From: Opitutus sp. GAS368
GTDB taxonomy: Bacteria; Verrucomicrobiota; Verrucomicrobiia; Opitutales; Opitutaceae
Assembly: GCA_945871005.1 (NCBI GenBank)
Contig: CAMBUJ010000001.1
Span: forward strand, 1-59,361
Length of the DNA stretch: 59,361 nt
Direction of reading: 5' to 3'
This document shows, one piece after another, positions 1 to 59,361 of this stretch (position 1 is the stretch's first letter; each line of letters begins with the position of its first letter). The notes beneath the pieces are model-generated. The model was given only the letters and a program-made list of their open reading frames with translations, had not been told where the DNA came from and did not search any database. The translations under genes and the position numbers were made by a program.

Positions 1-1049
<1,049 letters not shown>

Positions 1050-1080
1050 GCGCTGCGGCGCCCGAGGATTTCAGTCGAGG

Positions 1081-1110
1081 GGCGGGCTCCTGAGGGAGCC
1101 CGCCTTTTTT
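1081..1110 (+). terminator. Rho-independent terminator after eno
   Basis: A perfect 10 bp stem (GGCGGGCTCC / GGAGCCCGCC) with a TGAG loop is followed at once by six T residues. It lies 31 bp past the enolase stop codon. Confidence 0.92.
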
Positions 1111-1154
1111 GTGTCCGGATGGGGACTACGCGCACCTTATACCAACGGCTGGAA

Positions 1155-1245
1155 GCTACGACCTCGGATCAAAATCGCTCAGCGATCTCGCTACGTTCGG
1201 AGTCCGGAGCGCAGAGTGTAGCCTGACGACGGAGTCGTTGGGTTT
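1155..1245 (-). repeat. Cloverleaf-type intergenic repeat, copy 1
   Basis: On the minus strand this reads as half of the element with the hairpin ACGACTCCGTCGT (plus-strand 1218-1244), a short linker, then the other half with CGTAGCGAGATCGC and its hairpin (1166-1195). It matches the copies at 9.4, 10.7, 25.4 and 34.8 kb. No coding potential was seen in 1111-1322. A run of 11 C residues (1302-1312) separates the repeat from the end of the esterase gene. Confidence 0.75.
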
Positions 1246-1322
1246 CCGGAGGGGCTAATCTCAAGCAGCCGTCGGTATTACACGCCTATCGATACACGGC
1301 GCCCCCCCCCCCGCCCCAGCCG

Positions 1323-2096
1323 TCACTTGGCGGCGGGCTGCAGTTGCAGATTACGGGCATGGAAAGCCAGTGAGTTCTGAATGTGCGTGTCCCAGTAATC
1401 CCAAGTGTGGCCGCCCGCGTATTCGCGGTAGGTGTGAGGCACCTTGGCCGCCTTGAGTTCGCGGTGAAAGGACCGGTTGTCTTCGATCAAAAAGTCCTCC
1501 TCGCCGCAGTCGATGAGCAGTTCAGGCAAGGTCCCTGCCGCCAGCGAGCGGCGGACCTGCACCATCAGATCGTGGTCGGAGCCGCGCGGGTCATCGCCAA
1601 AGATGCGGCGCAGTTCGTCGGTGAAGGCGCGGCCGCGGGCCACCAGCGTCGGGTTGCTGAAGTCCTGCCAGCACACCGCTCCCGAATGACTGTTAACCGA
1701 ACAAAACCGCTCGGCGTAGCCCAAGCCAATCCGCAGCGCTCCGTAACCGCCCATCGACAGGCCACCAATCGACCGGGCGGAGCGCTCGGCGCGGGCCTGG
1801 AAGTGGTGCTCGATAAAGGTCGGCAACTCCTCGCCGATGTGACGGGCGTAATCCGGCCCGCCTTCATGGTGGGTGTAAAAACTCCGGTAGCCGTCCGGCA
1901 TGACCACGATCAGCGGCAGGTCGCGCACGTACCACTCGATGCGCGAGCGGCGCATCCACATGGTGGCGTCGTCGCCCAAGCCGTGGAGCAGATAAAAGGT
2001 GGCGAAGGGCCCCTGGCCGGTTTCCGGCAGCAGCACCTCCGCGCTGGTCTGCTTACCGAGAATGTTGCTGTACCAGTGAAGGGTAGTCCAAGCCAT
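1323..2096 (-). CDS. Alpha/beta-hydrolase esterase (EstA/esterase D-like)
   Basis: A 257-residue serine hydrolase of the family that includes tributyrin esterase EstA, feruloyl esterase and S-formylglutathione hydrolase. The nucleophile elbow is GLSMGGYG with Ser114. The likely acid is Asp201 in GEEDFLIEDN and the likely base His230 in AGGHTWDYW. HGLGDD near residue 39 fits the oxyanion region. No signal peptide is visible, so it is probably cytosolic. The natural ester substrate cannot be read from the sequence. It is transcribed leftward, downstream of pyrD with a 124 bp gap. Confidence 0.85.
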   Translation of the reverse strand: MAWTTLHWYSNILGKQTSAEVLLPETGQGPFATFYLLHGLGDDATMWMRRSRIEWYVRDLPLIVVMPDGYRSFYTHHEGGPDYARHIGEELPTFIEHHFQARAERSARSIGGLSMGGYGALRIGLGYAERFCSVNSHSGAVCWQDFSNPTLVARGRAFTDELRRIFGDDPRGSDHDLMVQVRRSLAAGTLPELLIDCGEEDFLIEDNRSFHRELKAAKVPHTYREYAGGHTWDYWDTHIQNSLAFHARNLQLQPAAK

Positions 2097-2220
2097 GGCG
2101 CTTCACGAAAGCCTAAATCCCCACCGGCTAAATCCTAAAATCAGAATAATCGTTGCTGCTCGCCGCGGGCGCGGGCCGGTTTCCCTTAACCAGCCCACCC
2201 CTAGGCCTGCCACGTCCCTC

Positions 2221-3285
2221 TCAGGCCCGTTGGCGATCACTCAGCGCCCAGGCCAGGTCGCGCGCAAAGAACGGGCCGCGGTAAATCATCCCAGTGTAGA
2301 CCTGCACGAGCGTGGCCCCGGCATCGAGTTTTTCGGCCGCGCTCGCCGGGTCGCTGATGCCGCCCACCCCGATGATCGGCAGCTTGCCCTCAGTGGCCCG
2401 CGAAATGTAGTTCACCACCTCGGTGGATTTTCTGCGCAGCGGCTTGCCGCTCAACCCGCCGGTCTCGTTGACCGTGCTGAAGAATCCCGGCCGTGCCAGC
2501 GTGGTGTTCGTCGCGATGATTCCAGCTAGACCGAACTCCGCGATCACCCCGAGGGCGGCGTCGATTTGCGGCCACGACAGATCGGGGGCGATTTTGAGCA
2601 AGACCGGGAGCAGGGCGACCCCGCGCTTGGCGGCCCGCTCGCGATTGGCAGCCATGATCGCCCCGAGTAGTTCGCGCAGCGGCTTCTCGTCCTGCAGTTG
2701 GCGCAGGCCCGGGGTGTTTGGGCTGGAAACGTTGAGTACGAGGTAGTCGGCGAAATCCGCCAGCCGCGCGAAACTGGTCAAATAGTCCGCCACCGCCTCC
2801 TCCAGCGGGGCGACCTTGGATTTGCCCAGGTTTACCCCGAGCGGGATCCGGCGCTTGCCCGGACCGGGCTGTTTGGCCAGGCGGGCGGCTACGGCCTCCG
2901 AACCCTCGTTGTTAAATCCCATGCGGTTGATCACCGCCTCCTCGGCCGGATAACGGAACATGCGCGGCTTGGGGTTGCCCGGCTGGGCTTGTGCGGTGAC
3001 CGTGCCGATCTCCACGTGGCCGAAGCCGAGGGCGGCGGCCGCCTCCCAAGCGCGGGCGTTTTTATCAAAGCCGGCGGCCAGCCCCACCGCGTTGGGGAAG
3101 GTCAGTCCGAATGCCTCGACGGGGCGGTGCTGCGAGGCTGGGAGTTGAGTGCACGACTCCAGCAACCGGCACACCGGGGATAGGCGCCCAAGCAGGGCGA
3201 GCGCGTCCACGCCCAGTTCGTGGGCCGGCTCGGAATCCATCTTGAACAACGCCGGCCGCAGCACTTTTTCGTATAGGTAACCCAT
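2221..3285 (-). CDS. pyrD: Dihydroorotate dehydrogenase (quinone), class 2
   Basis: FMN enzyme of pyrimidine biosynthesis that oxidises dihydroorotate to orotate and passes electrons to membrane quinone. The N-terminus MGYLYEKVLRPALFKMDSE aligns with the amphipathic membrane-associating helix of class 2 enzymes. Later motifs are GLAAGFDKNA, NRMGFNNEG, the LNVSSPNTPGLR block with the class 2 catalytic serine, TNTT and the phosphate-binding GVGGI. The start at 3285 was chosen by family alignment. An upstream in-frame ATG at 3348 has AAGGA five bases before it, so a 21-residue longer product is possible. Confidence 0.95.
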   Translation of the reverse strand: MGYLYEKVLRPALFKMDSEPAHELGVDALALLGRLSPVCRLLESCTQLPASQHRPVEAFGLTFPNAVGLAAGFDKNARAWEAAAALGFGHVEIGTVTAQAQPGNPKPRMFRYPAEEAVINRMGFNNEGSEAVAARLAKQPGPGKRRIPLGVNLGKSKVAPLEEAVADYLTSFARLADFADYLVLNVSSPNTPGLRQLQDEKPLRELLGAIMAANRERAAKRGVALLPVLLKIAPDLSWPQIDAALGVIAEFGLAGIIATNTTLARPGFFSTVNETGGLSGKPLRRKSTEVVNYISRATEGKLPIIGVGGISDPASAAEKLDAGATLVQVYTGMIYRGPFFARDLAWALSDRQRA

Positions 3286-3529
3286 AGATGCAGGGCACTG
3301 TGGGAAGCGCTCGCCAAAAATCAAGTTCACCCCAGTTGCCGACCCCATGGTTGTCCTTGTTTTTGTGCTTGTTATCGGGCTCAACTCGTACGCACGCTGA
3401 CAACGAAACTACCCCCTGAGCTACCCCGCTGCAGTGACTTCGAAAATTCTTTTTCACGAAAGCCGTTTCGCGGTTTGACTCCCCTACAGCGCGCGCTCTT
3501 TGCTCCGACCAACTCCAAAGAAAACTGTC

Positions 3530-4459
3530 ATGGCAAAATCATCTGCAACTCTCGATTGGTGTATTGTTCGTCTCGGCGATGACCACAACTGGTGGGTCAA
3601 CGAAGTCAGCGACTCGGTGCGCTGGGACGTCGATGGCCTGAGCATCATCGATCCGCGCCAAATGGCCCACCTCATTGAACTGGTGGAGCCGCTGCGCGAC
3701 TACGGCTTCGACCAGGATCTGATGGAGGCCGCCTTCATCCCCTTCCGCATCGAGAAGGAAGCCGGCGAGCAGCTCGTGCGCCTCAAGCGCGTCAAGGACT
3801 CCTTCTTCGAGTCCGACGAAAAACTCTTCGCCCTGGCCGATGTCCTCGATGAGGAAAACGGGCCCTACGCCGACCTGCTCGACCACCTCACTCGGTGCCG
3901 CGTGAAAATGCTCAACGACATTTTCAACTTCGAGTCCAAGCTCACCGTCGACGAGGTCGAGGACGAGATTCGCGAAGACCAGAACACCAGTTTCATTGAG
4001 GGCAAGGCGATCCACACCTTTGACGAGGTGAGCGCGATTCTCGACTACGTTCCCGCCGGTTGGGAAACCGAAGAGGGCGAAGAGCGCGCCAGCAAGAGCG
4101 ACGAGGATATCGACGACGCTGACCTGCCCGAGCTCGACGAAGAGGATGAAAAGTCCCTCGCCGGCGACGCCACCCTCAAGTGGGACGAGGATGACGAGGC
4201 AACTGACGACGACGATGACAAGAAAAAGTCCGGCGCCGATGACGACGACGAGGACGAAGATGAGGACGAGGACGACGAGGACGATGAGGACGAAGATGAG
4301 GACGACGAGGATGGCGACGATGACGATAAGCCCAAGGCTAAGTCCAAATCCAAGGCCAAGCCCGCGCCTAAGCCCACGTCGAAGCCGAAGGCTACAGCCA
4401 AGCCCACGCCGAAGCCGAAGGCCGCTGCCAAGCCCGCGCCCAAGCCAAAGAAGCGCTAA
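3530..4459 (+). CDS. Charge-segregated protein: globular N-terminus, Asp/Glu-rich middle, Lys/Pro/Ala-rich tail
   Basis: Family not recognised; 309 residues from ATG 3530. The first 170 or so residues look globular (DWCIVRLGDDHNWWVNEV, then a helical Glu/Lys-rich part). Next comes an almost purely Asp/Glu stretch of about 100 residues, encoded by GAY/GAR runs at roughly 4080-4332. The final 40 or so residues are Lys/Pro/Ala repeats of the PKPKA type ending in KPKKR. The layout recalls RNA polymerase delta or histone-H1-like tails, but no homology is claimed. An upstream in-frame TTG/ATG is possible but less likely. It ends in its own terminator, so it is separate from the pst operon. Confidence 0.8.
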   Translation: MAKSSATLDWCIVRLGDDHNWWVNEVSDSVRWDVDGLSIIDPRQMAHLIELVEPLRDYGFDQDLMEAAFIPFRIEKEAGEQLVRLKRVKDSFFESDEKLFALADVLDEENGPYADLLDHLTRCRVKMLNDIFNFESKLTVDEVEDEIREDQNTSFIEGKAIHTFDEVSAILDYVPAGWETEEGEERASKSDEDIDDADLPELDEEDEKSLAGDATLKWDEDDEATDDDDDKKKSGADDDDEDEDEDEDDEDDEDEDEDDEDGDDDDKPKAKSKSKAKPAPKPTSKPKATAKPTPKPKAAAKPAPKPKKR

Positions 4460-4482
4460 GTCATTAATCCGTTTCTTTTAAC

Positions 4483-4512
4483 AAAAGCGGCTCTACCCGG
4501 AGCCGCTTTTTT
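4483..4512 (+). terminator. Rho-independent terminator
   Basis: An 11 bp stem (AAAAGCGGCTC / GAGCCGCTTTT) with loop TACCCG runs into a T tract, 23 bp after the stop of the acidic protein gene. Confidence 0.92.
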
Positions 4513-4569
4513 GTGCCTACGGCTCTGGCAGGCCAAAATCACTCCGCTCCTGCCTTACACGCGGTAGAA

Positions 4570-4587
4570 TGTCACCGAACTGTAACC
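4570..4587 (+). promoter_or_regulatory. Candidate Pho box upstream of pstC
   Basis: TGTCACC, four bases, then TGTAACC gives two 7 bp direct repeats spaced 11 bp start to start. This is the geometry of a PhoB binding site (CTGTCAT-N4-CTGTCAC in E. coli). It lies about 100 bp before the first pst gene and after the previous terminator. No convincing sigma-70 -10 was identified nearby. PhoB control is an inference. Confidence 0.5.
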
Positions 4588-4684
4588 GAGGCCCGCTTGA
4601 CCGCAGTTTGAGTGGACCTCTGCCTAATGCTCGGCGCAATTGTGCCGTTAATACCAGAAATTTTTAACTGTCCACCCGCCTGCC

Positions 4685-6292
4685 ATGTCGCCCGCGCCCG
4701 TCGCCCCCCCTCCGCAAAAGCCCTTTGTCATCCAAAAGGCCCGCACGCGCTTTTTCGGGCTGACCCTCGACGAGACAATCCGCGCGTTTTTCGGCGGCAA
4801 CGCCCTGATGGCGGTGGTGGTGCTGGCCCTGATCACCTTTTTCCTCTTCCGCGAGGGCTCGGAGTTTTTCGGCCAAAACCGCGAAAGCATCACCCTTTAT
4901 CGCAAGGCCGGCCTCGAATACGTCGACCAGATGCGCGCTCAGCAGGAGAGCCACACCGCGCTCACCCGCTACCTCTTCGACATTCGCCTGCGAGCGGCCA
5001 AACACCTGACCGAGGAAAAAGGCCTGTCGGCGGCCGACGCCAATGCCCAACTCGCTTCCCTCGATGAGTTTGCCGGTCGCTACAGTGACACGATCGAGCC
5101 GGTGCGCGGGATGGTTTCCGAACTCACTGATGTGGCCGTGGCTATCAAGGAAAAGTACACGCTGAGCCGCGACGCCGAAAAGGAGCGCGCCCAGTTTATC
5201 GCCGCCGGCATGGCCGCCGAGGCCGCCGAGGTCAAAATTATCCCGGTTGATTTCAAGGTCGAGCTGGCGCCCCTCGTCGGTATGACCCCCGCCTACGTCG
5301 AGGCCGCCAACGGCGTGTCCACCGCCATCACCGCACTGCTTGCCACTCCGCCCACGGTACCGGCACCCGCCCTCAACGCCCGCCTGCAGCGCTTCCAAGA
5401 ACTCAACCAACAGTACATCGCCTCGTTTCCAGCGACCCAGAAACGCCTTGAAACCTGGGACTACCAAAAACCCGTGCCGGCCTTGGACACCTTCACCGGG
5501 TTCATTTTAGGCAAGGAGTGGAAGACCGCTAGTTTCTGGCAGGACTGGTATGGGGTGGTGCCGCTTTTTATCGGCTCACTGATGGTTTCGGTTATCGCCC
5601 TGTTCCTCGCCGTGCCGCTCGGGGTGGGGGCTGCCATCTACATCAACCAATTCGCCAGCGCCCGCGAGCAGCGCCTGGTCAAGCCCGCCATCGAGTTCAT
5701 CTCCGCGATTCCCTCGGTGGTCTTGGGTTTTTTCGGCATCGCCGTGCTTGGCCAGGCGCTGCGGGCGCTCTCCCAAGTGGAGGCCCTCAGCTGGGTTCCC
5801 GGCTTCCCCTTCGCCGAGCGCCTCAACGCCCTCACCGCCGGTTGTCTGCTCGCCTTGATCGCCGTGCCCACGATTTTTACCCTCGCCGAGGACGCCCTTA
5901 ACAACGTCCCGCGGGCCTTTAAGGAAGCCTCCTTCGCCTTGGGCGCCTCCCGCATGCAGACTATCCTGCGCATCGTCGTGCCGGCTTCGCTCTCGGGAAT
6001 CGTCTCCGCCATTTTGCTCGGGCTGGGCCGGGTGATTGGCGAAACCATGGTGGTGCTGCTCTGCGCGGGTAACCGCATCGCCATCCCTGATTTCACCGCC
6101 GGGCTCACCGCCTTTGTCCAACCGGTTCACACCATGACCGGCATCATCGCGCAGGAAATGGGCGAGGTGGTGCGCGGCGAGATTCACTACCGGGCCTTGT
6201 TCATGGTCGGCTTGGTGCTCTTTTTGATCGCCCTGCTGATCAATTTCTTGGCGCAGAAAATAGTCCGTAAGTACCGGGTTTCCATCGGCTAA
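4685..6292 (+). CDS. pstC: Phosphate ABC transporter permease PstC with large periplasmic insert
   Basis: Inner-membrane permease of the high-affinity phosphate transporter. At 535 residues it is much longer than the usual 300 or so. One membrane segment (about residues 38-56) is followed by about 230 mostly hydrophilic, helical residues before the next segment starts near residue 288. The canonical core then follows: VVPLFIGSLMVSVIALFLAVPLG, the IPSVVLGFFG loop, and the EAA coupling motif EASFALGASRMQTILRIVVP. It is the first gene of pstC-pstA-pstB-phoU. No pstS is adjacent, although it usually precedes pstC. Confidence 0.93.
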   Translation: MSPAPVAPPPQKPFVIQKARTRFFGLTLDETIRAFFGGNALMAVVVLALITFFLFREGSEFFGQNRESITLYRKAGLEYVDQMRAQQESHTALTRYLFDIRLRAAKHLTEEKGLSAADANAQLASLDEFAGRYSDTIEPVRGMVSELTDVAVAIKEKYTLSRDAEKERAQFIAAGMAAEAAEVKIIPVDFKVELAPLVGMTPAYVEAANGVSTAITALLATPPTVPAPALNARLQRFQELNQQYIASFPATQKRLETWDYQKPVPALDTFTGFILGKEWKTASFWQDWYGVVPLFIGSLMVSVIALFLAVPLGVGAAIYINQFASAREQRLVKPAIEFISAIPSVVLGFFGIAVLGQALRALSQVEALSWVPGFPFAERLNALTAGCLLALIAVPTIFTLAEDALNNVPRAFKEASFALGASRMQTILRIVVPASLSGIVSAILLGLGRVIGETMVVLLCAGNRIAIPDFTAGLTAFVQPVHTMTGIIAQEMGEVVRGEIHYRALFMVGLVLFLIALLINFLAQKIVRKYRVSIG

Positions 6293-6307
6293 AATATCGC
6301 AACACCC

Positions 6308-7399
6308 ATGAGTGCCGTTTCCCTTCCGCCCGTGAACCCGTTCGCCCACAAACCCAGCCGCACCCAGGCACTGGAAAAGTTCGTGCTCGGGGCCTTTCGC
6401 GCCGCCACCTATTTTATCCTGCTCTGCGGCCTGGTCGTGTTCGCCGACATCATCATCAAGGGTGTGCCCACGGTGGTGAACGGGTTTAAAACCACCGCCC
6501 AGTTTCCCTACGTCACCAACACCTTTTTGTTCACCGCGCCCGAGTCGCTTTACGTTTTTGAGCACCAGGGCCAGGCGATGGAAATGGGCGACAAGGACTA
6601 CCGCGCCTTCCGTGAAGCCGCCGAGGCAGAAGCGGTTGCTGCCGGCCAGCCCGCCCCGAAGTTCAAGGCGACCAGTTATGTTTACTCCGCCGGCGGCATC
6701 TGGCCGTGCATTGTGGGTACCGTTCTCTTGGTGATCGGCTCGATGTCGATCGCCCTGGTGCTGGGCGTTTGTAGCGCGATCTTTTTGAACGAGTACGCCA
6801 AGGACGGCCCGGTGGTGCGCTTTATCCGCCTGGCGATCCTCAACCTCGCCGGCGTTCCCTCGATCGTCTTCGGCCTGTTCGGCTTCGGCATGTTTGTGAT
6901 TTTCTGCGTTTGGAATGTCTCGCTGATGGCCGGCTGGTTCACCTTGGCCTTTATGGTCTTGCCGGTGGTGATCACTGCCTCCGAGGAGTCGCTCAAGGCT
7001 GTGCCTAAGGGCTTCCGCGAGGGCTCGCTCGCGCTCGGCGCCACCAAGTGGCAGACCATTCGCAAAAACGTGCTGCCCTACGCACTGCCGGGCATTTTGA
7101 CCTCCTCGATTTTGGGTATTGCCCGGGTGGCCGGCGAGACCGCCCCGATCATGTTCACTGCCGCCTACGTCGTCCGCGACAAGCTCCCCTGGGACGTGGA
7201 GAAGGTCGGCGACTTTTTCTTTCAAGGGGTGATGGCACTGCCCTATCACATTTACGTGGTTTCCTCGAAAATCCCCCAAAACGAGTACACCGCCCGGGTG
7301 CAATATGGCACCGCCTTCGTCTTTTTGGCCATCGTCGGCTTGATCGCCACCGCCTCCATTCTCCTCCGTAACAACCTCCGCGGACGCTACAAATGGTAA
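6308..7399 (+). CDS. pstA: Phosphate ABC transporter permease PstA
   Basis: Second membrane subunit of the phosphate transporter, 363 residues. One N-terminal membrane segment (about 30-50) is followed by an extracytoplasmic insert of about 75 residues, mirroring the insert in PstC. The core contains [14 protein letters not shown] and the coupling helix [20 protein letters not shown]. It starts 15 bp after pstC, and its stop overlaps the putative pstB start by 7 bp, so translation is probably coupled. Confidence 0.94.
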
Positions 7400-8304
7400 C
7401 TGCATCGCCTTCTCTCAACCGTCCTCCCGTCGCGCCCATGGAAACTTCCACCCCCAGCACCTCCGCCGCTCCCGCTCCGACCAGCGCGGCCACGCCCGCC
7501 TCCCGCGCCTTTGCCGTGCCGGTCCGCTCGACCGACACCGTGCAGGCCGCCAACCTAATCGAGATCGAGAACTTCGATTTCTATTACGGCGCCAAGCAGG
7601 CCCTCTTCGACATCAACCTGAAGCTCGACGACAAGCGCGTGACGGCCTTCATCGGCCCGTCCGGCTGCGGTAAGTCCACGCTGCTGCGCTGCCTCAACCG
7701 GATGAACGACCTGATCGACGGCACCAGCGTCAAGCGGGGCAAGGTCACCGTTCGGGGTATCGACATCAACAGCCGTGACGTTGACCCGATCGAGCTGCGC
7801 AAGCGCGTCGGCATGGTCTTCCAGAAGTCCAATCCGTTCCCCAAGTCCATTTACGAAAACGTGGTCTACGGCCTGCGCATTCAGGGCGAGACCAACAAGG
7901 CGCGACTCGACGAGGTGGTGGAGAAATCCCTGCGTGGGGCCGCACTCTGGGACGAGGTCAAAGACCGCCTCCATGAGAGCGGCTTGGGCCTTTCCGGCGG
8001 CCAGCAGCAGCGGCTCTGTATTGCCCGCACGATCGCCGTCTCGCCCGAGATTATCCTCATGGACGAGCCCTGCTCGGCCCTCGATCCGATCGCCACGGCC
8101 AAGGTCGAGGAGCTCATCCACGACCTCAAGAAGGAGTACACGATCATCATTGTGACCCACTCGATGCAGCAGGCCGCCCGTTGCTCCGACAAGACCGCGT
8201 TTTTTTACATGGGGAAACTGGTTGAATACGCCGACACGCGCACGATCTTCATGAATCCCGCCAACCCCCAAACCGAAGCCTATGTCTCCGGTCGTTTCGG
8301 TTGA
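7393..8304 (+). CDS. pstB: Phosphate ABC transporter ATP-binding protein PstB
   Basis: ATPase that energises PstCA. Walker [10 protein letters not shown] is at about residues 88-96, followed by the Q-loop in [13 protein letters not shown], the signature LSGGQQQRL, Walker [14 protein letters not shown] and the H-loop histidine in [10 protein letters not shown]. With the ATG at 7393 the protein is 303 residues, about 45 longer than E. coli PstB. The extra N-terminus is Ala/Pro/Ser/Thr-rich and looks disordered. A second in-frame ATG at 7438 could be the real start. Confidence 0.95.
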
Positions 8305-8322
8305 ACTGAAACGCCCTTCGAC

Positions 8323-8411
8323 GTAGCGAGTAGCGGGTAGCGGGTAGTGAGTAGTTTAAACTCTCCTGCCTGCATACTCGCTACCCGCTACTCGCTACCC
8401 ACTACTTTAAA
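8323..8411. repeat. Inverted repeat of GTAGCGG-type heptads between pstB and phoU
   Basis: The left part (8323-8354) is built from 7 bp units GTAGCGA, GTAGCGG, GTAGCGG, GTAGTGA. The right part (8375-8408) carries the reverse complement of nearly the same string (ACTCGCTACCCGCTACTCGC...). A transcript could fold into a long hairpin ending 6 bp before the phoU start codon. There is no clear T tract, so an attenuator or RNA-processing role is only possible. Confidence 0.75.
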
Positions 8412-8416
8412 AAACA

Positions 8417-9085
8417 ATGAAACGCTTTTTTGACACCGAACTCGAAACCTTCCGCTCCCATCTGATGCTGATGGGAGAGCTCTCCATCCGCCAGGTTCGC
8501 GATTCGCTCAAGGCCCTGGTCGAAGCCGACGCGGCGCTGGCCCAGCGCGTGATCGATGCCGATGACGAGATCGACCGGTTGGAGATGGAAATCGACGACG
8601 AGGCCATTCGTTACATGAACCTGCGTTCGCCGGTGGCCACCGAGCTGCGTTTGGTGATCGTGGGCATGAAGGCCTCGCATGACTTGGAGCGGGTCGGCGA
8701 CGAGTGCACCACCATCGCCAAGCGGGCCATCCGCCTGGCCGCCGAACCCCGGCTCAAGGCCTACGTCGACATCCCCCGCATGGCTGAAATCGCCATCGAG
8801 ATGCTGCGCGACGCCTTGGATTGTTTCCTGCATGGTGACACCGATAAGGCGCTGGCGGTGGTGCGCCGCGACGCCGAGGTCGACGCGATCAACAAGCAGC
8901 TCTACCGCGAGTTGAGCAGTTACATGATCGAGAACCCGGCGACGACCACGCGGGCGCTGGAGCTGATGTTTATCTCCAAGTCGTTGGAGCGGGTCGCTGA
9001 CCATGCCTGTAACATTGCCGAAGAGATGGTGTTTTTGGCCAAAGCCCAAGACATCCGCCACCGCGAGGAATTTAAAAAGGGCTGA
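8417..9085 (+). CDS. phoU: Phosphate signalling protein PhoU
   Basis: Cytosolic negative regulator of the Pho response that links PstSCAB status to the PhoR kinase; metal-binding all-helical protein of two PhoU repeats. The 222 residues match family length. Repeat 1 has DADDEIDRLEMEIDDEAIRYMNLRSPVATELRLVI and repeat 2 has RDAEVDAINKQLYRELSSYMIENP, each with the conserved acidic cluster. KSLERVADHACNIAEEMVFL is the usual C-terminal block. It sits last in the pst operon. PhoR and PhoB are not in this window. Confidence 0.95.
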   Translation: MKRFFDTELETFRSHLMLMGELSIRQVRDSLKALVEADAALAQRVIDADDEIDRLEMEIDDEAIRYMNLRSPVATELRLVIVGMKASHDLERVGDECTTIAKRAIRLAAEPRLKAYVDIPRMAEIAIEMLRDALDCFLHGDTDKALAVVRRDAEVDAINKQLYRELSSYMIENPATTTRALELMFISKSLERVADHACNIAEEMVFLAKAQDIRHREEFKKG

Positions 9086-9123
9086 GCCCAGTTGGCCACT
9101 CGGCCGGGGGCCCTCCTGCCAAC

Positions 9124-9152
9124 GCCGACTGCCGGACCTCCTCGCAGTCGGC
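9124..9152 (+). terminator. Possible weak terminator hairpin after phoU
   Basis: GCCGACTGC and GCAGTCGGC form a 9 bp stem with an 11-base loop, 39 bp after the phoU stop. No T tract follows, so intrinsic termination is uncertain. Confidence 0.35.
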
Positions 9153-9273
9153 AGGACAACGCGGGGCAGGCTTAGCGGGGAGTGTAGGCGATTAATTCGT
9201 GCAGAAGGTGATAGGTAACCGTCTTTGCACTCGACAGGGCGCCCGGACCGTTTGAGTTTCACCGCTCAGTTTT

Positions 9274-9348
9274 GCAGGCGTAGCACAATGGATAGTGTAG
9301 CGGTCTCCGAAGCCGTAGATGTGGGTTCGATTCCCGCCGCTTGCACCA
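9274..9348 (+). tRNA. tRNA-Arg (anticodon CCG, reads CGG)
   Basis: A 75-base cloverleaf with encoded CCA. The acceptor GCAGGCG pairs with CGCTTGC, the D stem GCAC with GTGT, the anticodon stem GCGGT with GCCGT around loop CTCCGAA, and the T stem GTGGG with CCCGC around TTCGATT. The anticodon CCG assigns arginine. A terminator follows within 10 bases. Confidence 0.95.
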
Positions 9349-9356
9349 GTTTTTTG

Positions 9357-9388
9357 AAACCCGTTTCGCGCTCGAAACGGGTTTTTTT
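9357..9388 (+). terminator. Terminator after tRNA-Arg
   Basis: A perfect 12 bp stem (AAACCCGTTTCG / CGAAACGGGTTT) with a CGCT loop and a seven-T tail begins 9 bases after the tRNA CCA end. Confidence 0.93.
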
Positions 9389-9410
9389 GTGCCGCGCCCC
9401 GGACACCGAA

Positions 9411-9447
9411 CGTAGCGAGATCGCGCAGCGATTTTGATCCAAACCCA
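9411..9447 (+). repeat. Cloverleaf-type repeat, half copy
   Basis: CGTAGCGAGATCGC, then GCA, then GCGATTTTGATCC reproduces the 5' half of the family element, including the hairpin ATCGC-GCA-GCGAT. It lies just downstream of the tRNA terminator. The other half is missing. Confidence 0.65.
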
Positions 9448-9523
9448 ATAGGCGTTCAGGTTGTGGCTTGCGGTAAACCGTTGAGCTCGCGCCGGGGGAA
9501 TACGCGGTGTTCGGGTTTACGGA

Positions 9524-9668
9524 CCCTGAGCTCACGCTCAGCGCCACGAGGATTGTGTTCGTGCAGCGTGTGGCCTTGAGCGTGAGCTCAGGGCGGTGTG
9601 GGCGCGGGAAGCGCCCCGGACTCACGTCCGGAGCCACGGGTTGGGTGGCTCTGAGCGTGAGCTCAGGG
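9524..9668. repeat. Large inverted repeat (TGAGCGTGAGCTCAGGG family) plus a third arm
   Basis: The arms at 9524-9540 and 9577-9593 are perfect 17 bp reverse complements (CCCTGAGCTCACGCTCA / TGAGCGTGAGCTCAGGG), with inner CCAC/GTGG extending the stem. A third identical arm is at 9652-9668, after a small hairpin around GGACTCACGTCC. Related copies are at 16.4 and 22.3 kb. The whole 9389-9743 gap consists of repeats and no gene was found in it. Confidence 0.8.
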
Positions 9669-9743
9669 TGTTTTTCCAATGGTGCCCACGCCCGCAGGAA
9701 AAAGACTTCCGGCAGGGCCGGTGACCGCTTTGAGTGATTCGCT

Positions 9744-10634
9744 ATGGATAACCTCATCACCGCCGCGCCCCACTTGGTTGTTTTCGGTGCCGGTTATGTC
9801 GGCGCGCGGGTGATCGAGCAGGCCCTGGCGCGGGGGTTGCAGGTCACCGCCCTAACCCGGAATCCCGAAAAAGCCTGCGCCTTGTCGATCGCCGGAGCCG
9901 ATGTCATTCTCGCCGATCTGGCCGCGAGCGACTGGCACGAACGGCTGCCGGGCGGGGCCGATTTGGTACTCAATTGCGTGAGCTCTGGCGGGGGCGGTCC
10001 GGAGGCTTACTGGCACAGTTACGTCGAGGGCATGAAGTCGGTGCTAGGCTGGGCGGTGCAGGTGCCAGTGGGGACGATTGTCTACACCAGCAGCACCTCG
10101 GTTTATCCCCAGGGTGGGGGCGACCGGATCGACGAGCGCGCCTCGGTCGAAGACTCCCGTTTGCAAGGCAATCCCTTGGTCGAGGCCGAGGACCGCCTGC
10201 TGGGCGCGGGATTGCGCAGCTTTGTGCTGCGCCTAGCCGGCATTTACGGTCCGGAGCGGCATTACCTGCTAGATCAACTCCGCTCGGGCTGTGGCGAAAT
10301 CGCCGGACTGGGTGAGCATCACCTTAATCTGATTCATCGCGACGACATCGCCGGGGCGATTTGGGCGGCGTTCGCGGCTCCGGCCGAAGTTGCCGGCGGG
10401 GTGTTCAATGTCGCCGACGACGGCGCTGCGCCCAAGGCGGAGGTGGCCGCCTTTTTGGCCGGGAAACTCGGGATGGCTGTCCCGCGCTTTACGGGCAGTC
10501 CGGCCGAAGGGCGCCGTCGAACCACCCCGGACCGGGTGATTGCCAACGACAAAATGAAAGAGGTGCTCGGGTGGCGCCCGCTTTATCCCACTTACCGCGA
10601 GGGCTATGCCCCGTTTTTCGGCGCGACCCGCTGA
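9744..10634 (+). CDS. Atypical NAD(P)-dependent SDR/epimerase (YeeZ-like)
   Basis: A 296-residue Rossmann protein. The N-terminal FGAGYVGARV is the NAD(P)-binding Gly motif. VYTSSTSVYPQGGG is the strand-4 Ser motif, and LRLAGIYGPERH and HLNLIHRDDIAGAI are extended-SDR blocks. At the position of the catalytic YxxxK the sequence reads NPLVEAEDRLL, with neither Tyr nor Lys. This fits the atypical YeeZ-like group better than true nucleotide-sugar epimerases. The substrate is unknown. Repeats flank it on both sides, so it is probably monocistronic. Confidence 0.8.
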   Translation: MDNLITAAPHLVVFGAGYVGARVIEQALARGLQVTALTRNPEKACALSIAGADVILADLAASDWHERLPGGADLVLNCVSSGGGGPEAYWHSYVEGMKSVLGWAVQVPVGTIVYTSSTSVYPQGGGDRIDERASVEDSRLQGNPLVEAEDRLLGAGLRSFVLRLAGIYGPERHYLLDQLRSGCGEIAGLGEHHLNLIHRDDIAGAIWAAFAAPAEVAGGVFNVADDGAAPKAEVAAFLAGKLGMAVPRFTGSPAEGRRRTTPDRVIANDKMKEVLGWRPLYPTYREGYAPFFGATR

Positions 10635-10688
10635 GGTGAATGGCGGGGAGGGAATGCGTGGAACGTCGCGCGAAACTTAGCTCCGCGG

Positions 10689-10970
10689 CGTAGCGGGAGC
10701 GCGAAGCGATTTCGATTCGGCGAAAACCCAACGACTCCGTCGTCAGGCTACGCGTGCAAGCGGGGCGGAGGCTCCGAGACGTAGCGGGAGCGCGGAGCGA
10801 TTTCGATTCAGCGAAAACCCAACGACTCCGTCGTCAGGCTACGCGTGCAAACGGGGCGGAGGCTCCGAGGCGTAGCGGGAGCGCGAAGCGATTTCGATTC
10901 AGCGAAAACCCAACGACTCCGTCGTCAGGCTACGCGTGCAAGCGGGGCGGAGGCTCCGAGGCGTAGCGAC
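10689..10970 (+). repeat. Three-copy tandem array of the cloverleaf element, 91 bp period
   Basis: Units begin CGTAGCGGGAGCGC at 10689, 10780 and 10871, with a partial fourth at 10962, exactly 91 bp apart and nearly identical. Each has a 64 bp core that can pair CGTAGC with GCTACG around three hairpins, plus a 27 bp linker containing CGGAGGCTCCG. The array abuts the 3' end of yjdM. Short open frames across it encode the same peptide three times and reflect the repeat, not a gene. Confidence 0.92.
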
Positions 10971-11306
10971 TCAGGCGAGACTGATCTTTTTAACAAAACA
11001 CGCCTTCAGGGCCAGCGCGGTGCCTTCGATTTTGCAGTCAATCTCATGGTCGCCGTCGACCAAGCGGATGTTTTTGGCTTTGCTGCCCTGCTTTAAGACC
11101 TGGGATGAACTGCCCAGTTTTAGGTCCTTGATCAGAGCGACGGTGTCGCCATCGGCGAGGACATTGCCGTGGGCGTCCTTGACGACGCGGGCGATCTCGG
11201 GGGCGGCATCCTTCGGCCACTCGTGGCCGCAGGTGGCGCATTCCCAGTGGGCGGAATGGCTGAGGACGTCGTCGAGGGTGCAGGCAGGGCAGGCGGGATT
11301 GGACAT
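10971..11306 (-). CDS. yjdM: Zinc-ribbon protein of the YjdM/PhnA family
   Basis: A 111-residue protein with an N-terminal zinc ribbon (CPAC at the start, CATCGHEW about 18 residues later) and a C-terminal SH3-like barrel containing DAHGNVLADGDTVALIKDLKLKG-type sequence. This matches YjdM (formerly PhnA), once linked to alkylphosphonate use, whose molecular function is not settled. The start at MSNPACPAC (11306) was chosen because family members begin just before the first CxxC; an ATG eight codons upstream is less likely. The stop codon lies directly at the edge of the 91 bp repeat array. Confidence 0.9.
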   Translation of the reverse strand: MSNPACPACTLDDVLSHSAHWECATCGHEWPKDAAPEIARVVKDAHGNVLADGDTVALIKDLKLGSSSQVLKQGSKAKNIRLVDGDHEIDCKIEGTALALKACFVKKISLA

Positions 11307-11501
11307 GGTGGCGAAAAAGATCTGGGCCAAGCACGGGCCGAGCCGGTGGGCATTTCAATCTCCAAGTGCTCCCGCCTTGCCGGTGCGCCGAGCGTATTTC
11401 CGCATCGCCGTGGGCCTAAGGGGCACCATGCTCGGGCCGAACTTCGCCCCGCCTGTTTTGCTGCTTGCGCCGACTGTGCGCTCCCGTCGTTACCCCCCCT
11501 G

Positions 11502-12578
11502 ATGACTGCCCCCGCCGCTAACCCTGATCCCCTTGGCCACGCCCTGCTCGCCGAACGCCTGGCGTCCCTGCCCGCGATCCTCGCCGCCATGCTCGAGCGC
11601 GGGCCCGCCCCTCTGCGCGCGGCCAGTACCGCCGCGCGGCGTTTCATTGTCACGGGCACCGGCAGCTCCGAGGCTCACGCCCGCTACCTGACGATGTTGC
11701 TCAACTTGCACACCGACCGTGCCGCCGCCTACCTGCCGCTCTCCGGCTTTACCTTGGCCGAACGAGCCGCCTTCGCCGGGGCGACCCTCGTGGTGTTTTC
11801 CCAAGGGGTTTCGCCCAACGCCCAGATCGCGCTACGCCGCCGCCGCGAGTTTAACCACTGCATCCTGTTCACCTCCTCGACCCCAGCGTCCGCCCGCCTC
11901 GCCGGTAAACCCGAGCGGGCCGCGCTCCTGCAGGCCATCGGCGATGAGGGCGGCGAACTGATCGAGTTCCCCTTGGCCGAGGAATACACCACCCTGATCC
12001 GCTTTGTCGGCCCGCTGGCCGGATATCTCGCCGCCCTGCAATTTGCCGCCGTGCTACCGGGCAGCCGCCTTCGTCTGCCCACCCCCAACGAAATTATCCC
12101 CCTGCTCGCCGCGCCTGCGCCCGTTGACCTGCTGGCCGCCATGAAAAACCTGCCCAGCGCGTTCTCGGCGGGGTTTAACTTGGTCACCGCCGCTCCCATT
12201 TCCGACTTCGCCCAGAACCTGGCGTGCAAGTTTATGGAGGGGCTCTACTGGCCCTGCCCGCCGATCAGCGATTTTTTGCAGTTTGCCCACGGCCCGTTTC
12301 AAGAGATGAACGCCCACCCCAAGCCGGTGGTCATCCTTCAGGGCGGCTCGGTGATCGAAGCCGAGTTGGTCGAGCGCAGCGTGCGTATGCTGCGCGAGGT
12401 CGGCCTGAACGCCTTTGTGATCCGCGTGGCGGGCGATCCACTGCACGCGATTTTCGGCTTTGAGGCCGCGCTCAACGCCTTGGTTTTCGAGGTCATGCGC
12501 CACCTGCGCGTCGATCAGGTTAACTGGCCGGGCAAGGGGCGCGACGACCTGTTGTACGGCTTCTGCCCCGACCAATAG
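11502..12578 (+). CDS. SIS-domain (sugar isomerase-like) protein
   Basis: A 358-residue protein resembling the isomerase half of glucosamine-6-phosphate synthase and AgaS/FrlB-like proteins. The phosphosugar-binding region is FIVTGTGSSEAHARYLTMLL, followed by LVVFSQGVSPNAQ at the second SIS strand. A second SIS-like half includes LACKFMEGLYWPCPPISDFLQFAHGPFQEM, typical of GlmS-type proteins. No glutaminase domain is present. The substrate is undefined. The ATG at 11502 sits after a CCCCCC tract. The 195 bp upstream shows no other gene. Confidence 0.8.
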   Translation: MTAPAANPDPLGHALLAERLASLPAILAAMLERGPAPLRAASTAARRFIVTGTGSSEAHARYLTMLLNLHTDRAAAYLPLSGFTLAERAAFAGATLVVFSQGVSPNAQIALRRRREFNHCILFTSSTPASARLAGKPERAALLQAIGDEGGELIEFPLAEEYTTLIRFVGPLAGYLAALQFAAVLPGSRLRLPTPNEIIPLLAAPAPVDLLAAMKNLPSAFSAGFNLVTAAPISDFAQNLACKFMEGLYWPCPPISDFLQFAHGPFQEMNAHPKPVVILQGGSVIEAELVERSVRMLREVGLNAFVIRVAGDPLHAIFGFEAALNALVFEVMRHLRVDQVNWPGKGRDDLLYGFCPDQ

Positions 12579-12703
12579 GGCCTTCCGGCGCGCTCGCCCC
12601 CGCTTCGATACTTGCCTCTACACCCGAAGGAAATAAGCCTGCGGCCCGTTTGTTATGCTGCGGCGTCAGTCCGAAAATCAATCTCCGCCTCCCCCCTTTT
12701 TTC

Positions 12704-13408
12704 ATGAGCTCAACTTCAGTCTCTGCCGCCACGCCCGCCACCGACGAGCAACTCCTCGTGCGTATCGCCGCAGGCGAGCAGGCCGCTCTCGGTGAACTGT
12801 TCGGCCGCTGGTACCGGGCGCTCCACGCCCTCGCCGCCGCGCGCCTGAGCGATCCGGCCCAGATCGAGGACGCCCTTTACCACACCTTTATCACCCTCTG
12901 GCAAAAGGCCGGCGATTTTGACTCCAGCCAGGGCCCGGCCTACGCGTGGTCGCTCGGCCAGGCGCGGGCCCACTTGGGCGCGGCCGCCGGCTCGCCGGTG
13001 AACTCGCCAACGCCCCCGGTTGAAGCGGGCGCCGAGCCGGTTGCCCTGGTCGCCGCTGCCGCCGCCCTGCGCGCGCGGATTCTTAACGCGGCGGTCCCGC
13101 TGCCGACGGCAAGTCGCCACGTGCTGCCCTTGCCGACCCTGCCAGCCTGGCTCGGTTGGACCGCCGCGGCTGTGTTCGGGTTTGCCGCCCTGTTCTTTGC
13201 CGCCAAGAGCTTCAATGTTCGCGGCGAACTTCAAGCCGCCCTCGACGCCGAGCGGGTGTCCCACCTGGAGGCCTCCACCCTGAAAAACCTGCTGGAGGCC
13301 GAGCGCATCCTCTCGCGTGCCCAACTCGACCGCCTGATCAGCGCCGAGCGACTCATCACTGAGTTGCGCGCCCAGGCCGCTCCTGCGGTCAACGCGGCGC
13401 AGCCCTGA
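12704..13408 (+). CDS. Membrane-anchored sigma-70 region 2-like protein without region 4
   Basis: Residues 14-90 resemble ECF sigma region 2 (DEQLLVRIAAGEQAALGELFGRWYRALHALAAARL, then DALYHTFITLWQKAG), but the region 2.4 equivalent is altered (AYAWSLGQARAHL). No region 4 helix-turn-helix follows. Instead there is a Pro/Ala linker, one membrane segment (about 148-168, LGWTAAAVFGFAALFFAA) and a C-terminal coiled coil (about 173-224). An anti-sigma partner is not evident nearby. It may be a tethered sigma decoy or a fused remnant of a sigma/anti-sigma pair. Start ATG 12704 was chosen over 12650 because the domain begins soon after. Confidence 0.7.
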   Translation: MSSTSVSAATPATDEQLLVRIAAGEQAALGELFGRWYRALHALAAARLSDPAQIEDALYHTFITLWQKAGDFDSSQGPAYAWSLGQARAHLGAAAGSPVNSPTPPVEAGAEPVALVAAAAALRARILNAAVPLPTASRHVLPLPTLPAWLGWTAAAVFGFAALFFAAKSFNVRGELQAALDAERVSHLEASTLKNLLEAERILSRAQLDRLISAERLITELRAQAAPAVNAAQP

Positions 13409-13496
13409 ACCAGCAGGACCGCTTTTGGCCCACCCGGGTGCTCCCGTCGTGGGGGCGTTGCCCTGCGCATTACGCAGGTTGCTTCGGGTTGTCCCG

Positions 13497-14039
13497 TTAT
13501 TGCCGGGATTGGCCCGCTTGACTGCGGGCGACCACCCAGTCCTCGATCGCAGCGTCATTGGCCCCGAGGCGCCAGACCAGGTTGAGGAACTCGGCCGGAT
13601 GGATGTCGTGGGCCTTGAAAAAGCGCCGGTCTCCGCCGCACCCATACATCAGGGTGGAGGGCAGTTCGCCGCGCAGCTTGGCCCGGGTCTTGGGCAGGAG
13701 GCGCGGCAGCCAGGCGATACCACGCACGGACGCATCCTTGGCCGGCCAGCACTCGGGGTCGGCGGTCACCCCGCTTGCGTTGCCCTGCTGGACGTTGAGA
13801 AAGTAATCGCGCCGGAGCGACTCGATGCCGAGGGCGATGTCATAACCGGGTTCGCCGTCGTGAGTGTGGTGGTCCTCGGCGTAGTCGTAGAGGTTTTGCG
13901 CGCTCAGACCGTTGGCCGCCAGCCAGACGGTCTGGTCGGACTTAAAATAGGTGTCCGCGCTGCGCTGGCCCTGGCCGTAAAGGGCAACGGCTTGGTGATA
14001 GAGTGCGTGAAAGGTGGAGGCGAACGTGTAGTGGCGCAT
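13497..14039 (-). CDS. DUF5069-like protein, divergent
   Basis: A 180-residue protein of unknown function. Its C-terminal half (AWLPRLLPKTRAKLRGELPSTLMYGCGGDRRFF...) lines up by eye with the DUF5069 protein at 24.96 kb (AHLPRLLDKARAVLAG...YHYNCSLDRRFF): LPRLL, K-RA-L-G, Y-C and DRRFF are shared. The N-terminal 90 residues differ and contain NLYDYAEDHHTHDGEPGYD. No signal peptide or membrane segment is visible. It runs leftward, next to the broken flagellin gene. Confidence 0.7.
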   Translation of the reverse strand: MRHYTFASTFHALYHQAVALYGQGQRSADTYFKSDQTVWLAANGLSAQNLYDYAEDHHTHDGEPGYDIALGIESLRRDYFLNVQQGNASGVTADPECWPAKDASVRGIAWLPRLLPKTRAKLRGELPSTLMYGCGGDRRFFKAHDIHPAEFLNLVWRLGANDAAIEDWVVARSQAGQSRQ

Positions 14040-14107
14040 GATTCAGACCGTGCATGAAAGTGTGCGTACCCGCCAAGGCAATGCAGGGGAGCGCTGCGAA
14101 CTTAACT

Positions 14108-14140
14108 AAAACGAAACCCTGCCCAAGTGGGGCAGGGTTT
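14108..14140 (-). terminator. Terminator downstream of the flagellin pseudogene
   Basis: AAACCCTGCCC / GGGCAGGGTTT forms an 11 bp stem with a 5-base loop. On the minus strand it is followed by CGTTTTAG, a short T tract. Confidence 0.7.
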
Positions 14141-14171
14141 GGCGTTTGAACCCGACCAGGTGGGGCGCGGG

Positions 14172-14979
14172 TTATTGGAGGAGTCGCAGGGTGGCTAGGG
14201 AACTTTGGTTGGCGTGCATGAGCAGGGAGCTGCCGGTCGCAGCCAAGGTCTTCTTCGTGACCAGGTGAGTGGATTCCCTCGCCACATGGACGTCGAGGAT
14301 GCGACTGCTGGCGGCTTCGAGGTTGGACTGGTTTATGGTTAAGCGTTCAGACGCAACTCCCAGGCTGGCTTGCTCCGAGCCGTTGCCTGCCCGCATGGCG
14401 GCCACGTTTTCAATCGCCACGGTCACCAGCGAAACCGCGCGGATATCCCCCCAACGAATTAGCCGTAGTGATCGTGCCCACACCCGTGCTGGTGCAGCCG
14501 AGATCACGCGCGGCAACGGTGATTGGACTCTTGGCGGCGGCATCCTCGCTGGCGTTGATGGTAAAGTGGGTGGGGCCGAACAACGGCATTCCGTTGAACG
14601 CCTCGGAGGTAATCTCGCTCAACTGGCTTTTCAGCCTGAAGAACTCGGCGTTGTAGTTCGCTTTGTCGCTCGGGCTCTTCGACACATCGTCGGTGAGCTT
14701 TCTCAGTTCGCTGATGCGCTCGAGTATTTTGCCACTCACTTTGAGCGCGCCGTCCTGAGTTTGCAGCAGGGAAACGGCAGTGCCGATGGTGTGGTCAAGC
14801 GAGCCTTGCAGCATTGCGGCGGCGCTGAGCTTAACCGATACGCCGGTACTAGAGGTGGCGTCGGACGGATTGGTTATCCGTGATCCGCGGGCGATGCGTT
14901 CCAGGCCCTTACGAAACAGGGAGTTGGCGGTGGCGACTTGGTGGGCAACAAGGGCGGCCGAATGAGAGTCCTCCGGCAT
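14172..14979 (-). pseudogene. Flagellin with a one-base frameshift in a G6 tract
   Basis: Both halves are clear flagellin. The N-terminal frame has SRITNPSDATSSTGVSVKLSAA, LLQTQDGALKVSGKILERISELRKL, SDKANYNAEF and FNGMPLFG. The C-terminal frame has AIENVAAMRAGNGSEQASLG, SNLEAASSRILDVHVARESTHL and ANQSSLATLRLLQ. The frames are joined at 14447-14452, a run of six G on the coding strand. Removing one G restores the canonical SLGDIRAVSLVTVAIENV. The extreme N-terminus also lacks the usual INTNVSA block. No other flagellar genes are here. It may be a decayed gene, a phase-variable gene or a sequencing error. Confidence 0.85.
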
Positions 14980-15101
14980 GGGGTTATGTCGTTCCCAGTA
15001 GTGGAGGTAGGACGGGCGACGACGTCCCGAATCAGGATTGCGCATACAGGTTCAAAGGTCGGCTGTGCTTAAGGGGGTGATCGGCAGAGGTTGGGTGGTG
15101 G

Positions 15102-15629
15102 CTAGGCGGTAGCCCGGGGCGGGCCTTTAAAGAATTGGCTCAGGATGTTGCTGGTCAGGCTGCCCGCCCAGGCCGCGTCTTGATTGGCGGCCGCAAGTTG
15201 TGCCGTGTGATCGGCGTAGGCGCGTCGGGAGGCGGTCGCCTCAACAAGACGGTCTCCAGTCGTCTCGTTGGGACGGGTGCCATCAACGGATACTCCATGT
15301 ACAGCCCACTGGCGGGCAGTGGGAAGGGTGGACATTTGCAGCGGGTGGGAGAGGGGGTGGTCGAGGGCGGGGGGGCCGGTTTGCGGGGTGGGGGCGGTGG
15401 GGCGCGGAGTCTGGGCCAAGAGGGCGCTCAGAAAGTCTTTGGGCATGGGTCCGGTCCTGGCGGCATCTTGGTTGGCGGCCGAAAGTCCGCCGGCGTGCTC
15501 AGCGTAGGCGCGGCGGGCGGCGGTCGCTTCAACGAGACGGTCTCCAGTCGTCTCGTTGAAGCGATTTCCATCAGCTAATACTCCATTTTCAGCCCGCTGG
15601 TTTGCAGCGGGAAGGTGGGGGATATTCAT
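15102..15629 (-). CDS. Protein made of two tandem copies of one module, FlgC-like tail suspected
   Basis: A 175-residue protein with an internal duplication. Residues 6-75 and 101-170 share NETTGDRLVEATA-RRAYA, a QL/GL-AANQDAA block and a leucine-rich end. The segment resembles the C-terminal helix of flagellar rod/hook proteins (MVNLI-A-RAYEAN-----A), which would suit its place beside flagellin, but that is inference. No N-terminal rod motif is present. The DNA for the first copy holds a perfect 14 bp inverted repeat (15526-15539 / 15549-15562). It may be a degenerating or fast-evolving gene. Confidence 0.6.
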   Translation of the reverse strand: MNIPHLPAANQRAENGVLADGNRFNETTGDRLVEATAARRAYAEHAGGLSAANQDAARTGPMPKDFLSALLAQTPRPTAPTPQTGPPALDHPLSHPLQMSTLPTARQWAVHGVSVDGTRPNETTGDRLVEATASRRAYADHTAQLAAANQDAAWAGSLTSNILSQFFKGPPRATA

Positions 15630-15666
15630 ATAAGTACTCGAGGTATTCGGCTTTCCGTCGGATCAC

Positions 15667-16170
15667 TTAGCGGGCAGGGGCTGCCAGTGCGACCGGTGTG
15701 GAGGTTGTGAGGGCGGAAAGAAGGTCGGTGGAGCTCGGGGCGGCGCCATCCGAGTGAAAGGTCGCGTAAACCACGCCGACGAGGTTTTGAGCGGTCACTG
15801 GCGTGCTGTCGGCGGTGGCGTTGTTATGCCCGCCAGCGGTCCAACCAGCGGCGGTGGGAGCGATCAACCCGTGGGCCACGGTTTCGTTGAAGCGGTTGGT
15901 ATAAACCGCCACCATGCCAGCCCGGAGCTTTTCCGCCGGCAGGTGCTTCACCACCAAAACCGCCCCGGGTCCGAAATAGGGCAGCATCGAGACGCCCTCA
16001 ACGCGGAGAACCCGCAGATCCGTGCGGTGGGCCGCGAGGGCATGGGCGTCGCGCAAGGCCGTACCCAACGAAACTCCGGTAACAGGATTGTTAAAACCGG
16101 CGGCTTCCCCCGAAAAAAACAGCGCTGAGAAAGTGATCACCAGTCCGGCGAATGTGGGGGCCTTTCTCAT
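15667..16170 (-). CDS. Secreted S24/S26 peptidase-fold protein, catalytic Lys absent
   Basis: A 167-residue protein with an N-terminal hydrophobic segment (about 8-25) that looks like a signal peptide. The fold signature is LRVEGVSMLPYFGPGAVLVVKH, with Ser-Met as in LexA and signal peptidases, then LRAGMVAVYTNRF and GHNNATADSTPVTAQNLVGVVYATF. Where signal peptidases have the general-base lysine (-KRVI-), this protein reads VAHGLI. It may be an inactive or His-using variant. The hydrolysis target is unknown. It precedes the duplicated-module gene on the same strand (37 bp gap), so the two are probably co-transcribed. Confidence 0.7.
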   Translation of the reverse strand: MRKAPTFAGLVITFSALFFSGEAAGFNNPVTGVSLGTALRDAHALAAHRTDLRVLRVEGVSMLPYFGPGAVLVVKHLPAEKLRAGMVAVYTNRFNETVAHGLIAPTAAGWTAGGHNNATADSTPVTAQNLVGVVYATFHSDGAAPSSTDLLSALTTSTPVALAAPAR

Positions 16171-16786
16171 GCCACCACTCTAGTCCGGTTTGGCCGTTTT
16201 CGCTATCGAGCCATTCCCTCAACCTGCTCAAGGTCATGCCCTTATTTGTAATTAGGGATACCCCCTGGTTGGCGCCGAATTCCCCCCGGTACCGTCCCGG
16301 ATGAACTCCCTAGTGGGCCCTAGGGTGAACGCCCCCGGCGGCAGGGAGGGGGCCACCCTAAGCTCACTCGCAATGCCACGAGGAGGTGTTCGCGAAGCGT
16401 GTGGCCTTGAGCTTGAGCGCAAGGATGCCGTAACCCTCAACTTGGACGCTGATGAGTGTAAGTCGATGAGGCCTCCCTGCCTTTAAAATCGGTGTCGGCA
16501 CTCCAGCTTGGCTTGTGATCCACTTCGAGGGGCTGGTTTTTCGCCCCTCGCTGCCCGGTGAAATCGGCGAGGAACCTCAACGACTATTCCAATCAACCGT
16601 TACCTCATCAGGTTGTGCCAGTTCACTCAGCCGATCGGCTCCCTGAAAACCCGCTTGGTTACGACCCAGAAGATGCATGCCCAGTGGCTCGCCTCCTGGA
16701 TCGAGCTTTTTAACAAAACCCTAGTCTGATTTTTTATCCCGTGCATGGACTTGACGAAGCTGTCATTGCGTAATCACTGTAATTAC
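16171..16786. other. 616 bp region without a supported gene, with repeats and a possible gene remnant
   Basis: 16357-16431 is a decayed copy of the TGAGC/GCTCA inverted repeat family, with CCACGAGG and GTGTGGCCTTGAGC still recognisable. 16526-16550 is a hairpin (CGAGGGGC / GCCCCTCG). From about 16578 to 16729 two overlapping forward frames lack stops and read like protein (one ends WLASWIELFNKTLV), but neither has a start. This may be the 3' remnant of a lost gene. The last 60 bp carry the promoter region of the toxin-antitoxin pair. Confidence 0.4.
16770..16786 (+). promoter_or_regulatory. Candidate operator at the antitoxin start
   Basis: GTAAT-N7-ATTAC is a perfect inverted repeat ending on the base before the antitoxin ATG. 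AbrB/MazE-type antitoxins commonly repress their own operon by binding palindromes here. This assignment rests on position and symmetry only. Confidence 0.35.
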
Positions 16787-17056
16787 ATGAAGACGCAGAC
16801 CCTTAAAATCGTGCAAATTGGTAACTCACGGGGCGTGCGCCTGCCTGCTGCGTGGATTTCCCGTTATCATCTCGGAGACCATGTGATTGCCGAGGCTCAT
16901 TCCGAAGGCCTGTGGCTGCGTCCCGCGCCCGATGCCGGGGCCTTGTCTTGGGAGGCAACCGCCCAAGCAATGGCGGCCGAAACCCGCGCCCACGGCGATG
17001 AATTCGCAGATCTAAATTCAGTTGCGACGGATGGACTCGATTCCCTCGACCGATGA
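16787..17056 (+). CDS. AbrB/MazE-family antitoxin
   Basis: An 89-residue protein beginning MKTQTLKIVQIGNSRGVRLP, the swapped-hairpin AbrB/SpoVT DNA-binding domain of MazE-type antitoxins (IGNS-G-RLP). The C-terminal half is acidic and alanine-rich, as expected for the disordered toxin-binding tail. The start ATG 16787 was preferred to 16745 because the domain begins immediately. Its stop overlaps the next start by 4 bp (ATGA), the usual antitoxin-toxin arrangement. Confidence 0.85.
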   Translation: MKTQTLKIVQIGNSRGVRLPAAWISRYHLGDHVIAEAHSEGLWLRPAPDAGALSWEATAQAMAAETRAHGDEFADLNSVATDGLDSLDR

Positions 17057-17391
17057 TCAAAGGCGCCCCGCTACGTTACGGAATTTATCTCGCTGCACTT
17101 GACCCCTCGCTCGGCCGCGAGATCGCCAAGACCCGCCCGGTCGTCGTGGTTAGCCTCGACGCCCTTAACCGCCATGTCGAAACCGTGGTGGTGTGCCCGC
17201 TCACAACCAGCCTGCATCCCACTTGGCGCACCCGTTTACCGGTCACTTGTGCGGGCCAACTGGCCGAGATCGCCGTCGATCAAATCCGCACGGTGAGTAC
17301 CCTGCGCTTGGTTAAAAAACTCGACACACTCGGCCCTGCCGAAGCCGCTCGCCTCCGTCATCTATTGAGTGAGATGTATGGCTCCGCTTGA
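17053..17391 (+). CDS. MazF/PemK-family toxin (endoribonuclease)
   Basis: A 112-residue protein of the PemK/MazF fold. RYGIYLAALDPSLGREIAKTRPVVVVSLDALN holds the GxEi-KtRPvvVvs signature with the conserved Arg. VVVCPLTTSLHPTWRTRLPV is the TS-containing strand, and DQIRTVSTLRLVKKL is the conserved C-terminal block. It probably cleaves mRNA when freed from the antitoxin. The cleavage motif cannot be predicted. The 281 bp after it are less GC-rich and hold no gene I can support. Confidence 0.88.
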   Translation: MIKGAPLRYGIYLAALDPSLGREIAKTRPVVVVSLDALNRHVETVVVCPLTTSLHPTWRTRLPVTCAGQLAEIAVDQIRTVSTLRLVKKLDTLGPAEAARLRHLLSEMYGSA

Positions 17392-17672
17392 TTGGCACCC
17401 GATCTCACCGACGCATCGGCTTTAAGTGCCCATCGCCATTCGAATCTGTGACACCTGTCGAACGTTTGGTTTTTTACCTCGCTACCCAACGGAACTTCCG
17501 AAGAACTAATAGGTTTTCTGTATCATGTTGTCTGTTAATGTGATGCTTTTTTGGGATTTATTCAGTCCGATTTCATTTCCAATGCACGCACTGGCAAAAT
17601 AATTCAAACCAAGTCTTATAGGAATTGGGATTAAGACCGGAGTGATCCGCGCCAATTCCCCTCCGCCGCTGG

Positions 17673-18623
<951 letters not shown>

Positions 18624-18646
18624 GGCCGACTAAAACCGCGCCAGGT

Positions 18647-19879
18647 CTAGGCGGGCAAGATAATCGCATCCGCCGTCGCCCGGCCACTTTGCATCGCCCC
18701 TTGAATCGAGGCGGAGGCGCGGTGATCGCCGCACAACCAGACGCCCGCGCGCACCGGCCGGACCGGCTCAATCACCAGCGGTGAGCGCACCGGCAGCGCG
18801 CGGCTAACGCGCACGGTTTTTAAGGCCCGCCACGCGCCCACCGATTGGCCCCACCAGCCGGCTAACTCGGCTTGCACCTGCCCCGCCAGCACCGCGTCGG
18901 AGTCGGCGGCATGATCCTTGAGCGAGACCGCGATCAGCGCACGGCCGGTGGGTGCGTAGTCCGGGGCGACATCGCTCATCACCGCGACATGGTTGACCCG
19001 CCCTCCCGTGTGGCCGTTGAGCAGCAGCGTGGCTTCACCCACCGGACTGTGTGTGGCTTCAAAATACACCGTCACCGTGGAGCGCCACGCCGGCGCGTGG
19101 AGTTCCGGCAGCAAGCCCGCCGCGCCCGTTCCGTCCGTGGCGACGACCACGTTTTGGGCGCGCAGACACTCGCCGGAGACCAGCCGCACCCCGCCGGATT
19201 CGAGGCCGGCAACCGGGGTGTTGAGCCGCACCGTGCCGGCACTCAACCCAGCGGCCAACTGCTCGGGGATCGCCTGCATTCCCCGAGCGGGCACGGCCGC
19301 ATCGCCTTCCGCCAGCATACGGAACACGAACTCCATCATCCGGCTGGAGGTGGTCAGTTCACGTTCGAGGAAAATGCCGCCCAGCCAGGGGCGGAAAAAC
19401 TGCTCGATCATGCCCGCGCCAAAGCCGTGCGCGCGCAGGGCCTCCAGGGTGGTGCTTTCGGGGCGTTGAAACAGTTCTTCCAGCGAGCCGCGCCGCGCCC
19501 GGCGGCGAAGGGTGGCGATGCGCAGTTTGTCGGCCAGCGAACCGACCGAAGCGCGCAATGTCGGCCACAGGTAGGCGGGTTGACGAAACGGATCGGCCAC
19601 CCGCTGGCGACCTGCCTTGGTTTGCACCAACGCGCCTGGGGTGAACGCCCGTAGGTCGAGCGCCTCATAATCGAGCCAGCGCCGGGCCTCCGGGTAGGCC
19701 GTGAGTAAAACCTGGAAACCGCGATCGAGCTGAAACCCATCGACTAAGTCGGTGCGCACGCGCCCGCCGACCGCTTCGGCCGCCTCCAGCACCACGCAGC
19801 TGCGTCCGGCCTGTTGCAGCCGCCGCGCGCAGGTCAGTCCGGCCAGGCCCGCGCCAACGATGATGACTTCGGCGCTCAT
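18647..19879 (-). CDS. FAD-dependent amine oxidase/phytoene-desaturase-like oxidoreductase
   Basis: A 410-residue flavoprotein. VIIVGAGLAGLTCARRLQQAGRSCVVLEAAEAVGGRVRT-like sequence at the N-terminus is the dinucleotide-binding GxGxxG followed by the GG motif of the amine-oxidase/protoporphyrinogen-oxidase/carotenoid-desaturase superfamily. The C-terminus has LCGDHRASASIQGAMQSGRATA, the second FAD contact. No membrane anchor is visible. The substrate is unknown. The start at 19879 overlaps the previous gene by 4 bp (ATGA); upstream in-frame starts would lie inside that gene. Confidence 0.85.
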   Translation of the reverse strand: MSAEVIIVGAGLAGLTCARRLQQAGRSCVVLEAAEAVGGRVRTDLVDGFQLDRGFQVLLTAYPEARRWLDYEALDLRAFTPGALVQTKAGRQRVADPFRQPAYLWPTLRASVGSLADKLRIATLRRRARRGSLEELFQRPESTTLEALRAHGFGAGMIEQFFRPWLGGIFLERELTTSSRMMEFVFRMLAEGDAAVPARGMQAIPEQLAAGLSAGTVRLNTPVAGLESGGVRLVSGECLRAQNVVVATDGTGAAGLLPELHAPAWRSTVTVYFEATHSPVGEATLLLNGHTGGRVNHVAVMSDVAPDYAPTGRALIAVSLKDHAADSDAVLAGQVQAELAGWWGQSVGAWRALKTVRVSRALPVRSPLVIEPVRPVRAGVWLCGDHRASASIQGAMQSGRATADAIILPA

Positions 19880-20835
19880 CGGGCGGGTTGCAGGTGGGGT
19901 GTGACCGCTTGGGTCAACGCCAAGGCCGACACCGCCGCGCCCTCGATCTTGGGGCCGCCAAACGCGTCGCCGGCAAAGCCCAGGCCGAGCTCGGGCAACC
20001 ACACGCAGCGCTCGGTGTGAGTGGCTTTGGGCTCGCTGAATTTCCAGCGGTGCAACGTGGTCGAAACTACCGGCGCGCCCAGCCAGCGCTCGACCACCGG
20101 CAGGAGCAGCGCGGCAATCTCCGCCTCAGGGCGCCCGTAATGTTGCGCGGAAAACACCGCCGAAGCCTGCACCGTGACCGCCGCCGGCGCGGTTTGCGCC
20201 AGGCCTTTTTTCACGTTGTCAGCGAGCCAGCGCACCGGCCCTTCGGTGAACGCGATCCCTTCGGGCGGCACCGCGCTGGGGCCCGCCAAACTCACCAGCA
20301 GCGCCAGGCAAGGGTGGTAGGTTAACTCAGCTAGGGCCGGGCCCACCGTTGAGGGCAGGGTGAATTCGCCGGCCGCCAACACCGCCAGCGCCTGGGGCAC
20401 TGGGCAGGTGAACAACAAACGCTCAGCGCTGATCAGCCCTTGGTTTTCAATCTCCAGCTCCCAGCAGCCGCAGGTGTGGCGGCGCGCCGCCGTGACCTTG
20501 TGCTCGCGCAAAATCGTTAACCCTTCCGCCAACGCCTTCGGCACCGCGGTCATCGCTGGCACGCCGACGAGCCGGCGATGGGGCGAATCCGGCCAGGCTT
20601 TAACCCAGCCGTTTGCCTGCCAGTCGGCCACCACCGCGGCAAACTCCGGGTCGCGCACCGTGAAAAACTGCGCGCCTGAGTCGAAGCTCGCCTCGCCGAC
20701 CCGCTTGGTGGCCATGCGCCCGCCGTAGCCACGGCTTTTTTCCAGTACGACGACTTCGGCGCCGCGCGCGGCCAACCCGCGCGCCAGCAGCAGCCCGGAG
20801 ATGCCTGCACCGATGATGACCGTAGTATTATTCAT
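19876..20835 (-). CDS. Renalase-like NAD(P)/FAD-dependent oxidoreductase
   Basis: A 319-residue flavoprotein starting MNNTTVIIGAGISGLLLARGLAA, an N-terminal Rossmann motif followed by EKSRGYGGRMATKR, which is characteristic of renalase-like proteins. SFDSGAQFFTVRDPEF and the C-terminal GLGFAGDAFGGPKIEGAAVSALAL are further family blocks. The physiological substrate in bacteria is usually unknown; some renalases oxidise misreduced NAD(P)H isomers. It is translationally coupled to both neighbours by 4 bp overlaps. Confidence 0.85.
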   Translation of the reverse strand: MNNTTVIIGAGISGLLLARGLAARGAEVVVLEKSRGYGGRMATKRVGEASFDSGAQFFTVRDPEFAAVVADWQANGWVKAWPDSPHRRLVGVPAMTAVPKALAEGLTILREHKVTAARRHTCGCWELEIENQGLISAERLLFTCPVPQALAVLAAGEFTLPSTVGPALAELTYHPCLALLVSLAGPSAVPPEGIAFTEGPVRWLADNVKKGLAQTAPAAVTVQASAVFSAQHYGRPEAEIAALLLPVVERWLGAPVVSTTLHRWKFSEPKATHTERCVWLPELGLGFAGDAFGGPKIEGAAVSALALTQAVTPHLQPAR

Positions 20836-22241
20836 GTTTGGGGCGGGGAAGCTGTGTAACCGAGCCCGGCGCGCAAGGCTGACTCCACGTTTTGGTGACG
20901 GAAACGGTAACCGGCTTCGGTTAACTTTCCTGGCTGCACCCGGGCGCTGGACAAGAGGGTTTCGTCGGCCATTTCCCCAAGTGCGAGGCGCAGGGCGCAC
21001 GGCGGCACCGGCAGCAGCGCCGGGCGGTGCAAGACCCGAGCCAAGGTGGCGGTGAACTCCGCGTTGGTCACCGGGTGTGGCGCGACCGCGTTGACCGGCC
21101 CGTCGCAGCGCCAGTCGAGCACCGCGTGGTAAATCGCCCCGACCAGGTCATCGAGCGAGATCCAGCTCAGCCAGCGCTGGCCGGTGCCGATGCGCCCGCC
21201 CAGTCCGGCGGCGAATACCGGAAGAATTTTCGCCAGCGCCCCGCCGGCCGGGGTCAGCACCACGCCGGTGCGCAGTCGCACCACCCGCACGCCCAACTCC
21301 TCGGTCGCCACCGCCTCGCGCTCCCAGTCCGCGCAAACCGAGGCGAGGAAACCGGCGCCGGGCGCCGATTGTTCGTCGAGGACTTCGTCGCCGCGGCTGC
21401 CATAAAAACCGGTGGCCGAGGCCGAGATGAACACGAAGGGGCGCAGTCGCTCGCTTTTGATCGCCGCCATCGCCGCGACCAGGGTGCGGGTGGCCTCGAC
21501 GCGGCTGCGCCGGAGCGCGGTTTTGCGCGCCTCGCTCCAGCGCGCGTCGGCGATGCCTTCGCCGGCGAGGTTAACGACCACGTCGACCCCACGCAGCGCC
21601 TGGGCGGGGATTTCCCCACTGGCGGGATTCCAAAACACCTCGTCGGCCGTGGTGGTCGCGCGCCGCACCAACCGGATGACGGTGTGCCCGTGGGTTTGCA
21701 AAAATGCGGACAGCGCCCGCCCGACCAGCCCTGAGGCGCCGGCGAGCAGAAAGGTCATTGGGCGGACCGCGATGTAACGGGCGGTGCTTTCGAGATCGGT
21801 TTGGGTGAGCGCCTGCCGGTAGTTAAACAGCCGCTCCAATTCGCGCCGGGCCAGCGCCCCGCCGAAAATCCGCCCCAGTGGGCCGAAGGGCAGGCGGTAG
21901 GTGATGGCGTCGGTGAGCACGCAGGCGCGGCCGTCCTCGACCGGTTCGACCCGGTGGAGGTGTTCCCAGTGGGCGAAGGGGCCGCGGTGCTGCACGTCGC
22001 GAAACTGCACGCCCGCTTGGTAGTCGCGGTGCTCGACGTCCCAGCGCACCCAAAGCGGGCCGATTTTGGTGCGCAGGCTGACGGTGGCGCCGTCGCGGAT
22101 GCCGCCGGAGCGGGCGAGCAGTTGGAGTTTTTGCCACGGCGGGGCGAGGCGCTCGAAAGCGCCCGGGCGTTCGTGCCAGGCGAACACGTCGGCGGCGGGT
22201 CGGGCGATGCGGATGCTGCGGGTGAAAGTCGAAAAACTCAT
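20832..22241 (-). CDS. TIGR01777-family epimerase fused to an N-terminal SRPBCC domain
   Basis: A 469-residue two-domain protein. Residues 1-150 form an SRPBCC/START-like lipid or polyketide-binding domain (FTRSIRIARPAADVFAWHERPGAFERLAPPW). From residue 162 an NAD(P)-binding epimerase follows (MTFLLAGASGLVGRALSAFL, then NLAGEGIADARWSEARK, FISASATGFYGSRG and WISLDDLVGAI), ending in the DUF1731 region (ALRLALGEMADETLLSSARVQP). It is the first gene of the leftward four-gene operon. Start 22241 gives a complete SRPBCC strand 1. The substrate is unknown. Confidence 0.88.
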   Translation of the reverse strand: MSFSTFTRSIRIARPAADVFAWHERPGAFERLAPPWQKLQLLARSGGIRDGATVSLRTKIGPLWVRWDVEHRDYQAGVQFRDVQHRGPFAHWEHLHRVEPVEDGRACVLTDAITYRLPFGPLGRIFGGALARRELERLFNYRQALTQTDLESTARYIAVRPMTFLLAGASGLVGRALSAFLQTHGHTVIRLVRRATTTADEVFWNPASGEIPAQALRGVDVVVNLAGEGIADARWSEARKTALRRSRVEATRTLVAAMAAIKSERLRPFVFISASATGFYGSRGDEVLDEQSAPGAGFLASVCADWEREAVATEELGVRVVRLRTGVVLTPAGGALAKILPVFAAGLGGRIGTGQRWLSWISLDDLVGAIYHAVLDWRCDGPVNAVAPHPVTNAEFTATLARVLHRPALLPVPPCALRLALGEMADETLLSSARVQPGKLTEAGYRFRHQNVESALRAGLGYTASPPQT

Positions 22242-22318
22242 TTCGTAGCCCGTGGCTTTCGCAGCCGCAGGGGCGCGGGGCAATCCTGCAGGTTTCTAAA
22301 TCAAAACTTCCGCGCCCA

Positions 22319-22338
22319 CCTTGAGCTCACGCTCAAGG
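22319..22338. repeat. Short copy of the TGAGC/GCTCA inverted repeat family
   Basis: CCTTGAGC-TCAC-GCTCAAGG is a perfect 8 bp hairpin, followed by CCACGG as in the 9.5 kb copy. It lies between the divergent SRPBCC-epimerase and xseB genes. Confidence 0.7.
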
Positions 22339-22474
22339 CCACGGCCGGCATGGGATGACGGGCATTGGACATTGGCCCTTGGGCATGGGTCGTTGGTGCG
22401 GCCTTTTCCCGCGGCCCGCAGCTTTCCTAAAGTTTGGTTGAAAACCCCAACCGCGTTCCCAACCTTGGACCCTC

Positions 22475-22723
22475 GTGGAAGCCAAAACCAAGTCCGTTCC
22501 GTCCTTCGAGGTCGCCCTCGCCCGCCTGGAAGCCATCGTTGAATCGATGGAATCTGGCGAGGTGCCGCTGGCCGATCTGCTGGCCAAGTTTGAGGAGGGC
22601 AACAAGTTGCTAAAGACCTGTGAGGCTCGCCTGAAGGATGCCGAGTTGAAAATCGACCAGCTCAAAAAGGCCAAGGACGGCTCAGTCGAGCTGTTGCCCT
22701 TCGAGACCACGCGCGAAACCTAA
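22475..22723 (+). CDS. xseB: Exodeoxyribonuclease VII small subunit
   Basis: An 82-residue helical protein with the XseB signature SFEVALARLEAIVESMESGEVPL and a second helix EEGNKLLKTCEARLKDAELKI. It joins XseA in the nuclease that degrades single-stranded DNA. XseA is not nearby. The start is GTG at 22475, since no ATG fits before the conserved block. It is followed after 57 bp by dxs, an arrangement common in bacteria (xseB-ispA-dxs), here without ispA. Confidence 0.92.
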   Translation: MEAKTKSVPSFEVALARLEAIVESMESGEVPLADLLAKFEEGNKLLKTCEARLKDAELKIDQLKKAKDGSVELLPFETTRET

Positions 22724-22780
22724 GCCCGCCGCCTCGCTCCACTCGCCCCTCCCGGCTTCCTCGTTCCTGTATTTTTGTTG

Positions 22781-24745
22781 ATGAACACTCTTCCCGACGT
22801 CTCGGCCCTGGCGCCTTCTTCGCCCGGCCTGCTTGCCGGCATTCGCGGCCCCGCCGACGTCAAAGCCCTCACCCCCGAGCAGCTCGTGCAACTGGCTGCC
22901 GAGTTGCGCCGCGAGATCATCGCGGTGACCGCCCGCAATGGTGGCCACGTCGGGCCGAATTTAGGCGTCGTCGAGCTGAGCATCGCGCTTCACCGGGTGT
23001 TCACCACCCCCGACGACCAATTTGTTTTCGACGTCTCCCACCAGGGCTACGTCCACAAGCTGCTCACCGGGCGCGGCGGCGATTTTTTCAAGAACCTGCG
23101 TAAGACCGGCGGGGCCAGTGGCTTTTTTTACAGGTCTGAGAGCCCGCACGACTCGTTCGGGGCAGGCCATGCCGGCACCGCGTTGTCGGCCGCTTTGGGG
23201 ATGGCCACGGCGCGCGACTTGCGCGGCACCAGCGAGCATGTCGTTGCCCTGTGTGGCGACGCGGCGTTCACCTGCGGCATCACCATGGAGGCGCTCAACA
23301 ACGTGGTCAGTTCGAGCAAGCGGCTGATCGTCATCCTCAACGACAACGAGTGGTCGATCGCCAAAAATGTGGGCGCGTTGTCCAAGTACCTCAACCGACT
23401 TTCCACCCATCCCACCTACAACAAGGTGCACCACGATTTGGAGAAGTTTTTCACCAGTCTGCCCGGCGGCCCGGACATGCACCGGATGTGGGTGAAGTGG
23501 AAGCGCGAGACCAAGGATTTTATCGTCGAGTCGTCCCTGTTCGAGAAGTTCGGCCTGCGTTACCTCGGGCCGATCGACGGCCACAACATCGACGAATTGG
23601 TCAAAAACCTGGAGTTCGCCAAGCTGAGCGACACGCCGGTGATCCTGCACGTGCTGACTAAGAAGGGCAAAGGCCTCGACGCGGCCATCGCGCACCCGGA
23701 GAAATTCCACGGCGCCAGCCCCTACGATCCGGTGACCGGCGAGAGCATTCAGCCCGCGGTCGCCCCGGTCAGTCCGCCGCCGCCTAATTATCAGGATGTG
23801 ATGGGCAAGGCCCTGGTGCGTTTTGCCCAGGCCGATCCGATGATTGTCGGCATCACCGGGGCGATGCCCAGCGGCACGGGTTTGTCCCACTTGGCGGCGG
23901 AGTGCCCCCGGCAGTTTTTTGACGTCGGCATTGCCGAGGAACACGCGGTGCTCTTCGCCGCCGGTTTGGCGACCAAGGGGATCAAGCCGGTGGTGGCGAT
24001 TTACTCCACGTTCCTGCAGCGCGGCTACGACCAGATTATCCACGATGTGGCCCTGCAAAACCTGCCGGTGACCTTTTGTATGGACCGCGCCGGGCTCTCG
24101 CCCAACGACGGCCCGACCCACCACGGCCTGTTCGACCTCGCCTACCTGCGCCCCGTGCCCAACGCCACGATCATGCAGCCCAAGGACGAGGACGAGCTGG
24201 TGGACATGTTGCACACCAGCCTGCACCTGCCCGGCCCCGGGTTTATTCGTTACCCGCGCGGGGCGAGTGTGGGGGTTAAAATCAAACCCCAACCAGCCAC
24301 CCTCACGGTCGGCCAAGCTGAACTGTTAAAACCCGGTTCCAATATCATGATTTGGGCGCTGGGCAGCATGGTTCAGGACGCGCTCAAACTGGCCGCGCGT
24401 ATCGAGGCGACCGAGCAACTCTCGGTCGGAGTGGTCAACGCCCGCTTCGTCAAACCGCTCGACCGTACGCTGCTGCTTAGCCATGCAACCTGCATTCCGC
24501 TGATCGTCACGATGGAGGATCATGTGTTGGCTGGCGGGTTTGGCAGCGCGGTGCTGGAGGCGTTGCAAGACGCCGAGTGTCCGGCGGCGGTCGAACGCAT
24601 CGGTTGGCCGGATTGCTTCGTCGAGCACGGGACGAACCAGGAAATCCTGCGGGCGGCCTACGGGCTGGCGCCTGAGGCGATTTATCAGCGGGTGATGGAT
24701 CGGTGGCGCAGCCAAGCGGCGGCCCGGGCCGAGGCCCACGCCTGA
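22781..24745 (+). CDS. dxs: 1-deoxy-D-xylulose-5-phosphate synthase
   Basis: Thiamine-diphosphate enzyme that condenses pyruvate and glyceraldehyde-3-phosphate, the first step of the MEP isoprenoid pathway. 654 residues. Motifs are NGGHVGPNLGVVELSIALH, FDVSHQGYVHKLL, the ThDP/Mg motif CGDAAFTCGITMEALNN with a downstream N, the catalytic Glu in VGIAEEHAVLFAAG, and DRAGLSPNDGPTHHGLFD. ATG 22781 was chosen over two TTG codons just before it. Confidence 0.96.
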   Translation: MNTLPDVSALAPSSPGLLAGIRGPADVKALTPEQLVQLAAELRREIIAVTARNGGHVGPNLGVVELSIALHRVFTTPDDQFVFDVSHQGYVHKLLTGRGGDFFKNLRKTGGASGFFYRSESPHDSFGAGHAGTALSAALGMATARDLRGTSEHVVALCGDAAFTCGITMEALNNVVSSSKRLIVILNDNEWSIAKNVGALSKYLNRLSTHPTYNKVHHDLEKFFTSLPGGPDMHRMWVKWKRETKDFIVESSLFEKFGLRYLGPIDGHNIDELVKNLEFAKLSDTPVILHVLTKKGKGLDAAIAHPEKFHGASPYDPVTGESIQPAVAPVSPPPPNYQDVMGKALVRFAQADPMIVGITGAMPSGTGLSHLAAECPRQFFDVGIAEEHAVLFAAGLATKGIKPVVAIYSTFLQRGYDQIIHDVALQNLPVTFCMDRAGLSPNDGPTHHGLFDLAYLRPVPNATIMQPKDEDELVDMLHTSLHLPGPGFIRYPRGASVGVKIKPQPATLTVGQAELLKPGSNIMIWALGSMVQDALKLAARIEATEQLSVGVVNARFVKPLDRTLLLSHATCIPLIVTMEDHVLAGGFGSAVLEALQDAECPAAVERIGWPDCFVEHGTNQEILRAAYGLAPEAIYQRVMDRWRSQAAARAEAHA

Positions 24746-24767
24746 GCCGGGTTGGTGGGCATTAACT

Positions 24768-24853
24768 CGTTCTCGTTCTCTTACTCGTTCTCCATCGGCG
24801 GCCGGTGGCATGGACATCGTTCCGAATCGAGAACGAGCAGGAGAACGAGAACG
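24768..24853. repeat. Inverted repeat built from GAGAACG units
   Basis: A 25 bp arm (24768-24792) and its reverse complement (24829-24853) match at 23 of 25 positions around a 36-base loop. Both arms are built from short GAGAACGA/GAACGAG units. A single arm of the same family is upstream of trpS at 35865-35907. The hairpin begins 23 bp after the dxs stop. Confidence 0.85.
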
Positions 24854-24890
24854 ATTAAGAGAACGAGGCGGAGGCGCTAGCCCACGCAGC

Positions 24891-24912
24891 CCGAGCTGGA
24901 GCGCGGCGTTCC
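24891..24912 (+). repeat. Single arm of the CGAGCTGGAGC repeat family
   Basis: CCGAGCTGGAGCGCGGCGTTCC matches one arm of the inverted repeat at 36725-36801. It lies between the GAGAACG repeat and the DUF5069 gene. Confidence 0.6.
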
Positions 24913-24962
24913 TTGCGGAGGTTTGCGTTTTGGCGGACGCATGTTTGCGTGCGAGTCCTCTT

Positions 24963-25409
24963 ATGATTAACGCCTTTGCTCCCAATCTTACGCAACATGC
25001 GCCCCGCAGCGCCCGGGTCCGCCTTGGCGGCTACGCCCACCTCCCGCGCCTGCTCGACAAGGCCCGTGCGGTCCTCGCCGGCACCGGTGGTGAATATCAC
25101 TACAACTGTTCGCTCGACCGGCGTTTTTTTGATTTCACCGGCATCGACCACGAGGCCATGTTGGCCGCGATCAAGACCGGCCTGACCGACTCCGAAATGC
25201 TGATGTGGGTCAACGGCAAGGCCCCGCGCTCGCCCGTCGAGATCGTCGCTTGGTCGGCGTGGCTCGAGCAGAACGGTCCCGGTTCGGCGGACATGCACAC
25301 CTGGATGGCTGGGCGCATCACGGAAACGGCGCCGGGTCGTGAGGACATCAAGACCTACTTCGAACTGCTCGATTTGGACGATTACGTCAGCTACGGCGGC
25401 AAGGCATAA
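24963..25409 (+). CDS. DUF5069-family protein
   Basis: A 148-residue protein of unknown function. APNLTQHAPRSARVRLGGYAHLPRLLDKARAVLAGTGGEYHYNCSLDRRFF-type sequence is the family signature (PRSpRvrLGGy-hLPRllDKaRA). Family members are frequent in Verrucomicrobia and Planctomycetes. No signal peptide or membrane segment is visible. ATG 24963 is preferred because the family starts about 8 residues before the conserved PRS. A divergent relative lies at 13.5 kb. Confidence 0.85.
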   Translation: MINAFAPNLTQHAPRSARVRLGGYAHLPRLLDKARAVLAGTGGEYHYNCSLDRRFFDFTGIDHEAMLAAIKTGLTDSEMLMWVNGKAPRSPVEIVAWSAWLEQNGPGSADMHTWMAGRITETAPGREDIKTYFELLDLDDYVSYGGKA

Positions 25410-25427
25410 TGCTGGCGTGGGCGAGCG

Positions 25428-25591
25428 CGTAGCGGAGCGACGGAGTCGTTTCGAGGCCGGCGGATCGAAATCGCTGCGCGATCCCGCTACGTTTCGGAGC
25501 ATGTGCTTCGCCTGAACACGTAGCGGGACGACGGAGTCGTTTCGAGGCCGGCGGATCGAAATCGCTCCGCGATCCCGCTACGTTCCGGAGC
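25428..25591 (-). repeat. Two-copy array of the cloverleaf element in reverse orientation
   Basis: Cores begin at 25428 and 25519, again 91 bp apart, and each runs 64 bp to a terminal CTACG. In the second core CGTAGCGGGA pairs with TCCCGCTACG, TTTCGA with TCGAAA, and two side hairpins (CGAC-GGA-GTCG and TCGC-TCC-GCGA) branch off. The reverse complement aligns with the 10.7 kb units. No gene was found in 25410-25695. Confidence 0.9.
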
Positions 25592-25695
25592 TGGATTTCG
25601 GCGGAATAATCGTTCCGCCGCTCGTCAGGACGGCCGCTCTCAGTTCACTTTACGGATTCAGCAAACCGACCTGCTTTTCTTTGTCTCCGTCGATC

Positions 25696-26187
25696 ATGCG
25701 CCCGCTGCCGCCAAAAAACCAGAAGCTGATCATCCTCGGGATGTTTACCCACCTCGGAGTGGTCGGGGTTTTGATTTTTGTCTGTCTGGTGCTGCCCGGC
25801 CTCATCTTGCGGCCTCCGGCGTCTGTTGAAGCTGATTTTGTTTCTCCCCCGACCAAACCTGTCGTGGATTGGTTGGGGTTTTCCGAAGCCGGGGCCCCGC
25901 CCGTGGAGTTTGACCCGACCCCCCCTTTGGATGTGCGCCTAGGGGTGATTCGCCCCTGGCCGGTTGATCCCGCGGAGGAGGGGGAAATGGAACCGGCGAT
26001 GGAGGCCAACGCGGGGTGGCGGGCGAAGGATTTTGATGCGCTCCGTTGGTACGGAGGGGTGCTATCTTACGAGTACCAGGTGCTAACGAACGGCCGACTT
26101 CACTATCACCTGATGCCTTCGTTCAGCTTTCAAAATAATACTCTGCAATGGAGTGGGTTACACATACGCCTGTGGGTTGATTTTTGA
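25696..26187 (+). CDS. Hypothetical single-pass membrane protein
   Basis: A 163-residue protein not recognised. It starts MRPLPPKNQKLIILGMF; one strong membrane segment covers about residues 12-38 (LIILGMFTHLGVVGVLIFVCLVLPGLIL). The rest is probably extracytoplasmic, Pro-rich with many acidic residues, ending with aromatic-rich YEYQVLTNGRLHYHLMPSFSF and WSGLHIRLWVDF. It stands alone between repeats and the pgi terminator. A TTG at 25681 is a possible alternative start. Confidence 0.6.
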   Translation: MRPLPPKNQKLIILGMFTHLGVVGVLIFVCLVLPGLILRPPASVEADFVSPPTKPVVDWLGFSEAGAPPVEFDPTPPLDVRLGVIRPWPVDPAEEGEMEPAMEANAGWRAKDFDALRWYGGVLSYEYQVLTNGRLHYHLMPSFSFQNNTLQWSGLHIRLWVDF

Positions 26188-26280
26188 GCGATAAACCACG
26201 GCCGGGGTGACACGCCAATGCCCCCGGTGCGACGGGGGCGCGCAGCTGGCCTATGGTCGAACTCGGCGGCGGGTGGACAT

Positions 26281-26313
26281 AAAAACGCCCGCCGGGCGCG
26301 GGCCGGCGGGCGT
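26281..26313 (-). terminator. Terminator after pgi
   Basis: An 11 bp GC-rich stem (ACGCCCGCCGG / CCGGCGGGCGT) with a 7-base loop is followed on the minus strand by five T residues, about 60 bp past the pgi stop. Confidence 0.88.
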
Positions 26314-26314
26314 C

Positions 26315-26353
26315 GGGGAGGGCAGTCGGGGAGGGCAGTCGGGTAGGGCAGTC
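26315..26353 (+). repeat. 13 bp tandem repeat, three copies
   Basis: GGGGAGGGCAGTC occurs twice, then GGGTAGGGCAGTC once, head to tail in the pgi 3' untranslated region. Confidence 0.85.
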
Positions 26354-26371
26354 GATTTGGCTGCGTGGGAC

Positions 26372-27943
26372 TTAGGCGGAGTACGTCGAGGCGAACCACG
26401 GGGTCTGCGCCTTTTTCTTCACCGACCCGTTGGCGGCAAGGTGCTCGAGAACCTTGAACACCAGCTCGGGGTTGACCGACGCGCCGAGGGCGGCGGCGAG
26501 GGACTCGGCGGTGAACGACTGGCCGGCGGCGGCCTGGAGTTTCGCGGTGATCTGGAGCTTGAGTGTGATCACGCTGCCGGCGGCCTTTTTGCCGGCTTCC
26601 ACGCCGGGTTGGTGGTAGGCGTTGATGCCCACCAGGGAGGCGTAGAGCCCGACCACGCGTTCATAGAGGGCGATCAGGATGCCGAGCGAACGCGGGGAGA
26701 CGTCGGCCAAGGTGATGCTGATCGAGGTGCGGTCTTTTTCGCTGAGCGCGTCGCGCGTGCCCAGGTAAAAACCCTGGAGGAAATCGCCGGTGGTCACGCC
26801 GGGTTCGACGTCGAACGAAGAGCCGTCGCGGTCCTTGAGGACTTCGATGAAGGTGACGAAGAAGTTATTCACGCCTTCGCGCAGCTGTTGCACGTAGGCG
26901 TGCTGGTCGGTCGAGCCCTTGTTGCCGTAAACGGCGATGCCCTGGTTGACGACGTTGCCCTTGAGATCGAACTCCTTGCCGAGCGACTCCATGACGAGCT
27001 GCTGGAGGTAGCGGGAGAACAGCAGGAGGCGGTCCTTGTAGGGGAGCACGACCATGTCCTTGGTGCCCTTGCCGTCGGTGGCGTAGTACCACATGAGCGC
27101 GAGTAGGGCGGCGGGATTTTCGCTGGTTTTGGTCGAGCGGGTGACGGCATCCACGGCGGCGGCGCCATCAAGGATCGCCTGGATGTCGATGCCTTGGAGC
27201 GCGGCGGGCAACAGGCCGACGGCGGACAGTTCGCTGGTGCGGCCGCCAACCCAGTCCCACATGGGGAAACGGGCCAGCCAGTTCTGGGCGAGGGCGGTCT
27301 GCTCCAGCTTGGAGCCGGCACCGGTGACGGCCACATAGTGCTTGGTGAAGTCGAGCCCGGCGGCCTTGAAGGCGGCGGCCGCCTCGAGTTGGCCATTGCG
27401 GGTTTCGGCGGTGCCGCCGGACTTGGAAATGACCACCGCGATCGTCTCGGGCAGTTTGCCGGCCAAGGAGCCGAGCACGTAGTCGATGCCGTCGGGGTCG
27501 GTGTTATCGAAGAAAGAGACGGTCAACTTGTCGATGCCGGGGCGGCCGAGGGCGTGGTTGACGAGCTGCGGGCCGAGGGCGGAACCGCCGATGCCGATCA
27601 CGAGCAGCTGGGTGAACTTTTTGCCGGTGGAGCCGAGGATTTTCCCCGCGTGAACATCAGCGGCGAAGGCCTTGATCGCGGCGAGTGTGTCGCTGATTTC
27701 TTTGGCCAGGGCGGGGGTGGGGGCGAGCTGGGGGGAGCGCAGCCAGTAGTGGCCGACCATGCGGTTTTCGTCGGGGTTGGCGATGGCGCCCTTTTCCAAA
27801 GCGGCCATGTCGGCGTAGGCCTGCTGCATGGCAGGCTCTTTGGCGGCGAGAAAGCCCTCGGGGAAGGGGATCCGGCTGATGTCGAGCGCGAGACCGAGCT
27901 CGGAATTCTGGTAGTAGTGGGTTTTGAAGCGTGACCAGTTCAT
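26372..27943 (-). CDS. pgi: Glucose-6-phosphate isomerase
   Basis: Cytosolic glycolytic enzyme that interconverts glucose-6-phosphate and fructose-6-phosphate. 523 residues. [20 protein letters not shown] and [16 protein letters not shown] bind the sugar phosphate. [22 protein letters not shown] carries the QHAYVQ-type active-site block, and [13 protein letters not shown] the second PGI signature. It has its own terminator downstream; the sigma factor gene upstream on the same strand also ends in one. Confidence 0.95.
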
Positions 27944-28086
27944 AGGTGGGAAGTTAGGGGACGAAGGCGGCGACTATGGTGGCGCAGGCCGCGACCACAA
28001 GCGAGGAGGCGCTGATTGTGAAAAAGGGGGGCGGGGGAGGTGTTGAGAGCTCGGCGGGTAGGGCGACTCCAGTTGGCAGTGGGCAG

Positions 28087-28115
28087 CAAAAAGCCATCCC
28101 GCAAAGGGATGGCTT
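28087..28115 (-). terminator. Terminator after the sigma factor gene
   Basis: AAGCCATCCC / GGGATGGCTT forms a 10 bp stem with a 5-base loop. On the minus strand the stem runs into T residues (plus-strand A tract at 28088-28092). Confidence 0.92.
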
Positions 28116-28148
28116 GGATACGCACCGGGCCGAGATGTCGCCCTGGTT

Positions 28149-29234
28149 TCAATTGCGGTGGTGCGGGGTGGCCGCCTTGGCCGACTGGGAGTCCATGAAT
28201 TCGCGGATGACCTCGATGCGGGCACGCGCCTGCTCCTCGACCTCGATTTCCTCGGCGGACCGCTGGTGTTCATGGCTGGCCATGGCTTTGCGCATCTTCG
28301 AGAGGGCGATGTTTTGCAACTGGCGGACGCGCTCGCGGGTGACTTTGAACTTGGTGCCGACTTCCTCCAAGGTGAGCTCGTCGCGGCCATCCAGTCCGAA
28401 ACGGTACTTGATGATCTCGGCTTCGCGCGGTTCCAGCGTCGAGACGAGCGCGTAGAGGTCGGCGTTGCGGGTTTTTTGCTGCAAGGTTTCGGCCGGGCTC
28501 GTCGCATTTTCGTCGCCGACGATTTCCCCAAAGCTGCCGGAATCGCCGTTTTCGCCGATCGGCGCGTCGAGCGAGGCGGGCCGCACGCTGACGGATTTGA
28601 GGTGGGCGACGCGGCTGGTCGGCACCTGCAATTCGATTGCGATCTCCTCGTCGCTGGGCTCACGGCCGAGCTCCTCGGTGAGCGCCATGGCGGTCTTGCG
28701 CATTTTGGAGATCTTATCGACCAAGTGCACCGGCAGGCGGATGGTTTTCGACTGGTTGGCGAGGGCCCGCTTGATCGACTGTTTGATCCACCAGGCGGCG
28801 TAGGTGGAGAGCTTGCCACCCTTACTCGGGTCGAAGCGTTCGACCGCTTTGACCAGCCCGATATTACCCTCCGAGATCAGGTCGAGCAACGGCAGGCCGA
28901 AGTCCTTGTAATCCATCGAGATTTTCACGACCAGGCGCAGGTTGGCCGAAATCATGTGGTCGCGCGCCGCCTTGTCGCCTTTGCGAATCCGGCGGGCGAG
29001 CTCGATTTCCTCCTCGATGGTGAGCAGGGCGGTTTTGCCGATTCCCTGGAGGTAGAGTTGGAGGTTGCTGCGTTCGAATTGGCCGTGGTCGCGGGAGGCC
29101 GGCCAGTCGGGCTTTTCCAGGAACGAGGGCGGGGTTTCCATCGGGCTGGGCGAGGGGAGGGCTTCGGACCGAGCAAACGGGGCGACGTTATGAGAGTCGG
29201 TCGGCTTGCGCATGGATTTCAGCTGGGTGGACAT
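28149..29234 (-). CDS. RNA polymerase sigma-70 factor, RpoD/RpoS family
   Basis: A 361-residue sigma factor. Region 1.2 is LQLYLQGIGKTALLTIEEEIELARRI. Region 2 includes ANLRLVVKISMDY, LLDLISEGNIGLVKAVERFDPSKG and STYAAWWIKQSIKRAL. Region 3 has IRLPVHLVDKISKM, and region 4 has LTLEEVGTKFKVTRERVRQLQNIALSKMRK. Region 1.1 is absent, so it could be a short primary sigma or an RpoS-like alternative; the sequence alone does not decide. The N-terminal 50 residues are Pro/Ser-rich and probably flexible. It is monocistronic, with a terminator after it. Confidence 0.93.
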   Translation of the reverse strand: MSTQLKSMRKPTDSHNVAPFARSEALPSPSPMETPPSFLEKPDWPASRDHGQFERSNLQLYLQGIGKTALLTIEEEIELARRIRKGDKAARDHMISANLRLVVKISMDYKDFGLPLLDLISEGNIGLVKAVERFDPSKGGKLSTYAAWWIKQSIKRALANQSKTIRLPVHLVDKISKMRKTAMALTEELGREPSDEEIAIELQVPTSRVAHLKSVSVRPASLDAPIGENGDSGSFGEIVGDENATSPAETLQQKTRNADLYALVSTLEPREAEIIKYRFGLDGRDELTLEEVGTKFKVTRERVRQLQNIALSKMRKAMASHEHQRSAEEIEVEEQARARIEVIREFMDSQSAKAATPHHRN

Positions 29235-29545
29235 GGTGATAAAAGTTGATCGTTAAAAAGATATGCCCGGGAGACCGCAGGTGGTGACTTGCTCTGCGAT
29301 TTGACCCGCGCCAGCAATATGCGTTCCAGACTGGCGGGGCGGTGGTCCTACGAGGGAGCGCGGCGGGTCGAGGCGGGCGCGTTGTGCCAATCTGGCGCGG
29401 TTGGGCCATGTCCGTCTCTGCCTTAGTGGCACGGGCGCCCGCAGCCTCCGGAGTGTAGCGTTGGCCGTCCCCGGCCAAGGATGGGGGTGATTTTCGGAGC
29501 CCCCCGAGTTGCCCAATCAGAAAGGAGGTTTTTTGCGGTGGGTGA
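29235..29545. other. 311 bp intergenic region upstream of the sigma factor gene
   Basis: No gene was supported on either strand. A perfect 7 bp hairpin TTGGCCG-TCCC-CGGCCAA lies at 29461-29478. The AT-rich 29235-29265 next to the sigma factor start probably contains its leader. I saw no convincing sigma-70 promoter. Confidence 0.4.
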
Positions 29546-30364
29546 TCACTGACTGCGCGCCCGCCAGCCTTGTGGGGTGTTACCCGTATGGCGCTTAAAC
29601 CAGCGGGCGAAATAATTCGCATCCCCGAACCCGCTGCGTTCGGCCACCTCGGCCACGGTGCCGCCGGCTTTCAGCTCGGTCTGCGCCCGCTTGAGTCGTT
29701 GAGCTGCCCGCCACTGGCCCGCCGTCATTCCCGTTTCCTTTTTTAACAACCGGGTCAGGTGGTCGGGGTGGTAGCCGACGCGTTGGGCCAATTTCGCCAC
29801 CGGGATCGAGTCGCTGCCGCTCTCGTTCTCCGCGAAGACCGCCTGGGCCCGCCGCACCACCGCGCCTTCGGTCCCGCGCCGTTCTGCCAGCAACCCCACC
29901 GCGCGCATCAACACATCCAGTACCATTAATACCGCGCCCGCCTCACCGGGGCGCACCTGCGCCGCCTCCCCCTCGCTCCAACTGCGCAATTCAGCCAGGG
30001 CGCGCCGCAGTTCGTTTAACTCGCCTTGGGCCAGCAGGGCTTGGGCGCTTTTCGTCTCTCCGGGAACGCTCACATCCAGCGCCAGGCAGAGCGGTTTGCC
30101 GCCTTCGTCTTCCACAAACGCATGCTCACAGCCCGGCGCCAAATAAAACACCCGCCCAGCTTGCACTGCCTCCTTGCGGCCACCCACCCACTGGGTGCCG
30201 CTGCCGGTCAAATAGAGCAAAAACTGCCCGTGGCTGTGATGGTGGGTCTCGACCCAGCCTTTTTCCGGTAAATGGCGGTTGAGCGCGAAGCGCATCACCC
30301 GCAGTTTCCCCACCCGAATGTCCAGGCTGTGGGCGTACAACGGGCGTAGGTTCCTCAGTTTCAT
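29546..30364 (-). CDS. AraC-family transcriptional regulator
   Basis: A 272-residue regulator. The N-terminal half is a cupin-type sensor (HHHSHGQFLLYLTGSGTQWVGG, then FYLAPGCEHAF). The C-terminal 100 residues carry two helix-turn-helices (VAKLAQRVGYHPDHLTRLLKKETG and VAEVAERSGFGDANYFARWFKRHTG). It is divergent from the SDR-GH88-isomerase-oxidoreductase operon, with 105 bp between starts, so it probably senses a sugar or uronate and controls that operon. The ligand is not predictable. Confidence 0.92.
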   Translation of the reverse strand: MKLRNLRPLYAHSLDIRVGKLRVMRFALNRHLPEKGWVETHHHSHGQFLLYLTGSGTQWVGGRKEAVQAGRVFYLAPGCEHAFVEDEGGKPLCLALDVSVPGETKSAQALLAQGELNELRRALAELRSWSEGEAAQVRPGEAGAVLMVLDVLMRAVGLLAERRGTEGAVVRRAQAVFAENESGSDSIPVAKLAQRVGYHPDHLTRLLKKETGMTAGQWRAAQRLKRAQTELKAGGTVAEVAERSGFGDANYFARWFKRHTGNTPQGWRARSQ

Positions 30365-30469
30365 GGGGCCTGTGTAATATCGAGTAATCTTAATTTAAAG
30401 TCGGAAAAGTGCTAATTTTGTCCGTTTTCGTCCTCACCCCTTTTTTCAAACCCCGCTATAGTCTTTCCC

Positions 30470-31261
30470 ATGAATCCCCAAGCCGTCGTTCTCGTCACCG
30501 GTTCTAGTCGCGGTCTCGGCCGTGGTGTTGCCGAATCCCTCGCCGCTCTCGGCGTCAGTGTAGCCGTCCATTACGGCTCCAACCGCGCGGCGGCCGACGA
30601 GACCGTGGCGCGTTGCCAAGCCCTCGCCATCTCCCCCGACCAGCGCTTCATTCCCGTCGCTGGCGATCTCGGCCAGGCCGCCGGCCGCCAAGCTCTGTTC
30701 GATGGCACCATGGCCGCCTTCGGCCGTATCGACGCTTTGGTGAACAACGCCGGCATCGCCCCCCGCGTCCGCGCCGACCTCACCGAGGCAACCGAGGAGA
30801 TCTTCGACGAGGTGATCGATGTTAACCTCAAGGGGCCTTACTTCCTCACCCAGTTGGTCGCCAAATACTGGCTCGCCCACCTCGGCCAGTCGCTCCTGCC
30901 CGACGGCTACAAACTCATTTTCGTAACTTCGCTCTCCGCCACGGTCGCCTCGGTTAACCGCGGCGAATACTGCATCTCCAAGGCGGGCGTCGCCATGGCC
31001 ACCCAGCTCTGGGCCAACCGCCTCGCAGGCGACGGCATCAGCGTGATCGAGCTGCGCCCCGGCATCATGGCCACCGACATGACCTCGGGCGTGACCGCCA
31101 AATATGACGCGCTGATTGCTGGCGGTTTGGTTCCGCAGAAGCGCTGGGGCACCCCGGCCGATCTCGGCCGCGCCGTCACCGCGATTGTCGCCGGCCACTT
31201 CCCGTTCTCCACCGGCGACGTCATCAACATCGATGGCGGTTTCCACCTCCGCAGCCTCTAA
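30470..31261 (+). CDS. Short-chain dehydrogenase/reductase
   Basis: A 263-residue classical SDR. The cofactor motif TGSSRGLGRGVAESL, NNAG, the catalytic Ser in FVTSLSATVAS and YCISKAG (Y-x3-K) are all present. LRPGIMATDMT and GDVINIDGGFH close the fold. The first gene of a likely four-gene operon (GH88, TIM-barrel isomerase, Gfo/Idh oxidoreductase follow with 42, 12 and 65 bp gaps). Context suggests oxidation or reduction of a sugar or keto-uronate, not fatty acid synthesis. TATAGT at 30457 may be a -10, but it is close to the start codon. Confidence 0.9.
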   Translation: MNPQAVVLVTGSSRGLGRGVAESLAALGVSVAVHYGSNRAAADETVARCQALAISPDQRFIPVAGDLGQAAGRQALFDGTMAAFGRIDALVNNAGIAPRVRADLTEATEEIFDEVIDVNLKGPYFLTQLVAKYWLAHLGQSLLPDGYKLIFVTSLSATVASVNRGEYCISKAGVAMATQLWANRLAGDGISVIELRPGIMATDMTSGVTAKYDALIAGGLVPQKRWGTPADLGRAVTAIVAGHFPFSTGDVINIDGGFHLRSL

Positions 31262-31303
31262 GTCAGCCGCCTCGCGCCCACCCCTTTTTTCTAAAAACCC
31301 GCC

Positions 31304-32680
31304 ATGATCCACCTCGATTCGACGCTCACCCCCGCCGCCCTCGCCCCCGCGCTCGACCGCTTTTTCGCGGTCGCCAAAACCAAGATCACCTCGCTCGACC
31401 GCGACTACGACGAAACCAAGGGCTCGCCCGTTTTCACCGTCGCCGGCCGCTACACCACCCGCGGCTGGACCGAGTGGACCGAGGGTTTCCGCTACGGCAT
31501 CGCCTTGCTGCACTTTGACGCGACCGGCGACACCGAGAGCCTCGCCTCGGGCCGCAGCCGCACCGTGAGCAAGATGGCCTCGCACGTTTCCCACATCGGC
31601 GTACACGACCACGGTTTCAATAACCTCTCCACCTACGGGAATCTTCTCCGCCTGCTGCGTGAAGGCCGTCTGCCCGCCAACGAATGGGAGAAAAACTTTT
31701 ACGAGCTCGCCCTCAAAACCAGCGGCGCCATCCAGGCCGCCCGCTGGACCGACCGCCCCGGCCAGCCCGGCTACATCCACAGTTTTAACGGCGCGCACTC
31801 GCTGTTCGTGGATACGATCCGTTCCTGCCGCATCCTCATGGTGGCGCACCGCCTCGGCCACGTGCTCATGAGCGAAGGCGACAAACCGGTTAACCTGCTC
31901 GACCGCGCCCTCCAGCACATCACCAACACCGCCCGCTTCAACGTGTTCTACGGCGAGGGCCGCGACCGCTACGACGAGTCGGGCCGCACCGCCCACGAGG
32001 CGATTTTCAACGTCAAAGACGGCGCCTTCCGCTGCCCCAATTCCCAGCAAGGTTACACCGGTTTCTCCACCTGGACCCGCGGCCAGGCCTGGGCGCTGCT
32101 CGGCTTCGCCGAAGAACTCGAATTCCTCGCTGAAATCACCGACGCCGAGCTCATGCCGTTTGGCGGCCGCGCCGCGCTGGAGGCCATGATGCTCAAGGGT
32201 GCCATCGCCACCGCCGAGCACTACATCTCCAACACCCCGACCTGCGGTATCCCTTATTGGGACACGGGCGCCCCCAAGATCCACCTTTTGGGCGATTACC
32301 AAAACCGCCCGGCCGATCCGTACAACGCCTACGAGCCGGTCGACAGTTCTGCCGCCGCCATCGACGCCCAGGGTCTGCTCCGCCTCGCCCGTTACCTGCA
32401 AGGCAAGGGCGACACCGTCCGCGCCGCTCGTTACCTGCAAGCCGGCCTCACGGTCGCGAAAACCTTATTCAGCGAGCCCTACCTCTCCACCGATCCGAAG
32501 CACCAAGGCCTCATCCTGCACTCGATCTACCACCAGCCGAACGGTTGGGACTACACCCCGGACGCCGGCAAGGCTCCGTACGGCGAATCCTCGATGTGGG
32601 GCGACTACCACGCGATGGAACTGGCGGTTTATCTCAACCGCATGAACAAGGGCCAGCCCTACTACACGTTCTTCGCCTAA
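31304..32680 (+). CDS. Glycoside hydrolase family 88 (unsaturated glucuronyl hydrolase)
   Basis: A 458-residue alpha6/alpha6-barrel enzyme. FSTWTRGQAWALLGFAEELEFL is the conserved TW-RGQAW block. FNGAHSLFVDTIRS carries a candidate catalytic Asp, and CGIPYWDTGAP and EPVDSSAAAIDAQGLLRLA are typical of GH88. These enzymes remove 4,5-unsaturated uronic acids left by polysaccharide lyases acting on pectin or glycosaminoglycans. No signal peptide is present, so it acts on imported oligosaccharides in the cytosol. Confidence 0.88.
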   Translation: MIHLDSTLTPAALAPALDRFFAVAKTKITSLDRDYDETKGSPVFTVAGRYTTRGWTEWTEGFRYGIALLHFDATGDTESLASGRSRTVSKMASHVSHIGVHDHGFNNLSTYGNLLRLLREGRLPANEWEKNFYELALKTSGAIQAARWTDRPGQPGYIHSFNGAHSLFVDTIRSCRILMVAHRLGHVLMSEGDKPVNLLDRALQHITNTARFNVFYGEGRDRYDESGRTAHEAIFNVKDGAFRCPNSQQGYTGFSTWTRGQAWALLGFAEELEFLAEITDAELMPFGGRAALEAMMLKGAIATAEHYISNTPTCGIPYWDTGAPKIHLLGDYQNRPADPYNAYEPVDSSAAAIDAQGLLRLARYLQGKGDTVRAARYLQAGLTVAKTLFSEPYLSTDPKHQGLILHSIYHQPNGWDYTPDAGKAPYGESSMWGDYHAMELAVYLNRMNKGQPYYTFFA

Positions 32681-32692
32681 CCTGCCCCCGTC

Positions 32693-33505
32693 ATGGACAA
32701 CCTATCCCGTCTCGCCATCCACACGATGACGACCAAGCCGTGGGATCTGCCCACGGCCGTCGCCAAGTTCTCCGCCGCCGGCGTCCCCGGCGTTGGTGTT
32801 TGGCGCCAATGGCTCGCCGGCCGCCCGCTGGCCGAGTCTCGCGCGATGCTTGCCGACAACGGCCTGCACGCCGTCTCGCTGGTGCGCGGTGGTTTTTTCC
32901 CCGGCCTCAACGCCGCTGAACGCACCGCTGCCCTCGACGACACCCGCCGCGCCCTCGATGAAGCCGCCGCTGTCGGCGCGCCCCAAGTCGTGCTCGTTTG
33001 CGGCGCCCGCCCCGAACTCAGCCTGCCGGAAAACCGCCGCCAGATCACTGAAGGCGTCGCCGCCTGTCTCGACCACGCCCGCCAAACCGGGGTTAAACTC
33101 GCCCTGGAGCCGTTGCACCCGATGTACGCCGATTGCCGCAGCGCGATCAACACCATCGGCCAGTGCAACGACATGATCGACCAACTCGGCGACACCTGGC
33201 TGGGCATCGCCGCCGACGTTTATCACATCTGGTGGGATCCCCAGTTGGAGTCGGAAATCGCCCGCGCCGGCCGCCGCATCATCGGCTTCCACGTCTGCGA
33301 TTGGATGACGCCCACCGCTGATTTCTTGAACGACCGCGGTCTGATGGGCGAAGGCTGCATCGACATCCCCGGCATCCGCGGCCTCGTCGAGAAAGCCGGT
33401 TTCGACGGCCCGATCGAGGTCGAGATTTTCTCCACCCGCCACTGGGCCCGCGACCAGGACCAGTTCCTCGCCGACATCATCACCGCCTACAAAACCAAAG
33501 TCTAA
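32693..33505 (+). CDS. Sugar phosphate isomerase/epimerase (TIM barrel, AP-endonuclease 2 family)
   Basis: A 270-residue xylose-isomerase-like TIM barrel. GVKLALEPLHPMYADCRSAI holds the metal-binding Glu, DVYHIWWDPQLESEI the Asp/His pair, GFHVCDWMTP a His, and IEVEIFSTRHWARDQ the last Glu. Such proteins isomerise or epimerise sugars in catabolic operons. It is 12 bp after GH88, so it is co-transcribed. The precise substrate is not known. Confidence 0.87.
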   Translation: MDNLSRLAIHTMTTKPWDLPTAVAKFSAAGVPGVGVWRQWLAGRPLAESRAMLADNGLHAVSLVRGGFFPGLNAAERTAALDDTRRALDEAAAVGAPQVVLVCGARPELSLPENRRQITEGVAACLDHARQTGVKLALEPLHPMYADCRSAINTIGQCNDMIDQLGDTWLGIAADVYHIWWDPQLESEIARAGRRIIGFHVCDWMTPTADFLNDRGLMGEGCIDIPGIRGLVEKAGFDGPIEVEIFSTRHWARDQDQFLADIITAYKTKV

Positions 33506-33570
33506 GTAGACGGTTTCCCTTCCACCCTTTTCTCACTCTTTCCCTCTCACTTTCCCCTTACCTTCACCCT

Positions 33571-34716
33571 ATGAAAATCCACAAAATCGGTATCATCATG
33601 AACGGCGTCACCGGACGCATGGGCAAGAACCAGCATTTGCTGCGTTCCATCGACGCCATCATCAAGCAAGGCGGCGTGCGCGTTTCCCCTGACGAGATCA
33701 TCATGCCCCACGCCATCCTCGTGGGCCGCAGCGAAGACAAACTGCGCGAGCTCACCGCTCTGTGCTCGGTCAAAGAATACACCACCGACCTCGATTCCGT
33801 CCTCAAGGATCCGCAGTACCAGATCTATTTCGACGCGCAGACCACCCTGCACCGTTTCGCCGCCGTGAAAAAGGCCGCCGAGGCCGGCAAGCACGTGTAT
33901 TGCGAAAAGCCCACCGCCATCGCCACCGCCGACGCGGTTGCCCTGTACGAAATCTGCCGCAAAGCCGGCGTGAAGAACGGTGTTGTTCAAGACAAGCTCT
34001 GGCTGCCCGGCATGGTTAAACTGCGCCGCCTGATGGAGCAGGGCTTCTTCGGCAAAATCCTCTCCGTGCGCGGCGAGTTCGGCTACTGGGTGTACGAGGG
34101 TCACAACATCCCCGCTCAGCGTCCGTCGTGGAACTACCGCGCCGAAGACGGCGGCGGCATGGCCATCGATATGCTCTGCCATTTCCGCTACGTGATCGAC
34201 AACCTCTTCGGCCCGATCAAGTCGGTGAACTGTCTCGCCTCCACCCACATCGAAGAGCGCGTTGACGAGGCTGGTAAGCCCTACAAGTGCACCGCCGATG
34301 ACAGCACCTACGCCACCTTCGAGCTGACCAACGGCGTCATCGTGCAGCTCAACGCCTCCTGGAACGTGCGCGTTCGCCGCGACGACCTGCTCACCCTGCA
34401 AGTGGACGGCACCCACGGCACCGCCGTCGCCGGTCTGCGCGATGTTTACATCCAGCACTACGGCAACACGCCCAAGCCGATCTGGAACCCGGACATCAAG
34501 CAGCCGATCGACTTCTTCTCTGACTGGAGCAAGGTTCCTGAGCAGGAGAGCTACGACAACGCCTTCAAGGTGCAGTGGGAACTGTTCCTGCGCCACGTTG
34601 CCCTCGACGAGCCGTTCCGTTGGAACCTGCTCGAAGGCGCCAAGGGCGTGCAGCTCGCCGAAGTCGGTCTGCAATCCAGTGCTGACCGCACCTGGAAAGA
34701 CCTGGCGAAGATCTAA
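33571..34716 (+). CDS. Gfo/Idh/MocA-family oxidoreductase
   Basis: A 381-residue NAD(P)-dependent sugar oxidoreductase. The N-terminal Rossmann fold starts KIGIIMNGVTGRMGKNQH, a variant of GxGxxG. AAEAGKHVYCEKPTAIATADA holds the conserved EKP with the catalytic Lys. GGGMAIDMLCHFRYVIDNLFG is the GGG--D---H block. It closes the operon, and a strong terminator follows about 130 bp later, after a repeat. It probably works with the TIM-barrel protein on a uronate-derived sugar. Confidence 0.9.
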   Translation: MKIHKIGIIMNGVTGRMGKNQHLLRSIDAIIKQGGVRVSPDEIIMPHAILVGRSEDKLRELTALCSVKEYTTDLDSVLKDPQYQIYFDAQTTLHRFAAVKKAAEAGKHVYCEKPTAIATADAVALYEICRKAGVKNGVVQDKLWLPGMVKLRRLMEQGFFGKILSVRGEFGYWVYEGHNIPAQRPSWNYRAEDGGGMAIDMLCHFRYVIDNLFGPIKSVNCLASTHIEERVDEAGKPYKCTADDSTYATFELTNGVIVQLNASWNVRVRRDDLLTLQVDGTHGTAVAGLRDVYIQHYGNTPKPIWNPDIKQPIDFFSDWSKVPEQESYDNAFKVQWELFLRHVALDEPFRWNLLEGAKGVQLAEVGLQSSADRTWKDLAKI

Positions 34717-34748
34717 TTCGCGCCGCGACTTAGGATTGGATTCTCCAA

Positions 34749-34832
34749 TCGAAATGACTCCGTCGTCAGGCTACGCGTGCAAGCGGGGTGGAGGCTCCGT
34801 GGCGTAGCGGGATCGCGGAGCGATTTTGATTC
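34749..34832 (+). repeat. Cloverleaf-type intergenic repeat, single copy
   Basis: 34749-34775 carries the right half with hairpin ATGAC-TCC-GTCGT; its C to T change keeps a G:T pair. A 27 bp linker with GGAGGCTCC follows. 34803-34832 carries the left half CGTAGCGGGATCGCGGAGCG. The order matches the phase of the 10.7 kb array. Confidence 0.85.
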
Positions 34833-34843
34833 GGAGAACCCCA

Positions 34844-34890
34844 GGCCGGCGGCCCCAGGCATCAGTGCCCGGGGCCGCCGGCCTTTTTTT
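34844..34890 (+). terminator. Strong terminator after the GH88 operon
   Basis: A 13 bp stem (GGCCGGCGGCCCC / GGGGCCGCCGGCC) has a loop that contains an inner GGCA-TCAG-TGCC hairpin. Seven T residues follow. It ends where the convergent trpS gene stops. Confidence 0.93.
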
Positions 34891-35854
34891 ACGCCAACCC
34901 GCAGGCTTTGCGGGCGCGGCCGAGCACCTGGCTGGACGTGCCGCGCGCACGCTCGGCTCCGTCTTTGAGCACCGCGTGGACGTGGTCGAGATTACCCGCC
35001 AACTCGGCCCGTTTGGTGCGATAGGGCGCGAAAAAGGTCCAATAGTGTTCGAACAGTGCTTTCTTCAGGTCGCCATATCCGAGCCCACCCGCCCGCAGGC
35101 GGTTTTCTAGATCGGCGGACACCTCGGCCGGCGCGAGCAGCTTGAGCAGTTGGATCGCGATGTTTTTGTCCGCGTCGGGTTTGGGTTCGGCCGGGGTGCG
35201 GCTGTCCATCACGATGCCCATGATTTTTTTGCGCAGCGCCTTCTCGTCGCCAAAAATCGGCAGGGTGTTGTCGTAGCTTTTGCTCATCTTCTGTCCGTCC
35301 AAACCGGGGACCAGCGCGGTCTCGTCGCGAATCTCCGACTCCGGCACGACGAAGGTTTCCCCGTAGGTGTGGTTAAACTTGATGGCGATGTCACGGGTCA
35401 TCTCCACGTGCTGCTTCTGGTCGCGGCCCACCGGCACCAGGTTGGAATCATAGAGGAGGATGTCGGCGGCCATTAGCACCGGATAGGCAAACAGCCCGAA
35501 GTTGGGGGAAATGCCCTTGTTGGTCTTGTCCTTGTAACTGTGCGCGCGCTCCAGCAGCCCCATCGGGGTGAGGGTGCCGAGGATCCACATGAGCTCGCAG
35601 ACCTCGGGGACGTCGCTCTGCCGAAACAGCACGCTTTTCTGCGGGTCGAGTCCGCAGGCCAACCAGTCGAGCGCCACATCCAGCGAGTTCTGGCGGCGCT
35701 GGGCGGCGTCGGTGAGCGAGGTCATCGAGTGGTAGTCGGCGATGAAGTAGGTGCAGTCGCCGCGCGACTGCAGCTCGACGGCGGGTTTGATCGCGCCGAA
35801 GTAGTTGCCGATGTGGAGCTGACCCGAGGGCTGGATGCCAGTGAGAATACGCAT
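34889..35854 (-). CDS. trpS: Tryptophanyl-tRNA synthetase
   Basis: Class I synthetase that charges tRNA-Trp. 321 residues, close to the usual 330. The HIGH-type motif is GQLHIGNYFGAI near the N-terminus and the KMSKS motif is in LDGQKMSKSYDN. GRDQKQHVEMTRDIA is another TrpRS block. It runs convergent with the Gfo/Idh gene. A GAACGAG-type repeat arm lies just upstream. Confidence 0.96.
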   Translation of the reverse strand: MRILTGIQPSGQLHIGNYFGAIKPAVELQSRGDCTYFIADYHSMTSLTDAAQRRQNSLDVALDWLACGLDPQKSVLFRQSDVPEVCELMWILGTLTPMGLLERAHSYKDKTNKGISPNFGLFAYPVLMAADILLYDSNLVPVGRDQKQHVEMTRDIAIKFNHTYGETFVVPESEIRDETALVPGLDGQKMSKSYDNTLPIFGDEKALRKKIMGIVMDSRTPAEPKPDADKNIAIQLLKLLAPAEVSADLENRLRAGGLGYGDLKKALFEHYWTFFAPYRTKRAELAGNLDHVHAVLKDGAERARGTSSQVLGRARKACGLA

Positions 35855-35864
35855 GTCGAAAAGT

Positions 35865-35907
35865 GAACGAGTAGGAGAACGGGTAGACGGAAGAGAACGA
35901 GAACGAT
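35865..35907 (+). repeat. GAGAACG-type short tandem tract upstream of trpS
   Basis: GAACGAGTAGGAGAACGGGT and GAGAACGAGAACG are the same units as in the dxs downstream hairpin at 24.8 kb, but here only one arm is present. Confidence 0.65.
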
Positions 35908-35917
35908 TTCCGGCGGG

Positions 35918-36598
35918 TTAATCGCGGCGCGGGAATTGGGTGACCGCGCCGCGGATACGGGCGATGGTGGCGGCGGGCAGGTAGCCGCTGAATGCGGTGG
36001 TGGGCATGACCAGGGCGCGTTTGCCCATCATTGTGCCCGGGTTGAGCACGGCGTTGCAGCCGACCTCGGCGCCGTCGCCTAAAATCGCCCCGAACTTCCG
36101 CAGTCCGGTGTCGAATACGCCGTTGGGCAGCCGCACCGTGACCGGCTTCTGATCCAGGCGGAGGTTGGACAAGATCACCCCGGCGCCCAAGTGCGCGGCG
36201 TTGCCGAGGATGGAATCGCCGACGTAGCTGAAGTGGGGCACCTGCACGCCGTCGAGTAGCAGGCAGTTTTTAAATTCGCAGGCGTTACCCAGCACGCATC
36301 CCTCACCGACGATTACATTGCCGCGGATGAATGCACCGGGGCGGATCTCGGTTTTGGCGCCGATCCACGCCGGGCCGATGATGGTGGCGTAGGCGGGTAG
36401 TTTGACCGAGGGATCGATCCAGACCGCGCCCTCAAGGTGTACGCCGGGGGGGATCGGGCGGTTGGGGGACGGTTGGGTCAGTTGGCCGAGGGCGGTGGCG
36501 ATTTTTTTTAACCACTCCCACGGGGCGACGTCGGAGGGAAAATGCTCCGAAAAAGGGGCAAGCGACGGCGGCAGGGTGAAGAAATCGGCGGCGAGCAT
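35918..36598 (-). CDS. Left-handed beta-helix protein resembling the GlmU C-terminal domain
   Basis: A 226-residue protein. After an N-terminal helical part (FFTLPPSLAPFSEHFP...), hexapeptide-repeat turns begin: AVWIDPSVKLPAYATIIGPAWIGAKTEIRPGAFIRGNVIVGEGCVLGN. FKNCLLLDGVQVPHFSYVGDSILG and NLRLDQKPVTVRL resemble GlmU-like acetyltransferases. There is no pyrophosphorylase domain, so it is not a complete GlmU. The acyl or nucleotidyl substrate is unknown. ATG 36598 was chosen because upstream in-frame sequence is repeat DNA. Confidence 0.78.
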   Translation of the reverse strand: MLAADFFTLPPSLAPFSEHFPSDVAPWEWLKKIATALGQLTQPSPNRPIPPGVHLEGAVWIDPSVKLPAYATIIGPAWIGAKTEIRPGAFIRGNVIVGEGCVLGNACEFKNCLLLDGVQVPHFSYVGDSILGNAAHLGAGVILSNLRLDQKPVTVRLPNGVFDTGLRKFGAILGDGAEVGCNAVLNPGTMMGKRALVMPTTAFSGYLPAATIARIRGAVTQFPRRD

Positions 36599-36724
36599 GA
36601 TCGGCGCAGTGGAGACAAAAAAACGGCGAGTGTCATCACCCAAGGCGCACGTGATGAGAATACGTGTGACTCTCGGGCGTTGAACGTGCCTGAGGGATAC
36701 GCGCCGGCGCTTGTCCGGCCTAAG

Positions 36725-36801
36725 GGAGCGCCGAGCTCCAGCTCGGCTCTGGGGTGATTTGGCGTGAGCCCCATTCAGGCCGAGCTGGAGCTCCGCGTTC
36801 C
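36725..36801. repeat. Inverted repeat of the CGAGCTGGAGC family
   Basis: Arms 36725-36747 and 36779-36801 match as reverse complements at 21 of 23 positions around a 31-base loop; inner GAGCTC sites make each arm itself partly palindromic. A lone arm is at 24891. No gene was found in 36599-36890. Confidence 0.85.
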
Positions 36802-36844
36802 ATCCTGCGGGCGCACTTCGTCGGCCGCCCCGGAAAAAACGCGC

Positions 36845-36878
36845 CAAAAAAAGACGCTCCGTTGCGGGAGCGTCTTTT
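36845..36878 (-). terminator. Terminator after the MBL/beta-CASP gene
   Basis: AAAAGACGCTCC / GGAGCGTCTTTT forms a 12 bp stem with a 6-base loop, followed on the minus strand by T residues. It could act in both directions. It lies 13 bp past the stop. Confidence 0.92.
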
Positions 36879-36890
36879 GTGTGCCGAGGT

Positions 36891-38249
36891 TTAGACCTCG
36901 TAGGTCTCGAGCGGCACCGGGTCGATGACACGGGTGCCGGGCATCTTGGCGGTGAGCTGCTCCTGGAACCAGGCGCGCGCCAGCGGGTCGCCGTGGGTCA
37001 GGATCACGCTGCGAGCCTGGGTCTGCACCGCGAACTCGAGCAATTCTTCACGGTCGGCATGACCGCTCAACTCGTAGCGCTCCACGCGGGAGAGGAGCTT
37101 CGAGGTGACGTTGGCCGTCTTGAAGACGAACTCTTCGCCGTGCTTGGTCTGCAACAGCGCGCCGCCGGGGGTTTCCGGGTCGCAGTAGCCGACGAAGCCG
37201 ATGGTGTTGCGCGCATGGCCGATCAGGCCGGAGGCGAGCGTGTAGCTAGGGGTACGCTCGACCAACATGCCGGAGCTGATGATGTAGAGCGCGTTTTGCT
37301 GCGGATCTTCGCCGGCGACCAGCTTGCGCGGGGCGGGCTTGATGTTGAGCTCTTTGATGACCGAACGGCTGAACTGCACGTCCTGGGTCTTGCGCGAGAT
37401 CTCGTCGAAATAGTCGGCCAAGTCCATGCCGAGACCGGCGGCGAAGATCGGGCAGTCCACCAGACGGCCGAATTTGCGCGCGTCGTGGATGATCGAGAGC
37501 ACTTCCTGCATGCGCCCGAGGGCGAACACCGGAATGAGGAAGGAGCCGCCACGGTTGATCGTGTCGTTGATCGAGGTGATCAGACGGTTGACCTCGTTGA
37601 GGCGCTCTTTGCCCACCGAGCGCTCGGTGGTGCCGCGGGTGGTCTCGATGACCACGGTCTCGAACTGGCCGGCGGGGAACTGGGCGCCAAGCAGCGTGCG
37701 TTGGTTTTCGAAGAGCACGTCGCCGCTGAAGAAGTAGTGGCGGTTCTTGTGGTGGATTTCGACGGCGGCGGCGCCGGCGACATGGCCCGCCCGGTGGAAC
37801 AACAACTCGAGCTCGTCGGTCTTGCCGTGGAATTTCTTCACCTGGTTAAACGACAGACCGAGGATACGACCGGCGCAGCGATCGATGTCGTTGTGGGTGA
37901 ACAGGGGGTAATCGGGGATGTTGGACTCTTCCTTTTGGCGCATCATCACGTTGGCCGAATTGTGCAGCATGCGCTCGATGAGCATGCGGCTGGACTGGGT
38001 CATGATGACCGGGGTATTCGGGTGCTGCATCATCACCACGGGCAGGCTGCCGATATGGTCTAAGTGGCAGTGCGTGATGATGATAAAGTCGAGCTCGACG
38101 TCACGGATCAAGTCCAGGCGGGGGGTGGCATTGCGGCCGGCCAGCTTGGGATTGAGTCCGCAGTCGATGAGGATTTTTAAGTCCCCAATTTGCACGAACA
38201 TACAGTTGGCTCCGATGCCACCTACAGGATTTAAATCTAGTAACTTCAT
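36891..38249 (-). CDS. MBL-fold beta-CASP hydrolase (RNA-processing type)
   Basis: A 452-residue metallo-beta-lactamase protein of the CPSF/RNase J-like beta-CASP group. Metal motif 2 is ITHCHLDHIGSLP, motif 3 is FHRAGHVAGAA and motif 4 is FFSGDVLFENQRT. The C-terminal ELSGHADREELLEF and ARSVILTHGDPLA are the RNA-specificity motif of the family. It is probably a Zn-dependent RNase or nuclease, with no membrane features. It has a dedicated terminator and a long upstream intergenic region. Confidence 0.88.
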   Translation of the reverse strand: MKLLDLNPVGGIGANCMFVQIGDLKILIDCGLNPKLAGRNATPRLDLIRDVELDFIIITHCHLDHIGSLPVVMMQHPNTPVIMTQSSRMLIERMLHNSANVMMRQKEESNIPDYPLFTHNDIDRCAGRILGLSFNQVKKFHGKTDELELLFHRAGHVAGAAAVEIHHKNRHYFFSGDVLFENQRTLLGAQFPAGQFETVVIETTRGTTERSVGKERLNEVNRLITSINDTINRGGSFLIPVFALGRMQEVLSIIHDARKFGRLVDCPIFAAGLGMDLADYFDEISRKTQDVQFSRSVIKELNIKPAPRKLVAGEDPQQNALYIISSGMLVERTPSYTLASGLIGHARNTIGFVGYCDPETPGGALLQTKHGEEFVFKTANVTSKLLSRVERYELSGHADREELLEFAVQTQARSVILTHGDPLARAWFQEQLTAKMPGTRVIDPVPLETYEV

Positions 38250-38821
38250 TTCTTAAACGGGAGAGCGAGACGAACCCGAGCAACAGGCGCAAGGCGCAAG
38301 TTTAGCTTCTTAGCGATGGGGTGAATTTCCCAGTTCGGCACAAGCCCCTGCCTCGTCTGGGTTACGGCTCTCGTTGGCCGGTGACATCCGAGAGCCGTCA
38401 TCGGTTAGCCGCCTGGCGGGGGAAACCGCGCCCACGCTTGGGGCTGCGTTGGGGTGACCCCTTCGCTTGCCCCGCCGCGCGGCCACAACGATCCGAATGG
38501 GGGTGGACGCCACTCGGATTTTAAAAGGTGGGTTAAGTTTAATCGGATCGGGGCGATCTACATACCGTGGATTTCCGGCTTGGTGGGCACAGTGCCCCCC
38601 CCGAAGGCGACCCATTTACCTCTCCTCGCTACCCTATGGGGAAATAAATTGCGGCATGCTGCCTCGTCCAACTCCTTCTACTTGTTTTAATTGAGTATAA
38701 TTTAGCTAATTCGACCGGCCTTTCCGGCGGTTAGGCCTAATTTTTTTGCAGACATTGTTCGCAATATAAAACAAGTTTCCGCACGTTGAGAAATGGCCGT
38801 CCTCCACCCCTCCCATTTTTT
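38250..38821. other. 572 bp intergenic region between divergent genes
   Basis: No gene was supported. A 10 bp hairpin ACGGCTCTCG / CGAGAGCCGT is at 38364-38398, a short inverted repeat ATCCGA...TCGGAT at about 38491-38520, and GGGCAC-A-GTGCCC at 38585-38597. From about 38640 the sequence becomes AT-rich, including TATAAT at 38696-38701 without a matching -35. The promoter of the secreted beta-helix gene probably lies in this AT-rich part. Confidence 0.4.
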
Positions 38822-40966
38822 ATGATTCCGAATACCCTGATTAAGCGTCTGCTCGGTGTGGTTCTGCTTGCGGCCCCCTGCGTGTTGACGGCCGCGGAAG
38901 TCCACGTTTCGCCCGCCGGTGACGACCGCGCGAACGGCGCGGCGGAGCGGCCCGTGGCTACGTTGCAGCGGGCCCGGGTGCTGGTGCGCACCGCCCGTCT
39001 GGCAAGCCCGAGCGAGCCGGTTACCGTGTGGATCGCCGGGGGGGATTACCTTCAGGGTGAGCCGCTCGTACTCGGCCCGGAGGATTCAGGCACGGCGCAG
39101 GCGCCGGTGGTCTGGCGGGCCAGCTCCAGCGAACAACCCCGACTGCTCGGTGCGCGGGTGCTGTGCGCCGCCGATTTTCAGCCGGTTACCCAGCCGGCTA
39201 CCCTTGCCCGAATCGCCCCGGAGGCTGCGGGTAAAATCGTGGTGCTCGATGCCGACGCCCTCGGCCTCAAGCGCCTCGGGCCCTACTCGGACGTGTTCAG
39301 CGACACCGGCGGCATTCTCTCTTTATTCACCCGGGACCGACGCTTGCCGATCGCCCGGTTCCCTGACCGCGGGTTTATGTCGATCCGCAAGATCCTGTTT
39401 AACGCCGGCGGGCCGACCACCCGCAAGTGGGAGGGGGCGGACTGGCACCAGCTCGAGGATCACCCCACCGGCGGCATTTTTGAGTATCGCGACGAGGTGG
39501 CCGCCAAACACTCCACGTGGGCCGGCCAGCTTGACCGCGGGGTCTGGGTAAAAGGCTACTGGCGCATCCCTTGGCAAAACGAGGCCGTCCGCGTCCTCGC
39601 GATCGATCCGGCCAAACAGGTTCTCACCCTCGCCAAGCCCATCCCCGGCGGCATCGGTAACAAATACCTCCGTCCCGAGGGCAACGGCCGCGAATCCTAC
39701 TGGGTGATGAACCTACTTGAGGAGGTAAACCAGCCCGGCGAGTGGTGCCTCGATTTCAAGGACCGCAAGGTCTACCTCTATCCGCCCGCCCCGCTCGACC
39801 AAACCGAGATTCTTGTGGCCGATACCCCTGAGGCGGTGGTCACGTTGCACGACGCCCGGCACATCACCTTGCGCGGTCTGGTGGTCACCATCAACGCCGG
39901 CCCCGGCATCCGCATTTCCGGGGGCGAACACAACCTGATCGCCGGCTGCACGGTGCGCCTGGTGGACGAATACGGGGTGCGCGTCGAAGGAGGTAAAAAC
40001 CACATCGTGCGCAGTAACGAGCTCACTCGGCTCGGCTCCGGCGGGGTTTTTCTCTCCGGCGGCGACGAGCAGGCGAACCCGCGCGTGCCGGCCGGCCACT
40101 TGGTGACCAACAACCACATTCACCATTTCTCCGAGCTCCAGCGGGTCTACACCCCCGGGGTCAACATCGGCTTCACCGGCGGGGGTAACGGCGGCCACCA
40201 CACCTGCGTCGGCATGACCGTCACCCACAACCTCATTCACGACACGCCCCACGCCGGGGTGCTGCTCGGCAGCTACGACAATGTGGTCGAATACAACGAG
40301 ATTTTCCGCTTCGCCACCGTCTCCAACGACATGGGCGGAATCTACTCCTACGACCGCCAGGCCCAGTTCGGAAACCACTCCCTGCGCTTCAACTACATTC
40401 ATTCGAGCGAGGAGGGGGATGCCATTTACTTCGACCACGACCACCCGAACATGACTGTGTTTGGCAACATCGTTCACCTGAAGAGCAAGGGGAAGCGCGG
40501 CACCAGTTTCCTCTACAAAAGCGGCGACCAGGCGCAGTTCCCGCAATCGATCGACTGCCGCAACAACATCGCGATCGAGTCCAATTTCGGCTTCGAGTTT
40601 GTCAGCGCTAAACCCACCGAGGCGAAGATCGAGAACAACGTGGTGGTGCGCGTGCCCACGCCCTTCACCTGGAGTGACGTGGCGGCAGGTAAGAAGCGCA
40701 AGGTCGCGGCTTATCCGAGCGGTGCGCAGGCCGTCTATGCGGCCGATCCGGGCTTTGTGGATCTCGCCGGCGGCGACTTGAAGCTGCGCCCCGATTCCCA
40801 GGTCTTTAAGGACCTGCCGGGCTTTCAGGCCATCCCCTTCGCCAAGATCGGGCTCTTTACTGACGAATACCGCCCCACGTTGCCCGCCCCCGAGTTGATC
40901 GACCGCGCCGGCCGCCACGTGCAGCACGACGCCCTTGAAGGCTACCAGATCCTTGATCGTAAGTAA
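38822..40966 (+). CDS. Secreted right-handed beta-helix glycoside hydrolase (GH141-like)
   Basis: A 714-residue exported protein. The signal peptide is KRLLGVVLLAAPCVLTAAE, with cleavage probably before EVHVSP. VHVSPAGDDRANGAAERPVATLQRAR and VWIAGGDYLQGEPLVL are the N-terminal cap seen in GH141-type beta-helix enzymes of pectin degradation. The C-terminal half shows coils such as NHIHHFSELQRVYTPGVN, DMGGIYSYDRQAQFGNHSLR and EEGDAIYFDHDHPNMTVFGN. GH141 is suggested by layout only; a polysaccharide lyase is possible. The next gene is GH28, 63 bp downstream. Confidence 0.75.
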   Translation: MIPNTLIKRLLGVVLLAAPCVLTAAEVHVSPAGDDRANGAAERPVATLQRARVLVRTARLASPSEPVTVWIAGGDYLQGEPLVLGPEDSGTAQAPVVWRASSSEQPRLLGARVLCAADFQPVTQPATLARIAPEAAGKIVVLDADALGLKRLGPYSDVFSDTGGILSLFTRDRRLPIARFPDRGFMSIRKILFNAGGPTTRKWEGADWHQLEDHPTGGIFEYRDEVAAKHSTWAGQLDRGVWVKGYWRIPWQNEAVRVLAIDPAKQVLTLAKPIPGGIGNKYLRPEGNGRESYWVMNLLEEVNQPGEWCLDFKDRKVYLYPPAPLDQTEILVADTPEAVVTLHDARHITLRGLVVTINAGPGIRISGGEHNLIAGCTVRLVDEYGVRVEGGKNHIVRSNELTRLGSGGVFLSGGDEQANPRVPAGHLVTNNHIHHFSELQRVYTPGVNIGFTGGGNGGHHTCVGMTVTHNLIHDTPHAGVLLGSYDNVVEYNEIFRFATVSNDMGGIYSYDRQAQFGNHSLRFNYIHSSEEGDAIYFDHDHPNMTVFGNIVHLKSKGKRGTSFLYKSGDQAQFPQSIDCRNNIAIESNFGFEFVSAKPTEAKIENNVVVRVPTPFTWSDVAAGKKRKVAAYPSGAQAVYAADPGFVDLAGGDLKLRPDSQVFKDLPGFQAIPFAKIGLFTDEYRPTLPAPELIDRAGRHVQHDALEGYQILDRK

Positions 40967-41029
40967 TCACCCCGAACCCTTCTGTTCGACCCAAACACCT
41001 TCCCCGTTTTTTCCCTTTCCCCTAAATCC

Positions 41030-42346
41030 ATGCAAGACCTACGCCTCTCCAATTATCGTCAAAACAGCCGGCACGAGCTCGCCTCGCCCCGCATCCAACA
41101 GGCCATCGACGCCTGCTCAGCGGCCGGCGGCGGTCGCGTCATCCTCGCCGCTGGTTCCTACCGCTGCGGCACCCTTTTTCTCAAAAATGGCGTCACGCTG
41201 CACCTCGAACGCGGCGCGGTCATCCTCGGCAGTCCCCGCTATGCCGATTATCCCGCACCCGAGACCAGTTTCGTTGACGCAGTCGGCGACATCCGCGGCC
41301 GCGCCCTCATCCTCGCCGAGCGCGTGAGCAACGTCGGGCTGACCGGTGAAGGCGTCATCGATGGCAACGGCGGCGCGTTCCACCAGGGCACTCCCGAGCA
41401 TTCGACTCGCCCCTTCCTCGTGCGTCTTGTCCACACCCAGCACGTGACCCTGAGCGGATTGGAACTGCGCGGTTCGGCCGCCTGGACCGTGCACCTGCTC
41501 GACTGCGAAGACGTCCTTGTGGAAAAAGTCGTGATCGACAGCCGGGTTAACGAGAACAACGACGGCATCGACATCGACAGCAGCCGCCGGGTGACCGTGC
41601 GCCATTGCCGCATCTACACCGACGACGACGCGATCTGCCTGAAGGCCACCCGCCGGGAAGCGTGCGAGGATATTCACGTCCACGACTGCGAGCTGTCCAC
41701 CGAGTGTGGCGCGCTCAAGCTCGGCACCGAGTCCTACGGTGACATGCGCCGGGTGAAGCTGCATGACATCCACATTCGTTACGCCGCCACCTGCGCGATC
41801 AAGGTGCTCACCAGCGACGGCGCGGTGATCGAGGACGTGGAGATTCGCAACATCCAGGCCGACCTGACCACCGGTCCGATCTTCTTCCGGTTGGGCGCGC
41901 GCGGTCGCACCTACGCAAAGGACGACGCGCCCAAGCCCGCCGGTAAACTGCGCCGCGTGCAGATCTCCGGGGTGCGCGCCAAGATTTTCCAGCCCAACAA
42001 GCCGAGCCTCCAGTATTTTACCAAGGAGCTGATCGCCCCCGAGGCCTTCTCTGGAATCCTGATGACCGGCGTGCCGGAGCAGATGATTGAAGACATCGTG
42101 GTGAGTGATTGCGCGTTTGATTTTGTCGGCGGTTTCCAGGGGGACGCGAGCAAGCTCAACCCGCCCGAGGAACCGGCGATGTATCCGGAGCATTTCTATT
42201 TCGGCGTACTCCCGGGTGCGGCGGCCTATGTGCGGCATGCCCGCGCGGTGGTCTTCAAAAACGTGAAATTAACCCTGCAGAACCCCGACGTGCGCCCGCT
42301 CATCGTGACCGCGGATGCGCCCGACTTCAGCGAGGTACAGAACTAA
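41030..42346 (+). CDS. Glycoside hydrolase family 28 (polygalacturonase-like), no signal peptide
   Basis: A 438-residue right-handed beta-helix enzyme. NENNDGIDIDSSRRVTVRHC and YTDDDAICLKATRREACEDI carry the paired aspartates of GH28. The third motif, G-H-G in classical polygalacturonases, reads STECGALKLGTES here, without the His. The R-I-K motif reads CAIKV. It starts MQDLRLSNYRQNSRHE with no signal peptide, so it may act on imported oligogalacturonides or be anchored otherwise. It is likely co-transcribed with the preceding beta-helix gene. Confidence 0.85.
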   Translation: MQDLRLSNYRQNSRHELASPRIQQAIDACSAAGGGRVILAAGSYRCGTLFLKNGVTLHLERGAVILGSPRYADYPAPETSFVDAVGDIRGRALILAERVSNVGLTGEGVIDGNGGAFHQGTPEHSTRPFLVRLVHTQHVTLSGLELRGSAAWTVHLLDCEDVLVEKVVIDSRVNENNDGIDIDSSRRVTVRHCRIYTDDDAICLKATRREACEDIHVHDCELSTECGALKLGTESYGDMRRVKLHDIHIRYAATCAIKVLTSDGAVIEDVEIRNIQADLTTGPIFFRLGARGRTYAKDDAPKPAGKLRRVQISGVRAKIFQPNKPSLQYFTKELIAPEAFSGILMTGVPEQMIEDIVVSDCAFDFVGGFQGDASKLNPPEEPAMYPEHFYFGVLPGAAAYVRHARAVVFKNVKLTLQNPDVRPLIVTADAPDFSEVQN

Positions 42347-42354
42347 GGAACGGG

Positions 42355-42384
42355 CCGGTCGGGGCTCCGTGTGGCCCCGACCGG
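42355..42384 (+). terminator. Hairpin after GH28, possible terminator
   Basis: CCGGTCGGGGC / GCCCCGACCGG forms a perfect 11 bp stem with an 8-base loop right after the GH28 stop. No T tract follows, so intrinsic termination is uncertain. Confidence 0.45.
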
Positions 42385-42467
42385 TGGTCGGGTTGGGTCG
42401 GTCCGGTGCGTCCGGTCGAGTGCGGTGGGCCTCCGTTCTGGGCGCGCAGGGCTTTGATTGGGACCGC

Positions 42468-42493
42468 GATCCCGCTGGCCGGCCAGCGGGATC
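42468..42493. repeat. Perfect 26 bp palindrome
   Basis: GATCCCGCTGGCC is followed directly by its exact reverse complement GGCCAGCGGGATC, with no spacer. It lies in the 253 bp between the convergent GH28 and typA genes. Confidence 0.9.
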
Positions 42494-42541
42494 ACTGGGG
42501 CAAAAAGCGCTCCGGCCGATTGCGCGGGCCAAGTCCGGGCA

Positions 42542-42572
42542 CAAAAAAGCCGCCGGGGTGAGCCGGCGGCTT
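42542..42572 (-). terminator. Terminator after typA
   Basis: AAAGCCGCCGG / CCGGCGGCTTT forms an 11 bp stem with a 6-base loop. On the minus strand it runs into six T residues. Confidence 0.9.
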
Positions 42573-42599
42573 TGGGGAGGGCGACGAAGCCGCTTGGGC

Positions 42600-44417
42600 T
42601 TAGCGGCCGGACTTCTTGGCCTTCAAACGCTCGCCGGTGTTCAGCAGGCGCTTGCGCAGACGCAGGCTCTTCGGGGTGACCTCGAGGAGCTCGTCCGAAG
42701 CGATGTACTCGAGCGCGCGCTCCAGGGACATCTTGGCGGCGGGGATCAGGCCGGTGGCCACACCCGAACCCTGCGAACGGAAGTTCGTGAGGGCCTTTTC
42801 GCGCACGGCGTTGCACGAGATGTCTTCGTTGCGAGGATTCTCGCCGACGATCATGCCTTCGTAAACCTGCTCGCCGGGCCCGATGAACAGCTTGCCGCGC
42901 TCCTGCACCATCAAGAGGGCATAGGTGGTGGTTTCGCCGGCTTCGGTCGCCGTGATCACGCCGGTCATACGGGTGAGAACTTCACCGGCGTACGGGCCGT
43001 ACTCCTTGAACAAGTGGCTGGTGATACCGCGGCCGCTGGTGGCGTTGATCACGTCGATTTCCAAGCCGATCAAACCACGGGTGGTGATGGTGGCCTCGAT
43101 CATGGTGGTGGTGACCAACTTTTCCATGTTGGTCAGCAGGCCCTTGCGGTTGGCAAGGTTCTGCATGATCGAACCGACGCACTCGTCGGGAACTTCGATC
43201 CAGACCGTCTCAAACGGCTCGTGGCGGGCGCCATCGACGGTCTTTTCGATCACGGTCGGGCGGGAGACGAGCAACTCGAAACCTTCGCGACGCATGGTCT
43301 CGACGAGCACGGCGACCTGCATGGTACCACGTGCCTTGACGTTGAATACACCGGCGCGGTCAGCGTCGTCGATGTAGATGGATACGTTGGTCTTCAGCTC
43401 ACGCATGAGACGCTCGCGGATTTGGCGCGAGGTAACCAGTTTGCCTTCCTGCCCGACCAGCGGGCCGTCGTTGACGGAGAACTGCATCTCCAGGGTGGGC
43501 GGGTCGATCTGGGTGAAGGGCAGGGCGTGGCCGTCTTCGCGCACGTCCAAGGTGTCGCCGATGTCGACGTCTTCGAAGCCGGCCAGACCGATGATGTTAC
43601 CGGCGTTGGCAGTTTCGACCTCGCGCTGACCGAGACCGGTGAATTCGAAAATCTTGGTCACCTTGGAGCGGACCTTCTTGCCGCCCTCGTTGTGACGGAT
43701 GACGAACATGGAATCGCCCACCTTGATGGTGCCGCCGAGGATCTTGCCGACGGCGATACGACCGACGTAATCGGACCAGTCGATGTTCGACACGAGCATG
43801 TGGAAGGGCTCGTCGGGCTTGGCGAAAGGCGGTGGGACGTGGTCGATGATCGTCTGGAAGAGGGGGGTCATGTCCTTCTTCTCTTCGCCGAGCTTGTACA
43901 TCATGTAGCCGTCGCGGCCGGAGCCGTAAACGACGGGAGCGTCGAACTGTTCCTCGGTAGCTTCGAGTTCCATGAGGAGCTCAAGGACCTTGTCGTACAT
44001 CTTGGCCGGATCGGCGTTGGGACGGTCGATCTTGTTGATCACGATGACGACCTTTAGGCCGTGGGCGAGGGCCTTACGGAGCACGAAGCGCGTCTGCGCT
44101 TGGGGCCCGTCATAGGCGTCGATCACGAGGAGAACGCCGTCAACCATACGCAGGGCGCGCTCTACCTCGCCGCCGAAGTCGGCGTGGCCGGGCGTGTCGA
44201 GAATGTTAACGATCTTCCCCTTCCAGTGGACGGAGGTATTCTTGGCCTTGATGGTGATGCCCTTTTCCTTTTCGAGGTCCATGGAATCCATGGCGCGGAC
44301 TTCGACGGCCTGATTGGCACGGTAGACGCCACCTTCTTTGAGGAGTTGGTCGACAAGGGTGGTCTTACCGTGGTCGACGTGGGCGATGATGGCGATGTTG
44401 CGGATGTTCTGGTTCAT
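42600..44417 (-). CDS. typA: Translational GTPase TypA/BipA
   Basis: Ribosome-associated GTPase involved in 50S assembly and stress or cold adaptation. 605 residues. G1 [16 protein letters not shown]2 [10 protein letters not shown]3 [14 protein letters not shown] and G4 INKIDRPNA are followed by EF-G-like domains II, III and V and the TypA-specific C-terminal domain ([19 protein letters not shown]). ATG 44417 was chosen because the family begins within a few residues of the G1 motif; the upstream in-frame ATG would add an unlike N-terminus. Single gene with its own terminator. Confidence 0.96.
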
Positions 44418-44655
44418 AAACTCGGGAGGCGTTCTTCTGTGAAAAAAGGAAGAACGTGCGAGGCGGTTTCGGCATTGGCAAGGACTAAGCTGGGCCGTCA
44501 CGAAAACGTTTCGCGGGCGAGCGGGTTAGCGAGTGACGGGAGTGCGGCGAACGCCGTCTCCGGCCGGGACATTCGTGGGGTTCCTCGCCTAAAACCCGGC
44601 ACTGGCCGGCCAGCGGCTTAGGGCCTTGGCGGTGCAGGCGAGCCCACGCAGGACG

Positions 44656-46356
<1,701 letters not shown>

Positions 46357-46437
46357 CGGGCGGGTTGGGCGGAGGCGTTGGGCGGGTTGGGCGTGGTGGG
46401 GAGGGGCGGACGGTGATTAAGGCAGTTAACTTTTGCG

Positions 46438-48345
46438 TTAACGCGACACCGCTGACGTCGCGGTGAGTTGGTCGAGTGCGGCTACCACAGTGGCCGGAGC
46501 GAGCTCGTTGAGATCGCCGCCTCCTTGGGCGGGACAACCGGGCGGTTGCAGCAGTTTGGTGGGGGCGGCGAAAATCGGACCGGTGCGCACCGGATTGGTC
46601 GGGCCGAAGAGTGCGATCACGGGGCAGCCGAGGGCGTTGGCCAGGTGCATGCCGCCGGTGTCGTTGGTGACGATCAGCGCGCAGGAACGCAGCTCGAGCA
46701 GGTAGGCGTTGAGGTCGGTGGCGCCGGCGAGGTTTTGCACGCGTTCGGGGGCAAAACCGGCGGCCACCTGGTCGGTGATCTCGCGGTCGCGGGCGGTACC
46801 GAAAAGTTTAAACACCTGGTCGGGTCGGGCCTCGATGAGGGCGCGCCAGTGCTGGATCGGCCAGCGTTTGGCCGGGGTGTTCTCCGAGCCGGCGATCAGG
46901 CCGATGGCGCTCGGTTTGGCCGCTTGGCTCGGGGCCGACGCGGGCAGGGGGGATTTGTCCACCGGTTCGGTCAGGCCGAAGGTTCTCAGGAACGCTTCCC
47001 ACTGGGCGAATTGGTGGTTTGCGGCTTGGTCAAAGTTAGCGGGCAGGCGGTGGGCGTGGGTGAGCAGCGGCCGGCGGTGGCCGGTGCGGACGATGCCGAA
47101 GCGTTGCGGGCTACCGGTAAGGCGGGCTTCGAGGTCGCCGCGCAGCGAGTGGGTGAAAATATAATACGCCGCGGGCGGGTTTTTGCGGAATTTCAAAAAA
47201 TGGCGGAAGTAGCCGAGCCCGCGGGCCGGGAGCGGTTCGTAGCGGTCGGCGACGCCGGCGGCCGCGATGAGAGGGGCAAAGGCGGCCTTGCCGATCAGGG
47301 TGAATTCCACGTCGGGGCGGCCGGCGCGCATCGCGCGCAGCAGGGGCAGGAGCATAACGACGTCGCCCAGCCAGTTGGGCAGACGCACGAAGTAGCGTTT
47401 GTTGCGCGGCAGTTGCGACCAGCCCCGGTAGGCCAACTCCTGGGGAATAAAACTGCGGCTCAGGTTCAGGTTAAGACTGTTGTGGTGGGCGCAGAGGATT
47501 TTCCAGCGGTCATGCGACCAGAGCCAGGTGGCGCAGAGGCGCTCGTTGCTTGAGAGTGTGCGTTCGAACCAGCGATTGAGGGCCACGGTGGCCCCGGCCA
47601 TCGTGCCGTCGTTGGGCACCGGCTCGGAGTGGAACTCCATGCGCCAAAAGCCGGTGCGCAGCGGGTAAAGCGCGTTGAGCTCGGCGCCCTCTTTTTGCAG
47701 GAAAAGTCCGGGCAGTTCCGTACTCGCGCAGATCCGCCCAAACAGGGTGGTGAGCGTGCCGGTGTTGCCGGCGTTTTGGTCAAACATCAGCGTGATGATG
47801 CCGTTGCGGCCGAGGATCGCGCGGGCGGCGTTCAGGCCGGTCCGGCGCGACAACATACGCAGGCCAAAACGCTCCCGGGTGAGGCGCAGGTAGGCGTCCA
47901 TCGCCGGGGATTTCAGTGGGCGGTAAATGACCCCGGACTCGGGCACCGGCACCGGGCTGAGCAGGCCGAGCCAGGTTAGGCTTTCCCAATAGGCAAAGTG
48001 GCCGTCTGTCATGACCAGAGGACGCGGGCGGCTCTGGTGGTCGGTTAACAAGCCGGCCAGCGCTGGCGAAACCGTGGCCATGCGCCGCATGCGTTCGGCG
48101 GAAAGGTAGGGCGAGGCGAGCGCGAGCAGGGTGGTTTCCATCAGGCAGCGGTGGCTTTGCCGGGCCATGCGGGCCCGCCAGCTGGCTGGGCGTTCAGGAA
48201 AACAAAGCTCGAGGTTGTCCCTCACCAAGCGGTCGCGTGGCGTCACCGACATGATCGCACCCAGTAGGCCGCTGAGCGCGTTGAGCAACGGCTCCGGGGT
48301 GCGTGCGAGGGTCCAGCCGGTGGCGGTGATGAGGGGAATGAGCAC
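46438..48345 (-). CDS. Fusion of LpxL/HtrB-like lipid A acyltransferase and GT9 heptosyltransferase
   Basis: A 635-residue protein. Residues 1-300 resemble lysophospholipid/lipid A acyltransferases: an N-terminal hydrophobic stretch, VMTDGHFAYWESL (H116-x4-E121) and ITLMFDQNAG (the D-Q motif). From about 317 a GT9 domain begins (RYFVRLPNWLGDVVMLLPLLRAMR), with LIAGSENTPAKRWP and VTNDTGGMHLANALGCPVIALFGPT at 559-583. One polypeptide could thus acylate lipid A and add a core sugar. It is divergent from the second GT9 gene, opening an LPS locus. I see no frameshift or internal stop. Confidence 0.88.
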   Translation of the reverse strand: MLIPLITATGWTLARTPEPLLNALSGLLGAIMSVTPRDRLVRDNLELCFPERPASWRARMARQSHRCLMETTLLALASPYLSAERMRRMATVSPALAGLLTDHQSRPRPLVMTDGHFAYWESLTWLGLLSPVPVPESGVIYRPLKSPAMDAYLRLTRERFGLRMLSRRTGLNAARAILGRNGIITLMFDQNAGNTGTLTTLFGRICASTELPGLFLQKEGAELNALYPLRTGFWRMEFHSEPVPNDGTMAGATVALNRWFERTLSSNERLCATWLWSHDRWKILCAHHNSLNLNLSRSFIPQELAYRGWSQLPRNKRYFVRLPNWLGDVVMLLPLLRAMRAGRPDVEFTLIGKAAFAPLIAAAGVADRYEPLPARGLGYFRHFLKFRKNPPAAYYIFTHSLRGDLEARLTGSPQRFGIVRTGHRRPLLTHAHRLPANFDQAANHQFAQWEAFLRTFGLTEPVDKSPLPASAPSQAAKPSAIGLIAGSENTPAKRWPIQHWRALIEARPDQVFKLFGTARDREITDQVAAGFAPERVQNLAGATDLNAYLLELRSCALIVTNDTGGMHLANALGCPVIALFGPTNPVRTGPIFAAPTKLLQPPGCPAQGGGDLNELAPATVVAALDQLTATSAVSR

Positions 48346-48443
48346 GGGGGACGGCCGGATTATGGTTTGATTTCGAAACGCGGAGGCCCATTAGATGGGC
48401 GTAATTTTCCAGTTTAAAGCTGATTTTTTAAACGCACACCGGC

Positions 48444-49391
48444 ATGCCCCGTATTCTCGTCATCAAACCCTCTTCGCTGGGCGACATCGTGCACGGCTTA
48501 CAGGTGGTGGCGGCACTCAAAGAGCAAGTGACGGGTATGCACATTACCTGGGTGGTGCGGGAGATTTTCGCTCCGCTGGTGAGCGCCTGCACCGCGGTCG
48601 ATGAGGTGATCGTGTTCCAGCGCAAGCAGGGCTGGCGCGGGATCCGGGCGGTGATGGGCGAACTGCGGACCCGGACTTTTGACGGGGTGGTGGATATGCA
48701 GGGGCTGTTGCGCAGCGGCTTGATGACTTGGAGCGCCCACGCGCCGCGCAAACTCGGCCGCAGCGACGCGCGGGAAGGCGCGGGATTTTTCTACGGTGAA
48801 CGCGCCCCCTTGCCGGCGGGCGGCCGCAACAGCCACGCCCTGGAGATTTTGCTCCAGTTCGCGCCCCTGCTCGGAGGCCGGGCTACCCTCGGCTCGCCCC
48901 TGACTTTCCGTCCGGCGGTTGAGTTTGCGGGCGCGGATTTCTTTAATAATGGGGCGACGGCGCCGGTGGTGATGTTTCCCGAAAGTCGCCGCCCCGAGAA
49001 GTGCTGGCCGGGCTTTACCGCACTCACTGGGCTAATGCTGCAGGCCGATCCGGCGGTGCGCATCGTCTGGAGCGGCAGTGAGCGGCTCGTCGATGGCGGC
49101 GCCTTTCCGGCCGAGCGCTTTCTTAATCTCACGGGGCGCACCGCGCTGGATGTTATGCCGCAGCTCATCGGCCGCGCCGGGGCGGTGATCGCCAACGACA
49201 GCGGGCCGATGCACCTAGCTGCCGCCTTGGGCAAACGCACGCTGGCGATCTTCGGGCCGACCGCGCCGGAGTTGTTTGGGCCCTATCCGTTGAGCTGCCC
49301 TCGACACCACGTCGTGCGGGCGCCCAGCGGGGATTTGGCGCGGTTGACCCCGCAAGCTGTTTTACAGGCTTGGCAGATTGAGGGCAGTTAG
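48444..49391 (+). CDS. Glycosyltransferase family 9 (heptosyltransferase I-like)
   Basis: A 315-residue inner-core LPS glycosyltransferase. MPRILVIKPSSLGDIVHGLQVVAAL is the N-terminal GT9 motif with the conserved LGD. VMFPESRRPEKCWP is a sugar-nucleotide contact region, and ANDSGPMHLAAALGKRTLAIFGPT the C-terminal GT9 signature. It probably transfers L-glycero-D-manno-heptose from ADP-heptose to the Kdo region at the inner membrane. It starts the rightward heptose operon, with gmhB 6 bp downstream. Confidence 0.92.
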   Translation: MPRILVIKPSSLGDIVHGLQVVAALKEQVTGMHITWVVREIFAPLVSACTAVDEVIVFQRKQGWRGIRAVMGELRTRTFDGVVDMQGLLRSGLMTWSAHAPRKLGRSDAREGAGFFYGERAPLPAGGRNSHALEILLQFAPLLGGRATLGSPLTFRPAVEFAGADFFNNGATAPVVMFPESRRPEKCWPGFTALTGLMLQADPAVRIVWSGSERLVDGGAFPAERFLNLTGRTALDVMPQLIGRAGAVIANDSGPMHLAAALGKRTLAIFGPTAPELFGPYPLSCPRHHVVRAPSGDLARLTPQAVLQAWQIEGS

Positions 49392-49397
49392 GGCGAT

Positions 49398-50006
49398 ATG
49401 GGCGGGAATTTAACCATGTCTGCCGCTGCGCCCACCGCTTCCCTTCCTGCAACCCAACCCCGTCGAGGCCTGGTCCTGGACCGTGACGGCACGATCATCG
49501 TGCATGTGCCCTATTTGAGCGATCCGGCTGGCGTGGTTTTGTTGCCCGGGGTGCGCGAGGCGCTGCAGGCGGCTCGGGACGCGGGCGTGGACCTGTTTGT
49601 GCACAGTAACCAGTCGGGGGTGGGGCGGGGGATGTTTGGGCTCGATGCGGTCGACGCCTGCAACCGCCGCATGCTCGAGCTGCTCGACTTGGGTGAAGCG
49701 CCCTTCGCGCGCATCTGCATTGCCCCCGAGGCGCCAAAAGCACCGGCGGTTTACCGCAAACCCGAACCGCGCTTCGCCCAAGAGCTGATGCGCGACTACG
49801 GTTACGCCCCCCAGCATCTCGCCTACATCGGCGACCGCGGGTCCGACCTGGAAACGGCTGCGCGGGCGGGCATTGGCGGGATCGGCGTGGCCACCGGGCT
49901 CGACGACTTACCGGCGGAGCTGGCCGAGCTGGGACTGGATAAAACCTTCCCCGTTTTTGCATCGCTCTCGGAGGCGGTAGAACATTTTTTGAAAACCCCG
50001 CTATGA
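49398..50006 (+). CDS. gmhB: D-glycero-beta-D-manno-heptose-1,7-bisphosphate 7-phosphatase
   Basis: HAD phosphatase of the ADP-heptose pathway. LVLDRDGTIIVHVPYLSDPAGVVLLPG is HAD motif 1 with the nucleophile Asp and the GmhB-type continuation. VHSNQSGVGRGMF is motif 2. YRKPEPRFAQELMRDYG carries the motif 3 Lys, and AYIGDRGSDLETAARAG motif 4. The usual GmhB zinc-ligand cysteines between motifs 2 and 3 are not evident. ATG 49398 is the first in-frame start; 49416 would shorten it by six residues. It overlaps the next gene by 4 bp. Confidence 0.9.
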   Translation: MGGNLTMSAAAPTASLPATQPRRGLVLDRDGTIIVHVPYLSDPAGVVLLPGVREALQAARDAGVDLFVHSNQSGVGRGMFGLDAVDACNRRMLELLDLGEAPFARICIAPEAPKAPAVYRKPEPRFAQELMRDYGYAPQHLAYIGDRGSDLETAARAGIGGIGVATGLDDLPAELAELGLDKTFPVFASLSEAVEHFLKTPL

Positions 50007-50488
50007 ACACCCCCCTTGTCCTCACGTTCGACGAGATGCTCCGCTTCCGCCAAAAAGCCGCCGCGGAGGGCCGCCGCGTGGTGTTAACCAATGGCTGCTT
50101 CGACCTGCTGCACCGCGGGCATATCGAATATCTCCACCAGTCCGCCGCGCTGGGCGACCTCTTGATCATCGCGGTGAACAGCGACGCCTCGGTGCGCGCA
50201 CTCAAAGGCCCCGACCGTCCCCTCAATTCGGAACAAGACCGCGCCTACGCCCTCGCCAGCCTGCGCTGCGTGGCGGCGACCTTCGTGTTCCCCGGCTCCC
50301 GGCTCGATGAGGAAATCCGCCAGCTCAAACCTGACGTCTACACCAAGGCCGGCGACTACACCATCGACACGCTCGACGCTGGCGAACGCGACGCGTTGCT
50401 CAGTGTCGGGGCCGACATCCGCCTGATGCCCTTCGTGCCCGGCCGCTCCACCACCAGCCTGGTGGAACGTATGCGCGCCCCCTGCTGA
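50003..50488 (+). CDS. hldC: D-glycero-beta-D-manno-heptose 1-phosphate adenylyltransferase
   Basis: A 161-residue cytidylyltransferase-like enzyme that makes ADP-D-glycero-beta-D-manno-heptose. VVLTNGCFDLLHRGHIEYL holds the GCFDxxHxGH nucleotide-binding motif, VNSDASVRALKGPDRPLN is a family block, and FVPGRSTTSLVERM the C-terminal ST motif. In E. coli this domain is fused to the kinase as HldE; here the kinase is a separate gene (hldA at 52.2 kb). ATG overlaps the gmhB stop by 4 bp. Confidence 0.94.
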   Translation: MNTPLVLTFDEMLRFRQKAAAEGRRVVLTNGCFDLLHRGHIEYLHQSAALGDLLIIAVNSDASVRALKGPDRPLNSEQDRAYALASLRCVAATFVFPGSRLDEEIRQLKPDVYTKAGDYTIDTLDAGERDALLSVGADIRLMPFVPGRSTTSLVERMRAPC

Positions 50489-50576
50489 GCGGGGCGCAAC
50501 CGCCCGCCTAGTCGCCCCCCCATCCGTCCTCCTTCTCGACCCGCACCCGCGTTCACTCCCTGCCTCCTTTTTAACG

Positions 50577-51584
50577 ATGCAACTCACCGATAAAATTCTC
50601 GTCACCGGCGCGGCCGGATTCATTGGCAGCGCCTTGGTGTGGGCGCTCAATCAGCAGGGTTTTGAGAATATCGTGCTGGCCGACTTCCTTGGCTCCGACG
50701 AGAAGTGGCGCAACCTGGTGCCACTGCGCTACGCCGACTACATCGAGGCCGACCAGCTCTGGGCCAAGCTCGACACGCCCGTCTTGCGCGACGTGCGCTG
50801 GGTTTTCCATCTCGGCGCCTGCTCGGCCACCACTGAGAAAAACGCGTCGTACCTGATGGATAATAATTTCGACTACACCCGCCGCCTCGCCGAGTGGGCG
50901 CGCGCCGGCGGGCGTCGGTTTGTTTACGCCTCCTCCGCCGCCACCTACGGCGACGGCGCCCAGGGCATGCTCGACGGCCAGGAGCACCTCAACGACCTGC
51001 GCCCGCTCAACATGTACGGTTATTCGAAGCACTTTTTCGACCAGTACGCGCAACGCCAGGGCTGGTTCGACGGCGCTAACGCCATCGTTGGACTCAAGTA
51101 TTTTAACGTTTTCGGACCGAACGAGGACCACAAGGCCGACATGCGCAGCGTCGTCCACAAGGCCTACGCCCAGATCCGCGACGAGCATAAGGTGAAGCTG
51201 TTCCGCAGCTACCACCCCGATTACCGCGACGGCGAACAGAAGCGCGATTTCGTCTACGTGAAGGATGCGGTCGCCATGACCCTGCACCTCGCCCGCACGC
51301 CCGTGGCCGGCGGACTGTTTAATGTCGGTACTGGCCGCGCCTCCACCTGGATCGAGCTGGTCACGCCGATCTTCGCTGCCCTTCAACTGCCCCCGCAGAT
51401 CGAGTTCATCGAGATGCCCGAGGTGCTGCGCGGTAAATACCAATACTACACCTGCGCCGACACCCGCCGCCTCGCCTCCACCGGCTGGACCGGGAAAAAC
51501 CACAGCCTCGCCGAAGCCGTGACCGACTACGTCACCGGTTATCTGCTGACCGACCACCGCCTCGGCCACGTCCGCGGTTCCTGA
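50577..51584 (+). CDS. hldD: ADP-L-glycero-D-manno-heptose 6-epimerase
   Basis: A 335-residue extended SDR that converts ADP-D,D-heptose to ADP-L,D-heptose. ILVTGAAGFIGSALVWALNQ binds NADP. SSAATYGDGAQGM is the Ser/Thr region and YGYSKHFFDQYA carries the YxxxK catalytic pair. LKYFNVFGPNEDHKADMRSV and VKDAV are HldD blocks. It lies 88 bp after hldC and starts after TTTTTAACG. Confidence 0.95.
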   Translation: MQLTDKILVTGAAGFIGSALVWALNQQGFENIVLADFLGSDEKWRNLVPLRYADYIEADQLWAKLDTPVLRDVRWVFHLGACSATTEKNASYLMDNNFDYTRRLAEWARAGGRRFVYASSAATYGDGAQGMLDGQEHLNDLRPLNMYGYSKHFFDQYAQRQGWFDGANAIVGLKYFNVFGPNEDHKADMRSVVHKAYAQIRDEHKVKLFRSYHPDYRDGEQKRDFVYVKDAVAMTLHLARTPVAGGLFNVGTGRASTWIELVTPIFAALQLPPQIEFIEMPEVLRGKYQYYTCADTRRLASTGWTGKNHSLAEAVTDYVTGYLLTDHRLGHVRGS

Positions 51585-51614
51585 TTCGCCCCTCGCTTTG
51601 CGCAACACCGCCTC

Positions 51615-52196
51615 ATGGCTACACCGACTTTTACCGAATCATTGGAAGAACTCCGCAGCGTGCTCACCGCCAGCACCGCGCTGGCGCCCGTCGTCAGTAC
51701 GGTTGGCGAGGCGATTCTCGCCAGCCTGCGGCAGGGCGGCAAGTTGCTCACCTGCGGTAACGGCGGGAGCGCGGCCGACGCCCTCCACCTCGCCGAGGAG
51801 CTGGTCGGGCGCTACAAAATCGAGCGCCGTGCCCTGCCGGCGATCTGTCTCAATTCCGACGTGACCGCGCTGACCTGCATCGGCAACGACTACGGTTACG
51901 ACGCCATTTTTGCCCGCCAGGTCGAGGCCCTCGGACGGCGCGGCGACGTGCTGGTGGGGTTCACCACCAGTGGCAACAGTGCCAACGTGCTCGCCGCTTT
52001 CGCCGCCGCCCGCGCCCGTGGCATCACCACGGTGCTGCTCTCCGGTAAAGACGGCGGCAAGGCCCGCACCCAGTGCGATTTCCCGATCATTGTGCCCAGC
52101 GCCACCACCGCGCGCATTCAGGAAGTGCATACCCTCGTTCTTCACCAGTGGCTGGAGGCGATCGACGCCGCCGACTGGACCCAACTGCCCGCATGA
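51615..52196 (+). CDS. gmhA: Sedoheptulose-7-phosphate isomerase
   Basis: A 193-residue SIS-domain enzyme that starts ADP-heptose synthesis by making D-glycero-D-manno-heptose-7-phosphate. LLTCGNGGSAADALHLAEELVGRYKIERRALPAI is the family signature. GFTTSGNSANVLAAFAAARARG is the second SIS motif with phosphate-binding Ser/Thr, and EVHTLVLHQWLEAID the C-terminal helix with catalytic Glu and His. The stop overlaps the next start by 4 bp (ATGA). Confidence 0.94.
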   Translation: MATPTFTESLEELRSVLTASTALAPVVSTVGEAILASLRQGGKLLTCGNGGSAADALHLAEELVGRYKIERRALPAICLNSDVTALTCIGNDYGYDAIFARQVEALGRRGDVLVGFTTSGNSANVLAAFAAARARGITTVLLSGKDGGKARTQCDFPIIVPSATTARIQEVHTLVLHQWLEAIDAADWTQLPA

Positions 52197-53170
52197 ACAT
52201 TCCCGCTATCCTCGCCACCTTCCGCAACCTGCGCATCCTCGTGATCGGCGACCTGATGGTCGACCATTACATCTGGGGCGAAGTGAACCGCATCTCGCCC
52301 GAGGCGCCGGTGCCCGTGGTGCACGTTGCCCGTGAGAGTCACACCGCTGGCGGCGCGGCGAATGTTGCCCTCAACTTGGCCTCGCTGGGGATCGCCGCCG
52401 AGCTCATCGGCTCGCTGGGCGAAGACGACGCCGGCCGCCGCCTGCGCAGCTTGCTGGCGACCGCCCACATCGATGCCACGCGTTGCGCTACCATTCCCGG
52501 CACCTCCACGATCGTGAAAACCCGGGTGATTGCCCGCACCCAGCAGCTCTGCCGCATCGACCACGAAGGCGCGCGCGACAGCTATACCTTGGAAAACGGC
52601 CGCGTCTCCGATGAGGTGCTGTCGTTGGCCATCGCCGCCGCCGACGCGGTGATCATTTCCGACTATGCCAAGGGCGCGATCAGCCAAACTCTGATCAACC
52701 GGGTGCTGGTGGCCGCTCGCACCCACGGCAAACTGGTCGCCGTCGATCCCAAGCCCTCGCGCCAGCTCTCTTTCAACAAGGTCGGTTTGATCACCCCCAA
52801 TCGCCACGAGGCGCTGGAGTTGGCTGATCTGCCCGAGCCTGGGGTAGGGGAGAGTTATCCGCTGGAGGAGGCCTGCCGCCGGATTCACGCCAAGTTCTCG
52901 CCGGACCTGCTGGTGATCACGTTGGGGGCCGACGGCATGGCGGTGTGTCGCAACGGGCTGGTTGAGCACGTCATGCCGACCGAGGCGCGCGAAGTGTTTG
53001 ATGTGTCGGGCGCGGGCGACACGGTGATCGCCACCCTGACCGCGGCGCTTGCGGCCGGGTGTGCGCCGATCGACGCGGCTCGGTTGGCCAACAAGGCCGC
53101 CGGGGTGGTCGTGGCCAAGATGGGCACTGCCACCGCCAGCCCTGCCGACTTGCTGCAGACCAAAGACTGA
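52193..53170 (+). CDS. hldA: D-glycero-beta-D-manno-heptose-7-phosphate kinase (HldE kinase domain)
   Basis: A 325-residue PfkB/ribokinase-family kinase. LVIGDLMVDHYIWGEVNRISPEAPVPVV is the HldE N-terminal signature. HTAGGAANVALNLASLG is PfkB motif 1, and VFDVSGAGDTVIATLTAALAAG motif 2 with the catalytic Asp. It phosphorylates heptose-7-phosphate at C1. The adenylyltransferase part is a separate gene upstream (hldC). ATG 52193 coincides with the 4 bp overlap with gmhA; longer in-frame versions would overlap gmhA deeply. Confidence 0.94.
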   Translation: MNIPAILATFRNLRILVIGDLMVDHYIWGEVNRISPEAPVPVVHVARESHTAGGAANVALNLASLGIAAELIGSLGEDDAGRRLRSLLATAHIDATRCATIPGTSTIVKTRVIARTQQLCRIDHEGARDSYTLENGRVSDEVLSLAIAAADAVIISDYAKGAISQTLINRVLVAARTHGKLVAVDPKPSRQLSFNKVGLITPNRHEALELADLPEPGVGESYPLEEACRRIHAKFSPDLLVITLGADGMAVCRNGLVEHVMPTEAREVFDVSGAGDTVIATLTAALAAGCAPIDAARLANKAAGVVVAKMGTATASPADLLQTKD

Positions 53171-53325
53171 GCGGGGCGCCTTTGGTCAAATCAGGGGATG
53201 CCGGGTATCCTGTTGGGCCACGTGTCAAAAATGCGCCTGGGAGGGAGAAGCGAATAATTTTTTAAGGGGATGGAACTTTTGTGACGTAGTACGACTCGAA
53301 CTTCACCGCACTTAATCCAAAATCC

Positions 53326-53544
53326 ATGAAATCCCTCCGTATCCTCCTTGCCTGCTCCTTAGCCGCCTTTGCTTCCGCTGCGCTCGTTCGCGCCGAGGGA
53401 AAGAGCGAAAAGAAAGATTGTCCTCCGAGTGGCTGCTGTCCTGCGCCGAAGAAAGACGTTAAAAAGTGCACGAAGGACGAAGGCTGCCCGGATGGCCCCT
53501 GCGCCAAGCCTGAAAAGTCCGAAGCCCCGAAGACCACTTCCTGA
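53326..53544 (+). CDS. Small secreted cysteine-rich, lysine-rich protein
   Basis: A 72-residue protein not recognised. Residues 1-22 (MKSLRILLACSLAAFASAAL) look like a signal peptide ending near VRAEG. The mature part of about 50 residues is Lys/Pro-rich with six cysteines in a C-x4-CC-xn-C-x5-C-x4-C arrangement (DCPPSGCCPAP, KKCTKDEGCPDGPCAKPE). The cysteines could bind metal or form disulfides. It has its own terminator 30 bp downstream, which supports it as a real gene. Nothing nearby explains its role. Confidence 0.7.
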   Translation: MKSLRILLACSLAAFASAALVRAEGKSEKKDCPPSGCCPAPKKDVKKCTKDEGCPDGPCAKPEKSEAPKTTS

Positions 53545-53574
53545 TTCGGCAGCCAAGTCCAGTTGGTTCGATTC

Positions 53575-53609
53575 AGCCGGCCTGCACCTTGTGTGCGGCC
53601 GGCTTTTTT
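53575..53609 (+). terminator. Terminator after the Cys-rich gene
   Basis: AGCCGGCC / GGCCGGCT plus inner GCAC/GTGC form a stem with one bulged T, followed by six T residues. Confidence 0.9.
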
Positions 53610-53645
53610 GCGTCCAGGGGCGGCTGAACCGGGCCGCCGAATCGG

Positions 53646-53981
53646 TTAATACCTAGGCACGCTCGGGTCGATCGCCAGCGACCAGGCGTCGATGCCACCG
53701 GCCACGTTGCTCACCGCGGTAAAACCGTTGGCGCGCAAAAACTGGGTCACTCGCAGGCTACGCCCGCCATGGTGGCAGTGGATCAGCAGGTGTTTGTCCT
53801 TGGGCAACGTGCTCACCTGCTCAGGTATCTGTTTCATCGGGATGAGGGTGGAGCCGGCAATCCGGCAGAGTTCCACCTCGTGCGGCTCGCGCACATCGAT
53901 GAGCACGACCGCGCCAGGGGTGGCGGTCAGCAGGCGTTGGGTGTCTTCGACCGAGAGTTCGAGCGGATAGGTTTCAGGCAT
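53646..53981 (-). CDS. Rhodanese-like domain protein
   Basis: A 111-residue single rhodanese domain. VVLIDVREPHEVELCRIAGSTLIPM is the N-terminal CH2A/B region, and LLIHCHHGGRSLRVTQFL holds the active-site Cys in the CHHGGRS loop. FTAVSNVAGGIDAWSLAID is the C-terminal signature. It probably carries sulfur as a persulfide or acts as a small sulfurtransferase; the partner is unknown. It is divergent from manC. Confidence 0.92.
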   Translation of the reverse strand: MPETYPLELSVEDTQRLLTATPGAVVLIDVREPHEVELCRIAGSTLIPMKQIPEQVSTLPKDKHLLIHCHHGGRSLRVTQFLRANGFTAVSNVAGGIDAWSLAIDPSVPRY

Positions 53982-54085
53982 GGTGATTTAAAGAGTTTCA
54001 GGGGTGGAAAATAAAACCATCGGTTTGCACGGCGCCCGCAAATGGAAATTGCACCCGCGCGGGAGGCTTCTGCACAGTTATTCCC

Positions 54086-55174
54086 ATGGCACAGCACTTC
54101 ATTGTTATTATCGCCGGCGGTAAGGGAGAGCGTTTTTGGCCGCAGAGTCGCGCCGCACGCCCCAAACACCTGCTTCCCATCGTCGGGACCAAACCGCTGC
54201 TCACCCAGACCATCGACCGGGTCAAACCACTCGCCCCGGCCAAGAATATTTTCGTCATCACCAGCGCGGTTCAGGAAAAGGCCGTGCGCGCCGTCTGCAA
54301 AGGCATTCCGGCCGCCAATATCATCGCCGAACCGGTGGGGCGCGACACCGCCGCCGCCGTCGGTCTGGCCGCAGCCATCGTGGCCGAGCGCGATCCGCAG
54401 GGCATTTTTGCAGTGCTGCCGGCCGACCATGTCATCCACGACTGCAAGGCCTACGAGGCCGACCTGGCCGCCGCCTTTGCCGCCGCCGAGGCCGCCGAAG
54501 TCATGGTCACCATCGGCATCAAGCCGACAGAACCGGCCACCGGGTTTGGTTACATCCAGCGCGCGGCGAAGTGGAAGTCCTTTAACCGCCGCCCGGTGTT
54601 TAACGTGCAGCGCTTCGTCGAGAAACCCAAAAAGGAAGTCGCCGAGAGCTACCTCGCTTCCGGTGATTATCTGTGGAACGCGGGTATGTTTGTGTGGAGT
54701 GTGCCGGTGGTGGAAAAGGCCCTCGTGCAGCACGCGCCTGAACTGGCCATCGCCCTTCAGCCCATCCGCGCCGCGTTGGCTCAGAAGCGCCCGCTGGCCG
54801 GGGTGCTGAAGAAAGTTTATCCGACCTTGCCGAAAATCTCGGTCGATTACGCCCTGCTGGAAAAGTCCACCAACGTGGTGGTGCTGCCCTCTTCGTTTGA
54901 CTGGGACGACGTCGGGGCGTGGCCGGCGGTGGCCAAACACTTTAAGCCGGATGCGGCAGGCAACGTTTCGCGCGGCCTCGCGGTGGTCGAGCAAGGGCGT
55001 AACAACATCGTCTTTAGTGAGGGCGGCCACTTGGTTACCGTGCTCGGCGTCGATGACCTGATTGTGGTCCAGACCGCCGACGCTACTCTGGTTTGCCCGA
55101 AGTCGAAGGCGCAGGACATCAAGGCGCTGCTCAAACAGGTCGAGGCGCTCAAAGGCGGGGCGAAGTGGCTGTGA
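54086..55174 (+). CDS. manC: Mannose-1-phosphate guanylyltransferase
   Basis: A 362-residue GDP-mannose pyrophosphorylase. IIAGGKGERFWPQSRAARPKHLLPIVG is the nucleotidyltransferase signature, followed by EPVGRDTAAAVGLAA and FAVLPADHVIHD. VQRFVEKPKKEVAESYLASGDYLWNAGMF and the FDWDDVGAW block are typical of bacterial ManC. The isomerase domain of bifunctional ManC/AlgA is missing. GDP-mannose would feed O-antigen or exopolysaccharide, which fits the nearby LPS genes. Confidence 0.93.
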   Translation: MAQHFIVIIAGGKGERFWPQSRAARPKHLLPIVGTKPLLTQTIDRVKPLAPAKNIFVITSAVQEKAVRAVCKGIPAANIIAEPVGRDTAAAVGLAAAIVAERDPQGIFAVLPADHVIHDCKAYEADLAAAFAAAEAAEVMVTIGIKPTEPATGFGYIQRAAKWKSFNRRPVFNVQRFVEKPKKEVAESYLASGDYLWNAGMFVWSVPVVEKALVQHAPELAIALQPIRAALAQKRPLAGVLKKVYPTLPKISVDYALLEKSTNVVVLPSSFDWDDVGAWPAVAKHFKPDAAGNVSRGLAVVEQGRNNIVFSEGGHLVTVLGVDDLIVVQTADATLVCPKSKAQDIKALLKQVEALKGGAKWL

Positions 55175-55215
55175 GGCGGCTTCTAGGTTAACTCATCGAC
55201 GTTTACTGACTCGCC

Positions 55216-55650
55216 ATGCGTTTTCTCGGTATTGATTACGGCTCGCGCCGCATTGGTTTGGCCTACGGCGACGAGCTGGGCATCGCCACGCCGTTGCCCG
55301 CGCTCACCGATGCCGAGCCCAAGCAGCGCCGGCTCGGGCTGGCGGCGATTGTGAAACAGCGCCGCATCACCGAGCTGGTGGTGGGCTTCCCTTATAATAT
55401 GAACGGCACGGTCGGTTTTAAGGCCAAGGAGGTCGAGGGCTTTGCCGCCAGCCTGACCCGCGAGTTCGGACTGCCGCTGCATTTCATCGACGAGCGCCTG
55501 ACCTCGCACATGGCCGAGTCGGGGATGAATCAAAAACAGCTCCGCGAGATCCGCGCCCAGGGCATCATCGATTCGCGGGCGGCGGCGATCATTTTGCAGG
55601 ACTTTTTGGATCAACGCTTCCCGTCCGTCCTGCCTGGGGGCGGAGCCTAA
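55216..55650 (+). CDS. ruvX: Holliday-junction resolvase-like / pre-16S rRNA nuclease RuvX (YqgF)
   Basis: A 144-residue RNase H-fold protein. FLGIDYGSRRIGLAYGDELG has the first catalytic Asp. ELVVGFPYNMNGTVGFKA and PLHFIDERLTSHMAE carry the second acidic residue, and IDSRAAAIILQDFLD the last Asp. The YqgF family matures the 16S rRNA 5' end in E. coli. The truA start codon follows its stop directly. Confidence 0.94.
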   Translation: MRFLGIDYGSRRIGLAYGDELGIATPLPALTDAEPKQRRLGLAAIVKQRRITELVVGFPYNMNGTVGFKAKEVEGFAASLTREFGLPLHFIDERLTSHMAESGMNQKQLREIRAQGIIDSRAAAIILQDFLDQRFPSVLPGGGA

Positions 55651-56511
55651 ATGAGCGATAGCCTCCCCGCGGTCCCCGTCGTCCCCGTCGGCGCGGCCGA
55701 TTCTGGCCCCACCGGCGGCGCGGTTGCTGACGCAGCGCCCGCGCCCACCCGATGGAAATGCACCGTCGCCTACGACGGCACGGCGTTTGCCGGCTGGCAG
55801 ATTCAGCCCAACGCCGAAACCGTCCAGGCGGTGATCGAGCGCCGGCTGACCGAGGTCCTAAAGGTGCCCGTGGACATTACCGGCAGCGGGCGTACCGACG
55901 CCGGGGTGCACGCCCGCGGGCAGGTGTTTCACTTTGACGCCCACTGGCCGCACGAACCGCAAAAACTGTTAACAGCCCTGCGCATCGGCTTGCCGCCGAC
56001 CATTCAGATTCAGTCGGCCGAGCGGGTGCCGGCGAGTTTCCACGCTCGCTTCGGGGCCACTGGGAAAATTTACCATTTTTCTCTCTGCCATGGGGCCTAC
56101 GCCGACCCGTTCACCCAGGCGTACACCTGGTCAATGCCGCGCCGCTTGGACGTGGCGGCGATGCGGGCGGCGGCGGCGGTGTTGGTGGGGACCCACGATT
56201 TTCGGGCCTTTACCGCCATCCCCGGCAGCGGCATCGCCAAGGAAGACACCGTGCGCACGGTCCGGCGGCTCGACCTGGTCGAGGACGGCCCGCGCCTGCG
56301 CCTCGAGGCCGAGGGCAACGGGTTTTTGTATAAAATGGTCCGCAGCCTCACCGGCGCCTTGGTCGACGTGGGTCTGGGGCGGCTGAGCGCGGCCGACATG
56401 GCGCCGATCCTCGCCAGCCAACTTCGCACCCAGCGGGTGTTTACCGCGCCACCCCAGGGGCTTTGTCTGGTCGAAGTGTTTTATGGGAAAACACCGCAGG
56501 CGCCAGAGTAG
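55651..56511 (+). CDS. truA: tRNA pseudouridine(38-40) synthase TruA
   Basis: A 286-residue enzyme that modifies the anticodon arm. After a Pro/Ala/Val-rich N-terminal extension of about 33 residues not found in E. coli TruA come CTVAYDGTAFAGWQIQPN and ITGSGRTDAGVHARGQV, with catalytic Asp83. KIYHFSL and FLYKMVRSLTGALVDVG are further family blocks. Its start is directly adjacent to the ruvX stop. The stop codon lies inside the left arm of an inverted repeat (56508-56577). Confidence 0.95.
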   Translation: MSDSLPAVPVVPVGAADSGPTGGAVADAAPAPTRWKCTVAYDGTAFAGWQIQPNAETVQAVIERRLTEVLKVPVDITGSGRTDAGVHARGQVFHFDAHWPHEPQKLLTALRIGLPPTIQIQSAERVPASFHARFGATGKIYHFSLCHGAYADPFTQAYTWSMPRRLDVAAMRAAAAVLVGTHDFRAFTAIPGSGIAKEDTVRTVRRLDLVEDGPRLRLEAEGNGFLYKMVRSLTGALVDVGLGRLSAADMAPILASQLRTQRVFTAPPQGLCLVEVFYGKTPQAPE

Positions 56512-56577
56512 CGCCGACTTCCATTCTGCTCGAAGGGGAAGTCGTGCAGCTCGGAGCAGACTGGAAGTCTGCGCTAC
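56508..56577. repeat. 24 bp inverted repeat overlapping the truA stop
   Basis: Arms 56508-56531 and 56554-56577 match as reverse complements at 22 of 24 positions (GTAGCGC...CTGCTC / GAGCAG...GCGCTAC) around a 22-base loop. The TAG of truA is bases 56509-56511. The second arm ends 12 bp before the comF ATG. Confidence 0.88.
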
Positions 56578-56589
56578 TTCGCGGTGACG

Positions 56590-57387
56590 ATGGATGAGTC
56601 GATCCAGACTGCGGATTTATCCCCGGCGGAGTGGTGGGCGGCGGCCCCAGGCGAAGGCAGACGCCTGCGCGGGTTGTGGCGAGGCTTGGCCGACGTGGTG
56701 TTCCCCCCGGTGTGTATTCAGTGCGGCGGTTTGGTCGAGGGAGGGCGACTCCGGCATGTGTGTGTGGGGTGCGCGCCGCTCATCCATGTGGTCAAGGCCC
56801 CGCATTGTACCACCTGCGGCAGCCCGTTTTTCGGCGAGGTCGAGGGCGAACGGCTCTGCCCCCATTGCGATGCGCTTCGGCCCCAGTTTGGCGAGGGGCG
56901 CACGGTGACCCTGTTCAAAGGCCCGGCCCGTGCCCTGGTGCACGGGTTAAAATACCGTAAAGGACACCACCTGCTCGGCGATCTGGAGCAGGTGGTGGGT
57001 GCGTCCCCTGATATGCTGTTTTTTTTGCGCGACGCAGTGCTGGTACCGGTGCCGCTGCACCCGCGCAAGTTGCGCGAACGCGGTTACAACCAGAGTGCGC
57101 TGCTCGCCGTCGTGCTGGCGCGGGCGGCGGGCGGGGCGACCCGGGTCGAGCCGCTCCTGCGCCGGGTGGTCGACACGGCTTCGCAGACCACCTTCGATCG
57201 TAAAGCCCGTCAGGCTAACCTAAAAAATGCCTTTGCACTCGCCCGATCGGCCTCCATAAATCCGCGCTCACCTTACATTCTCGTCGATGATGTTTTCACC
57301 ACAGGCTCAACCCTCAACTCCTGCGCCGGCGTTCTCCGCCGCGCCGGGGCGGTGAATCTCAACGTCGTCACGTTTAGTCACGGTTAA
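56590..57387 (+). CDS. comF: ComF-family phosphoribosyltransferase-like protein
   Basis: A 265-residue protein of the ComF/GntX family linked to DNA uptake and processing of internalised DNA. The N-terminal double zinc ribbon has CIQCGG, HVCVGC, CTTCGSPF and CPHC. The C-terminal phosphoribosyltransferase domain has GLKYRKGHHLLGDL, LRERGYNQSALLA and the PRPP loop ILVDDVFTTGSTLNSCA. ATG 56590 was chosen; a GTG two codons upstream is possible. accD starts 9 bp after its stop. Confidence 0.93.
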   Translation: MDESIQTADLSPAEWWAAAPGEGRRLRGLWRGLADVVFPPVCIQCGGLVEGGRLRHVCVGCAPLIHVVKAPHCTTCGSPFFGEVEGERLCPHCDALRPQFGEGRTVTLFKGPARALVHGLKYRKGHHLLGDLEQVVGASPDMLFFLRDAVLVPVPLHPRKLRERGYNQSALLAVVLARAAGGATRVEPLLRRVVDTASQTTFDRKARQANLKNAFALARSASINPRSPYILVDDVFTTGSTLNSCAGVLRRAGAVNLNVVTFSHG

Positions 57388-57396
57388 CTCACTGCC

Positions 57397-58260
57397 ATGT
57401 CGATTTTTAGCAAACCGAAGTATTCCACCGTTGTGGTTAAGAAGAAGGATATCCCCAAGGGGATGTGGACCAAGTGTCCGATCTCCGGCGAGATCGTCTT
57501 CAACAAGGAGCTGGAGGATAACCAGATGGTCGTGGTCAAGTCCGGCTACCATTACCCGATTGGGGCGCACGAGCGCATCGCCGCGCTTTTTGACGAGGGC
57601 ACCTTTGAGGAGGCCGATGCTTCGATTCGTTCGGCCGATCCGCTGAAGTTCGTCGACTCCCAGAAATACCCTGACCGCATTAAAAAGTACGAGCGTGACA
57701 GCGGTCTGACCGAGGCGGTGGTCAGCGGCACCGGTGAGATCCACGGGATTCCGGTCTCGGTGGCGGTGATGGACTTCCGTTTTTGCGGCGGTGCTATGGG
57801 TTCGGCGGCGGGCGAGAAAATCACCCGCGCCATCGAGGTCGCTCTGAAGAAGAAGATTCCCTGTATCATTTTCAGCGCCTCGGGTGGCGCCCGCATGCAA
57901 GAGGGTATTTTCTCCCTCATGCAGATGGCAAAAACCAGTGCGGCCCTCGGTCGTTTGGCCGAGGCCAAGTTGCCCTACATTTCGGTGCTGACCCATCCGA
58001 CCATGGGCGGGGTGACCGCCAGCTTCGCGGTTTTGGGCGACCTGAACATCGCCGAGCCGGGTGCGCTGATCGGTTTTGCCGGGGCGCGCGTGATCAAGGA
58101 CACGGTTAAACAAACCCTTCCTCCTGGTTTCCAGACCGCCGAGTTTTTGCAAAAGCACGGACTGATCGACATGATTGTCAGCCGCTTAGACATGCGCGAC
58201 AGCCTGCGTGACGTCCTCCAAGCGCTTTATCTGAAGAAACTGCCGAGCGCGAAAAAGTGA
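57397..58260 (+). CDS. accD: Acetyl-CoA carboxylase carboxyltransferase beta subunit, zinc ribbon degenerate
   Basis: The beta subunit carries carboxyl from biotin to acetyl-CoA with AccA in fatty acid synthesis. 287 residues. The crotonase core is intact: [75 protein letters not shown]. The N-terminal region aligns with the E. coli zinc ribbon ([14 protein letters not shown]...VVVKSGYHY), but of Cys27/30/46/49 only Cys27 remains; the others read Ser30, Val46 and Ser49. folC follows on the same strand. Confidence 0.95.
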
Positions 58261-58279
58261 GTCGGGTCAGTTGATTAAG

Positions 58280-58320
58280 GGGCCGCAGGAAATTGTGATT
58301 TCGGCGGCCCGCTTTGTTTT
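58280..58320 (+). terminator. Weak terminator-like hairpin between accD and folC
   Basis: GGGCCGC / GCGGCCC forms a 7 bp stem with a 17-base loop, then GCTTTGTTTT runs up to the folC ATG. It may only partly terminate. Confidence 0.35.
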
Positions 58321-59361
58321 ATGAGTTCGGTTGATGTCCAGTTGGCCACGTACGCGGCCACCCAAGATTACCTCTTTTCGCTCAAGGCCAAGGGTGTGAA
58401 GTTCGGGGTGGATCGCATGCGCCTGTTGGTGGCTGGACTTGGCTATCCCGAACAGGCAACGCCGGTTATCCACATCGCCGGCACCAATGGTAAAGGTTCG
58501 GTGGCCGCCCTGCTGGAGGCGTGTTTCGCGGCCGCCGGCTGGCGCACCGGTCTCTATACCTCGCCGCATCTGGTCAAACTAGGCGAACGCGTCCAGGTGG
58601 CCCGTCAGCCCCTGAGCGAGGCGGAGATCGTCGCCTACGCCCGAGAACTCGGTCCGGTCGCCGAGGCGGTCAGTCGCGGTTTTCCCGACGACCATCCGAG
58701 TTTTTTTGAGTTCATGACCGCGATGGCGTTTTTGCAGTTTAAGCGCCAAAGCTGCGACATCGCTTTGATTGAGACGGGCTTGGGCGGCCGACTCGACGCC
58801 ACCAACGTGGTCAACCCCGAGGTCGCGGTGATCACCTCGATTGGCCTCGACCACTGCGAGATGCTCGGCGACACCCTCGCGCAAATCGCCGCAGAGAAAG
58901 CCGGCATCATCAAGGCGGGTAAACCGGTGGTCATCGGACGTCTGCCGCCTGAGGCCGAAGCGGTCATTCGGCGGGTCGCGTCAGAACAGGGTGCACCCGT
59001 CCACTCGGTGCGGGAGCTCTTTGGCGAAGATTTTTCGCGTTACCCGACGCCGGGATTGGAAGGCGATTATCAGCGCGCTAACGCCGCGGTTGCCGTGCTG
59101 GTGACACGCTGCCTCGACGCGCGTTGGCAACTGAGTGCGGTGGTGGTTCAACGCGGGCTGGCGGCGGTGCGCTGGCCAGGACGCTGGCAGCGCACGACGA
59201 TCGGCGGGCGGACGTTGATTCTCGACGCGTCGCACAACCCCGAAGGGGCGGGGGCGCTCGAGGCGCATTTGCGGCAACTCGTTGCCGCCGAAGGGCGCAA
59301 GCCGGTGGTGGTGACCGGGGTATTGGGCGTGGCCCGGGCGCGGCCGTTATTGGAAACCATT
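58321..59361 (+). CDS. folC: Folylpolyglutamate / dihydrofolate synthase, 3' end cut off by the window
   Basis: Adds glutamate to dihydropteroate and folates. Translation from ATG 58321 is open for 347 codons to the last base. VIHIAGTNGKGSVAALLEA (P-loop near residues 54-60), YTSPHLVKLGERVQV, ALIETGLGGRLDATNVV, ITSIGLDHCEMLG and ILDASHNPEGAGAL are FolC/Mur-ligase motifs. The C-terminal 70 to 90 residues are missing. It is placed after accD, a pairing common in bacteria. Confidence 0.95.
   Translation, partial: MSSVDVQLATYAATQDYLFSLKAKGVKFGVDRMRLLVAGLGYPEQATPVIHIAGTNGKGSVAALLEACFAAAGWRTGLYTSPHLVKLGERVQVARQPLSEAEIVAYARELGPVAEAVSRGFPDDHPSFFEFMTAMAFLQFKRQSCDIALIETGLGGRLDATNVVNPEVAVITSIGLDHCEMLGDTLAQIAAEKAGIIKAGKPVVIGRLPPEAEAVIRRVASEQGAPVHSVRELFGEDFSRYPTPGLEGDYQRANAAVAVLVTRCLDARWQLSAVVVQRGLAAVRWPGRWQRTTIGGRTLILDASHNPEGAGALEAHLRQLVAAEGRKPVVVTGVLGVARARPLLETI

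Follow-up and report, generated by a model that had tools for sequence, protein, structure and literature searches.

A tandem dimer array in an Opitutus genome, probably a BIME-type cluster of a GTAG-tagged REP family

The 91-bp array at positions 10680-10968 of the window (the whole stretch of 59,361 nt analysed here, from Opitutus sp. GAS368) is best read as a BIME-type dimer cluster of a GTAG-tagged REP family that has spread between genes, and a probability of about 0.78 is assigned to this reading. The unit is a half of 26 nt, consisting of CGTAG, a 9-bp stem and a 3-nt loop, and the 64-nt core is made up of two such halves in inverted orientation. Among the options raised in the preliminary description, that of a REP/BIME-like element is supported by stem covariation, 272 copies in the genome, intergenic placement and a patchy presence in relatives.

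The array and its 26-nt half

Tandem Repeats Finder (TRF) returned a period of 91, 3.2 copies and 95% matches at 10680-10968, confirming the tandem array that had been claimed there. Each repeat consists of a REP dimer (BIME) in which X and Y stand head to head, followed by a linker of 27 nt. Using R1, a covariance model describing the half, X halves were located on the forward strand at 10689-10714 (39.9 bits), 10780-10805 (42.4 bits) and 10871-10896 (39.9 bits), and Y halves on the reverse strand at 10727-10752, 10818-10843 and 10909-10934 (41.2 bits each). The array gap is convergent, being bordered by a NAD-epimerase-type gene (9744-10634, forward strand; Pfam) and yjdM (10971-11330, reverse strand; Pfam YjdM, 2.4e-27). 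In two congeners, G005 (3 contigs) and G012, the array is absent from the syntenic epimerase-yjdM gap and an R1 search of that gap was empty, the gap being occupied by other sequence. In G005 (locus L154) an unrelated direct repeat, GAGCTCACGAAGGGTGTGGCCTTGAGCGT..., was observed, so that one gap carries different repeats in different species.

For analysis of the half, both strands of 35 stretches of the window's genome (G000; 160,393 bases) were read, and 169 halves, 61 of them distinct, were retained by a filter demanding CGTAGC together with 8 or more of the 9 stem pairs. These halves, and the 42 clusters described below, represent 35 contigs chosen by a match to the array unit rather than the whole genome. 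Stem covariation across the 61 distinct halves was 0.511 as compared with 0.223 after shuffling, with none of 500 shuffles scoring as high, and it dropped to 0.06-0.125 when the stem was slid along the half. Paired cells amounted to 95.8% in the half stem, a figure inflated because all 61 rows had already passed the pairing threshold of the filter, and 92 of 549 cells were doubly changed. Stem pairs 2, 3, 6, 7 and 8 vary on both sides, pair 7 being C-G in 30 halves and G-C in 30. Two of the five covariation measures did not exceed the shuffles, namely double-change pairs (5 against 4.4) and further pair types (13 against 13.3). The stem is irregular by virtue of G.T wobbles near its base: pair 4 is G.T in 57 of the 61 distinct halves, and at least one G.T pair is present in each of the 169.

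The loop, which lay outside the filter, conforms to GNA in 158 of 169 halves. The variable loop noted previously in the first hairpin is real, with seven types in the 169 halves, GGA being the commonest (GGA 119, GCA 23, GAA 16, AGA 5, GGG 3, TGA 2 and GAT 1). Because the half filter itself required the tag, the tag was tested separately by searching for cores without it, and GTAG was found to precede 130 of 143 such cores. A box, TCCGG, often lies 5' of CGTAG, the two being separated by AA in X halves (59 and 65 of 80) and by GG in Y halves (52 and 60 of 78). In 58 of the 138 unique upstream stretches the dinucleotide CT is found 8 bases ahead of CGTAG, which is a lead only; E. coli TnpA-REP cleaves at CT (PMC8266576). 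The computed stability of the Y hairpin differs slightly between strands (-4.7 kcal/mol for the tag strand and -3.5 kcal/mol for its complement). GNA triloops with G-C closing pairs are described in PMC4686876 as extraordinarily stable DNA mini-hairpins, and the conserved triloops may thus point to a role in single-stranded DNA, which would fit DNA over RNA. In a search of the window against Rfam at the gathering score only a tRNA (9274-9345) was matched, with no other structured-RNA family.

Copies, dimers and placement

In shuffles the pattern CGTAGC-N30-60-GCTACG averages 0.03 occurrences; in the window it occurs five times, three of them within the array and the remaining two at 25.4 kb. 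The covariance model identified 15 halves in the window at E < 0.01, and a stricter script 13, as compared with a mean of 0.04 and a largest value of 1 in 100 first-order Markov sequences. The further copies indicated in the preliminary description at 1.2, 9.4, 25.4 and 34.8 kb are all real, although not all of them are 64-bp cores. Two tandem Y-X dimers are present at 25428-25582, downstream of a DUF5069 gene, with R1 halves at 25428-25453 and 25519-25544 on the forward strand and at 25466-25491 and 25557-25582 on the reverse strand. At 1.2 and 34.8 kb there are instead pairs of halves with their GTAG ends facing: an X half at 1170-1195 (reverse strand, 37.4 bits) tail-to-tail with a Y half at 1217-1242 (forward strand, 32.6 bits), and a partly decayed Y half at 34750-34775 (reverse strand, 21.1 bits and a pattern match) tail-to-tail with an X half at 34803-34828 (forward strand, 42.7 bits). 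The copy at 9.4 kb is a lone X half (9411-9436, forward strand, 39.2 bits) about 60 bases past tRNA-Arg (9274-9348). A 13-bp tandem repeat, GGGCAGTCGGGGA, was also recorded by TRF with 3.7 copies at 26308-26354, about 0.7 kb past the 25.4-kb dimers.

The window's genome (3.48 Mb in 305 contigs, 91.7% complete, family Opitutaceae) contains 119 matches to the array unit and 272 matches (140 + 132) to a loose pattern of the half, and the reversed pattern used as a control gave 0 + 0. Forty of the 42 clusters are intergenic, against 6.1 expected and a maximum of 13 in 300 random placements, as called by a home-made gene finder using codon usage (codon log-odds). This gene finder missed yjdM and scored the array gap as codirectional, whereas Pfam shows it to be convergent; the counts have been left as printed. 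Both neighbouring genes were called for 32 clusters, of which 17 lay in convergent gaps, 13 in codirectional and 2 in divergent ones, such that 30 of 32 were not divergent, and the convergent excess has a Fisher p of 4.6e-6 against a background of 7/71, obtained by subtraction from 103 gene pairs. Near-identical arrays on C122 and C259, C115 and C181, and C164 and C287 may represent one locus each, and the clusters are therefore not all independent. Two of the checks proposed in the preliminary description, intergenic enrichment (40/42 against 6.1) and stem covariation (0.511 against 0.223), were thus both positive, and the purely local duplication it had set against them, restricted to the array and lacking covariation and intergenic enrichment, is contradicted on all three points.

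The halves fall into two types, 86 X with a stem tip such as TCGC/GCGA and 83 Y with the tip CGAC/GTCG, whose arrangement follows a strand rule. Among neighbours within 120 nt, all 59 head-to-head pairs and all 58 tail-to-tail pairs are X-Y, and the 10 same-strand pairs are X-X (8) or Y-Y (2), the rule being obeyed in 127 of 127 neighbour pairs. Since tandem duplication makes pair counts dependent, a count by cluster is fairer, and all 35 clusters containing at least two halves have X and Y on opposite strands. The rule is weaker in relatives, where X is joined to Y in 13 of 15 opposite-strand pairs and one same-strand pair of four departs from it. Head-to-head spacing ranges from 9 to 94 nt. 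Many of the 119 matches in the genome form tandem arrays, which carry array-specific linkers and have their own periods, for example 89 (C181), 105 (C221), 115 (C44) and 121 (C251). It has been suggested that heterodimers escape the clearance of long perfect palindromes (PMC3733652), and the strict X/Y heterodimer rule fits this suggestion.

Relatives and the transposase

Of 13 genomes from the genus, nine had an R1 match at E 0.01, with at least 150 in G000, 56 in G009, 29 in G011, 8 in G004, 5 in G005, 3 each in G002 and G008, and 2 each in G001 and G012; G015 (one contig, 6.0 Mb) had no R1 match even at E 1. At the family level, 18 of 250 sampled genomes and 5 of 49 genera were positive (E 0.001), and at the order level, using stricter filters, 6 of 372 sampled genomes, all six of them Opitutaceae. 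A degenerate half pattern identified six stretches among genome contigs, two of them Opitutaceae MAG contigs and the remainder three from Antrihabitans and one from a Prevotellaceae, with single matches each that are taken for chance; viral contigs contained no exact match to the commonest Y half. As far as sampled, the REP family is confined to Opitutaceae. Most of the halves seen in relatives carry CGGAA/TTTCG as their lower stem, as compared with CGGGA/TTTCG in G000, a form also found in G012 and at two G005 loci, both of these genomes having few copies. No wobble was present in 5 of 59 halves of 26 nt from relatives. A search for empty sites at the dimer loci L004 and L037 placed the two flanks in different regions of the relatives; the flanks being non-syntenic, no clean insertion was seen there.

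RAYTs are regarded as the enzymes that mobilise GTAG REPs, and their genes frequently have the same REP on their flanks (PMC3733652 and PMC8266576). The statement that the window holds no transposase agrees with a search covering Y1_Tnp, as the single Y1_Tnp gene of G000 is on contig C128. This gene encodes a REP-associated tyrosine transposase (RAYT; NCBIfam NF047646, 85.1 bits at a cut-off of 80) and sits between palindromes with the core CGAGCTCCAGCTCG, which differs from the X/Y family and has 11 copies in 36 G000 stretches, two of them at the C128 RAYT. Besides the X/Y family, a second REP-like palindrome family (GGARCGCCGAGCTCCAGCTCGGC) was observed on both sides of the same gene (L031, 1368-2118); copies of this family exist elsewhere too, two of them in the window (36731-36793).

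The RAYT link considered in the preliminary description was not found. In none of 65 Y1_Tnp stretches (26 + 30 + 9, from 13 genomes of the genus and 10 positive genomes of other genera), 14 of them shorter than 3 kb and at a contig end, did the X/Y family flank the gene, the best R1 match having an E of 0.05, and the one RAYT of G000 has another REP. At E 0.05, a 9-bp perfect palindrome with GTAG and the loop TGC lies at 2794-2819 of L148 (G173:C357), at a distance of about 0.9 kb beyond the gene of a true RAYT (97.4 bits), which is itself directly flanked by another GTAG palindrome, GTAGGAGCCTGCTTGCAGGC. The palindrome at 2794-2819 is a plausible relative of the X/Y family, which makes it a lead and no link. 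The RAYT gene of L142 (G184:C559) has GTAG palindromes of the GTAGCGCAGGCTTCCAGCCTGC type on either side; one palindrome of this type was also noted in G000 (L035, about 4027). Seventeen Y1_Tnp matches were recorded in G053 (genus g42), several of them representing proteins of about 320-345 aa that are matched in two pieces, and AGGGACAGGCT is located upstream of two of its Y1_Tnp genes (L147 and L151). The RAYTs found with other GTAG palindromes in relatives indicate that GTAG REPs and RAYTs live in this family of bacteria and that the partner of X/Y is the missing member. A neighbouring gene as mobiliser was considered and rejected, as no ORF cluster was common to three or more genomes (1404 ORFs of at least 90 aa, within 1.5 kb).

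Given an assembly of 91.7% completeness in 305 contigs, the absence of a flanking RAYT is no proof against one, and because copies are found near contig ends (C18:73, C75:3, C76:10 and C79:8) a partner RAYT may sit in an assembly gap. Loss of the cognate RAYT, or its failure to be assembled, is considered most likely, and action of the present C128 RAYT in trans less likely. A burst of more than 270 halves with a strict X/Y rule, beside a foreign RAYT as the only one, might tentatively be attributed to trans use helped by the GNA-triloop hairpin or to RAYT-free spread, but this is rated as rather doubtful.

Alternative readings and known REP systems

The preliminary description had drawn the 64-nt core with an outer CGTAGC/GCTACG pairing and three internal hairpins; a cloverleaf of this kind that works as a single body, whether structured RNA or DNA scaffold, now appears hardly credible. 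The three array units and the two 25.4-kb dimers can be drawn in this manner and the outer tags pair in thermodynamic folds of six whole dimers, but an outer stem is the trivial result of two inverted tag copies. A dimer with a single fold would need X and Y to vary together, and covariation was found inside each 26-nt half and not between halves, the lower-stem variants of X and Y being uncoupled (275 identities against 277.3 in permutations, 44 unique combinations). Of 51 unique dimers, 40 allow the complete middle hairpin TTTCG...CGAAA, only a little over the 32.4 of 51 obtained with shuffled spacers. Variable head-to-head spacing and the existence of lone halves and tail-to-tail pairs, some in this window, also oppose a single body, and the cloverleaf is largely refuted by the uncoupled halves and the near-shuffle middle helix.

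Retention of the halves for a host function (3'-end mRNA protection, a terminator-like role or protein binding), with spread as a secondary matter, is improbable. Sites between convergent or codirectional genes would suit such a function, and roles of this kind are discussed for REPs in PMC3733652, but 272 copies here against 5 (G005) and 2 (G012) R1 matches favour a burst over an old shared function, and the orthologous gap in G005 and G012 is without the element. Orphan REPs with no dedicated transposase, multiplied by replication slippage and gene conversion only, would accord with the lack of a flanking RAYT in the 65 stretches, with the array-specific linkers and with CGTC REPs reported without a transposase (PMC3733652); slippage accounts for arrays but not for dispersal to 42 separate sites in the contigs examined or for patchiness in five genera, and this explanation is unlikely. 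Under the preferred reading, a BIME-type cluster of a dispersed REP family, the halves would have spread as hairpins while the DNA was single-stranded, with an HUH tyrosine transposase (RAYT/TnpA-REP) presumably recognising tag and stem in a strand-specific manner, and X-Y dimers would then have been duplicated locally by slippage or recombination, giving arrays with their own period. The 272 pattern matches, set against 5 and 2 model matches in two congeners, offer a clear case in which to ask how a REP burst begins and whether a REP depends on a RAYT of its own.

Pseudomonas REPINs are inverted REP pairs dispersed between genes and tied to a RAYT. The X/Y family resembles them in having inverted pairs between genes, the difference being that a RAYT flanked by the same REP, as in a REPtron or RAYT-mobilised REPIN, was found in 0 of 65 stretches. 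Alternating orientation, linkers and tandem repetition, the marks of a BIME, are all present. As in the E. coli REP/BIME system described in PMC8266576, GTAG accompanies an imperfect palindrome with an irregular stem, and a REP and an inverted REP are joined via a linker in consecutive tandem copies; the irregularity consists of G.T wobbles in X/Y and of a mismatch bulge in E. coli, and X/Y has a GNA triloop and no cognate RAYT found, unlike E. coli REP/BIME with TnpA-REP.

The closest likeness is to GTAG-type REPs, which are palindromes of 20-40 nt with unpaired GTAG at one end; the 26-nt half agrees with this and has the complementary stem changes, high copy number and extragenic, mostly convergent or codirectional placement of that type. 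O. terrae is an Opitutus and hence of the same bacterial family as the window's genome. GTAG REPs have been reported from species including O. terrae, where they are called highly enriched (PMC3733652; Di Nocera et al. 2013). The likeness to those REPs extends to the GTAG tag, a stem of 6-13 bp, G.T pairs, complementary stem changes, loops of 2-3 nt in many families, head-to-head and tail-to-tail dimers including heterodimers, reiteration of dimers in tandem with flanking DNA, and a position downstream of genes. The X/Y family was not described in the literature searched, which included the RepRanger paper and the available text, as distinct from the consensus sequences, of PMC3733652. The X/Y repeats thus seem to form a new REP family with the already known GTAG-type architecture, adding a GTAG REP family that is confined, within the sampling, to Opitutaceae.
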